Of a DNA stretch of 41,508 bases, positions 1-41,508 are shown in pieces. Every line of letters begins with the position of its first letter. The first letter of the stretch is position 1. The stretch comes from a virus. The stretch covers positions 1-41,508 of the IMG/VR virus record IMGVR_UViG_3300047157_000074. The stretch is one strand, 5' to 3'. The notes under the pieces were generated by a model. That model was given only the letters and a program-made list of their open reading frames with translations, did no database searches and was not told the origin of the DNA. A program made the position numbers and the translations under genes.

Positions 1-486
1 TAGTTTGTAATTTTCTTCTGCATGACTATCTACTAAAAACTTTTCAGTCCAGTTAGTATAGCCCATGTTTTTCTGCTTATATCTATATATAAGTTTATCA
101 GGTGTGCCAACAAATTCGCAAACGTTAGTGTATTGATTATAAGCACTTAACCATACATCAGGCTTACCTGTCCATATGATCCACGTATATTCATGATCTA
201 CAGCGTCAACATTAGGATATAAGTATTGACTATTGTAGTGAAAGTCATGTACTAAATGTGATGCTATTCTTGAGCCATCACCAAAGTTAGTAAAACCTCT
301 GTATTCTTGCATGTGTTTAATCCAGTTTGCAAGCTCTATGCCTCTCCACTCAGGATAACCGTCGTGGTGCAGATACATATGAACATAAGCTTTATCACTT
401 ACCAATTGAGGTTTAAGTGCAAAGCCTGCTTCATGATCTTCTGCGTGTGACCTATCGATCACTAGTGTCATATTTCTTGTACTCAT
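1..486 (-). CDS. Conserved phage hypothetical protein (partial, runs off left edge)
   Basis: An open frame of 162 codons starts at ATG 486 and is still open at base 1, so the C-terminus is missing. It begins MSTRNMTLVIDR and contains YLHHDGYPEWRGIELANWI. This 'MSTR...HDGYPE' layout recurs in small phage proteins of unknown function that I recall from marine and Bacteroidetes phages. A later stretch, FGDGSRIASHLVHDFH, is also typical. Its ATG overlaps the stop of the upstream membrane-protein gene by one base (TAATG), so the two are probably translationally coupled. The last bases in the window (1-10) match one half of the promoter element described elsewhere, so another gene should start just outside. 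No function can be assigned. Confidence 0.75.
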   Translation of the reverse strand, partial: MSTRNMTLVIDRSHAEDHEAGFALKPQLVSDKAYVHMYLHHDGYPEWRGIELANWIKHMQEYRGFTNFGDGSRIASHLVHDFHYNSQYLYPNVDAVDHEYTWIIWTGKPDVWLSAYNQYTNVCEFVGTPDKLIYRYKQKNMGYTNWTEKFLVDSHAEENYKL

Positions 487-647
487 TATACTAGTTCTTC
501 ACCTATACTGACTATTTCAGCGATTATTAATACTGCTACACCTATTGGCAATGATGACAATAGGATGCTAAAGCCCATGACTCTAATCACTGACTTAGCT
601 AAACTCACCTTAAAATGAGGTGTAAGTTTACTTTTAAATCTACTCAT
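486..647 (-). CDS. Small membrane protein, 53 aa
   Basis: A 53-residue frame from ATG 647 to TAA 486. A basic N-terminus (MSRFKSKLTPHFK) is followed by one hydrophobic helix at about residues 22-45 (VMGFSILLSSLPIGVAVLII) and a short acidic tail, fitting a single-pass inner-membrane protein. The ATG follows a TAATAATAATAAT run like the -10-like box that precedes other starts in this arm. The stop overlaps the next gene by one base. I do not recognise the family; small one-helix membrane proteins are common in early phage regions. Confidence 0.6.
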   Translation of the reverse strand: MSRFKSKLTPHFKVSLAKSVIRVMGFSILLSSLPIGVAVLIIAEIVSIGEELV

Positions 648-671
648 ATTATTATTATTATTTAATGTTAG

Positions 672-744
672 TTGACTCGCCAGGGCTCGAACCTGGACTC
701 TTCTGGACCAAAACCAGACGTGTTGCCAATTACACCACGAGTCA
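672..744 (-). tRNA. tRNA-Gln (anticodon UUG)
   Basis: A full cloverleaf folds by hand on the minus strand. It has a perfect 7-bp acceptor (TGACTCG/CGAGTCA), a 4-bp D stem (GTGT/ACAC) with GG in the loop, and a 5-bp anticodon stem (TCTGG/CCAGA). The 7-nt anticodon loop TTTTGGT has U33 and anticodon TTG. A 5-nt variable loop and a T arm CCAGG-TTCGAGC-CCTGG follow. The discriminator is A; CCA is not encoded. It reads CAA, a common Gln codon in AT-rich genes such as the Gln-rich portal C-terminus here. Confidence 0.95.
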
Positions 745-749
745 TTATG

Positions 750-980
750 CTAATCTAATAGCACTTGGTAAGCTTTAGGATTAGCTTTTCTAAACCAATC
801 TAAGCCTTTTCTTGTTAAATCGTACTTTTGTACGAGTTGTGAACCCATAATTAAGTCATACATACTTAATTCTAAGTTGTTTAGTTCGTAGGTGTCGCCT
901 GAAAAAGGGTTTGTCACTGTTTCGCCTTTGTCGTATATCGTACCGTCGAACCATTTAGGTAATGTTGTTTTGTTTTTCAT
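750..980 (-). CDS. Conserved marine-phage hypothetical protein, 76 aa
   Basis: Begins MKNKTTLPKWFDGTIYDKGE and ends RKANPKAYQVLLD. The blocks LPKWFDG, VTNPFSG..YEL, ELSMYDLIMG and KGLDWFRKANPKAY match a small protein that I recall as widespread in cyanophages and other marine phages, with no assigned function. The length is full for that family. Its 5' end overlaps the end of the upstream 84-aa gene by 26 nt, and the tRNA-Gln lies only 5 nt downstream of its stop, so gene and tRNA are probably co-transcribed. Confidence 0.85.
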   Translation of the reverse strand: MKNKTTLPKWFDGTIYDKGETVTNPFSGDTYELNNLELSMYDLIMGSQLVQKYDLTRKGLDWFRKANPKAYQVLLD

Positions 981-1209
981 AATCTAAGTAATCTATTCTT
1001 TCGTGATCTATTTCTATTAATTTTGCTATGTAATCCCACACTTCACGTTGTTGTTTTGTGTGTCTCAATACACCTTCTAGTTGGTCTATTGTTATAAAAG
1101 GCGTGTTATCATCTTTTATTTCTTGCTTTAGCCTGCTAATGTCAGTGTCTAGACTGTATACATTGGCAAATGCTTTGTCATGTGCTAAGTTTTTTACTCT
1201 TGTAGTCAT
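955..1209 (-). CDS. Hypothetical protein, 84 aa
   Basis: An 84-residue charged, probably helical protein (MTTRVKNLAHDKAFANVY...) with a KQQREVWDYIAKLIEID stretch likely to form a helix. It begins one base after the stop of the 77-aa gene upstream and overlaps the next gene, as expected of an operon. No motif is recognised. The ATG at 1209 is favoured because it fits the tight gene spacing. Confidence 0.7.
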   Translation of the reverse strand: MTTRVKNLAHDKAFANVYSLDTDISRLKQEIKDDNTPFITIDQLEGVLRHTKQQREVWDYIAKLIEIDHERIDYLDYEKQNNIT

Positions 1210-1210
1210 A

Positions 1211-1444
1211 TTATTTATTGATTATAGAGTTACCATACATTAAGTCTTGAGCAGACAATTTGTAAGTTGGTATGTCACAGTAAACTGATATATCAGATAC
1301 TTGACTAACCGTTAAGTCATACCATGATGTTTGAGACATAAGAGTATACTTAAGCCTTTTAGCACTAGAGTATTTTCTAGCGTTTTTTTGCAGTGACGAC
1401 TTGAAACCTGGTTTTAGTCTGTCATAAATTGTTTTGATCTTCAT
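1211..1444 (-). CDS. Conserved phage hypothetical protein, 77 aa
   Basis: Starts MKIKTIYDRLKPGFKSSLQ. The central SSAKRLKYTLMSQTSWYDLTV resembles a small protein family that I recall from marine phages, without known function. The gene opens 4 nt after the TAATAT box of a promoter-like element at 1449-1482, so its mRNA is likely leaderless or nearly so. It appears to be the first gene of a leftward unit with the 84-aa and 76-aa genes and tRNA-Gln. Confidence 0.75.
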   Translation of the reverse strand: MKIKTIYDRLKPGFKSSLQKNARKYSSAKRLKYTLMSQTSWYDLTVSQVSDISVYCDIPTYKLSAQDLMYGNSIINK

Positions 1445-1448
1445 ATTT

Positions 1449-1482
1449 ATATTATCCGTGTTAATTCGTATTTAGTTTGTAA
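1449..1482 (-). promoter_or_regulatory. Promoter-like element, copy B
   Basis: On the minus strand it reads ACAAACTAAATACGA, a 10-nt variable spacer, then GGATAATAT. It lies between the gene ending at 1472 and the ATG at 1444, with 4 nt between TAATAT and ATG. The same layout recurs at 2381, 3097, 3853 and 4537, which is the main evidence that it is functional. TAATAT resembles a -10 box. The upstream half is not a classical -35 and could be read by a phage-specific factor or polymerase. Confidence 0.7.
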
Positions 1483-1699
1483 ATTCATGTGCTTCAAACC
1501 TTTGTTTCTCTTTGTCTATTATATCACCGATGTGATCTTGCATTGCTACAATATCCATCGCTAACAATTGTAGTTCAGCTAAACCATTAACCTCATGAAC
1601 ACTCATGTACTCATTTAAGTCATTGTTTTGAAGAGCAATAACACAGTCTTCTAAATCTCTTGCAGTATTTTCAAACCTGCAATAACTCATATTTCCCAT
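1472..1699 (-). CDS. MSYCRFENT-family phage hypothetical protein, 75 aa
   Basis: The N-terminus MGNMSYCRFENTARDLEDC matches a widely distributed small phage protein that begins MSYCRF(E/Q)NT..DL.DC; no function is known to me. The body is helical and acidic. The start could be ATG 1699 or the internal ATG three codons later (MSYCRF...), and family resemblance favours the second. Its final codons lie inside promoter-like element B. Upstream is the tRNA cluster. Confidence 0.8.
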   Translation of the reverse strand: MGNMSYCRFENTARDLEDCVIALQNNDLNEYMSVHEVNGLAELQLLAMDIVAMQDHIGDIIDKEKQRFEAHEFTN

Positions 1700-1793
1700 A
1701 TTTAATTATTTAATGTTAGAGTGGCGACCAACCTGTGAGCAATGTCGTAAGCTTCTCACGATAGACCATTACGGTGCTTCTATCAGTCTGTAG

Positions 1794-1865
<72 letters not shown>

Positions 1866-1870
1866 TTTAG

Positions 1871-2032
1871 TGGAAGTGGGCGGAGTCGAACCGCCGTGAT
1901 CTTAATCAGTTGCTTGCTCATAGCTTCTCGCCGTGCGTTACTGATTTAAGAATTACATCACTGCTTATGTACCAAGACATTTATGTTGTGTGACAGGTAG
2001 TTACCTAGTGTCATTTATCCGCCAGTCTGTAG
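1871..2032 (-). ncRNA. tRNA-like 3' end with non-canonical body (element 1)
   Basis: On the minus strand the 3' end is a perfect tRNA T arm (GGCGG-TTCGACT-CCGCC) followed by CACTTCC-A, where an acceptor strand and discriminator should be. No matching 5' acceptor or D arm lies at normal distance. The upstream sequence instead holds a stem AATCAGT/ACTGATT (1904-1946) and a nested hairpin (1991-2013). The closest strand able to pair with CACTTCC is GGGAGTG at 2101-2107, giving a possible structured RNA of about 237 nt. No reading frame was found here. Function is unknown; the limits are approximate. Confidence 0.4.
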
Positions 2033-2107
2033 TGGAAGTGGTACGGAGTCGAACCGCCGTTAGACACCTTTGCTTTCGCCGCGGTTGTCTCTTACCATAT
2101 CACTCCC
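2033..2107 (-). ncRNA. tRNA-like element 2 (tRNA-sized, degenerate body)
   Basis: A tRNA-length span of 75 nt with a 7-bp acceptor (GGGAGTG/CACTTCC, one G-U), discriminator A and a T loop TTCGACT. The T stem carries a mismatch and an extra base, the D loop lacks GG, and no 7-nt anticodon loop with U33 forms. Instead AGACA/TGTCT closes a GC-rich arm. The trailer CTACAGACTG is identical to that after the tRNA-fMet, suggesting a duplicated or commonly processed 3' end. It may be a decayed tRNA, or part of a larger RNA with element 1. Confidence 0.4.
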
Positions 2108-2112
2108 TATTG

Positions 2113-2191
2113 TAGCAGGCAATTCACTTATGTGGTAGATCGCCATTTTTACTTGCAATTACACTACCCTTTTAAGCTACTCGTCCTGCTA
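2113..2191 (-). ncRNA. 79-nt span closed by a perfect 7-bp stem
   Basis: TAGCAGG (minus strand, starting inside the TAG stop of the zinc-ribbon gene) pairs with CCTGCTA 79 nt later. The span is tRNA-sized and sits directly beside tRNA-like element 2, but it has no TTC T-loop and no recognisable anticodon arm. It may be part of a longer structured transcript or a processing signal. Confidence 0.25.
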
Positions 2192-2377
2192 CTTTCTACG
2201 CCAGGCTTTGTGTACTTGATCACTTAGTTCTTGACTTACTATTTGTATTTCTAGAACTTGTTTGTTAGCAATAATAGGTACATAGCTATATTGCTTTGTT
2301 GAACTACAGTTTACACAATTTGAATAACCTAATGCTATTCTGCCTGCTGGTATTTTGTTATTACATTTACATCTCAT
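2189..2377 (-). CDS. Small zinc-ribbon-like protein, 62 aa
   Basis: Begins MRCKCNNKIPAGR. Cys pairs CKC (residues 3-5) and CVNC (21-24) are spaced as in a four-cysteine zinc ribbon/knuckle, seen in many small phage proteins that bind nucleic acid or host polymerase. The C-terminus is a helical tail ending KAWRRK. The ATG lies 4 nt after the TAATAA box of promoter copy C, which fixes the start. The stop is embedded in the structured RNA region downstream. A role in DNA or RNA binding is inferred only. Confidence 0.75.
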   Translation of the reverse strand: MRCKCNNKIPAGRIALGYSNCVNCSSTKQYSYVPIIANKQVLEIQIVSQELSDQVHKAWRRK

Positions 2378-2380
2378 ATT

Positions 2381-2415
2381 ATTATTATCCGTTTACAATC
2401 GTATTTAGTTTGTAA
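2381..2415 (-). promoter_or_regulatory. Promoter-like element, copy C
   Basis: TTACAAACTAAATACGA, a 10-nt spacer, then GGATAATAAT on the minus strand, with the ATG of the 62-aa gene 4 nt beyond the -10-like box. The element also encodes the final residues NYKLNTIVNG and the TAA stop of the 42-aa gene upstream. Confidence 0.7.
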
Positions 2416-2513
2416 TTGAATCGTCTGTAGTATTCTACTTCTAATCTTTCCGCTTCATACTTAGTTATTTTAAGCAGTTTAATGTGCTTATGTCTTAGTT
2501 TTCTAGTCTTCAT
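2385..2513 (-). CDS. Small basic protein, 42 aa
   Basis: A 42-codon frame starting MKTRKLRHKHIKLLKITKYE and ending NYKLNTIVNG. It is strongly basic at the N-terminus and could bind nucleic acid. The ATG overlaps the end of the 67-aa gene upstream by 11 nt. The last ten codons coincide with promoter-like element C, and the same KLNT..NG-stop ending appears in two other small genes here. Confidence 0.55.
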   Translation of the reverse strand: MKTRKLRHKHIKLLKITKYEAERLEVEYYRRFNYKLNTIVNG

Positions 2514-2706
2514 CTAATCCTGTATGTAATTTTTCTATTGTAGCACACATAATCATGTGCATTAATTGGTTGTACTCGTCGCCTTCTAGTTTGTCATGAT
2601 CTAGTTCTGAACCATCAATAGCCCACTGAACAGAGTCATATAACGTTTCTTTGATGTAAGCGACTTGAGCGTCTGCTATTTCATCTATAATTTTCATTTT
2701 ACTCAT
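2503..2706 (-). CDS. Hypothetical protein, 67 aa
   Basis: An acidic helical protein (MSKMKIIDEIADAQVAYIKE...GLDED). Its ATG overlaps the stop of the 86-aa gene by 4 nt (ATGA), a typical coupled arrangement. No family is recognised. Confidence 0.65.
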   Translation of the reverse strand: MSKMKIIDEIADAQVAYIKETLYDSVQWAIDGSELDHDKLEGDEYNQLMHMIMCATIEKLHTGLDED

Positions 2707-2963
2707 GCTTTATTTATTATTTTTAATTGTTTTAAGTCGTATTTCTGTGTATTATCACGCCACATTTTGTGCATTGTGTACTTACTTGATTGAGTATACG
2801 ATGTTTTACCGCGTGTTTTTACATTATTCCATTCACGATCGGTCAAACCACTGCATTCACCATGCACTTTGTTGAGTTCGTAGTGCTGAAAAGCACGTTT
2901 ACGTCTGCTATTTTTAGAGTATTCTAGTAACTCACGCATATTCTTACACATATATTCTATCAT
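2703..2963 (-). CDS. Hypothetical basic protein, 86 aa
   Basis: A Lys/Arg-rich protein (MIEYMCKNMRELLEYSKNSR...) with several aromatic residues and His. The span HYELNKVHGECSGLTDREWN has scattered His/Cys but no clear nuclease or finger motif. It overlaps the 48-aa gene upstream by 20 nt and the next gene by 4 nt. Function unknown. Confidence 0.65.
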   Translation of the reverse strand: MIEYMCKNMRELLEYSKNSRRKRAFQHYELNKVHGECSGLTDREWNNVKTRGKTSYTQSSKYTMHKMWRDNTQKYDLKQLKIINKA

Positions 2964-3090
2964 TTATGCGATAAAACGATGTGTAGTCTGTGTACTCTAT
3001 GTTTTGACGTAGTGGAGTAAGCACTTGGTAACCTTTGTCTGTTTCTAACAGTACATTACCTGTTTCTTGATTGAATTTAATTTGTTTCAT
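2944..3090 (-). CDS. Small protein, 48 aa, first gene after promoter copy D
   Basis: A 48-codon frame starting MKQIKFNQETGNVLLETDKG and ending NDRIYV. The ATG lies 6 nt after the TAATAT box of promoter copy D, the same geometry as for the other promoter-proximal genes, which supports it being translated. It probably heads the operon containing the 86-, 67- and 42-aa genes. Function unknown. Confidence 0.6.
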   Translation of the reverse strand: MKQIKFNQETGNVLLETDKGYQVLTPLRQNIEYTDYTSFYRINDRIYV

Positions 3091-3096
3091 ATACTT

Positions 3097-3130
3097 ATAT
3101 TATCCGTTGTTATTCGTATTTAGTTTGTAA
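3097..3130 (-). promoter_or_regulatory. Promoter-like element, copy D
   Basis: TTACAAACTAAATACGA, a 10-nt spacer and GGATAATAT on the minus strand. It overlaps the 3' end of the 34-aa gene (residues NYKLNTNNNG, stop) and lies 6 nt before the ATG of the 48-aa gene. Confidence 0.7.
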
Positions 3131-3204
3131 TTTCTGATATAAAAGTCAAGCATAAATTTCATTCTTGCCATAGTATTCCAGATTTTAGTTCTAGTGTATA
3201 CCAT
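3100..3204 (-). CDS. Very small protein, 34 aa, ends in the promoter element
   Basis: A 34-codon frame starting MVYTRTKIWNTMARMKFMLD and ending YKLNTNNNG. It overlaps the last 14 nt of the 109-aa gene. It is too short to prove from sequence alone. The support is the tight overlap and the KLNT..NG ending shared with the 42- and 46-aa genes. Function unknown; it could be a by-product of the promoter sequence being open in this frame. Confidence 0.4.
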   Translation of the reverse strand: MVYTRTKIWNTMARMKFMLDFYIRNYKLNTNNNG

Positions 3205-3520
3205 CATAGATATATGTTTTAAGTATACCTTCGTCAGTTAGAAACATTTGTCTACGCTCTGATTTGTAAACTGGATTTAGTTGATAGTTAGATGAGCAAG
3301 AGTTTACATTTCTTACATAACCTGATTTATACACCGCTAGTCTTAGTCGTTTACCATTTGGCCATCTTTTTCTTGATGGTACAGGAAATTCAAACTCTCT
3401 TGTGCCATTTATAGCTTGACGCCGTGTTGTGACTTCTTTGATATTATACTCGACTAGTAGTCGTCTAGCGTACGCATTTTCAAGCGATTCTTGTTCGAGT
3501 TTCCATGTTTGATATGCCAT
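3191..3520 (-). CDS. Hypothetical protein, 109 aa
   Basis: The longest complete gene of the left arm: MAYQTWKLEQESLENAYARR at the N-terminus, then a region rich in Arg and Tyr (PSRKRWPNGKRLRLAVYKSG). A beta-rich, basic fold is possible. It lies just downstream of the 37-aa gene with a 1-nt gap. No family is recognised. Confidence 0.7.
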   Translation of the reverse strand: MAYQTWKLEQESLENAYARRLLVEYNIKEVTTRRQAINGTREFEFPVPSRKRWPNGKRLRLAVYKSGYVRNVNSCSSNYQLNPVYKSERRQMFLTDEGILKTYIYDGIH

Positions 3521-3521
3521 A

Positions 3522-3635
3522 TTATATATTGTTTAGTAATTCTTCTTTGTCAAAACCTTGTTCTATTGCAAAATCTAGTGATCCTTCACCGAATTTTTCT
3601 TCGAACAACCGTTCTAATTCTTCTTTATTATCCAT
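3522..3635 (-). CDS. Small acidic protein, 37 aa
   Basis: A 37-codon frame, MDNKEELERLFEEKFGEGSL...DKEELLNNI, highly acidic and probably helical. It overlaps the stop of the 73-aa gene upstream by 8 nt and stops 1 nt before the 109-aa gene, fitting the operon. Acidic small proteins can act as DNA mimics or inhibitors in phages, but nothing specific is visible. Confidence 0.55.
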   Translation of the reverse strand: MDNKEELERLFEEKFGEGSLDFAIEQGFDKEELLNNI

Positions 3636-3849
3636 TATAGTAAGGTTTATTATAGTTAGTATTAAAGTTAATTGATTTAGCTACATTTTGTCGCCATTGC
3701 CACTCATTCTTGCGATACTCATAGCTATTACACCATTTTTTGACAGCAGTTACTTGTGGTATTTCACCGTATTTTGCTTCATAGTCAAGACATTGTTGTA
3801 ACTTTGCTTTGATTTCTGAAGCGGGATAGTCTACATATTGTTTATTCAT
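3628..3849 (-). CDS. Hypothetical protein, 73 aa (start revised)
   Basis: Starts MNKQYVDYPASEIKAKLQQC. An in-frame ATG lies five codons upstream (3864), but those codons are the GGATAATAATAAT box of promoter copy E. The ATG at 3849 has the same 4-nt spacing from the box as genes at copies B and C, so I choose it. The protein is rich in aromatic, Lys and Asn residues (WCNSYEYRKNEWQWRQNVAK). Function unknown. Confidence 0.7.
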   Translation of the reverse strand: MNKQYVDYPASEIKAKLQQCLDYEAKYGEIPQVTAVKKWCNSYEYRKNEWQWRQNVAKSINFNTNYNKPYYNG

Positions 3850-3852
3850 ATT

Positions 3853-3886
3853 ATTATTATCCATTAGTAGTCGTATTTAGTTTGTG
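3853..3886 (-). promoter_or_regulatory. Promoter-like element, copy E
   Basis: CACAAACTAAATACGA, a 10-nt spacer, then GGATAATAAT on the minus strand. It encodes the C-terminus HKLNTTTNG-stop of the 46-aa gene and sits 4 nt before the ATG at 3849. Confidence 0.7.
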
Positions 3887-3997
3887 TGTTAGTACAATAC
3901 CTTCTACATCTGTTCTTGTTAGTTCATCACTCATTTGTTTGAGTATTGCCCAAGTAAGATCTACTTTACCATAATGTGTATTTAAAGTGTATATCAT
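3857..3997 (-). CDS. Small protein, 46 aa, ends in the promoter element
   Basis: A 46-codon frame starting MIYTLNTHYGKVDLTWAILK and ending THKLNTTTNG. Its ATG overlaps the TAA of the membrane-protein gene upstream by one base. The C-terminal codons coincide with promoter element E. The middle (ILKQMSDELTRTDVEGIVL) looks like a genuine helical segment. Function unknown. Confidence 0.55.
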   Translation of the reverse strand: MIYTLNTHYGKVDLTWAILKQMSDELTRTDVEGIVLTHKLNTTTNG

Positions 3998-4197
3998 TAG
4001 TTATATATTCCAAAGTTAGCATTAGCGGTATCTATTTCACCTGTTAATAATCCTACTATCATAAATAGTATACCTGATAGTGCTAGTGGTAGCAATGTAC
4101 CAAAAGCTATTAGTTCTAGTATTACTAGATGTAGTGGTTTAGATTTTACGTATTTAGTTACGGCAGGGATAAATCCTCTGAATTTAAAGTTTTTCAT
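3997..4197 (-). CDS. Small membrane protein, 66 aa
   Basis: A basic N-terminus (MKNFKFRGFIPAVTKYVKSK) is followed by a long hydrophobic stretch at about residues 22-52, long enough for one long or two short helices with Pro and Gly breaks, then a polar tail. It is a likely inner-membrane protein. It is coupled to the 46-aa gene by a one-base stop/start overlap. Function unknown. Confidence 0.65.
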   Translation of the reverse strand: MKNFKFRGFIPAVTKYVKSKPLHLVILELIAFGTLLPLALSGILFMIVGLLTGEIDTANANFGIYN

Positions 4198-4216
4198 ATT
4201 ATTATTATTTAGTTTA

Positions 4217-4336
4217 TTAGTGAAATTCGTTATAGATTGATAGAACTTGTGATTGTTCTTGTTTAGTTAATTGAAAGACATTTTTGTCTGGAAATAGTTT
4301 GTGCGCTATTCTGATTAAAGCGGATTGATTATACAT
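4217..4336 (-). CDS. Small protein, 39 aa
   Basis: A 39-codon frame, MYNQSALIRIAHKLFPDKNV...YNEFH, preceded by TAATAATATGT-type A/T leader sequence and followed 20 nt later by the 66-aa gene. It is probably helical. There is no family match that I recognise, and its short length keeps confidence moderate. Confidence 0.5.
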   Translation of the reverse strand: MYNQSALIRIAHKLFPDKNVFQLTKQEQSQVLSIYNEFH

Positions 4337-4380
4337 ATTATTATATTTAAAAGTTATTGATAACACTTTGTTATCTTAGT

Positions 4381-4420
4381 TGACATGGTGAGAATCGAAC
4401 TCACATAAACCATTATGTCA
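4381..4420 (-). ncRNA. tRNA acceptor/T-arm minihelix
   Basis: On the minus strand, T arm GTGAG-TTCGATT-CTCAC is followed by the acceptor strand CATGTCA and discriminator A. Just upstream, TGACAT pairs with ATGTCA, so 40 nt fold as acceptor plus T arm with no D or anticodon arm. Further upstream (to about 4500) lie stems GTTAG/CTAAC and AGTGT/ACACT that might form a distorted body or leader. Promoter copy F (4537-4570) points into it and no gene intervenes, so the transcript is probably made as RNA. Confidence 0.45.
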
Positions 4421-4536
4421 TAAGTATTCAACTGTATTTATAGTGTAGAAAATACTGAACGCACACTTGTTAGATTATTATACTAACCCACACTCATTCT
4501 TGTGAAGTAATAATACTTTATTAATTACTTACATAT

Positions 4537-4570
4537 ATATTATCCAAGTATACTCGTATTTAGTTTGTAT
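4537..4570 (-). promoter_or_regulatory. Promoter-like element, copy F
   Basis: ACAAACTAAATACGA, a 10-nt spacer, then GGATAATAT on the minus strand. Unlike the other copies it is followed by ATG-TAA, not a gene, and faces the tRNA-like minihelix. A degenerate partial copy lies at about 4574-4600. Confidence 0.65.
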
Positions 4571-4614
4571 ATAGTATCCAATAGTATTTAGTGTGTAGTG
4601 TGTAGAATAGAAAA

Positions 4615-4625
4615 TGTAAACATGT
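4615..4625. repeat. Inverted repeat, left arm
   Basis: TGTAAACATGT, perfectly inverted to ACATGTTTACA at 4940-4950. The pair brackets most of the divergent region and may be operator sites for one regulator. Confidence 0.6.
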
Positions 4626-4670
4626 ACACGAAATTGAACAAAAAACGTAAAACATTTACACAAATGTGAA

Positions 4671-4692
4671 AAAAAGTGGGGCCGCCCCGCCA
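4671..4692 (-). terminator. Leftward intrinsic terminator
   Basis: On the minus strand a GC hairpin GGGG-CGG-CCCC is followed by AC and seven T residues. It stands out in the AT-rich surroundings. Because promoter copy F lies downstream of it, it must stop a transcript that begins inside 4693-4979 or reads in from the right arm on the minus strand. Confidence 0.6.
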
Positions 4693-4785
4693 AACCAAAA
4701 TCATTTTGCGTAACACGTTGATAACCAGAGGGATAGGGGTAACACCATAATTCTATATAACCAACACTTTTTCAGAATGAAAACA

Positions 4786-4830
4786 GTGACATAAGGCTAT
4801 TAAGGTAGTAGAGTAACAGGCTATTGTCAC
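4786..4830. repeat. Palindrome enclosing two direct repeats
   Basis: GTGACA (4786-4791) and TGTCAC (4825-4830) form perfect inverted arms. Between them AGGCTATT occurs twice in direct orientation (4794-4801, 4818-4825), 24 nt apart. This arrangement suits protein binding sites or iterons more than a simple hairpin. Confidence 0.5.
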
Positions 4831-4939
4831 ACTATTCTAATACTCTCTATATACTACTAGTAAACCTTGTTAAAAACCTGTGATATTACTAACCATAGCG
4901 CGCTTCACGAAAAGTCCGTTAGAGAAATCTCATAAATTC

Positions 4940-4950
4940 ACATGTTTACA
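4940..4950. repeat. Inverted repeat, right arm
   Basis: ACATGTTTACA, perfect inverse of the 11 bases at 4615-4625. It lies 30 nt before the first rightward gene, where an operator could control that arm. Confidence 0.6.
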
Positions 4951-4979
4951 GCGTAGACAGAATATAAATAAAAAAAACT

Positions 4980-5642
4980 ATGGCTCAAATCTCTTCATAT
5001 CCCGTAATAACTCCACAGCTTGGAGATAAAGTACTGGGATCTAATTTATTCGACAGTTCAGGCAATGCCGTTGTAGGTAATCCAACTTGTCAATATGACT
5101 TCACAGGCATAAAACAACTGGTTGATCAAAACTTTATTTCACAATTAGAATCTTCTTCAACAGTTGCATCTCAAAATTCAGTATTAAACACAGCATATAA
5201 CATTAGGTTCGGCGCTCCGGTTAACGCGGCAACAAGTCATGTGCAACTATTACAAGGTGGTGGTACGAATTCAGCTGGTGATACAATAAGATTTAATACT
5301 ACTGGATCTTACCAAATAACATTGACATATTCTGTCGGTGTAAATCAATCTGCAACAAACATACCTTACTTAGTATTTAGAACATTACAAGATGGTACAA
5401 CTCAAGTGGGCCCAACTGTAATATATAACCAAAAGTTTGAAGCAGTTAACAACCCTGTCCCTTTAGTAATACCTTTAACGGTTCAAATAACTAAAGCTTT
5501 GACATCATACACTTTTCAAATGGCTAGAAGCGGTGTAAATGATGGTGGTTTAGTAAAAAATGCTGCAGCTATTAATGCAAACATTACACCAACACCTACA
5601 ACACCTTCAATAGCAACGATTCAAATATCTAAATTAATATAA
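4980..5642 (+). CDS. Appendage/tail protein with SYPVITP anchor, 220 aa
   Basis: The N-terminus MAQISSYPVITPQLGDKVLG shares the SYPVITP...D..LG block with the next protein (MAIIYSYPVITPTVDDLLLG), which suggests a common virion-attachment domain of about 45 residues. The C-terminal part (about residues 75-220) is beta-rich with the pattern FNTTGSYQITLTYSV, like C1q/TNF-type jelly-roll heads of phage fibres. It ends 1 nt before the next gene. The start follows an A-rich leader (AAAAAAAACT). The role as a short fibre or spike is inferred. Confidence 0.65.
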   Translation: MAQISSYPVITPQLGDKVLGSNLFDSSGNAVVGNPTCQYDFTGIKQLVDQNFISQLESSSTVASQNSVLNTAYNIRFGAPVNAATSHVQLLQGGGTNSAGDTIRFNTTGSYQITLTYSVGVNQSATNIPYLVFRTLQDGTTQVGPTVIYNQKFEAVNNPVPLVIPLTVQITKALTSYTFQMARSGVNDGGLVKNAAAINANITPTPTTPSIATIQISKLI

Positions 5643-5643
5643 C

Positions 5644-8600
5644 ATGGCTATAATATATTCGTATCCAGTAATAACACCTACGGTAGATGACCTACTATTA
5701 GGTACAGACCAAGGAGGAGACGGTAAGCCTACAAAAAACTTTACGGTACAAAGCATTGTAGATCTATTACAGTCTGGTGCAACAGGTCTTGGTGCTGTTA
5801 TAGAAATAAACTCTAGTGCTAAAAGTGCTGCTGGTAGTAATCAATCAGCTATAGACTTTTTAAACATAAGTGGTACAGGTACTGTTACTTTTAATTCATT
5901 CAGTGACGGAATAATGAGTGTGTCTGGAGGTGTAGGTACTGGTTTTGTTAGTATAGCTTCTACAGATTTTACAGGTAACTTAACAGGTATTGTAAAAAAT
6001 GGCTCTACCATACAAGGAAACGTAATGGGTGTAACACAGCCGGTTGGTACTATTAATACAAAATTAGCAACAACTGAATTCGTTATGAATAAGGTTGATC
6101 CTTCTATATTAACCTTTATTGGTACATCAGGTGGTAATCAAACTGTAAACTTAGCTGCTCAAACATTTAGCATACTTGGAACTGCTAATCAAATAGAATC
6201 TGTAGGTACAGCACAAAAAATAACTTTTAGATTTCCTACAGCGGGTGTAACTTTACCAGATGGCTCAGTTGCTACAACTCAAGCTGCAACAGATGATTCA
6301 ACTAACGTTGCTACCACAGCATTTGTTAGAGACTACGATGATACTCAAGATTTAGATTTTACAGGAGATACTGGTACATCGTCAGTTCTTTTAAATAGTC
6401 AAACATTAAACTTTGAAGGAACAAATAATGAAGTTGTAACAGCTGTAACAGCTCAAAAGGTTAAGTTTAGCTTACCAAGTAGTGTTACAATATCCGGTAC
6501 ATATACAGGTGCTACATTTTCAGGTGATTTAAATGGAACTGTAAACACAGCAACTACTGGTACAACTCAATCTGCTGGTGATGACTCAACTAAAATAGCT
6601 ACAACAGAATATGTCGATAACGCAGCTGGTTCGAAAACATTAGAATATGCTGGTGATGCAACAGGACCATTTGCTTTAAATCTAACAAACGACGACTTAG
6701 AATTTAATGGTGATTCAAATATAACAATTACTGCTGCTGCTGTCACTGGAAACAAAGGTATTGTAACTGTTGATTTAAATAACGATGTTACTATAACTGG
6801 TACTAGTAAAGCTGGTACGTTTACAACTACAGCTGGTACTGCAACATGGACAACAACAGTATTAGCTGGTTTCACATCTATAACATCTACATTGTTCGTA
6901 GGTGCTTTAACAGGTAATGCAAGTACGGCAACAGCTTTAGCATCGTCCGGTGCTATTTCACTTTCCGGTGATACAACATCAACTGGTGGTCCTCACACTT
7001 ACACATCAGGTGGTGCTGTCACAATCCCAACAACAATAGCTAATACTACGGTTACCGCTAAAACACTACTTAATTTACCAACCCCAACATCTACTGCAAT
7101 TACTGCATCTGATACTATACTTGCTGCAATGGCAAAACTACAAGGTCAGATCACAGGTATACCACAAGGTCTTGTATATAAAGGAACTTGGAATGCAACA
7201 ACTAACACACCAACACTAGCTAGTAGTACTGGTGTAACTGGTGAATTTTATATTGTAAGCGTTGCGGGTAATACAAACTTAAACGGTATCACTGATTGGC
7301 AAGTTGGTGACTGGGCTATATTTGTAGAAGTCGGGGCAACTGATACTTGGCAAAAAATTGATAACTCACAATCTATAACAGGATCTGGAGCTACAAATAA
7401 AATAACTAAATGGACAGCACCTACAGTTTTAGGCACTGGTCTTATAGAAGATGATGGTACTAACGTTACTATTGGTAACTCTGGTAATTTAATAGTTGAA
7501 GGTAATACAACACTTGGTAATGCTGATACAGACAGTACAACTGTAAAAGGTCCTGCTGTTTTTGAAGAGACATTAAGAATAAACGAAGGGATTAGTTTAG
7601 GTGCTGCAACTTATGGTACAGCTGGACAAGTACTAACATCGGGCGGTGGTTCCGCTTCAGTTAACACGTGGACAACACCTACTACAGGTACAGTTACAAG
7701 TGTAGGTTTAACAGAAACAGGTAATGCACTTACTATAACTGGATCTCCAGTGACTAGCAGTGGTACAATTAATATAGCTGGTGCAGGTTCTGCATCTCAA
7801 TATATAAATGGTGCTTTAGATTTAGTTACATTCCCAACTGTAGATAACTATGTTAGCTGGACGCTCGCTGGTGATACAGGATCTTCTCAAACTATAAGTT
7901 CTACTAATACAGCTACTTTTGCTGGAGGATTTGGTATTAGTACAGTTGCTAGTGCAACCGATACATTAACAACAGCTATTGATATAACAGGTACAGATAA
8001 TGCAATTGCAGGATTAACTGCAGCAACTCCTGTAGCAACAGATACTTTATGGTTTAATGACATAAGTGATTCTAATACTATTAGAAAAGCTACTATAGCA
8101 TCTATTGTAGATCTAGGAAATGAAACTTTAGCTCAAGTATTAGTTAATGGTAATACAACTGGTGGTACAGATATTGCAGTTAGTGCTAATGATGATATAA
8201 CATTTACTGACACAAGTAAGGCTTTATTTGGAGATTCTAATGATTTACAAATATACCACGATGGTAGTAATAGTTTTATAAAAGATGCAGGAACAGGAGA
8301 TTTGGTTATTCTTTCAGATACAGTTTCAATTAATAATGCAGCTAATAGTGAAAACATAGCTAAATTTTTAGCTGATAGTGCAGTAAAATTATATTACGAT
8401 AATGTACAAAAATTCCAAACAACAAGCACAGGTATTAATGTAACAGGTGCAATAGGAATAGGTGGTGTTACTATTATAGATACAACTGCAACTTATACAC
8501 AAATAAGAAACCCTGAAGTTTCAAGGTGTATTTTTTTAGGTGATAGTGCTGATCCATCAAATTATTACGATAATACTTCACATATTTTTAGAAGTGCAGC

Positions 8601-9099
8601 AGGTGCTGCAAATTATTTAACTATAAATGGTTCATTAGCAACCTTTGAAGATGATGTAAGAATTAAAGGTAACTTAACTGTTGATGGTCATATAATCCAC
8701 GGTGGTGGTGGTGGTGGAACAGGTAAAGGCGGACAGTTTACTAAACTATATACAACTGGAAATGCTGGTGTAGCAGGAGTTGCTTTTACAATAAGTAGAG
8801 CAACAACAGGTGTTATGATTTTTGATGTCATGCTTACTAGTGATACGTCTACAGCTTGTGCAGTTGCTAAAAAATATACAGTAGTCAAATCTTATGGTGC
8901 TAGTCCTTTATATAATAAAATATTAGACACTGGACCAGACGCAAGTGATACAAGTGATTTCAATGTAGTTTTTGCTCAGGACACAACTGATTTTTCTATA
9001 AAATGTACAATAACTCCTGTTTATACAAACACTCAAAAAATAGGTATTACACTTGATTTAGGATTTGGACAGCATGATGCAACGGTTGTAATGAATTAA
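5644..9099 (+). CDS. Tail fibre protein with ATT.FV repeats, 1151 aa
   Basis: After the SYPVITP anchor come several repeats built around a fibre signature: KLATTEFV, NVATTAFV and KIATTEYV, each ahead of a short Gly/Thr-rich beta segment. Residues about 509-578 form a compact module (YKGTWNATTNTPTL...DWQVGDWAIFV...W.KID) resembling carbohydrate-binding modules of fibres. A GDSNDLQIYHDGSNSFIKD block (about 860-880) is common in marine phage fibres. The C-terminus has a Gly run (HGGGGGGTGKGG) before a final globular domain. Host-surface binding is inferred. Confidence 0.8.
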   Translation: MAIIYSYPVITPTVDDLLLGTDQGGDGKPTKNFTVQSIVDLLQSGATGLGAVIEINSSAKSAAGSNQSAIDFLNISGTGTVTFNSFSDGIMSVSGGVGTGFVSIASTDFTGNLTGIVKNGSTIQGNVMGVTQPVGTINTKLATTEFVMNKVDPSILTFIGTSGGNQTVNLAAQTFSILGTANQIESVGTAQKITFRFPTAGVTLPDGSVATTQAATDDSTNVATTAFVRDYDDTQDLDFTGDTGTSSVLLNSQTLNFEGTNNEVVTAVTAQKVKFSLPSSVTISGTYTGATFSGDLNGTVNTATTGTTQSAGDDSTKIATTEYVDNAAGSKTLEYAGDATGPFALNLTNDDLEFNGDSNITITAAAVTGNKGIVTVDLNNDVTITGTSKAGTFTTTAGTATWTTTVLAGFTSITSTLFVGALTGNASTATALASSGAISLSGDTTSTGGPHTYTSGGAVTIPTTIANTTVTAKTLLNLPTPTSTAITASDTILAAMAKLQGQITGIPQGLVYKGTWNATTNTPTLASSTGVTGEFYIVSVAGNTNLNGITDWQVGDWAIFVEVGATDTWQKIDNSQSITGSGATNKITKWTAPTVLGTGLIEDDGTNVTIGNSGNLIVEGNTTLGNADTDSTTVKGPAVFEETLRINEGISLGAATYGTAGQVLTSGGGSASVNTWTTPTTGTVTSVGLTETGNALTITGSPVTSSGTINIAGAGSASQYINGALDLVTFPTVDNYVSWTLAGDTGSSQTISSTNTATFAGGFGISTVASATDTLTTAIDITGTDNAIAGLTAATPVATDTLWFNDISDSNTIRKATIASIVDLGNETLAQVLVNGNTTGGTDIAVSANDDITFTDTSKALFGDSNDLQIYHDGSNSFIKDAGTGDLVILSDTVSINNAANSENIAKFLADSAVKLYYDNVQKFQTTSTGINVTGAIGIGGVTIIDTTATYTQIRNPEVSRCIFLGDSADPSNYYDNTSHIFRSAAGAANYLTINGSLATFEDDVRIKGNLTVDGHIIHGGGGGGTGKGGQFTKLYTTGNAGVAGVAFTISRATTGVMIFDVMLTSDTSTACAVAKKYTVVKSYGASPLYNKILDTGPDASDTSDFNVVFAQDTTDFSIKCTITPVYTNTQKIGITLDLGFGQHDATVVMN

Positions 9100-9107
9100 A
9101 ATAAAAT

Positions 9108-11351
9108 ATGGCTAATTTATCTAATATAAATAATAAGTTCCTAGTAACAACTGGAGGTAATGTATTAATTGGTCAAACAGCTGCCGTAGGTACTTCTAAG
9201 CTTCAAGTTACTGGAAATGCAACTTTTGCAGGAAATGTAGGAGTTGGATTAACTGCTGATTCTAATATTGCATTATTTATAAAAGCAAATGGAAATACAT
9301 ATATTACAGGAAATATAGTATTAGAAGATGCTGATAGTACTACCAAAAGTGCAATAACTCACGTAAACGGAGGTTTATATTTGTCACACGATGCATCCAC
9401 AGATGATTTAGCATTAACTTCTGGAAACGCAACTTTTTCAGGTAATGTTACTGCAAATGGTATTTACACTGCTGGAAATAGTGTAATAATTTATAAAGCA
9501 CAAAGAAATGGCGGTGCAGTAGCAGGAGATTGGAGTTATGATGATGCTACTACTGATATGTCATTAGGTACGTCTACAGCACATTCATTTTCATTGAAAA
9601 CTGGAAATACAAGGGCTTTAACAATAAACTCATCGCAAAACGTAGGAATTGGAACAGCATCGCCTAATGAAAAATTACAACTCGCTGGTAATCTTAATGC
9701 ATACGCTCCTGGTGGTATTGATGCTGGTTTATTTGCAAGTACTGCTGCTGGCTCAACAACTATTGCCTTAAGGTCAAGTGGTATAACACATTTTAATGGC
9801 GGCAACGTAGGAATCGGAACGACATCTCCGGCGGCAAGATTAGATGTTAGAAATGCTGGACAAGGGGGTATTGAATTATGGCCAGAAGGGTTAGCTGTTG
9901 CTGGAACTAACTTAATTAATAATTACGATAGAACAGGAGACAATTTTGTCGATTTTGAAATTAGAGCTGCCCAATATAATTGGAAAATTGGAACATCATC
10001 TAAAATGGTCATGCTTAGCTCCGGAAACGTTGGAATTGGAACGACTTCGCCTACTGCTACACTTCAAGTAAATGGAGATATAAAAATAGGTTCAGGAGGT
10101 GGTTCGGGTACTGATTCAAACAATATGAGTATTCAAGTAAGTAACGCAACTTATGGTGATACTGCTAATTTAGGATTATTAGTTAGGAATAATGGCACAA
10201 ATGGACAGTTTGCTCAAATAGGATTTGGTTATTCTGAATCAAAGTGTCCAGTAGTTATTGGTTCAGTAATTACAGATGGTGGTGGTGCTACAAAAGGAGA
10301 CTTTATAATAGGTACAAGAAGCACAACAACTGGAAGTGATGCACCTACAGAAAAAATGCGAATTGGAAGTGATGGAAGTGTTACTATAGGTTCTAGCACA
10401 TTGACGGGGCCAAGGTCGTTAACTTTGTTATCTGCAACAAATGCTACAAATTATGACATAAATTTCCAACAAGCAGGCACTACTAATTACGGTAGAATAC
10501 GTTTTACAGAAGGTGCCTCTGATTTTCAATTTGTTCCTCAAGTAGGTCAGGGTCCAAACTTAACATTACAATACGGTGGTAATTCATTTTTCTCAAGAGG
10601 CAACGTCGGGATCGGAGAAACTACACCTGATCAAAAACTTAATGTTAGAGAGGATGGTGGCAGTGATGTTTTTCGTGGAATAGAAGTTCACAACAATGAC
10701 CAATCTCAAGCTAGAGCGGGGATTTGTTTTAAAGCTTACGACTGGGTACAATCAGCTATTTGGCATGGAAGAACTTCCACAGCGGCTTATGCAGGTGCTT
10801 TAGTTTTAGGAACTAACCCTAACACAACTGATTTAACTGTTTCCGGTGTTACAGGTAGAATGTGGATATTAAATAACGGTGATGTAGGTATTGCAACTGA
10901 TCAGCCTACGGCTAAACTAGATGTTAATGGTACGGTTAGATATAGAGGTAGTATTTATAATCAGCTCGCATATCAAGCGGTTGGTAACTATGCTGCTAAC
11001 ACTTGGCATACATTTGCTACTAGTGCTACCTTAACTCAAAACGGTCTTTATATTATAGTAGCTTATATAGAAGATTTTACGGCCGGTGGTAGTAATTATT
11101 ATACATATGCTGCATCTACTAATTTTTATTGGAGTGTAGTAGGAACTAATAGAACAACTGCGTTTAATTTTCCACCTATGTTAGGTACTGGCCACGCTAC
11201 AGGAGTTATACCTTCAATTAGAATAACTCAAGAATTAGGTACCGCAGGAGCGTTGTCTAAGCTTCAGTGGCAAAGCTCATATACATACACTAATTTACAA
11301 AACGCCGGTGGAAAAATATTAAAATTTGATTTAAAAAGAATTGGAGCATAA
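9108..11351 (+). CDS. Tail fibre protein with NVGIGTTSP repeats, 747 aa
   Basis: Starts MANLSNINNKFLVTTGGNVL, an anchor shared with the following protein. The body has several NVGIGT(T/A)SP...KL.(V/L) units, a repeat of phage fibres and adhesins usually forming trimeric beta-structure. Units lie near DNA positions 9638, 9801, 10025, 10602 and 10878. The C-terminal ~130 residues form a distinct domain (GNYAANTWHTFATSATLTQN onward), likely the receptor-facing tip. I see no S74 intramolecular chaperone at the end. Confidence 0.8.
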   Translation: MANLSNINNKFLVTTGGNVLIGQTAAVGTSKLQVTGNATFAGNVGVGLTADSNIALFIKANGNTYITGNIVLEDADSTTKSAITHVNGGLYLSHDASTDDLALTSGNATFSGNVTANGIYTAGNSVIIYKAQRNGGAVAGDWSYDDATTDMSLGTSTAHSFSLKTGNTRALTINSSQNVGIGTASPNEKLQLAGNLNAYAPGGIDAGLFASTAAGSTTIALRSSGITHFNGGNVGIGTTSPAARLDVRNAGQGGIELWPEGLAVAGTNLINNYDRTGDNFVDFEIRAAQYNWKIGTSSKMVMLSSGNVGIGTTSPTATLQVNGDIKIGSGGGSGTDSNNMSIQVSNATYGDTANLGLLVRNNGTNGQFAQIGFGYSESKCPVVIGSVITDGGGATKGDFIIGTRSTTTGSDAPTEKMRIGSDGSVTIGSSTLTGPRSLTLLSATNATNYDINFQQAGTTNYGRIRFTEGASDFQFVPQVGQGPNLTLQYGGNSFFSRGNVGIGETTPDQKLNVREDGGSDVFRGIEVHNNDQSQARAGICFKAYDWVQSAIWHGRTSTAAYAGALVLGTNPNTTDLTVSGVTGRMWILNNGDVGIATDQPTAKLDVNGTVRYRGSIYNQLAYQAVGNYAANTWHTFATSATLTQNGLYIIVAYIEDFTAGGSNYYTYAASTNFYWSVVGTNRTTAFNFPPMLGTGHATGVIPSIRITQELGTAGALSKLQWQSSYTYTNLQNAGGKILKFDLKRIGA
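9638..10640 (+). repeat. NVGIGT coding repeats, set 1
   Basis: Four or five dispersed copies of a short block such as AACGTCGGGATCGGA, encoding NVGIG, within the 747-aa fibre gene. The block uses GTC, GGG/GGA, ATC and ACG codons that are rare in the flanking AT-rich sequence. Confidence 0.7.
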
Positions 11352-11354
11352 ATT

Positions 11355-14300
11355 ATGGCATTATTAACAAATATAAATGGTAAATTCAGCGTTAGTGACG
11401 CAGGTGCAGTAAGATTTAACAATGCATTTACTTTTCCAACCGCAGATGGTGCAGCTAATTATGTTTTACAAACAAATGGTAGTGGTCAACTAGCTTGGGC
11501 ATTAAATGGTAATGGAGATATTTCAGGTTCTGGTACAGCCAACACTGTAACTAAATTTACAGGTGCTAAAACCGTGGGTAATGGCCCAGTAACCTTTTCG
11601 GGTAATAATTCAACTTTTGCAGGAGATATAACTATTGGACCAAAATCGAATGCCTCTATTACAACGTCTGAAAGTGGAGGTGCTACAACTAAACTAATGT
11701 CAGCGAGCGTTGGTCGTTCTGGAACTTTTAGTAATCACGAGTATCACCTTATGCAAAACAGCGCGGTTGCTGTAACTATAGATGTCAATAAAAATGTAAC
11801 TTTTGAAGCGCCCGTATGGATACCTGATTACATATATCACGTTGGTGATCCAGATACTTATTTTGGTTTTTCTGCAGCAAATGAATTTTTATTAGTTGCG
11901 GGTGGTAGTAATAAATTTGCAGCAGATGTGAACGCTGCTTATATGTATTATCAAGGTGGTGTTAAATTGCAAACCACAAGCACAGGTGTTACTGTAAATA
12001 GTACAGTTAGTGCAACTAGTTTCTTAGGTGATTTAAACGGTACAATAAATACAGTTACTACTGCTACTACAAAAGGTAATTCAACAAACGATACAACTGT
12101 AGCCACTACAGCTTTTGTACAAAATGTAGTGGGCACTATTCCAGCTGGTTTAGTATTTCAAGGTACATGGAATGCATCTACAAACTCACCGACACTTACA
12201 AGCGGATCTGGTACAACAGGTCATTTCTATATAGTATCAGTCGCTGGTTCAACTAACTTAGATGGAATTACAGACTGGCAAGTAGGTGATTGGGCGGTGT
12301 TTATAGAGCAAGGTGCTAGTGATCAATGGGAGAAAATAGATAACTCATCTGTATTAGGTGGGTCTGGAACAGGTGGTTCTTTTGCTGGTTGGTCAGGATC
12401 TGGAACATCGGTTACATTAGGTAATGCACCTGTAACTTTTTCAGGTAATAATTCAGCTTTTATAGGACATATAGCAGTAGAAGATGGTAATAATTTTTAT
12501 GGAGCAAATGCCATTGCAGCATCATCAGAAGATGGAAATTATGTTGCATCATTTGGTAAGTCAACAAGTGGTAGTGCAAAGTTTGCAGGAAATATAACAG
12601 TAGGCGCAGGAAACTCAACTTTTGCAGGTACAGTAAGAACAAATGGATATTTACAAGTTGTAAACCCATCAGCAGAAATATGGATAGGGGATAGTTTAAG
12701 TGGTACGGATGGCGGATTTATAAAATGGAATAGTACACATGATTACCTGTATATTGGTAATTCATACAGTAGTGCATATAATGAAAATATAAAAATAGAT
12801 AACACTGGTGTTGTAACGCTTTCAGATAGTGCCCAATATCATAAAATACAAACATTTTATAGTGGCTCTTATACTAGCGGCTTTAAATTTTCAGACTACA
12901 ACGGTGGTATATGGTACGATGCGGGATCGGATGATTTAACCCTTAATGCAGGACATGCTAATAGTCAAATGCTTCTTAATTCAGGCGGGGCAATTGCCTT
13001 AACATTAGACGCATCACAAAACGCAACTTTTGCAGGAACAATAGTTAGTGACAATATAGCGGTTGGTTTATCAGATGGTAATAATAGTTCAATATCTTTA
13101 ACTGCAAATACTGGAAACTGGACATTTACAAATGTACAAGCAAGTAGAAATTTAGAAATATCTGATTCTGATGGAACAGGAACAGTTATGACTATAGATA
13201 CTTCAGGCAACGTCGGGATTGGGACGAATTCGAACGTCGGGATCGGTACGACTAGTCCTGATTCTAAGCTAGATGTAAAAGGACCATCAGCAACACCCGC
13301 TGACGGAAACCAAACGCTTTCAATTACAAATTCAACAGGAGGAACGCAGTTGAATTTAGGTACTGCTGAAAATTCTTATGGATGGATAGAAGCAAGAGAA
13401 GGAAGTACTCTTAGAAATTTATTAATCAATCCTAATGGTGGAAACGTAGGAATTGGGGTTACAGACCCTGATGCTAAATTAGAAATAAAAGGTACTGGTG
13501 CATCAACTGGTTTAACTTTTAAAACAACTGATTCTTCAGATAATGAAATATTTTATATTAAAGATGGTGGAGTAGTTGGCGTAAGATATTATCCATTTAA
13601 AATAGGTGTACCTAGTGGAACTGCTAATGTAGCTAATACTAGATTTCAAATAGCCACGACAGGTGGTGATTTTGTAGTGTTAAATGACGGAAAAACTGGA
13701 ATCGGGACGGCTTCGCCTGGAGCTCAATTACACAATTATTCTACTGCTACAACTAATGTTTTTATGACAGGTCATGGTACAGCTGCACAAAATAATTGGG
13801 GAGCTCAAAATTGTATGTTTGTAAAAACTGACAATGGGTTATTGATTAGTAAAGCAAATGCAGCTAATAACACAAACAGGATATTTAATTTCTATAACGA
13901 TGCTAATGGTTACGCTGAGCTTTATATGCATGCAGGAGCAACTGCTAACGTAAAAATTCAAGCAAGTGGTAATTCGTACTTTAACGGCGGCAACGTCGGA
14001 ATCGGAACGACCCATCCTGACTCTAAATTAGAAGTTATAACATCTGGTACAAATAGTGTTTTAGAATTAGATAATTCAAACACTAATTACACTGTAATTC
14101 AATATAACGCTAGTGGTGCGACAAAAGGATTTTCTGGATTTAATGCAGGATTTATGCTTTTTGGTGGGGAAGCTGGAACTACCCTAAGATTACAATCTGG
14201 TGGCTCTTATGCTGCTACGATTTTGGAAAATGGTAATTTTGGAATCGGGCTTACAGATCCAGAAGATAGGCTTCAAATAGATCACCCTGGAAATCCTACA

Positions 14301-15341
14301 GCTATTAGAATAGGTGATAACACAACAGACGATTGTTATGTTATATTTAACACAGACGGAAATGACTGGAGTATAGGAACAGACAGAAGTGATAGCAATA
14401 AATTTAAAATATCTGACTACAGTAGGGTTGGTACGAATGATAGACTTGTAATTGATACCTCTGGTAACGTCGGGATCGGGTCGAATACGCCTTTAGCTAA
14501 TTTAGATATTGGAAATGATAACGGATCTATTTATCAACGATGGAGTTATGATAATCCAGGAGCAAATAATTATTTTTTATCTTTATCTGAAACTGTAACG
14601 TCTGGAAATGTTAGATTTTGTTTTAATCAAAGAAATGCGGGTACTAATTATGATAATGTATTAGTTTTTAATCAAGGTAACGTCGGGATCGGGACGGATA
14701 GTCCTAGCTATAAATTACACGTAGACAGCGATGTTGCTTCAGGGGATGTTTGTTTTATACATCACGACAACCCATCTCAATCATCTGGCACTGTAATGAA
14801 AATAAGGTCAGACGCAGGTGACAATGGTGGTTCTGCTTTGCTTAACGTTGAAAACAACACAGGAAATGCACTTTACGTTAGAGGCGATAGAAACGTCGGG
14901 ATTGGGACGACCAGCCCCGTTGCAATGCTTCAAGCTGGTTCACTTGCAGTTCAAGGGGCTCCATGTCATCATGTTGGCATTGGATTAAGTAATACTGAAC
15001 TAGGCTCTGATTTACAACCACTTTTAACTGTTAAAGGAAATATTAGTTATGGTTATAACAATTATAGCTCTGTAGCAAATACTTGGTCAAACGCATTAAA
15101 CTTTAGTGGTTATCCAGCCGGATTATATCAAGTTAATATATGTAAACAAAGTAATGCAAGTGCATACATAATAGCTCAAGTAAAGTGGAGTGGAACTGCT
15201 GGTACAGTTATTAATACCGTAACTTCTTTTCAATATGGCATTACATTTAGTGGTACACAATTACAATCAATAATAAATACAACAACAGCAACTTCAATAA
15301 GCGTACAATGCTTAGTAACTTTTGAATCATGCTTACCTTAA
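11355..15341 (+). CDS. Large tail fibre protein with NVGIGTTSP repeats, 1328 aa
   Basis: The N-terminus MALLTNINGKFSVSDAGAV parallels the preceding fibre. Residues about 265-331 repeat the GTWNASTNSPTL...DWQVGDWAVFI...W.KID module of the 1151-aa fibre, and VATTAFV lies just before it. About eight NVGIG-type units fill residues 617-1200, one of them in tandem. The last ~120 residues (LNFSGYPAGLYQVNICKQSN onward) are a separate end domain containing Cys. It lies 3 nt after the previous gene. It is likely a long host-recognition fibre assembled alongside the others. Confidence 0.8.
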   Translation: MALLTNINGKFSVSDAGAVRFNNAFTFPTADGAANYVLQTNGSGQLAWALNGNGDISGSGTANTVTKFTGAKTVGNGPVTFSGNNSTFAGDITIGPKSNASITTSESGGATTKLMSASVGRSGTFSNHEYHLMQNSAVAVTIDVNKNVTFEAPVWIPDYIYHVGDPDTYFGFSAANEFLLVAGGSNKFAADVNAAYMYYQGGVKLQTTSTGVTVNSTVSATSFLGDLNGTINTVTTATTKGNSTNDTTVATTAFVQNVVGTIPAGLVFQGTWNASTNSPTLTSGSGTTGHFYIVSVAGSTNLDGITDWQVGDWAVFIEQGASDQWEKIDNSSVLGGSGTGGSFAGWSGSGTSVTLGNAPVTFSGNNSAFIGHIAVEDGNNFYGANAIAASSEDGNYVASFGKSTSGSAKFAGNITVGAGNSTFAGTVRTNGYLQVVNPSAEIWIGDSLSGTDGGFIKWNSTHDYLYIGNSYSSAYNENIKIDNTGVVTLSDSAQYHKIQTFYSGSYTSGFKFSDYNGGIWYDAGSDDLTLNAGHANSQMLLNSGGAIALTLDASQNATFAGTIVSDNIAVGLSDGNNSSISLTANTGNWTFTNVQASRNLEISDSDGTGTVMTIDTSGNVGIGTNSNVGIGTTSPDSKLDVKGPSATPADGNQTLSITNSTGGTQLNLGTAENSYGWIEAREGSTLRNLLINPNGGNVGIGVTDPDAKLEIKGTGASTGLTFKTTDSSDNEIFYIKDGGVVGVRYYPFKIGVPSGTANVANTRFQIATTGGDFVVLNDGKTGIGTASPGAQLHNYSTATTNVFMTGHGTAAQNNWGAQNCMFVKTDNGLLISKANAANNTNRIFNFYNDANGYAELYMHAGATANVKIQASGNSYFNGGNVGIGTTHPDSKLEVITSGTNSVLELDNSNTNYTVIQYNASGATKGFSGFNAGFMLFGGEAGTTLRLQSGGSYAATILENGNFGIGLTDPEDRLQIDHPGNPTAIRIGDNTTDDCYVIFNTDGNDWSIGTDRSDSNKFKISDYSRVGTNDRLVIDTSGNVGIGSNTPLANLDIGNDNGSIYQRWSYDNPGANNYFLSLSETVTSGNVRFCFNQRNAGTNYDNVLVFNQGNVGIGTDSPSYKLHVDSDVASGDVCFIHHDNPSQSSGTVMKIRSDAGDNGGSALLNVENNTGNALYVRGDRNVGIGTTSPVAMLQAGSLAVQGAPCHHVGIGLSNTELGSDLQPLLTVKGNISYGYNNYSSVANTWSNALNFSGYPAGLYQVNICKQSNASAYIIAQVKWSGTAGTVINTVTSFQYGITFSGTQLQSIINTTTATSISVQCLVTFESCLP
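13206..14920 (+). repeat. NVGIGT coding repeats, set 2
   Basis: Near-identical blocks of AACGTCGGGATCGGGACG type at about 13208, 13232 (tandem), 13986, 14466, 14678 and 14891, plus looser copies at 13443, 13694 and 14235. All lie in the 1328-aa fibre gene. Identity at DNA level exceeds that of the intervening sequence. Confidence 0.75.
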
Positions 15342-15365
15342 AATAAATAAATTAAAACAATAAAA

Positions 15366-15725
15366 ATGGCAATTACTTACAAATGGACAATTAACCAAAT
15401 GAACGCTCACATCCAGGCAGAAGGTGAAGACAACGTAATCTTCACTGTTCATTGGACGTACTCAGGTTCTGAAGAATCTGGAGGAAAAACCTATTCAGCA
15501 TCACAAATAGGTGCTCAAGGTTTTCAATACACATCAGGAGACCCTTTTGTGCCTTACGCAGACACTGAAGCTTTTGAAGCTGTAGTTATTGGATGGCTTG
15601 AAGGAGCATTAGATGTGCCTTCTATGTCAGCTAGCATTGAAGCTCAGATACAAGCAGAAATAACACCAGTAAATGAAGATTTATACTTCACATGGCAAAA
15701 CCCACCTGTACCACCGGTTGAATAG
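15366..15725 (+). CDS. Conserved marine-phage hypothetical protein, 119 aa
   Basis: Begins MAITYKWTINQMNAHIQAEG and contains NVIFTVHWTYSG, GFQYTSGDPFVPYAD and VIGWLEGALDV. This series resembles a small protein that I recall from many cyanophages and other marine phages (a DUF beginning MAITY.W.I), function unknown. It has a Pro-rich end (NPPVPPVE). It may be a virion or fibre-associated protein, since it follows the fibre cluster. Confidence 0.8.
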   Translation: MAITYKWTINQMNAHIQAEGEDNVIFTVHWTYSGSEESGGKTYSASQIGAQGFQYTSGDPFVPYADTEAFEAVVIGWLEGALDVPSMSASIEAQIQAEITPVNEDLYFTWQNPPVPPVE

Positions 15726-15766
15726 TGTAAGTTTTGTAAAAAACAAGTGATAGTATAACTAAACCT

Positions 15767-15787
15767 ATATTGCTAGCGAGGCAATAT
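15767..15787 (+). other. Small hairpin between genes
   Basis: ATATTGC/GCAATAT, a perfect 7-bp stem with a 7-nt loop, in the 101-nt gap before the 99-aa gene. No T run follows, so it is more likely a processing or mRNA-stability hairpin than an intrinsic terminator. Confidence 0.4.
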
Positions 15788-15826
15788 TAACCAAAAATAA
15801 AGTTTAACCCTTAAAACCAAAACACG

Positions 15827-16126
15827 ATGACTTATTTTTATTCGTTGAGCTCAAGTATGGGCCAACCACAAACACCGCAGATTACCGAAGAAACTATTAA
15901 AATCTGGAAACATTTATCCAAAAAGAAACATTGGAGAATAGTACAGCTACCTAATGGTTATTTTCAAACCGAACACCGTGACCTTGTAGAAAAAGACAAA
16001 TGGTACGATGTAACAAGACGTGAAACTATGGAAGCCGCAGAAACTGCAATTGATGGTAGTGTTGATCACTATGCAAAGAAAGTAGATTTCTTAAAAGGAC
16101 CTAAAGTAGTTAAGACGTTTAAATAA
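15827..16126 (+). CDS. Hypothetical protein, 99 aa
   Basis: MTYFYSLSSSMGQPQTPQIT, then a basic mixed alpha/beta region (HLSKKKHWRIVQLPNGYFQT) and a KTFK end. It sits alone between two leaders, ahead of groEL, and may belong to the same transcript as the chaperonin. No family is assigned. Confidence 0.75.
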   Translation: MTYFYSLSSSMGQPQTPQITEETIKIWKHLSKKKHWRIVQLPNGYFQTEHRDLVEKDKWYDVTRRETMEAAETAIDGSVDHYAKKVDFLKGPKVVKTFK

Positions 16127-16158
16127 TATCAATCAATCAAATCAAATCAAATTAAATT

Positions 16159-17718
16159 ATGTCAAATGCAATTGTAAAGAATCTGAGCTTTGGTTCAGAT
16201 GCTAAAAACAATGTGTTTGCTGGTATTACAAAACTTACACAAGCCGTTAGCTCCACTCTTGGGGCTAGTGGTAAGTGTGTTATGTTAGAAGATCAAACCG
16301 GTGAACCTATTATAACGAAAGATGGTGTAACAGTGGCTGACGCTATAACACTATTAGATCCTGTAGAAAATATGGGAGCAACATTATTAAGACAAGCGGC
16401 TAGAAAAACAGTTAGAGAAGCTGGTGATGGTACAACCACTGCTACAGTTCTAGCTCATGCTATTTTAGAAGAAGCTTATAAAGTTGCAACAAAAGAAAAC
16501 TCTAGAGATTTAAAAAAAGCTATAGGAACAGCAACAGATAAAGTTGTTGATTATTTAAATTCAATAGTTACTACAGTAAAAGGAGATATGATTGATCAAG
16601 TGGCTACTATATCTACTAACAACGATCCTGAACTTGGTAAAATTATTGCAGATGCTTTTAGATCAGTTGATGAAACAGGTGTTGTTATACTAGAAGTTTC
16701 AGACTTACCAGAAACAGTATTTGATACTATTGACGGTATACAATACGATAGAGGATTAAAAAATATACATTTTGTAACAAACAAAGAAACTAATACATCT
16801 GAATTAGATAAACCTTTAGTACTTATAGTTGAGTCTGAGGTTGAAAATGTTAGAAAAATACAAAGTGTTTTAGAATACGCTATAAAACAAAATAGATCAT
16901 TACTTATTATAGCTGATGTAGACCAACAGGTTATGTCTGCTTTAGCAATGAATAAGTTAAAAGGTAATATAAAAGTTAACTTAATTGACGCGCCTGTTTA
17001 TGGAGTTAATAAAAAAGAAACATTAGAAGATTTAGCTTTACTTACTGGAGCCACTGTTATAAATGAAGATCTAGGTGATGATATTGATTTAATAGGCCCA
17101 GAACATTTAGGTGAAATACAAAAAAGTGTAACAAGCCAAATGGAAACTATACTACATGTTGGTGAAGTATGTGATGAAGTTAAAGATATAATAAAAGATT
17201 TAAAAGCCAAACTTAAAACAGCGAAGCATCCTGGTATAGTAATTAATACTGAAAAAAGATTAGCTAGGTTATCAGGTAAAGTTGCTGTAGTAAAAGTAGG
17301 GGCTAATTCAGAAGTTGAATTAAAAGAAAAGAAAGATAGAGTTGAAGATGCAATATGCGCAACTAAAGCTGCTATAAAAGAAGGTATTGTTCCAGGAGGT
17401 GGTATTGCATTATTAAATGCTGCACAACAAGTCAAAACTTCTAATGCTTATGAAAACATACTCTTAAGAGCTATTAAGGCGCCTTTTAAGACTATTTTAA
17501 GCAACGCAGGTATAGTTAACTACAAAACATCTTTAACAGAAGGAAAAGGCTTAGATGTAGTTACAGGAAATATGGTTAATATGATTGAGTCAGGGATTAT
17601 TGATCCTTTACTTGTCACAAAAAGTGCATTAAAAAATGCAGCATCTGTAGCATCAACTATTTTATCAACCAATTGTGTAATCAATAATCTTAGAGTTAAT
17701 GAAGGCAATAGGGAATAA
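16159..17718 (+). CDS. groEL: GroEL-type chaperonin (60 kDa)
   Basis: A clear GroEL homologue of 519 aa, against about 548 in E. coli. ATP-site motifs are present: TLGASGK (33-39), TKDGV with Asp55, GDGTTTATVLA (89-99) with Asp90, RVEDA with the catalytic Asp397 equivalent, and PGGGIALL (412-419). The apical substrate/GroES-binding segment is present (DGIQYDRGLKNIHFVTN). The Gly-Gly-Met tail is replaced by NLRVNEGNRE. It overlaps groES by 20 nt, in the order groEL-groES, the reverse of the usual bacterial order. It is likely to fold virion proteins in the host cytoplasm. Codon use matches its neighbours, so it is not a recent arrival. Confidence 0.97.
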   Translation: MSNAIVKNLSFGSDAKNNVFAGITKLTQAVSSTLGASGKCVMLEDQTGEPIITKDGVTVADAITLLDPVENMGATLLRQAARKTVREAGDGTTTATVLAHAILEEAYKVATKENSRDLKKAIGTATDKVVDYLNSIVTTVKGDMIDQVATISTNNDPELGKIIADAFRSVDETGVVILEVSDLPETVFDTIDGIQYDRGLKNIHFVTNKETNTSELDKPLVLIVESEVENVRKIQSVLEYAIKQNRSLLIIADVDQQVMSALAMNKLKGNIKVNLIDAPVYGVNKKETLEDLALLTGATVINEDLGDDIDLIGPEHLGEIQKSVTSQMETILHVGEVCDEVKDIIKDLKAKLKTAKHPGIVINTEKRLARLSGKVAVVKVGANSEVELKEKKDRVEDAICATKAAIKEGIVPGGGIALLNAAQQVKTSNAYENILLRAIKAPFKTILSNAGIVNYKTSLTEGKGLDVVTGNMVNMIESGIIDPLLVTKSALKNAASVASTILSTNCVINNLRVNEGNRE

Positions 17719-17959
17719 TTTAATAGTTAATATGACTAAGCAAGGCGTCTCTGAAACAAAGGGAGGTCTTTTCTTAGCAGAAAAACAACGAGAGGATATA
17801 AGATATGCCGAAGGCACTGTATTATCAGCTGGAAGCAATGTTATTGGAATTAATGAAAATGATGTTATTTATTTTGATAAAAATAACTGCCATCAAATAG
17901 AAATTAATAAAGAGATATATCAAGTTGTTAACATGGCCAATGTAGTAGTTGTGCTGTGA
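17699..17959 (+). CDS. groES: GroES-type co-chaperonin, 86 aa
   Basis: MKAIGNNLIVNMTKQGVSET followed by KGGLFLAEK, the equivalent of the GroES mobile loop (GGIVL), then GTVLSAGSNV (like GEVLAVG) and the DVIYFDKNN..IEI...Y.VV strand pattern of the GroES barrel. The length is close to the usual 95. It should cap the phage or host GroEL ring. The ATG lies inside the end of groEL, so the two are translationally coupled and probably act as a pair. Confidence 0.9.
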   Translation: MKAIGNNLIVNMTKQGVSETKGGLFLAEKQREDIRYAEGTVLSAGSNVIGINENDVIYFDKNNCHQIEINKEIYQVVNMANVVVVL

Positions 17960-18399
17960 GATTAGAAGCTAGTGACATTAGAAATCTAAATCTTTTAAAA
18001 CATTACAGGATCATTAGAAAATGGGCTTGTAAAAATAATGATTTAAACGATGCAGATTTAGAATTACTTATATACTTCGATTGCATGGATCTTTTCACTA
18101 GAGAAGATTTTAAAATCGGTACATATTCTTATAGTTGGGACAACAGACGCTGGAACAGATTACTTAAAGAAGGTTGGATACTGGTATGGAGAAAACATAA
18201 CCGCACAACCCAAAAGTATAATATCTATAAAGTTTCCTTTAAGTGTAAACAACTAATAAGTCGAATGTACCGTATCATGCTTGGTACAGAGGATATACCA
18301 ACCTCTACCGCAAGAAATAAAATAATGAAAGGTAAAACCTATATAGACAAAGTTATGATTACGTCTATAAACAATGTTAATAAAGATAAAAACAGATAA
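17956..18399 (+). CDS. Putative winged-helix DNA-binding protein, 147 aa
   Basis: Starts at GTG, overlapping the groES stop by 4 nt (GTGA). The N-terminal part (LLKHYRIIRKWACKNNDLND, ADLELLIYFDCMDLFTREDF) and the YSYSWDNRRWNRLLKEGWI block have the helix-turn-helix and wing pattern of MarR-like regulators. I recall similar proteins in marine phages near structural genes. The C-terminus is Lys-rich. A transcriptional role is inferred from fold-like pattern only. Confidence 0.7.
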   Translation: MRLEASDIRNLNLLKHYRIIRKWACKNNDLNDADLELLIYFDCMDLFTREDFKIGTYSYSWDNRRWNRLLKEGWILVWRKHNRTTQKYNIYKVSFKCKQLISRMYRIMLGTEDIPTSTARNKIMKGKTYIDKVMITSINNVNKDKNR

Positions 18400-18401
18400 T
18401 C

Positions 18402-18509
18402 ATGGGAAAAAAAGAAAAAAAAGTAGAAGTGCAAAAACCATCTTCAGTAATTGATATTAAAATCAAAAAACTGCAAGACGCTATTGTTAAATTACAATCT
18501 AAAAAATAG
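18402..18509 (+). CDS. Small Lys-rich protein, 35 aa
   Basis: A 35-codon frame, MGKKEKKVEVQKPSSVIDIK...LQSKK. The second half is a heptad-like helix (IKIKKLQDAIVKLQ) that may dimerise. It begins 3 bases after the previous stop and its last base is the first base of the next GTG start. Confidence 0.55.
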   Translation: MGKKEKKVEVQKPSSVIDIKIKKLQDAIVKLQSKK

Positions 18510-18940
18510 TGGATCAACAAGCTATGTTTAAAGCCCTTATGGGGGGAAGTGGTAAAGCATTAAGAGCATTAACAGGATTCAAAAGAAAGCGGAACCAACC
18601 TAAAGTTGTTAAAATGGAAGATTATATAACAGATCCAGATATGTTAAAAGATCTTAATAATCCAGCCAACCAAGTGCCTTTAAGTACTGTTAATACAAAC
18701 CTTGAAAATTTTAGCCAAAAAGGTGATGTTTCAAGATTAGATCCAAGTTTTATGGGTAAAAATCAAATGGACAATTTTCAAAGTTTAACAGATCCATTAG
18801 CTGTGGATAGAGCTGGAAGAGCTCAAAGCTCTCAAGAACTAGATCCAGTAGGGATTAAACCAGCTATGAATCCACCGCTTGCAACACCAATAGATATAGA
18901 TCAACAAGGGGTTAATAGTTTATACTCTAACGAATTTTAA
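18509..18940 (+). CDS. Hypothetical protein, 143 aa, possibly virion-associated
   Basis: GTG start, MDQQAMFKALMGGSGKALRA: a short basic, amphipathic N-terminus then a Pro/Asp/Asn-rich, low-complexity remainder with repeated 'DP' turns (ITDPDM, SRLDPSF, SLTDPLA, ELDPVG). It is likely largely disordered. The position among lysis and virion genes suggests an ejected or minor virion protein, but there is no family evidence. Confidence 0.6.
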   Translation: MDQQAMFKALMGGSGKALRALTGFKRKRNQPKVVKMEDYITDPDMLKDLNNPANQVPLSTVNTNLENFSQKGDVSRLDPSFMGKNQMDNFQSLTDPLAVDRAGRAQSSQELDPVGIKPAMNPPLATPIDIDQQGVNSLYSNEF

Positions 18941-18950
18941 AAATAATATT

Positions 18951-19121
18951 ATGGCAAAACAACCAGGACAATACGGACAAAACGCAATATGGGTTTCAGG
19001 TTTATCAAAAGAAGGTAGAACATTAGTAAAAGGTAATTCAAGATGTGGCGATAGCTGTATTCAAGTTATGAAAGCTGATGTACCTTACAAAGCTGGACCA
19101 ATAAGCTCGTTGGCAAAGTAA
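18951..19121 (+). CDS. Small conserved-looking protein, 56 aa
   Basis: A 56-codon frame, MAKQPGQYGQNAIWVSGLSK...GPISSLAK, with a Cys pair (SRCGDSCIQ). It is preceded by an A/T leader (AAATAATATT). The two cysteines suggest a metal site or disulfide, but no family is known to me. Confidence 0.6.
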   Translation: MAKQPGQYGQNAIWVSGLSKEGRTLVKGNSRCGDSCIQVMKADVPYKAGPISSLAK

Positions 19122-19133
19122 AAACTCACTAAA

Positions 19134-19598
19134 ATGAGTGATAGAATAAGTGAACACATATCTCTTAAAGAAGGTATTAAATCTCACACAGCCACTAGGT
19201 TAAATATTGACAATATACCTAGAGAATTAGATTTAATAAACATGAAAACTATTGCAGAAAAAGTGTTTGAACCTCTACGTGAATGGGTAGGTGGTCCAAT
19301 AGCTATTAATAGTTTCTATCGCTCACCCAAATTAAATTCTGCTATTGGCGGAAGCACAACCTCACAACATTGTATTGGCTGTGCGATTGATATAGACGAT
19401 AGCTACGGTTATAAAACAAATGCAGAAATGTATGATTATATTAAGAATAACTTAGATTATGATCAGATTATTTGGGAGTTTGGAACAGAAGATAACCCAG
19501 ACTGGGTACATATAAGTTACGTATCAGAAGATATTAACAGAAGAAGATGTTTACAAGCTTATAAAGAAAACGGTAAAACTAAATATAAAATAATATAA
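19134..19598 (+). CDS. M15-family peptidase, putative endolysin, 154 aa
   Basis: Peptidase M15 (D-Ala-D-Ala carboxypeptidase-like) motifs are visible: SFYRSPKLN (60-68), SQHCIGCAIDID (77-88) with zinc ligands His79 and Asp86, and DWVHISY (123-129) with the third ligand His126. The length suits a single-domain phage endolysin cutting peptidoglycan cross-bridges. There is no signal peptide, so it would need the holin encoded at 22995. It overlaps the following gene by one base (TAATG). Confidence 0.9.
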   Translation: MSDRISEHISLKEGIKSHTATRLNIDNIPRELDLINMKTIAEKVFEPLREWVGGPIAINSFYRSPKLNSAIGGSTTSQHCIGCAIDIDDSYGYKTNAEMYDYIKNNLDYDQIIWEFGTEDNPDWVHISYVSEDINRRRCLQAYKENGKTKYKII

Positions 19599-19885
19599 TG
19601 GCAAGCGAAGGACCAGCTATAAAAGAAAAAGCTTACGAAAAACAAAACCGTAAAATGCGATCTAATTACACTAAAGAAACTGGTAAAAAGCTAGGTAGTA
19701 GACAAACGTCTGGTACTGGGGCTAGAAGAGTTTCTTTTGCTTGCAGATTTGCTGGTATGAAAGGAGCTATGAAAGGTGCTAATGGTGAGCCAACAAGAAA
19801 AGCAATGGCTTTAAAAAAATGGGGATTTGGTAGCGTAGCTGCTGCTAGAAATTTTTGTAGTAAAAATAAAAATAAAAAAAAATAA
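19598..19885 (+). CDS. DUF6321-like basic protein, 95 aa
   Basis: The block SGTGARRVSFACRFAGMKGA followed by EPTRKAMALKKWGFGSVAAA and a FCSKN ending matches a conserved marine-phage domain (DUF6321 as I recall). It is very basic, with a Lys-rich tail. The family's function is unknown; a nucleic-acid-associated virion role is plausible. Full length for the family. Confidence 0.8.
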   Translation: MASEGPAIKEKAYEKQNRKMRSNYTKETGKKLGSRQTSGTGARRVSFACRFAGMKGAMKGANGEPTRKAMALKKWGFGSVAAARNFCSKNKNKKK

Positions 19886-19888
19886 AAA

Positions 19889-20407
19889 ATGATTAGAAAT
19901 TATTACACTGACTCTTACAAGTCTGGAATAACTGTAACACCAAGTGATACATTATTGTTAGATGGTAGAACAAAATCAACAACTCCACAAGGAGCGTGGA
20001 AAGAATATAATATATACATAGGTGAATCACCAACTGCTTTACCAGTTACAACAACTAGCGATAACACTGTTGTTTCAAACTCTACAAATGTAGGTTTAGC
20101 TTCGCCAAATGCACAGGTAAAAGCTGGTATGAGAGTAACAGGTGGTACATTACCTGCAGCTGGTGTTTTAATAGCATCAGTTACTAATAGTAGTAATTAT
20201 GTCCTAGCATCGGCACAAAGTATAGCCGCTAATTCAACTCTTACTTATAGCTATGATTCAGAAGCTAAAATAAAAGTACATACAATAAATAATGAAGTAA
20301 TAACATTTGTAAAACCTGCTCAAGGTTTTGTACTGCCAGTTAGTGTAGTTCAAGTGTATGCCACAGGTACTGAAGGTGGAATATCAGATTTAGTAGCATT
20401 AAGTTAA
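19889..20407 (+). CDS. Putative virion protein with a recurrent beta domain, 172 aa
   Basis: Residues about 55-125 (VSNSTNVGLA...VKAGMRVTGGTLPAAGVLIA...LTYSY) match a beta-rich 'AGM.VTG' module also seen in the tail proteins at 35647 and 39990. The N-terminus (MIRNYYTDSYKSGITVTPSD) looks like an attachment strand. It is probably a small decoration or structural protein. No enzymatic motif. Confidence 0.65.
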   Translation: MIRNYYTDSYKSGITVTPSDTLLLDGRTKSTTPQGAWKEYNIYIGESPTALPVTTTSDNTVVSNSTNVGLASPNAQVKAGMRVTGGTLPAAGVLIASVTNSSNYVLASAQSIAANSTLTYSYDSEAKIKVHTINNEVITFVKPAQGFVLPVSVVQVYATGTEGGISDLVALS

Positions 20408-20437
20408 AATAAATAAACAAAAAATAAAAAAATTAAA

Positions 20438-21502
20438 ATGGGATCAACAAAACACATTAGAAACAACGGTGAGCATTTAAATATTCATGGTCACGATAAT
20501 TACCAAATGCCCGGAGCTTATAAGCAAATGGGGGATATGAATCAAAACCAATCTCTTGGTGCTTATAAATTAGTTGGAGATCAAGCAGAATTAGATAAAA
20601 ATGGAAATGGAGAGATAGACGGTGGAGATTTTAAAATGATGCAACCTGGTAAAATATCAGGAGGTGCATCTAAATATATAAAAGAAGCATACGGAGTAAA
20701 TAAAATCGGAGATCCACCAGCTGGAGATCCAAAAACAGATCCACTAGTTGAAAATCCAAAGAAAAAAAATACATTACCTAGTTATACTGAAACAAGCTAT
20801 AAAGGATCTACTACTTCAAAAGGTGGTGATAGTAGTAGTTCTACATCCTCTACAGCTAGCAATAGTGGTAGTAGTACTAGTAATTATGATGCTGTAGTAG
20901 CAAGTGAAGGAACAAAAATTGTTGATCCTTCAAAAATAACACCAGAAATGACTGCCGCAGCAAACGCTAAAAGAGCAGCTGCAAGAGCAAAAGATGATTC
21001 TGCTAATGCTTCTTCAAATTCACAAAATTCAAGTTTGACTTCTCAAAATAATGAAAGCTCTACTAAAACAGTTACATTAGGAAACCAAACTCGTGCTCAA
21101 ATTGAAAAAAGTGGTCAAACTCAAATGTCAAATAGAATAAAGAAAATTGCAGCTCAAAAAGAAGCTGCACTATCTAAAGCAGCTATAGATAGTACAAAAG
21201 CATCTAATCAAGAGTATGATAGACTATTAAGTTTTAGAGCGGGAGGTAAAGCATTACAAGACCAAAGACACCACGATGCTACAGCTCGCAAAGCGAATTT
21301 ACGTGCTCGTGGCTCAATGTCTAGTAGTGGATTATTTACTCGTGAGGAAATAGATAAGAATTTTACGAGTGGTATTGGTTCTGATAGAAATCCAGGTATA
21401 AGCGGAAACGTTGGTAGAGCTTCTGATTTTGGTGGACCAAATAAAGGTATTCATAGCTCTAAAAGTAAAGGTATAAATAAAATTTTAAAACAATATAAAT
21501 AA
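20438..21502 (+). CDS. Putative virion protein with EF-hand-like loop, 354 aa
   Basis: Residues 53-64 (DKNGNGEIDGGD) form a canonical 12-residue calcium-binding EF-hand loop: Asp1, Asn3, Asn5, Gly6, Ile8 and Asp9 fit, with Asp instead of Glu at 12. A Ser/Thr-rich low-complexity linker (about 115-150) and an Ala/Lys/Gln-rich helical region follow, then a Gly-rich basic end. It could be an ejected or minor virion protein. The single EF loop may be a dockerin-like half. Confidence 0.6.
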   Translation: MGSTKHIRNNGEHLNIHGHDNYQMPGAYKQMGDMNQNQSLGAYKLVGDQAELDKNGNGEIDGGDFKMMQPGKISGGASKYIKEAYGVNKIGDPPAGDPKTDPLVENPKKKNTLPSYTETSYKGSTTSKGGDSSSSTSSTASNSGSSTSNYDAVVASEGTKIVDPSKITPEMTAAANAKRAAARAKDDSANASSNSQNSSLTSQNNESSTKTVTLGNQTRAQIEKSGQTQMSNRIKKIAAQKEAALSKAAIDSTKASNQEYDRLLSFRAGGKALQDQRHHDATARKANLRARGSMSSSGLFTREEIDKNFTSGIGSDRNPGISGNVGRASDFGGPNKGIHSSKSKGINKILKQYK

Positions 21503-21547
21503 TCAACAACAATCAACAATCATTAACAACAAACAAAAATCAAAATT

Positions 21548-21835
21548 ATGGCAAAATTTATCTCAATTTATTCATCAGGAGCAGGGCTTGCTGGTGGAGA
21601 CATTCTAGTAAGCGGAGAAGCAACAGGAGTTGTATCAACTAGCGCAACTATAACAACTATCTATTTAAAAGGTGGTACTGCAGGAGACACAGCGGCAATT
21701 ACTCACACTTCAACAGGAACTGTTCCTTCAGTGAGAGATGCAGTTATCTATGCATTAACAGCTAACCCAGGTGGTATAAAAGCTAAAGTTAAGCTTCCAT
21801 CAGGTATTACAGTTTCTCAAGTAGTATTCTCGTAA
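21548..21835 (+). CDS. Small beta-rich protein, 95 aa
   Basis: MAKFISIYSSGAGLAGGDIL, alternating Thr/Ile/Val strands and a VRDAVIYALTANPGG helix-turn. It looks like a small virion or decoration protein. The leader is an unusual AATCAACAA-repeat. The stop overlaps the next ATG (TAATG). Confidence 0.65.
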   Translation: MAKFISIYSSGAGLAGGDILVSGEATGVVSTSATITTIYLKGGTAGDTAAITHTSTGTVPSVRDAVIYALTANPGGIKAKVKLPSGITVSQVVFS

Positions 21836-21987
21836 TGAAACCAAGAGGCTTAGGTGATAAGATAGAATCTTTTACTAAAGCTACTGGAATTAAAAAAATC
21901 GTTGACACAGTTTCACAGGGTTTAAACATACCTTGTGGCTGTGAACAGCGTAAAAATGTATTAAACAAAATGTTTCCAGGAAAGTAA
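21835..21987 (+). CDS. Conserved GLGD/CGC phage protein, 50 aa
   Basis: A 50-codon frame, MKPRGLGDKIESFTKATGIK...IPCGCEQRKNVLNKMFPGK. The 'GLGD.I..FTKATGIKK' plus 'CGC..RK..LN..FP' pattern is, as I recall, a small protein found repeatedly in phages of Bacteroidetes and marine phages, function unknown. It is coupled to both neighbours by TAATG overlaps, which supports translation. Confidence 0.8.
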   Translation: MKPRGLGDKIESFTKATGIKKIVDTVSQGLNIPCGCEQRKNVLNKMFPGK

Positions 21988-22298
21988 TGGCTTTTAAACT
22001 TAAACCACCTTTTAGTAAATTTCCTACACCAATAGTTAACGTAGAGTTTGAAGAAGATGACGTTATAGGTAGAGCTGATAAACGTGGAAATATTTTAATT
22101 AATAAAAATATAACCGATCCAGAATTAATAACCGAAACCATTAATCACGAAAATGTTCACATTGGCCAAATGGCTCGTGGAGATTTAGATTATGATAAAG
22201 ATGCAATGTACTGGAAGGGTAAAAAATATTTAAGATCATCTTTTAATGAAGGTGATAAAACTTTACCGTGGGAAGCACCCGCATATAAAGCAGAATAA
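21987..22298 (+). CDS. HExxH putative metallopeptidase, 103 aa
   Basis: Residues 54-58 HENVH give the zincin HExxH signature, followed by GQMARGDLDYDKDAMYWKGK and LPWEAPAY. The same series (HE.VH...RGDL.Y....YWKGK...LPWE) recurs in small phage proteins I recall. A zinc peptidase role is plausible, in head maturation or lysis, but a third ligand is not certain. It starts one base into the previous stop. Confidence 0.75.
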   Translation: MAFKLKPPFSKFPTPIVNVEFEEDDVIGRADKRGNILINKNITDPELITETINHENVHIGQMARGDLDYDKDAMYWKGKKYLRSSFNEGDKTLPWEAPAYKAE

Positions 22299-22314
22299 AA
22301 ATAAAATAAAAATT

Positions 22315-22992
22315 ATGAGTATATTTTCAAGTAAAAGTTTTATGAATCGTTATTTTACAGCGCCAACTAGCACAGGTCCAGCTAAATCAGGAGGTCCTGC
22401 TAAACCTATAGAAACGGTTAAAAAAGCATCAACTTTAAAAAAGAAAGGATTAAGTTCTGAGGCTGGAGGAGAACTGATTAATAGTAGATTTGTTGGTGAT
22501 GATCCTACAGGTGAAACATTAACAACTGAAGTAAAACCAAAAGGAGAAAAGAAAAAATCAAAAAAAACAGCTAGAAAAAGAAGGGTTGAAGGAGAAACTA
22601 GCGAGGAATCTAAAACTAGAAGAAAAAGTAATAAAGATACAAGAAAAAGTCAAAGACGTACTAAGACTAGAGAAAAAGCTATTGAAGCTCAGGGTGATGC
22701 AGATAAAAAAATTAAAAAGTTAAATAAAACTCAAGCTGAAGTTAATTCAATGAAAAGATCTAAAGCTAAAGCTGAAAGGCTTACAAAAAGATCTAAAAGA
22801 CAAGAGGGTAGAGCTGAAAGGAAAAAAATTAGAAAAGATTATAAAGATCAAAAAGGTAAAAGAACATACGTAGATTCAAATGATAATCCAACTGATGAAA
22901 GAACAACAACGAGTAGATTAGTAACCAATTCATTAAAAAAACAAAAACAAATTAAAGCTAGTAGAAAAAAACAAAAAAGTGAAGGAAAATAA
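22315..22992 (+). CDS. Very basic coiled-coil protein, 225 aa
   Basis: The start is taken at ATG 22315 (MSIFSSKSFMNRYFTAPTST), which has the usual A-rich leader. An upstream in-frame ATG at 22246 lies inside the HExxH gene. From about residue 75 onward the protein is extremely Lys/Arg-rich with helical heptads (KRSKRQEGRAERKKIRKD). It is probably DNA-associated or an internal/ejected virion protein. No family is recognised. Confidence 0.65.
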   Translation: MSIFSSKSFMNRYFTAPTSTGPAKSGGPAKPIETVKKASTLKKKGLSSEAGGELINSRFVGDDPTGETLTTEVKPKGEKKKSKKTARKRRVEGETSEESKTRRKSNKDTRKSQRRTKTREKAIEAQGDADKKIKKLNKTQAEVNSMKRSKAKAERLTKRSKRQEGRAERKKIRKDYKDQKGKRTYVDSNDNPTDERTTTSRLVTNSLKKQKQIKASRKKQKSEGK

Positions 22993-22994
22993 AA

Positions 22995-23456
22995 ATGTCA
23001 AAACCTAAGAAAAAATTTGCAGAAACTACAGTAGGCAAACTATTGTTTGGCGCTGCTTCATTAGTTAATCCTACGTTAGGAAGTGTACTAAGCGGTGTAA
23101 CTTCACCTGCTGAAGCTATTGCTGCTATTGGTAAATCCGATGTAAGTGGTGAAGACAAAATAAAATTACAACAACTTATATTCGAACAACAAAATAAAGA
23201 AATGGAAGCCGTTACTTCAAGGTGGCAAGCTGATTCAATGTCAGATTCATGGCTTTCTAAAAACGTACGCCCTATGGTTTTAGTGTGGTGTATTGTTATA
23301 TTTTCAATAGCAGGATTATTAGACAGTGTAGAGTCTATACCATTTCACATAGGTGAATTATGGAATGATACATTTGAAAAAGTAATGATGGCTGTTGTTC
23401 TAGCATATTTTGGTGGACGCACGACAGAAAAGGCTACAAGTTTATTTAAAAAATAA
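22995..23456 (+). CDS. Holin, GTA_holin_3TM-like, 153 aa
   Basis: The pattern VTSRWQADSMSDSWLSKNVR then PMVLVWCIVIFSIAGLLD and a final VVLAYFGGRTTEK is that of the 3TM holin family found in gene transfer agents and marine phages. Two transmembrane helices are clear (about 93-110 and 127-140), with a weaker N-terminal hydrophobic segment (11-34). It would permeabilise the inner membrane so the M15 peptidase can reach the wall. Confidence 0.85.
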   Translation: MSKPKKKFAETTVGKLLFGAASLVNPTLGSVLSGVTSPAEAIAAIGKSDVSGEDKIKLQQLIFEQQNKEMEAVTSRWQADSMSDSWLSKNVRPMVLVWCIVIFSIAGLLDSVESIPFHIGELWNDTFEKVMMAVVLAYFGGRTTEKATSLFKK

Positions 23457-23509
23457 ATAAAACCTGTAACTATATTAATAAATAATTAATCAATTAAATT
23501 AAATTAAAA

Positions 23510-23752
23510 ATGGAAATTAAAAAAGACCAATTAGAAAAAATCCAAGGCTTTCAAAAAGACTTAAACAAGTTGTTAAACGAAGTAGGATTTTTAGAAGCCC
23601 AGAAAACCTCAGTATTAGGTAAGTTTCACGAAGTAAACAAAGAGACTGAAGACTTTAAAAAAGAGTTAGAAGAAGAGTACGGATCTATCAATATTAATTT
23701 AGAAGATGGAACATATACTCCAATTGAAAAAGAAGAGGATAAAAAGGAATAA
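23510..23752 (+). CDS. Coiled-coil protein, 80 aa
   Basis: MEIKKDQLEKIQGFQKDLNK, a long helix with heptads to about residue 58, then INLEDGTYTPIEKEEDKKE. I recall similar small coiled-coil proteins next to terminase genes in marine phages. The leader is AATTAAATTAAATTAAAA. It is coupled to the next gene by TAATG. It could be a spanin-like or chaperone accessory factor, unproven. Confidence 0.75.
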   Translation: MEIKKDQLEKIQGFQKDLNKLLNEVGFLEAQKTSVLGKFHEVNKETEDFKKELEEEYGSININLEDGTYTPIEKEEDKKE

Positions 23753-23979
23753 TGTCATCTGTAATTAGAAAGATAAGTATTGGTTCTGACTATAAAACTG
23801 ATGCTATGCACTATTCGTTAGGGCAGTCAGTATATGGTGGGCATACAATATCACATATACTTTCTGATAAAACAGATAATTCCTATAATATCTACATCAA
23901 AAAACGAGACGAAGTATTGCCGTGGAAGAAGTTTAATTCTAACATGGCAATATCAGTTGAGTATGATTTAGAATATTAG
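23752..23979 (+). CDS. Conserved phage hypothetical protein, 75 aa
   Basis: MSSVIRKISIGSDYKTDAMH, GQSVYGGHTISHIL, YNIYIKKRDEVLPWKKFNSN. The motifs look conserved in marine phages upstream of terminase, with unknown function. The stop TAG overlaps the next GTG start by one base. Confidence 0.75.
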   Translation: MSSVIRKISIGSDYKTDAMHYSLGQSVYGGHTISHILSDKTDNSYNIYIKKRDEVLPWKKFNSNMAISVEYDLEY

Positions 23980-24584
23980 TGAAAAGTTTATTTGACTTTA
24001 TCGTTGAGCCAGTTGGCCAGCGATATAATAATGATGTTAAAGTAGGTGACAAAAGCCTTATAATTAACACACAAGTAGAAACTTTTAAATCCGTAAATAA
24101 TATAGCTAAAGTTATAGAAACACCTTTGTCATTTAAAACTGATATTAAAAAAGGTGATTTAATAATGATTCACCATAATGTTTTTAGAAGATGGTATAAT
24201 GTAAGAGGTGAAGAAAAGAATAGTAAGTCTTATTTTAAAGATGGTTTATATTTTGTTCAGTTAGATCAAGTGTATTTATATAAAAGAAAGGATAAATGGC
24301 AAACTATTAATGATAGATGCTTTATAAGTCCTATTAAAAGTAATGATAATACAGTGTCTGATCAAGAGCGATATCTTATTGGTATATTAAAATACGGTAA
24401 TAGTGCGTTAGAAGTGCTAGGAATCAACGAGGGAGACCTTGTAGGTTATACACCTAATGGAGAATATGACTTTGTCGTTGATGGCAAACGTCTTTATTGT
24501 ATGAAATCAAATGATATTGTAATTAAACATGAACGTCAAGGAAACGAAGAAGAATATAATCCACGCTGGGCACATAGCGGTTGA
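23979..24584 (+). CDS. Tandem GroES-like phage co-chaperonin, 201 aa
   Basis: GTG start. Two GroES-like barrels seem to be joined. The first covers about residues 1-115: FDFIVEPVGQRY, VIETP, IKKGDLIMIHHNVFRR, a long insert, VYLYK. The second runs from about 112 to 190: RCFISPIK, GILKYGN, NEGDLVGYTPNGEYDFVVDG, LYCMKSNDIVI. The alternation of 'GDL.. .H/Y' strands and 'MKSNDIVI' ends matches co-chaperonin folds. It may substitute for or modulate GroES when capsid protein is folded, as gp31 does in T4. Confidence 0.65.
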   Translation: MKSLFDFIVEPVGQRYNNDVKVGDKSLIINTQVETFKSVNNIAKVIETPLSFKTDIKKGDLIMIHHNVFRRWYNVRGEEKNSKSYFKDGLYFVQLDQVYLYKRKDKWQTINDRCFISPIKSNDNTVSDQERYLIGILKYGNSALEVLGINEGDLVGYTPNGEYDFVVDGKRLYCMKSNDIVIKHERQGNEEEYNPRWAHSG

Positions 24585-24804
24585 AGAATTAATTAAAGTA
24601 GCTAAAGAAGCTATTGTAGATTCTGATGACGATATATCTGCTGATAGATTAAAGAACGCTGCTGCAACTAAAAAGTTAGCTATATTTGATGCTTTTGAAA
24701 TACTTAACCGTATTAAAGAAGAAGAGGATATGATAAATGAAAAACCAAAAGAAGAAGTTCAGGCTAAAGCTTTTGGAGGTTTTGCAGAAAGAAGATCTAA
24801 GTAA
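24529..24804 (+). CDS. Small protein upstream of TerL (possible small terminase), 91 aa
   Basis: MNVKETKKNIIHAGHIAVEE, then a helical region (DRLKNAAATKKLAIFDAFEI) and an acidic linker before AFGGFAERRSK. The small helical type and the TAATG overlap with terL fit a terminase small subunit, but no DNA-binding motif is evident. The ATG lies 56 nt inside the preceding gene; a start further downstream is possible, but no ATG occurs in the conserved region. Confidence 0.65.
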   Translation: MNVKETKKNIIHAGHIAVEELIKVAKEAIVDSDDDISADRLKNAAATKKLAIFDAFEILNRIKEEEDMINEKPKEEVQAKAFGGFAERRSK

Positions 24805-27011
24805 TGTATAAACAAACGTTATATAAAGTAATTGATCACATAAAACCACATGTAATAAAAAGATTAAATAAATCTAAAAAGTGGGATTATGGTTATAACA
24901 AAGAACATGATGTTATTGTTATATCTAAAACAGGTCAGATTGGTGAAGTATATGAAATACAAAATCTTAAAATAGCATTACCAAAAGAAAACGAAGTTTT
25001 CACTGAAGCTGATAAGTGGCAAACCCACGAATACCCTAAAGCTTTAAAAAAAATTAAAACAATATTTGATTGGAAACAGTATCCAGATGATTTTAAAGAA
25101 AAATGGTATGCATATATTGATAGAGAATTTGCCAGGCGCCACGAAGGTTATTGGTTTAATAACAAGGGTAAAGCTACTTATATTACTGGTACTCATTACA
25201 TGTACTTGCAGTGGTCCAAGATTGATGTTGGGCAAGCAGACTTTCGAGAAGCAAACAGATTATTCTATATATTCTGGGAAGCTTGTAAAGCAGATACACG
25301 TTGCTACGGAATGTGCTACCTCAAAAACAGACGGTCTGGTTTTTCATTCATGGCATCTGGCGAAACAGTCAACCTTGCCACTATCTCTAGTGATGCTAGA
25401 TACGGTGTCTTATCAAAGTCTGGGGCTGATGCGAAGAAAATGTTTACTGATAAAATCGTACCCATTTCCGTCAACTACCCGTTTTTCTTCAAGCCAATTC
25501 AAGACGGTATGGATCGGCCAAAAACAGAACTTGCATACAGAGTTCCTGCTAGCAGATTTACAAGACGTAAACTAGATAGTAACGAACAATTAGAAGAACT
25601 AGAAGGATTAGATACAACTATTGACTGGAAAAATACAGGAGATAACAGTTATGATGGTGAAAAATTAAAACTACTTGTACACGATGAATCTGGTAAGTGG
25701 GAAAAACCTGACAATATATTAAACAACTGGAGGGTTACAAAAACTTGTTTAAGATTAGGTTCTAGAATTATAGGTAAGTGTATGATGGGTTCAACGTCAA
25801 ATGCTTTAGATAAAGGAGGTAGAAATTATAAAAAATTATATGATGACTCAGACGTTACCAGAAGAAACCGCAATGGGCAGACTAGCTCGGGATTATATAG
25901 CTTGTTCATTCCTATGGAGTGGAATTACGAAGGATACATTGATTCTTATGGATTACCTGTCTTTGAGACACCCAAAGAAAAAAAGACGGGACCTGATGGC
26001 TTCCCGATTGAAATAGGTGTAATAGAACACTGGGAGAATGAAGTAGATGGTCTTAAGGACGATCCTGATGCACTTAATGAATTGTATAGACAATTTCCAC
26101 GTACTGAGAAACATGCATTCAGAGATGAAACAAAACAATCACTGTTTAATCTTACAAAGATCTATGAACAAATAGATTACAATGAAGATTTAAAACACTC
26201 TAACGTTGTCACACAGGGTAATTTTCAATGGGAAGGTGGGATTAAAGATACAAGCGTTATGTTTGTTCCAAGTAAACAAGGTAGGTTTTATGTTTCATGG
26301 GTGCCAAATAAAGATCAACAAAATAGAGTTCTTATAAAAAATGGTAGAAAGTTCCCTGGCAATGATCACATGGGTGCTTTCGGTTGTGACAGTTATGATA
26401 TATCAGGAACTGTAGACGGTAGAGGTTCTAAAGGTTCGTTGCATGGTTTGACTAAGTTTAGTATGGAAGATGCTCCACCTAACTTATTATTTTTAGAATA
26501 TATAGCTAGACCTCAGACTGCTGAAATATTTTTTGAAGATGTACTTATGGCTTGCGTGTTTTACGGTATGCCTATACTTGCAGAAAATAACAAACCTAGA
26601 TTATTATATCATTTTAAAAGAAGAGGTTATAGAGGTTACTCTATGAACAGACCAGATAAAACAATACATAAGCTATCTGTAACAGAAAAAGAAATAGGTG
26701 GTATACCTAATTCAAGTGAAGACGTTAAACAAGCGCATGCTGCTGCTATTGAAGCTTATATAGAGATGTTTATTGGATATAACAATGAACAGTATGGGAC
26801 AATGTATTTTCAACGTACGTTAGAAGACTGGGCTGCTTTTGATATAAACAATAGAACAAAACATGATGCATCAATAAGCTCTGGTCTAGCGATCATGGCT
26901 TGCAATAAAAACAAATATAGACCCGTTGCTGAGGTTATAAAACAACCTGTAAATTTAAACTTTTCTAAGTATGATAATAGAGGCAATGAATCAAAAATAA
27001 TTAATAGATGA
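24804..27011 (+). CDS. terL: Terminase large subunit (crAss-like)
   Basis: 735 aa. The ATPase part has an atypical Walker A (KNRRSGFSF, 174-182) in place of GxxGxGK, as I recall for this terminase group. Walker B is LKLLVHDES, with Asp294 and catalytic Glu295. The nuclease domain begins near GAFGCDSYD, with Asp529 the likely first metal ligand. It packages DNA through the portal and cuts it. It follows the small protein by TAATG overlap and overlaps the portal N-terminal frame by 4 nt (ATGA). The length and motifs resemble terminases of Cellulophaga crAss-like phages. Confidence 0.9.
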   Translation: MYKQTLYKVIDHIKPHVIKRLNKSKKWDYGYNKEHDVIVISKTGQIGEVYEIQNLKIALPKENEVFTEADKWQTHEYPKALKKIKTIFDWKQYPDDFKEKWYAYIDREFARRHEGYWFNNKGKATYITGTHYMYLQWSKIDVGQADFREANRLFYIFWEACKADTRCYGMCYLKNRRSGFSFMASGETVNLATISSDARYGVLSKSGADAKKMFTDKIVPISVNYPFFFKPIQDGMDRPKTELAYRVPASRFTRRKLDSNEQLEELEGLDTTIDWKNTGDNSYDGEKLKLLVHDESGKWEKPDNILNNWRVTKTCLRLGSRIIGKCMMGSTSNALDKGGRNYKKLYDDSDVTRRNRNGQTSSGLYSLFIPMEWNYEGYIDSYGLPVFETPKEKKTGPDGFPIEIGVIEHWENEVDGLKDDPDALNELYRQFPRTEKHAFRDETKQSLFNLTKIYEQIDYNEDLKHSNVVTQGNFQWEGGIKDTSVMFVPSKQGRFYVSWVPNKDQQNRVLIKNGRKFPGNDHMGAFGCDSYDISGTVDGRGSKGSLHGLTKFSMEDAPPNLLFLEYIARPQTAEIFFEDVLMACVFYGMPILAENNKPRLLYHFKRRGYRGYSMNRPDKTIHKLSVTEKEIGGIPNSSEDVKQAHAAAIEAYIEMFIGYNNEQYGTMYFQRTLEDWAAFDINNRTKHDASISSGLAIMACNKNKYRPVAEVIKQPVNLNFSKYDNRGNESKIINR

Positions 27012-27265
27012 AATTAAACACTGGTGTTAATAGTGCGTTTCCTGATCAGATGGTATCTGAAGAGGAAAAGAGAACTTTAGAATATGGATTATTAGTTGGG
27101 CAAGCTATTGAGTATGAGTGGTTTAGAGGTGGTAGAGTAAATGGTAGTAGATGGAAACACGGGTTATCAGCAGTTTCATCATTTAAGATTATATGCTCAG
27201 AGGTGAGCAGAGTGTGCAAAAATATAAAGATGAATTATCTATTAATGGTGATTTGTCTTATTTAA
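27008..27265 (+). CDS. Portal protein N-terminal fragment (separate frame)
   Basis: MKLNTGVNSAFPDQMVSEEE continuing to EYGLLVGQAIEYEWFRGGRV is the expected N-terminus of the portal protein, in terL-coupled position. After about base 27160 the frame reads nonsense (ICSEVSRVCKN). A second frame then carries GYQQFHHLRLYA (27162-27197), and the third frame begins RGEQSVQKYK (27199). The genuine portal therefore seems to be split by two one-base shifts; only about the first 50 residues of this frame are likely real. Sequencing error or a disrupted gene are both possible. Confidence 0.6.
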   Translation: MKLNTGVNSAFPDQMVSEEEKRTLEYGLLVGQAIEYEWFRGGRVNGSRWKHGLSAVSSFKIICSEVSRVCKNIKMNYLLMVICLI

Positions 27266-29415
27266 ATTTAGACTGGAAGCCAGTACCTATAATACCTAAG
27301 TTTGTAGATATAGTTGTAAACGGTATAGCTGCTAAAGATTATGATTTAAAAGCTTATGCTCAAGATCCCTTTTCTTTAAAACAAAGAACTGATTATGTAA
27401 GTGGTATATATAGAGACATGATGGCTAAGGAACAAATACTACAAATACAACAGCAAACTGGATTAAATCTTTTTAATACAACGGATCCAGAGAATCTTCC
27501 TCAATCAAAAGAAGAATTAGAAATACATATGCAGTTAAGCTATAAGCAATCTGTAGAAATTGCTGAAGAAGAAGCTATAAACAATACTTTGGCTTTTAAT
27601 AAATATCAGTTAACTAATAAAAGAACTATAGAAGATATAGTTACAATAGGTATTGGGGCTGTTAAAACAACTTTTAATAAATCAGAAGGTGTTGTAGTTG
27701 ATTATGTAGATCCTGCTAATTTAGTCTATTCATATACTAATGATCCTAATTTTGAAGATATATATTATGTTGGTGAAATAAAGTCTATGACTTTAGCTGA
27801 AATCAAAAAGAAATTTCCATATCTTACAAGTGAAGAATTAGAAAAAATGGTTAAATACCCTGGTCGTGATGGTTACATAGCTAATCCAAATTACGACAAT
27901 GATTTAGTTCAGATATTATTTTTTGAATACAAAACATTTATAGATCAAGTGTTTAAAATAAAAAGAACAGAAACTGGATTAGAAAAAACATTAGAAAAAC
28001 CTGATACATTTAACCCACCACAAAGCGATAACTTTGATAGGGTTTCAAGATCAATAGAGGTTTTATTTAGTGGTGCTAAAGTTATGGGTGTTCCACAGAT
28101 GCTTGAATGGAAGCTTGCTGAGAATATGACAAGACCTAATAGTGATTTAACTAAAGTTAAAATGAACTATGTTATATGTGCACCTAATCTATATCAAGGT
28201 CGCATAGAATCTTTAGTTAGTAGATGTACTAGTTTTGCAGACATGATACAATTAACATCGTTAAAACTACAACAAGTAATTCAACGTATGGTTCCAGATG
28301 GTGTATTTGTGGATGTTGATGGTTTAGCAGAAGTTGATTTAGGTAATGGAACTAATTATAATCCTCAAGAAGCTTTAAACATGTATTTCCAGACTGGTAG
28401 TATAGTTGGTAGAAGCTTGACTCAAGATGGTGATCCTAACAGAGGCAAAGTGCCTATACAAGAATTACAGACTTCAAGTTCTAACGGAAAAATACAATCA
28501 CTTATAGCTACTTATCAATATTATTTACAAATGATAAGAGATGTAACAGGATTAAATGAGGCAAGAGATGGCAGTTTACCAGACAAAGACGCTTTAGTCG
28601 GATTGCAAAAAATGGCTGCCAACGCTTCAAATATAGCGACTAAACATATTGTTGACGCTAGTTTATATTTAACTTTAAGAGCATGTGAAAACATATCATT
28701 AAGATTAGCAGACGCTTTAGAGTTTGATTTAACTAAGCAGGCTTTAATGCAAAGCATATCCTTAACTAATACTCAAAACTTAGAAGAATTAAAAAATCTA
28801 CATTTATATGATTTTGGTATTTATTTAGAACTTGAACCAGATGATGAAGAAAAAGCTATGCTAGAGCAAAACATACAAGTGGCTTTACAATCAGGTCAAA
28901 TATATTTAGAAGATGCTATAGATATTCGAGAGGTTAAAAATATAACTTTAGCTAATCAAATATTAAAATATAGAAGAATACAAAAACAAAAACAAGATCA
29001 ACAAGCTCAACAACAGCAAATTCAAGCACAAGCTCAAGCAAACATGCAACAATCTGAGCAAGCTGCTTTAAATGAAGTGCAAAAACAAGAAGCTTTAGCT
29101 CAAACAGAAATACAAATAGAGCAAGCTAAGTCTCAGTTTGAAATACAAAGAATGGAACAAGAAGCGTTAATTAAAAAACAATTAATGGCTGAAGAGTTTC
29201 AATATCAACTACAATTAGCTCAAGCTAAAGTTGGTAGAGATAAAGAAAAAGAACAGTTTATAGAAGATCGTAAAGATAAAAGAACTAAAATACAAGCAAC
29301 ACAACAATCAAAAATGATTGAACAACGTCAAAATGATTTACTACCTACAGATTTTGAATCAGCTGGTAATGATAACTTAGGCGGATTTGGTTTAGAGCAG
29401 TTTACACCGCAATAA
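27193..29415 (+). CDS. Portal protein (main frame)
   Basis: The frame opens MLRGEQSVQKYKDELSINGD, but this ATG is probably artificial; the real N-terminus lies in the frames to its left (from 27008). The body (WKPVPIIPKFVDIVVNG, IEDIVTIGIGAVKTTF, DGSLPDKDALVGLQKMA) is that of crAss-like portals, which form the dodecameric DNA channel at the capsid vertex. The C-terminal ~130 residues are Gln-rich coiled coil (QQAQQQQIQAQAQANMQQSE). The length of about 740 plus about 60 missing residues suits the family. Confidence 0.85.
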   Translation: MLRGEQSVQKYKDELSINGDLSYLNLDWKPVPIIPKFVDIVVNGIAAKDYDLKAYAQDPFSLKQRTDYVSGIYRDMMAKEQILQIQQQTGLNLFNTTDPENLPQSKEELEIHMQLSYKQSVEIAEEEAINNTLAFNKYQLTNKRTIEDIVTIGIGAVKTTFNKSEGVVVDYVDPANLVYSYTNDPNFEDIYYVGEIKSMTLAEIKKKFPYLTSEELEKMVKYPGRDGYIANPNYDNDLVQILFFEYKTFIDQVFKIKRTETGLEKTLEKPDTFNPPQSDNFDRVSRSIEVLFSGAKVMGVPQMLEWKLAENMTRPNSDLTKVKMNYVICAPNLYQGRIESLVSRCTSFADMIQLTSLKLQQVIQRMVPDGVFVDVDGLAEVDLGNGTNYNPQEALNMYFQTGSIVGRSLTQDGDPNRGKVPIQELQTSSSNGKIQSLIATYQYYLQMIRDVTGLNEARDGSLPDKDALVGLQKMAANASNIATKHIVDASLYLTLRACENISLRLADALEFDLTKQALMQSISLTNTQNLEELKNLHLYDFGIYLELEPDDEEKAMLEQNIQVALQSGQIYLEDAIDIREVKNITLANQILKYRRIQKQKQDQQAQQQQIQAQAQANMQQSEQAALNEVQKQEALAQTEIQIEQAKSQFEIQRMEQEALIKKQLMAEEFQYQLQLAQAKVGRDKEKEQFIEDRKDKRTKIQATQQSKMIEQRQNDLLPTDFESAGNDNLGGFGLEQFTPQ

Positions 29416-29444
29416 ACTTTTATTAATTTTTATTATATTATATT

Positions 29445-30605
29445 ATGTCAGAACAAGTAAAAGAAGAAGGCTCTTTTAAAATAAAAAAGAAGCCTAAACA
29501 ATTGGTAAAAGACGATATTATCAAAGTCGATTTATCAAAACCTAAAACAGAAGAAACAGATGCCATTCAAGTCGGAGAAACAAAGAAGGTGGTTGTGGAA
29601 GAACAAACCGGAGATAGCCCTAAAGTGGACGAACAAGTACCAGAGCCCAGCCCAGTTTCTGAAATTAAAGAAGAAGAAGTAAAACCTATTGAAAAAGTTG
29701 TTGAAGAAGAAATAGTACAACTAGGTGAAAAGATTGAAGAAAAAGTTATTGCTCCTACACCTGAAGAGGCAAGAGAGGTAGCTAAATTACCTGAGAACAT
29801 CGAAAAAGTCGTAGACTTTATGAAAGAAACAGGTGGAACATTAGAAGATTATGTTAGATTAAATGCTGACTATACTAATGTAGATAATGATACTTTATTA
29901 AGAGAGTATTACAGACAAGCCAAATCACACTTAGATTCAAACGAGATTAACTTCATGATTGAAGATAATTTTTCATTTGATGAAGAAGTGGACGAGGAAC
30001 GTGAGATTCGTAAAAAGAAACTTGCGTATAAAGAAGAGGTTGCTAAAGCCCGAAAGCATTTAAATGGTTTAAAAAGTCAATATTACGAGGAAATCAAGTT
30101 GAGACCTGGTACGACACAAGACCAACAAAAAGCTATGGACTTTTTCAATCGCTATAATGAAGAGCAAAACACAGCTCAACAACAACATGAGGATTTTAAA
30201 TCTAATACTAAAGATTATTTCACTAATGATTTCAAAGGTTTTGACATCAGTGTTGGTGAAAAGAAATTTAGATACGGTGTTAAAAATCCTAGTGAAGTTG
30301 CAACTAAACAATCGAATATTACAAACACAATTAAGAAGTTCTTAGATGATAAAGGTAATGTAAAGGATGTTAAAGGTTATCACAAAGCTATGTATGCCGC
30401 TGAAAACGTTGACAAAATAGCACAACATTTTTATGAGCAAGGTAAATCCGATGCTACTAAAGATCTTGTTGCTAAGTCTAAAAACATATCCGAGGATGTT
30501 AGGCCAGCGCCTACCGGAGACGTATTTGTTGGTGGATTAAAAGTTAAAGCTATAAGCGGTCTTGATTCTTCGAAACTGAAGATTAAAACAAGAAAATTTA
30601 ACTAA
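29445..30605 (+). CDS. Acidic scaffold-like head protein, 386 aa
   Basis: Very rich in Glu and Lys. The N-terminal ~110 residues are low-complexity (VKPIEKVVEEEIVQLGEKIE), followed by a helical region (KKKLAYKEEVAKARKHLNGL) and a basic end (GLDSSKLKIKTRKFN). The position between portal and capsid genes and this composition fit an assembly scaffold or a crAss-like head-associated ('cargo') protein. No protease is visible nearby, so if it is a scaffold its removal is unclear. Confidence 0.65.
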   Translation: MSEQVKEEGSFKIKKKPKQLVKDDIIKVDLSKPKTEETDAIQVGETKKVVVEEQTGDSPKVDEQVPEPSPVSEIKEEEVKPIEKVVEEEIVQLGEKIEEKVIAPTPEEAREVAKLPENIEKVVDFMKETGGTLEDYVRLNADYTNVDNDTLLREYYRQAKSHLDSNEINFMIEDNFSFDEEVDEEREIRKKKLAYKEEVAKARKHLNGLKSQYYEEIKLRPGTTQDQQKAMDFFNRYNEEQNTAQQQHEDFKSNTKDYFTNDFKGFDISVGEKKFRYGVKNPSEVATKQSNITNTIKKFLDDKGNVKDVKGYHKAMYAAENVDKIAQHFYEQGKSDATKDLVAKSKNISEDVRPAPTGDVFVGGLKVKAISGLDSSKLKIKTRKFN

Positions 30606-30622
30606 AAACAAAATTAATTATT

Positions 30623-32095
30623 ATGGGACAAATTAATCCTGTGTTTGGAAGTATTATACCTTCTCAACAACAATTAGCTTTGCAAAACAATTACCTAGCA
30701 TTTAATGCTGGAGCTAATGACTTTGCTCAGCAATACCTACCTGAAGTTTACGAAGCTGAGGTAGAAAGATATGGAAACAGAACTTTAAACGGTTTCCTTA
30801 GAATGGTTGGCGCTGAAATGCCAATGTCATCTGATCAAGTAATTTGGTCTGAACAAAATAGACTGCATGTTTCTTACAACAACGTTGTACAAGGTGGTGC
30901 TGGAGCTGCTACTTTTGCTTTTGCTTTACCTGCTGGAGTTTCAAATGCTATTTTTCCAAACGATACTATCGTTGTAATGAACCCATCTACAGGTGTTACA
31001 TTAAAAGGTGTGGTAAAAACAAGTTTACCAGGTGGTATAGGTCAAATAGTTACTGCTTATCCATTTACTGCTGCTAACTGGGATGCTTTAGGAGTTGCTG
31101 CTGCAAACCTTAAAATGTTTGTATATGGTTCTATATTTGCTAAAGGAACTGTTGGACCTGTAGATAATGGCTTAGGTGCTGGATCTTACAAGTCTATTCA
31201 ACCTTCATTTACTCAATATTCTAACAACCCAATTATCATAAAAGATTCATTCCAAATCAATGGTTCTGATATGGCACAAATTGGATGGGTAGAAGTTGCT
31301 ACAGAAGATGGAACATCAGGATACTTATGGTATCTAAAATCTGAGTCTGAGACAAGATTACGTTTTGACGATTACTTAGAAATGGCAATGGTTGAAGGTG
31401 AATTAGCTAGTGGAGCTGGAGGTGTAAGTTTTGCTGCTCAAGCCGCTGCTAATATCCAAGGATTTGGAGGTGGTATCAACGCTTATGGATCTCAAGGACT
31501 TTTTGCTGCTATCCAAGCAAGAGGTAATGTAATGTCTGGATTCTCGGCTGGTACTGGAATTTCTGACTTTGATCAAGTACTTAAAAATCTAGATACTCAA
31601 GGAGCTATTGAAGAAAACATGCTTTTCTTAAACAGAGGACTTGATTTAGATTTTGATGACATGTTAGGACAAATTTCAGGTGGAGCTGTAGGTGGAACTG
31701 CTTACGGTTTATTTGAAAACTCTGAAGACATGGCACTTAATTTAGGTTTCTCTGGTTTCAGAAGAGGTTCTTATGACTTCTACAAAACTAGCTGGAAATA
31801 CTTAAACGATGCTTCTACAAGAGGTGGAGTTGCGGTAAGTGGAATAGAAGGTGTATTAATACCTGCTGGAACATCAACTGTGTATGACCAACAATTAGGT
31901 ACTAACATAAGAAGACCATTCTTACACGTTAGATATAGAGCTTCACAAACAGAAGACAGAAGATACAAAAACTGGATCACAGGATCTGCTGGTGGTGCTT
32001 ACACTACTAACATTGATGCGATGCAAGTTAACTGGTTATCTGAAAGATGTTTGGTTACTCAAGCTGCGAATAATTTCGTATTATTCCAACAATAA
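30623..32095 (+). CDS. Major capsid protein (crAss-like)
   Basis: 490 aa, MGQINPVFGSIIPSQQQLAL. A long N-terminal helix region (QQYLPEVYEAEVERYGNRTL) leads to FLRMVGAEMPMSSDQVIWSE, a block I recall from crAss-like capsid proteins, then mixed beta domains of an HK97-type fold (DTIVVMNPSTGVTLKGVV). A terminal LVTQAANNFVLFQQ completes the sequence. The codon use is less AT-biased (ACC, TTC, GGA, ATC), as in highly expressed genes. A strong terminator follows 16 nt later. Confidence 0.88.
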   Translation: MGQINPVFGSIIPSQQQLALQNNYLAFNAGANDFAQQYLPEVYEAEVERYGNRTLNGFLRMVGAEMPMSSDQVIWSEQNRLHVSYNNVVQGGAGAATFAFALPAGVSNAIFPNDTIVVMNPSTGVTLKGVVKTSLPGGIGQIVTAYPFTAANWDALGVAAANLKMFVYGSIFAKGTVGPVDNGLGAGSYKSIQPSFTQYSNNPIIIKDSFQINGSDMAQIGWVEVATEDGTSGYLWYLKSESETRLRFDDYLEMAMVEGELASGAGGVSFAAQAAANIQGFGGGINAYGSQGLFAAIQARGNVMSGFSAGTGISDFDQVLKNLDTQGAIEENMLFLNRGLDLDFDDMLGQISGGAVGGTAYGLFENSEDMALNLGFSGFRRGSYDFYKTSWKYLNDASTRGGVAVSGIEGVLIPAGTSTVYDQQLGTNIRRPFLHVRYRASQTEDRRYKNWITGSAGGAYTTNIDAMQVNWLSERCLVTQAANNFVLFQQ

Positions 32096-32110
32096 GATTG
32101 CTTTAAAGTT

Positions 32111-32134
32111 TATCTCCGTCTTCGGGCGGAGATA
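32111..32134 (+). terminator. Intrinsic terminator with UUCG tetraloop
   Basis: TATCTCCGTC-TTCG-GGCGGAGATA: a 10-bp stem (one G-T pair) capped by the extra-stable C(UUCG)G loop, followed by CTCTTTATTTTATT. It is placed 16 nt after the capsid gene, where it would separate or attenuate capsid expression from the tail genes. Confidence 0.85.
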
Positions 32135-32167
32135 CTCTTTATTTTATTAATTATATTATATTATATC

Positions 32168-32932
32168 ATGTCAAAAACAAAAGAAACAATAGCCCCTAAA
32201 TGGGAGATTAAAGATAGAAGATATTTTCTATTACACGATAAAGAACCGTTAACATATACTTTAAATTCTAAAAACACTGGAAGACATCCATTACTATGGT
32301 TTGACGAAAAAACAGGGGAACAAAAAGAACTAAGATATGCAACGAATCAGAACTCACCTTTTTTACAAGAACAAAAAGGAGAGGTAACGCTAGGGCACAT
32401 TATATTTGAAGATGGTGTTTTAGCTGTTCCAAAACAAAAACAAAACTTACAAAAACTATTATCACTATATCACCCTAAAAAAGGTATTATATATTCTGAA
32501 TGGGAAGCTGAGGTAGTTGCTGAAGATGAACTTGAAGATATTAATGTAGAACTAGACGCGATGATTGCAGCAAAAGAAATGGATATAGACCATGCTGAAG
32601 CTGTATTAAGAGTTGAACTAGGGTCTAAAGTCTCTACATTAAGTTCTAAAGAGCTAAGAAGAGATTTACTACTTATGGCAAGAAGAAATCCATCAGCATT
32701 TTTATCTGTAGCAAGTGATGAGAACGTAGGTTTAAGAAATATAGGTATTAGAGCTGTAGAGCAACATATAATAAAATTAGCTCAAGATCAAAGAACGTTC
32801 CATTGGGGATCTAATGATAGAAAACTAATGACTATACCTTTTGATGAAAACCCTTATTCAGCATTAGCCGCTTGGTTTAAAACTGATGAAGGTGTTGAAG
32901 TTTTTAAAACAATTAAGAAAAAGTTACAATAA
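32168..32932 (+). CDS. Conserved head-tail protein, 254 aa
   Basis: MSKTKETIAPKWEIKDRRYF, then LGHIIFEDGVLAVPKQKQNL and a C-terminal half (LLMARRNPSAFLSVASDENV, AQDQRTFHWGSNDRKLM, PYSALAAWFKTDEGVEVF) that I recall next to capsid genes in crAss-like and marine phages. The first part looks beta-rich, the second helical. A virion-structural role is inferred from position. Confidence 0.75.
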   Translation: MSKTKETIAPKWEIKDRRYFLLHDKEPLTYTLNSKNTGRHPLLWFDEKTGEQKELRYATNQNSPFLQEQKGEVTLGHIIFEDGVLAVPKQKQNLQKLLSLYHPKKGIIYSEWEAEVVAEDELEDINVELDAMIAAKEMDIDHAEAVLRVELGSKVSTLSSKELRRDLLLMARRNPSAFLSVASDENVGLRNIGIRAVEQHIIKLAQDQRTFHWGSNDRKLMTIPFDENPYSALAAWFKTDEGVEVFKTIKKKLQ

Positions 32933-32949
32933 TATGTGACTATAATTAT

Positions 32950-32981
32950 AGTGAAGGGTCATTTGCGTGGCCCTTATCACT
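32950..32981 (+). terminator. Imperfect hairpin, weak terminator or processing site
   Basis: AGTG-AAGGGTC / GGCCCTT-AT-CACT with an 8-nt loop lies in the 67-nt gap after the 254-aa gene. No T run follows, so termination would be weak or factor-assisted; RNase processing or mRNA stability is an alternative. Confidence 0.45.
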
Positions 32982-32999
32982 ATCAACTAAAACACTAAA

Positions 33000-33917
33000 A
33001 TGGCAATAAACGTAAATACTGTATATCAAACCGTTTTATTAATACTAAATAAAGAACAGAGAGGTTATATGACACCTGTTGAGTTTAATAAAATAGGTAC
33101 TCAGGTTCAATTAGAGATATTTGAAAGGTATTTTGAGGACCTTAACCAGCAGATACGTATTCCACAAACAAATACAGATTACGCAGATAGAGTAAGTAAT
33201 CTTGATGAAAAAATTTCTATATTTAAAACTATTGGTAACACTACATACGCTAATGGATCATTTAGCTTACCTGCGGAATCAGGATCTTCACAAGCTACTT
33301 TCAATACTTTAACAATTATTAATCAACAAGCTTACACAATAACAACTATTACAGCTAATCAGTTAAGTAGTGGAACTACAACTGTTTATTTAGATGGCGT
33401 AGCAACTACAGCTTACAGTATAAACGGAACAACAATAACTTTAAACGTTGCACCAGCTGCTGTAATAGATATATTTATTGTCAACGTGCAAGATGATTTT
33501 TATAGATTAGGTACAGTTATATATAGCGCTGGAGCGTTACCAACGCAAGAACTAGAAAGAGTTGATAGAGGTGAATTATATCACTTATTAAGCTCTAAAT
33601 TAACAGCACCTACAACCACGTATCCTATTTATGTTTACGAAAAACAAAAACTTTTTGTATATCCTCAAAGTATTCAATCTGGTGTTCAAGCAACATATAT
33701 AAGAAAACCGATAGATCCAGTGTGGAACTTTACATTATCTGGTAATGCTTACGTATATAACCCAGATACATCACTAAACTTTGAATTACATGACTCTGAG
33801 CAAACTGAAATAGTTTTAAAAATTTTATTATATGCTGGAGTAGTGGTAAAAGATCCCACTATAATACAAGTTGCTGCTCAACAAGTAGCTCAAGAACAAC
33901 AAAATCAAAAAAGCTAG
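33000..33917 (+). CDS. Ring/neck (head-tail connector) protein, 305 aa
   Basis: The start (AINVNTVYQTVLLILNKEQR, GYMTPVEFNKIGTQVQLEIF) is helical, like the portal-adjacent ring protein of crAss-like phages. Residues about 85-165 insert a beta domain (NTLTIINQQAYTITTITANQ... VYLDGV... TITLNVAP). The end (TQELERVDRGELYHLLSSKL and a C-terminal Gln-rich helix) returns to the ring fold. A tail-tube adaptor function is inferred from order. Confidence 0.7.
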   Translation: MAINVNTVYQTVLLILNKEQRGYMTPVEFNKIGTQVQLEIFERYFEDLNQQIRIPQTNTDYADRVSNLDEKISIFKTIGNTTYANGSFSLPAESGSSQATFNTLTIINQQAYTITTITANQLSSGTTTVYLDGVATTAYSINGTTITLNVAPAAVIDIFIVNVQDDFYRLGTVIYSAGALPTQELERVDRGELYHLLSSKLTAPTTTYPIYVYEKQKLFVYPQSIQSGVQATYIRKPIDPVWNFTLSGNAYVYNPDTSLNFELHDSEQTEIVLKILLYAGVVVKDPTIIQVAAQQVAQEQQNQKS

Positions 33918-33920
33918 AAT

Positions 33921-35354
33921 ATGCCTATACCTAATGGTGGTTTAATAACCGAAACTAACAGACAATATTACGCTGGTTCACAGCAGTTTACAGTACCGGC
34001 AACCGCTGTTAATCAAACTTTTACAAGCACATTTGATACAGAATTAGTTGTTGGTACGGGTAACTACTCTGATCAAGCAACTAATGGGTATAATTTAAAT
34101 AATTTTAAAGTATTTTTAAGTTCTAACGCTCAAGTATGGACTGAATTAACACCTAACTCAACAGATGTTGTTGCTGCTGTTAGTGGCGCAAATGCTCAAG
34201 CTCAACCAATATTGAATATAGTATCTTCTACAGCTTCTGAAGGTGGTAATGTTATAGGTGTATTTAATGCTTCTACAAATGTATTTTTAGGTAGTATAGT
34301 AAGTTTTACAACTAATACTGGTGTAGATGCTTTAACTCTTAGCCAAAACCTACCAACAGGTGGTGTAAGTAATATTAATGTTTTACTACGTAGACTAACG
34401 CCTTGGCAAATGTCTACACCAAACATTATAACTATAATTGGCTCGCTAACGCTTAACACTTACGTAAAAATAGAATTAAACGAAGATGTTAAAGAAAATA
34501 ATTTTGGTGGATATGAATATACAAGGCTTAATGATGTTATTGATAATTTTTTAATTGCATATGTTGGAGCTGGAAAACTTATACCAAGTGTAAAAAGAAC
34601 TGACGTAATATTTCACGCTAGGCGTGGTTTACAAGAGTTTAGTTATGATACCTTAAAAAGTGTTAAATCTAGTGAATTAACAGTACCTTCTACATTAAGT
34701 TTAACTATACCTCAAGACTATGTTAACTATGTTAAATTATCATGGGTTGATGAGTTAGGTGTTTTACACCCTATATATCCTACAAACAATTTAAATCAAA
34801 GCCCTTATTATACATTTTCTCAAGATGATACTGGTAACCCTATACAAGATAGTAACGATGCTAACACAGAAGTAACTTCGCAAATTGACCCTACATGGAA
34901 TAAAACAAACCCTAGATATATAAGCGGAGGTTTTAATAATGATTTAAACAACGCTAATGTTTTAGATCGCAACTACACAGATGGTGCGTTAGGTCAAAGA
35001 TATGGATTAGAACCACAGACTAGTCAGAAAAACGGTTGGTTTAAAATAGATGAAAGAAAAGGCACGTTTAGTTTTACTAGTAATTTAGCTAATAAACTAA
35101 TATTACTGCAATATATATCTGATGGTAATGCTTATGATCTTGATGCTAGAATACCTAAACTAGCTGAAGAAGCTTTATATGCTCATATAATACACTCTAT
35201 TTTATCGGTTAGTTCTGGAGTTCAAGAATACGTTGTAAGAAGATTTAAACAAGAAAGAAGTGCTAAGTTAAGAAATGCTAAAATAAGATTATCAAACATT
35301 AAACTTGACCAAATAATTCAAGTTATGAGAGGTAAATCTAAATGGATTAAATAA
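33921..35354 (+). CDS. Tail/ring protein (P22 gp4-like position), 477 aa
   Basis: A beta-rich N-terminal region of about 190 residues, with repeated short Thr/Ser strands, is followed by a connector-type domain (VGAGKLIPSVKRTDVIFHAR, QEFSYDTLKSVKSSELTVPS, LTIPQDYVNYVKLSWVDELG). It ends in a helical, Arg/Lys-rich end (RLSNIKLDQIIQVMRGKSKW). The helical motifs match the second ring protein of crAss-like phages as I recall. The N-terminal beta segment may be an added decoration. Confidence 0.7.
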   Translation: MPIPNGGLITETNRQYYAGSQQFTVPATAVNQTFTSTFDTELVVGTGNYSDQATNGYNLNNFKVFLSSNAQVWTELTPNSTDVVAAVSGANAQAQPILNIVSSTASEGGNVIGVFNASTNVFLGSIVSFTTNTGVDALTLSQNLPTGGVSNINVLLRRLTPWQMSTPNIITIIGSLTLNTYVKIELNEDVKENNFGGYEYTRLNDVIDNFLIAYVGAGKLIPSVKRTDVIFHARRGLQEFSYDTLKSVKSSELTVPSTLSLTIPQDYVNYVKLSWVDELGVLHPIYPTNNLNQSPYYTFSQDDTGNPIQDSNDANTEVTSQIDPTWNKTNPRYISGGFNNDLNNANVLDRNYTDGALGQRYGLEPQTSQKNGWFKIDERKGTFSFTSNLANKLILLQYISDGNAYDLDARIPKLAEEALYAHIIHSILSVSSGVQEYVVRRFKQERSAKLRNAKIRLSNIKLDQIIQVMRGKSKWIK

Positions 35355-35361
35355 TAAAAAC

Positions 35362-35631
35362 ATGATAAATAATAAAAAACAAGGATCAACAAAAGAAGAA
35401 GTTAGACAACATCTTCAGAACGATAACAAAAGAAGCATAGTTGGAGGGGCCAGTGGTTTAGGGTTTGTTGGTGGAGCAGGTGTTAAAGCTGCAAAAGGAG
35501 CGTTTCAAATAATAAAAAATCTTTTGACACGAGGAAGTAAACCTAAAAATATTGGTGGATTTAGAGAAATTGCAAATCCAAAATTAAGACAAGGTTTAAA
35601 TCCAGGTGATAAAAAGAATTTAACGTACTAG
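35362..35631 (+). CDS. Small basic Gly-rich protein, 89 aa
   Basis: MINNKKQGSTKEEVRQHLQN, a glycine-rich hydrophobic middle (VGGASGLGFVGGAGVKAAKG) and a basic tail. The middle could insert into membranes or mediate oligomerisation; it might be an ejected protein. It sits 7 nt after the ring protein and 15 nt before the stabilization protein. No family. Confidence 0.6.
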   Translation: MINNKKQGSTKEEVRQHLQNDNKRSIVGGASGLGFVGGAGVKAAKGAFQIIKNLLTRGSKPKNIGGFREIANPKLRQGLNPGDKKNLTY

Positions 35632-35646
35632 TTATTAAAATTAAAC

Positions 35647-38600
35647 ATGGCTGAAATTAAAAACAGTTTTCTAAGATCCAAGATGAATAAAGACTTGGAT
35701 GATAGACTTATTCCTAACGGTGAATATAGAGATGCGCAGAACATATCTGTAGGTAAATCAGAAGATGATGATATAGGTGCTTTAGAAACTGTTTTAGGTA
35801 ATACTGAAAAAACATTTACTATAACTCCAGCTTTACCTAGTAATATACAAACTATAGGTTATTTAACTGACGAATATACTCAAACTATATTTGTTTTTGC
35901 GACTAACTATACAGACTCTACACCAGAAACTACACCGGTTTATGCGCCTTCAAATAAAAGATGTATAATATATTCGTGGTCACCTTCAAACCCCGCTACA
36001 GCTAATGTTATAGCTGATGGTATATTTTTAAATTTTTCAACTACAAACCCAATACAAGCTAGTTTAATTGAAAACTTATTATTTTTTACAGACAATAGAA
36101 ATCAACCAAGAAAAGTAAATATAAACGAATCATCTAGTTATTACAAAGAAGAAGTTCAGTTATCTGTTGCTAAATACAATCCTTATACAGCTATATCGTT
36201 AATTAAAACAGCTACAGCAACTGTTCAAGCTAGTCCAGCGCCTACAACCACAACTTTTGTTGTTAATCAAAATGCGGGTATTTTAATTGGTATGTCTGTG
36301 ACAAGTACAAGTACAACTGGCGTAGTTAAAGTAGCTCCGGTTGATTTTGTTACCGTTGTTAATGCAGTTACTGCAACTGGTAAAACCACAGTAACACTTT
36401 CAAAAGCTATTACAGCACCTATCGCTGGGGATATATTTACTTTTTTAATATCTACAATGACAAACAAGTCTAGTGATCCAAATTGGCCTGGTGACCCGGA
36501 TTACTTAGAAGGTAGATATGTAAGGTTTAGTTATAGATATAGATTTGATGATGGTGAATATTCTATATTTGCACCATTCACTCAAATAGCTTTTATACCT
36601 AAACAAAAAGGTTATTTTAAAAATGAAGATGAAGACAATGCTTTTAGAAGCACTATAGTTGCTTGGATGGAAAATAGTGTTAATAATATAGAATTATTAA
36701 TTACTTTACCATCAAAAGGTAGTGAGCTTTCTGCTAATTTTAAAGTTAAATCATTAGATATATTATATAAAGAGTCTGATCAAACAACTGTAAAAGTTTT
36801 AGAAACAATACCTGTTATAGATTTAAGCAATGATTCTGTTAATAATATATATACTTATGAATATCAGTCAAGAAAACCATATAAAACTTTACCATCAGAT
36901 CAAACTATAAGAGTTTATGACAAAGTGCCGGTAAGAGCTTTAGCCCAAGAAACTGCAGGCAATAGAATAATGTATGCTAATTTTAGAAACACTTATTCTG
37001 CACCAGACGTTATTAATTACGATGTTAAAGTTATAGATAAAAGCTCCGTATCTGGCGGAACAAATTGGATAGAATACCCTAATCATTCATTAAAACAAAA
37101 CAGAAATTATCAAGTAGGTTTTATATTAGCAGATAAATACGGTAGACAATCACCAGTTATATTGTCCCCTGTTAGCGCCGCTGCAACTAATAATTTTTTA
37201 GGATCCACTATATTTCATTCATACAATACAAGTTTATCTAACATGAAAGCTTGGTTTGGTGATACATTACAACTAAGTGTTACACAAGGTATATCTTCAG
37301 GCACAAATAGTTTACCTAATTTTAATACAGGTGAACCTGGTTTATACGCTATAGCAACAAGTGACAAAGGATTTGCTATTAAACAAACGCCTATAGCCAC
37401 TATATCAGACACGCAGTACACTTTTACATTAGATAGTACGGCATATTCTCAAAATGTTATAGTTCCTGTTGCGGGTAACTATTTAAGAGGTGAATACGTA
37501 GACTATGTAAAAGTAATTAGTGTAAACGCTACAGGAGCACCTAATTATATAGTAAGTACAGATGGAAGAGTAAATTCTAGTTATTTAAATAATACAACAC
37601 TTTCTGGTACATCTGCTGATTTAAATTTTGCATACACATTAAATCCTATTGGCTGGTACTCTTATAAAGTTGTTGTTAAACAAACTGAACAAGACTACTA
37701 CAACGCATATCTTCCAGGTATAGTCAACGGTTATTTTGGTCATACAGAATATTTTGGTGATGAAATTAATCAAACTGCTTTTTCTACTTTATTTGGAGAT
37801 AATATAAATAAAATACCTAGAGATTTATCTGAGGTTGGTCCTGATCAAAAGCAATATAGAAGTAGCGTTTTGCTTTCAGGTAGAGTAACAAATGTAAATT
37901 TTGCTGCATCACCTTTTAATGCACAGTATTTTCCAGGATCACTTAATCCTTATCACAGTGTTGATGCTGTAGGTATGGAATCTACTTTAGCAGGTGAAGG
38001 CACCTTAAGTCAACATCCTAGTATATATCAAAATGAAACAGATCCTTATTTAATGAGGATTTCTACAAATAGACAAGCTATTGGTCAGCAAGATACAAGT
38101 TCTGGTAATGCAGATTTTCCTGTTTTAGCCATATATGAAACAAATCCTACAGAATCTCTATTAGATATATTTTGGGAAACTGGAACGGTAGGTTTAATAT
38201 CTGATTTAAACGCAGACGTTTTAACTGGCTACGATGGACCAAGTGCTTTTACAGCAATAAACTACTCACAACCAGAAAGTAAAGCTTCTGGTGATCCTAT
38301 AACAGGTTGGTTTTTTCCTATATCAAACGAAGGAACTCAATTTGATGCTGCATATCCTACTACTGCTACCATGAGTTATACATCACCTAGATCAGGAGAT
38401 GATAATAAATTTATATTAGAACAAGACACTAATTCTACTAGTTCTACTTATAAAGCATATAGAATTAAAACTGTAGGAAACTTTGTATACTTAGATGATA
38501 GTATAACTCAAGATGTATATCAATTTGCTATTACTGTAACTGTAGACTCTGGATCTTCTTTAGCTCCAGGTGAAATAAACACAATAAATGTAAATGGAGC

Positions 38601-39957
38601 TTTAAGCAACACTGCTCCATCTTTTGCTAATAGCCCTTTACCTAGTATAATAGCTACTGTTGATCAGGTTATATTACCAACGCAAAACACTAGTGCTGTT
38701 AATGGATCTTCTTATACTGGTACAGAAAAAGTTCAACAATTAAAATGGTCCATACAATCAGGTAATCCTACAGGTCTAAATGGTCAACCATCTTTTGTTA
38801 TAAACCCAACCACTGGCCAACTAACTCAAACAGCTAATAACACACCCAATGGCCAACATGTCATAGTGTTAAAAATAGAAGATGCTAATGGTGATACTAC
38901 TGACGGATCTTTATCTGCTACAGCTAGTCAAAGCATATTTATAGGTCCTGAGCCCGCTAATAATGAAGTAAAATCTACCTGTATAACTGGTCCAACTACT
39001 AATTCACCAGGTATACCAGTCAATGGTACTTTAGTTACCACTTATAACGGTGGAACTATTACAGGTGTTTGGTATTTAGCCGCTACAGCTTTAGCTTCTT
39101 CGGCCTTACCTATAACACCAAGCGCTACAACTTCTAACACTCAAACTTTGTTTAGATTAGGAAGTGGAGCTTTAACACAAGGTCAAATTGTTTTTTCTTT
39201 AAACAGTGGATTAAGATGGGCTAATACTCCTCCACCTTCTGGATTACAAGGTAGCGTTTCTTGGAAACTTTGGCATAGGTCTAACAGCAGTTCAGCTTGG
39301 GCTCATATTACAGATCTCAATAATCAAAGTATAAATCCTTCAGGAGTTAGTATACCAGTAGTTATTAATACTGCTAACACAGGAACTTTTGATAATTTTT
39401 ATAATCAAATTATTTTAGGATTTGGTCAACCTGGAGAATATTGTATTGCAGCTATAAATGCACAAAGTTTAACAGCTGGTCAACAAAGCCAAGCTTTAAC
39501 GTGTTGGGTAAACTCTAATGATTTAAACTATAGTACGTGTGTTATAGAAGATGGTGTTAATATAACAGGTGGTACGGCTAGGGCTAGTTATGAATACGGA
39601 ATGAGCACAAACCCTGGTTCAGGATATAATTGTTCTTATGGTACAACGCCAGCTTGGTCAAATGTACCGTATGGTCAATATGTTCCACAGTTCTTTAATT
39701 CGTCTACATTGTCAACGCCTTATACATTTCCAGATGCTGGTGGTGGTGTTAGTGGTTACCTTTCTTTTAAAACACAAGGTATTTCTCCGTTTGATGATCC
39801 TTCTAGTTATAGATATAGTTTTTCTACAAGATTTACAACAGCCGATGGGAAGGTTTATATTCCAAATCCTTGGTCGCAATGTTATATTCAAAATTGTGGT
39901 AACACAAACTCGGCATCATCTACGTGTACACCTTTACAAATGGAATTTCCTTACTAG
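35647..39957 (+). CDS. Tail 'stabilization' protein (crAss-like), 1436 aa
   Basis: The N-terminus AEIKNSFLRSKMNKDLDDRL, IPNGEYRDAQNISVGKSEDD is characteristic of the large stabilization protein of crAss-like and marine phages that I recall, thought to seal the tail beneath the ring proteins (P22 gp10 role). An inserted beta domain (about 195-270) is related to the one at 19889. A cadherin-like domain follows near 1030-1100 (FVINPTTGQLTQTANNTPNG). The C-terminal ~330 residues contain several Cys residues and a CSYGT end region. It is the largest gene in the window. Confidence 0.75.
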   Translation: MAEIKNSFLRSKMNKDLDDRLIPNGEYRDAQNISVGKSEDDDIGALETVLGNTEKTFTITPALPSNIQTIGYLTDEYTQTIFVFATNYTDSTPETTPVYAPSNKRCIIYSWSPSNPATANVIADGIFLNFSTTNPIQASLIENLLFFTDNRNQPRKVNINESSSYYKEEVQLSVAKYNPYTAISLIKTATATVQASPAPTTTTFVVNQNAGILIGMSVTSTSTTGVVKVAPVDFVTVVNAVTATGKTTVTLSKAITAPIAGDIFTFLISTMTNKSSDPNWPGDPDYLEGRYVRFSYRYRFDDGEYSIFAPFTQIAFIPKQKGYFKNEDEDNAFRSTIVAWMENSVNNIELLITLPSKGSELSANFKVKSLDILYKESDQTTVKVLETIPVIDLSNDSVNNIYTYEYQSRKPYKTLPSDQTIRVYDKVPVRALAQETAGNRIMYANFRNTYSAPDVINYDVKVIDKSSVSGGTNWIEYPNHSLKQNRNYQVGFILADKYGRQSPVILSPVSAAATNNFLGSTIFHSYNTSLSNMKAWFGDTLQLSVTQGISSGTNSLPNFNTGEPGLYAIATSDKGFAIKQTPIATISDTQYTFTLDSTAYSQNVIVPVAGNYLRGEYVDYVKVISVNATGAPNYIVSTDGRVNSSYLNNTTLSGTSADLNFAYTLNPIGWYSYKVVVKQTEQDYYNAYLPGIVNGYFGHTEYFGDEINQTAFSTLFGDNINKIPRDLSEVGPDQKQYRSSVLLSGRVTNVNFAASPFNAQYFPGSLNPYHSVDAVGMESTLAGEGTLSQHPSIYQNETDPYLMRISTNRQAIGQQDTSSGNADFPVLAIYETNPTESLLDIFWETGTVGLISDLNADVLTGYDGPSAFTAINYSQPESKASGDPITGWFFPISNEGTQFDAAYPTTATMSYTSPRSGDDNKFILEQDTNSTSSTYKAYRIKTVGNFVYLDDSITQDVYQFAITVTVDSGSSLAPGEINTINVNGALSNTAPSFANSPLPSIIATVDQVILPTQNTSAVNGSSYTGTEKVQQLKWSIQSGNPTGLNGQPSFVINPTTGQLTQTANNTPNGQHVIVLKIEDANGDTTDGSLSATASQSIFIGPEPANNEVKSTCITGPTTNSPGIPVNGTLVTTYNGGTITGVWYLAATALASSALPITPSATTSNTQTLFRLGSGALTQGQIVFSLNSGLRWANTPPPSGLQGSVSWKLWHRSNSSSAWAHITDLNNQSINPSGVSIPVVINTANTGTFDNFYNQIILGFGQPGEYCIAAINAQSLTAGQQSQALTCWVNSNDLNYSTCVIEDGVNITGGTARASYEYGMSTNPGSGYNCSYGTTPAWSNVPYGQYVPQFFNSSTLSTPYTFPDAGGGVSGYLSFKTQGISPFDDPSSYRYSFSTRFTTADGKVYIPNPWSQCYIQNCGNTNSASSTCTPLQMEFPY

Positions 39958-39989
39958 TAATAATATTAAAAAATGAGTGATAATAAATT

Positions 39990-41508
39990 ATGGCAGCTAC
40001 ATTAGAAGTAAATTATTTTAGCACATTCTGGTTGAAAAAAATCAACAGTATTGTAGAGGTTAAAGATACTACAGGTGCAGCTAATGCTAGTACTGGTACT
40101 ATAATTACTTTAAAAGTAGCTAATATAAACGTAGGTGCCGGTCAAATAGTAACAAATACAACAACGCCATTTCCAGGAAACCCTGTAGTAACGGTATTAT
40201 CTGTGGCTGCTAATAATCAAACAATAACAATTGATTCAGCACAACCAGTGGTTAATAATAATGTTATAGCTTTCACAGGAAGAGCTGGTGATGATTATAT
40301 ACCAAAAGATTTTGATGCTGTTGATGCTAATGATTGGTATATAGAGGAAGCTAGAATACGAGGTGGTTATAATAATACCTCTGTTGATTTTGGTGTCAAA
40401 GCTTATATAGTAGAAGATACATTTAAGCAGCAACATAGAATAAGTTCTTTAATATACTCTGGTATATTTAACTCTAGAACAGGTGTTAATAACACTAATC
40501 AATTTTCTGTAGGTCAAGATATAACTAGATCTGCAGACCCAGCGAATGGTTCTATACAAAAGTTATATGCTGAAGATACAAATTTAATTATATTTCAAGA
40601 AGATAAAGTTAGTAGAGCTTTAATAGACAAAGACGCAATATATTCAGCTGAAGGTAATGCTTCTATAACCTCATCGCTACAAGTAATAGGCCAAATAGTA
40701 GCTTACGCTGGTGAATACGGTATGAGTACTAATCCAGAAAGTTTTGCTGTATACGGTTACAGAAAATATTTTACAGATAAAAAAAGAGGTTGTGTATTAA
40801 GGTTATCAGCTGACGGTATAACTGAAATATCATCTTATGGTATGCATGACTTTTTTAGAGATGAATTAGCTGATGCTACTAAAATTATAGGAGGCTGGAA
40901 TTCTCACACAAAAGATTATGTGTTATCTTTACAAGGTTCTAATGTAGGGCCTTTACCAACAGATCCTGTAACTTATGAAACATATAAAACAGCTACGTTT
41001 GATGAAGGTGTTTTAGGTTGGACTAGTTTTTCTAGTTATAAACCAAGTCATATTTTTAGTTTAAGTAATGTTTTTTACACATTCAATGAGGGTAAATTAT
41101 ATCAACATTATTTAGGTAATTATAGTAAGTTTTATGGAATAACCTATAATTCTGATGTTACTATAGTTTTAAATTCTAATCCGTCTGTAGTTAAAAACTT
41201 TAAAACAATTAACTATGAAGGAGGTTTAGGTTGGGAATTAGAAAGTATGATAGCTAGCTCTAGCGATAAAACTTTACCAATAGGTAAATATGTATTTCAA
41301 GGTAATTTAGCTAGCTTAGAGACTCAAATATGGTCTAATACATTTAAGAAAAAAGAAGACAAATATTTTGCAAACCTTATAAATAATTCACCTGCTGTAA
41401 GCGGTGAAATACTATATGGAGCAGACATGTCAGGTATAAAAGGTTTTTACTCAACTGTAAAAATGAAATTAAATAATTCAACTTATCCTACAACTAAAAA
41501 AGAATTAT
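39990..41508 (+). CDS. Conserved tail protein (partial, runs off right edge)
   Basis: The ATG at 39990 (MAATLEVNYFSTFWLKKINS) is chosen because the ATG 17 bases earlier opens only a 10-codon frame. The frame stays open for about 506 codons to the window end. Residues 27-96 are the recurrent beta insert. The blocks IQKLYAEDTNLIIFQEDKVS, SAEGNASITSSLQVIGQIVA and YGMSTNPESFAVYGYRKYFT resemble a large tail protein next to the stabilization protein in crAss-like phages. Likely a tail hub or plug component. Confidence 0.75.
   Translation, partial: MAATLEVNYFSTFWLKKINSIVEVKDTTGAANASTGTIITLKVANINVGAGQIVTNTTTPFPGNPVVTVLSVAANNQTITIDSAQPVVNNNVIAFTGRAGDDYIPKDFDAVDANDWYIEEARIRGGYNNTSVDFGVKAYIVEDTFKQQHRISSLIYSGIFNSRTGVNNTNQFSVGQDITRSADPANGSIQKLYAEDTNLIIFQEDKVSRALIDKDAIYSAEGNASITSSLQVIGQIVAYAGEYGMSTNPESFAVYGYRKYFTDKKRGCVLRLSADGITEISSYGMHDFFRDELADATKIIGGWNSHTKDYVLSLQGSNVGPLPTDPVTYETYKTATFDEGVLGWTSFSSYKPSHIFSLSNVFYTFNEGKLYQHYLGNYSKFYGITYNSDVTIVLNSNPSVVKNFKTINYEGGLGWELESMIASSSDKTLPIGKYVFQGNLASLETQIWSNTFKKKEDKYFANLINNSPAVSGEILYGADMSGIKGFYSTVKMKLNNSTYPTTKKEL

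Follow-up and report, generated by a model that had tools for sequence, protein, structure and literature searches.

The minihelix locus

We analyzed a marine phage, the virus record of 41.5 kb IMG/VR IMGVR_UViG_3300047157_000074, whose positions 1 to 41,508 form the window. It carries tailed-phage terminase, portal and virion genes. The cultured relatives of this phage have Flavobacterium, Cellulophaga, Tenacibaculum and Maribacter as hosts, and the host of the window phage is therefore likely to be flavobacterial.

On the minus strand, a promoter-like repeat is followed by a hairpin, an H-type pseudoknot and a tRNA-like minihelix. The minihelix (4380–4420) comprises an acceptor, a GG-containing linker, a T arm and a discriminator, a total of 41 nt with A73. 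The 6-bp acceptor is formed by TGACAT (4420–4415) and ATGTCA (4386–4381), with A4414 unpaired opposite C4387, and encloses the 9-nt linker ATGGTTTAT (4413–4405) and the T arm (4404–4388), which has a 5-bp stem of GTGAG (4404–4400) and CTCAC (4392–4388) and the loop TTCGATT (4399–4393). The pairing of TGACAT with ATGTCA around a perfect T arm, as claimed by the initial annotation, is thus confirmed on the minus strand at 4420–4380. The discriminator, A4380, is directly followed by a CTA trailer (4377–4379), the same as in the tRNAs of these phages.

The single-sequence signal is weak. The minihelix alone has no remarkable stability (fold z of -0.75), and the Rfam tRNA model RF00005 reaches 14.3 bits at this site (E of 8.1, 781 nt searched), below the gathering cut-off of 29 bits. 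It is absent from the RF00005 gathering list, and ARAGORN makes no tRNA call. The D arm and the anticodon arm are missing, and only 9–12 nt separate the acceptor from the T stem across the family. In the minimum free energy (MFE) fold of the 131-nt stretch around the minihelix, these bases pair in another way. T arms with a TTCRA loop and five pairs occur four times on both strands of the whole window, in two real tRNAs, the minihelix and one tmRNA-like T arm, and all four are directly followed by ACTA. From the window alone the minihelix is not statistically remarkable; the comparison with relatives is decisive.

The promoter-like repeat, ACAAACTAAATACGA, occurs five times without mismatch in the window, always on the minus strand, and once with two mismatches (4582–4596, minus). 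With up to two mismatches allowed, 0.25 matches are expected, and six were reached in 0 of 100 shuffles. One exact copy (4554–4568) points at the composite of hairpin, pseudoknot and minihelix from about 134 nt upstream of the minihelix; the others lie at 3871–3885, 3114–3128, 2399–2413 and 1466–1480. No ORF of at least 60 aa lies between the two upstream copies and the minihelix, and the exact copy at 4568–4554 bears out the earlier claim that a promoter-like copy is aimed at the minihelix with no gene in between. All five exact copies are followed by GGATAATA and, closely downstream, an ATG, which makes leaderless mRNAs possible; at the copy at 4554 the ATG stands directly before a stop codon. 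Beyond the minihelix, 40 nt separate the CTA from the start of the next ORF (4217–4336, minus; 39 aa, MYNQSALIRIAHKLFP...).

Conservation of shape in the minihelix family

The first search pattern used the stem letters of the window element itself and matched 22 stretches in viral contigs. To remove this bias, later patterns fixed the linker, the T loop and ACTA, and no stem letter. With a 9-nt linker, the stem-free pattern matched 53 stretches of viral contigs, among which 17 acceptor 5′ strands occur; the T stem was complete in 52, the 6-bp acceptor in 52 and both in 51. After swapping strands between elements with differing 5′ strands, full pairing was retained in 11/622 combinations. For a 12-nt linker, both helices were paired in 30 of 33 matches and the acceptor in all 33, against 0/204 in the swap control. 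Five stem-free patterns pooled, leaving out one chance match (L235), yielded 61 distinct minihelix sequences with 29 acceptor 5′ strands, 55 of them fully paired and 6 with one broken pair. Since the stem-free matches pair and the swapped strands mostly do not, the structure is conserved far beyond chance.

Both helices show compensatory change, as befits an acceptor and T-arm minihelix. The covariation score was 0.673 for alignment A2 (25 sequences), compared to 0.189 ± 0.025 after shuffling, and 0.506 for alignment A3 (11 sequences), compared to 0.159 ± 0.035. Alignments A1–A3 were selected by pairing, which by itself makes them 100% paired; in A1 the T stems of the 12-nt-linker elements were out of register, and this alignment was kept out of the counts.

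Across the family, the linker keeps GG, the T loop keeps TTCGA, and the discriminator is followed by C. In a scan that did not require the trailer, C74 was present in 107/107 helices, some of whose loci had been recruited by ACTA and 8 of which are tRNA-Gln. Pair 3:70 of the minihelices is mostly U-A or A-U and never a conserved G-U. GG and the TTCGA loop are the letters that a binder of the T loop or elbow sees. A shape that persists while its letters change suggests a working RNA.

Genomic setting

Of the 95 distinct minihelices for which flanks were available, 91 are preceded by an ORF no more than 160 nt away, and in 79 of these 91 the ORF belongs to one family of 75–77 aa, which we call gene X. 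The minihelix of the relatives is intergenic, between gene X and a variable small gene. The distance from the gene X stop to the minihelix start is either 12–20 nt or, with a pseudoknot in between, mostly about 50–120 nt. The next ATG, which opens the variable small gene, usually follows 10–25 nt past the minihelix; the largest downstream-gene family accounts for 31/83.

An example of gene X, at L092:5300–5076 (minus), encodes an orphan protein of 75 aa with invariant Y, C, K-Y and Y-T. Four gene X proteins gave no match in Pfam except one weak match of 13 bits, below the cut-off, and matches to PHROG were weak only. A structural model had a pLDDT of 90.9 and found no fold match at E of 0.001 or better. 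As judged by eye, the gene X stop codon often lies inside a hairpin.

Gene X is missing from the window, where the tail hairpin, pseudoknot and minihelix remain under the promoter-like repeat. The hairpin (4469–4487, minus; GTTAG and CTAAC around 9 nt) is, by comparison with L092, the leftover 3′ end of gene X with the stop codon in its loop, and the same comparison is suggestive of a deletion that fused the leader with the final gene X codons. In a second group of loci (L169, L172, L176, L182 and L187), too, the pseudoknot and minihelix come with the repeat, and gene X is absent between them. Thus, retention of the minihelix RNA does not require gene X. The initial annotation missed that in most relatives the minihelix is not the first element of an operon but stands 3′ of gene X.

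The window pseudoknot (4423–4467, minus) is built from stem 1 (4467–4463/4446–4442) and stem 2 (4456–4450/4429–4423; AGTATTT/GAATACT). In relatives, too, the minihelix often stands directly after an H-type pseudoknot, the 3′ strand of which ends mostly 2–7 nt ahead of the acceptor. The pseudoknot types share one plan with a covarying stem 2, found as ACTTGTT/AACAAGT, ACTGAC/GTCAGT (L153), AGTATT/AATACT, GATTC/GAATC, TGTTC/GAACA, CTATCC/GGATAG, CTCATC/GATGAG and CTGTCC/GGGCAG. Type D is paired in 5/6, with three stem versions, and in 1/6 when swapped, a good control; for type B the control is modest (own strands 13/15, swapped 106/206). A generic pseudoknot finder was not specific (47/86, versus 21/86 on letter shuffles), most rows of the A/C pattern were chance matches of a pattern that was too loose, and two further patterns that failed to recover pseudoknots were dropped. 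The minihelix first noticed in the window is genuine, but it is one part of a larger composite of tail hairpin, pseudoknot and minihelix that had been missed.

Distribution

The minihelix was found in 34 of 40 viral records of at least 60 kb, 25 by model R1 (E ≤ 1e-6) and 9 others by R2; these 40 were hand-picked from such records, and several had supplied sequences to the two models. Among records recruited only via a neighbouring protein, 20/26 contain it. Two records have two copies and the remaining records one. Across the genomes of 84,980 bacterial and archaeal species, the 9-nt-linker pattern had five matches, one by chance and four in MAGs, on contigs that look like binned phage because gene X is also there. 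Plasmids searched held no minihelix. The cultured phages searched had no DNA like the minihelix beyond short T-arm words and no reduced tmRNA of the kind described below, and the cultured-phage collection searched had no gene X. The minihelix descriptor found nothing in MW202828 beyond its first 9,274 bases, nor in Flavobacterium phage elemoA 15-9B ahead of its last 5,395.

Other tRNA-like RNAs in these phages

The initial annotation described a single minihelix, which is real; it belongs, however, to a set of anticodon-less tRNA-like RNAs. A second class has the acceptor GGG[A/C/G]GTG / CAC[T/G/C]TCC, with G3:U70 and A73; its D loop contains GG, and it has a variable arm. Three of its members exceed the cut-off of the Rfam tmRNA model (47 bits), reaching 64.7, 59.0 and 53.1 bits. 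These three, located at L151:7213–7294, L122:5853–5935 and L155:7426–7507, are reduced tmRNAs of only 82–83 nt, which consist of the tRNA-like domain without the messenger part and keep G3:U70 and A73. G3:U70 is the identity rule of AlaRS, and from this rule alanine charging of the second class would be expected. We found no report of a tmRNA reduced to its tRNA-like domain in the literature searched; full phage tmRNAs are already known, as stated in PMC9004378.

Over 41 records, the tmRNA model RF00023 gave 4 matches above the cut-off and 31 more below it at E ≤ 0.01, where it is not specific, as the control matches all 14 genomes, archaea included. The window contains tmRNA-like-domain elements at 2107–1868 (minus; 21.8 bits with RF00023 over the whole stretch, below the cut-off). 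The first copy has the acceptor strand GGGAGTG (2107–2101) and a damaged T stem, and at the second T arm, at 1890, the acceptor 5′ strand looks degraded.

Other classes were also observed. One minihelix class has a 7-bp acceptor, the 15-nt linker CTACGGTACTAAGGT or close variants and a T arm, at L130:5934, L105:5933, L125:5371, L111:6962 and L133:7185, in several cases after a short hairpin and AACA. A further class (L105, L111, L121, L124 and L131) has the acceptor AACTAGG...TCTAGTT or a close variant, with A1-U72 and 53–80 nt from acceptor to T stem. Past the tRNA-like elements, in the window (1793–1700, minus) and at the corresponding position of other loci, the sequences CAGACTGATAGAAG..., AACAGAGAGATGGCA and AAATACCGGCCTAAC recur; they seem to be additional RNA families interspersed with tRNA-like elements.

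A proposed cis-acting processing signal

We propose, with a probability of about one half, that the minihelix is a natural minimal substrate of RNase P and RNase Z that acts in cis in cutting the operon transcript. The observed basis is the structure, the selection on it, its place and its tRNA-like 3′ junction. The tRNAs of the same phages end in N+CTA in 47/54 and N+CAA in 7/54, so that the minihelix and genuine tRNAs have their 3′ junction in common; sampled flavobacterial tRNAs have C74 in 53/53 and CCA in only 4. The shape also agrees with that of an RNase P and RNase Z substrate, with 6+5 or 6+6 stacked pairs against a guide value of about 12 bp, the TTCGA loop and the C74 of all scanned helices. 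According to PMC11221534, bacterial RNase P cleaves engineered 12-bp acceptor/T-stem minihelices nearly as fast as full pre-tRNA. The kept shape, the tRNA junction and the cutting of such engineered substrates together make a processing signal between gene X and its neighbour the best reading, and among the roles suggested initially, processing or definition of the 5′ end of the operon mRNA appears best supported.

The element is the acceptor/T-arm half of a tRNA, in which the GG linker takes the place of the D loop and the anticodon arm is lacking. We infer the enzymes, the cuts and their purpose as follows. The 5′ cut, ahead of base 4420, would be made by host RNase P; host RNase Z, or trimming, would produce the 3′ end behind A4380, ahead of the CTA. 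Three products would result: an upstream RNA, the minihelix of 41 nt and a downstream mRNA that begins at a newly made 5′ end. The upstream product would end a few nucleotides past the stable pseudoknot and would be the gene X mRNA in relatives and a short leader RNA in the window. Such cutting may give gene X and its variable neighbour separate fates.

Several features count against cis processing. The first acceptor pair is A-U or U-A in 100/107 scanned helices and position 7-66 is mostly mismatched. A general punctuation mark would not be expected to be single-copy, as the minihelix usually is. At the 3′ end RNase P has a preference for RCC, of which the CTA trailer would offer at most C74. 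The RCCA interaction with RNase P is named in PMC11143913. For the minihelix alone, the tRNA-like form is within 1 kcal/mol of the MFE in only 18/55, and its formation would thus depend on tertiary contacts or a protein.

The excised minihelix could also be CCA-tailed and act in trans, as a stable small RNA that occupies RNase P, RNase Z, the CCA-adding enzyme, EF-Tu or a tRNA-binding host defence. A conserved shape with free sequence is what a shape-only ligand would have, the minihelix is kept under its own repeat without gene X in the window and the second group, and the same phages have other anticodon-less tRNA-like RNAs. We nevertheless consider this reading possible but unlikely, given the usual single copy, the tie to gene X in 79/91, which trans action does not need, and the lack of a conserved synthetase identity. 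With a free acceptor and no conserved G-U at 3:70, a shared aminoacylation identity is unlikely; the aminoacylation decoy raised at the outset, taken as one that works through synthetase identity, is not supported, given 29 acceptor 5′ strands in 61 distinct sequences. A broader proposal, which we regard as tentative, is that a lineage of marine tailed phages makes autonomous anticodon-less tRNA mimics, both minihelices and reduced G3:U70 tmRNAs. Host tRNA enzymes would process these mimics, whose targets in trans would be the host tRNA or ribosome-rescue machinery. If true, no other natural RNA would be known that has been pared down to a functional acceptor/T-arm tRNA half before this minihelix.

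It is rather improbable that, after a cut behind A73, the pseudoknot and minihelix stay attached and protect the 3′ end of the gene X mRNA (in the window, of the leader RNA), much as the pseudoknot domain and tRNA-like end do in some plant virus RNAs: the order of gene X, pseudoknot and tRNA-like element, the covarying pseudoknots and the conserved A-CTA junction would suit such an end, but many minihelices have no pseudoknot and start 12–20 nt after the stop codon. A cis switch, in which the tRNA-like fold alternates with a hairpin of the acceptor 5′ strand and the linker or T stem to control translation of the next gene, seems very unlikely. A competing 5′ hairpin of at least 5 bp is found in 27/61 distinct sequences, and the MFE fold of the window element with its flanks uses one; in the other 34 it has 3–4 bp and is not conserved, whereas the tRNA-like pairing is conserved and complete in 55/61. 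The initial annotation named a longer conserved fold with other pairing as one possible refutation of the minihelix; among the competing 5′ hairpins and the tRNA-like pairing compared here, the latter is the conserved one. The weak single-sequence signal would fit a decayed tRNA, the 3′ half of a tRNA left at an integration site, or chance, yet such an origin is extremely improbable. Covariation rules out decay and chance, as both acceptor strands show compensatory change in many versions, and because they change together an integration-site remnant is rejected too; moreover, the only five 9-nt-linker matches in cellular genomes include four on gene X contigs.

Comparison with known systems

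Minihelices have so far been laboratory reductions of tRNA and models for its origin. The phage element belongs among tRNA-like structures, and the surprise is that nature keeps a laboratory minihelix; we found no description of a natural element of this kind in the literature searched. Such a family tests what RNase P, RNase Z, the CCA-adding enzyme and EF-Tu need, and, if the cis-processing reading holds, it would represent a new way for a phage to cut its own operon with host enzymes.

The engineered minihelices pATSer and MD1, described in PMC11221534 as minimal bacterial RNase P substrates, have the same acceptor and T-arm make-up. They are man-made with RCCA ends, whereas the phage minihelix is natural and evolving, with CTA and a GG-containing linker. 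The C4 antisense RNA of P1/P7, named in the title of a reference of PMC11143913, is a phage-encoded non-tRNA RNA processed by host RNase P, as proposed for the minihelix; unlike the minihelix, it is an antisense RNA, from an unrelated phage. The tRNA-like domain of tmRNA (RF00023) shares with the minihelix an acceptor, a GG-containing D loop without a stem, a T arm and the lack of an anticodon. However, the minihelix has no P2 arm, no mRNA-like part, no conserved acceptor and no G3:U70; RF00023 has no match at the minihelix in the window, and the minihelices do not fall among alanine-accepting RNAs or tmRNA domains, as defined by G3:U70 and A73. In some plant RNA viruses an upstream pseudoknot domain precedes a tRNA-like end, the same order of pseudoknot and tRNA-like element as at the minihelix locus. 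The minihelix differs from these ends in that it belongs to a DNA phage, is internal to transcripts, is much smaller and has an acceptor formed by a tRNA stem rather than a pseudoknot.
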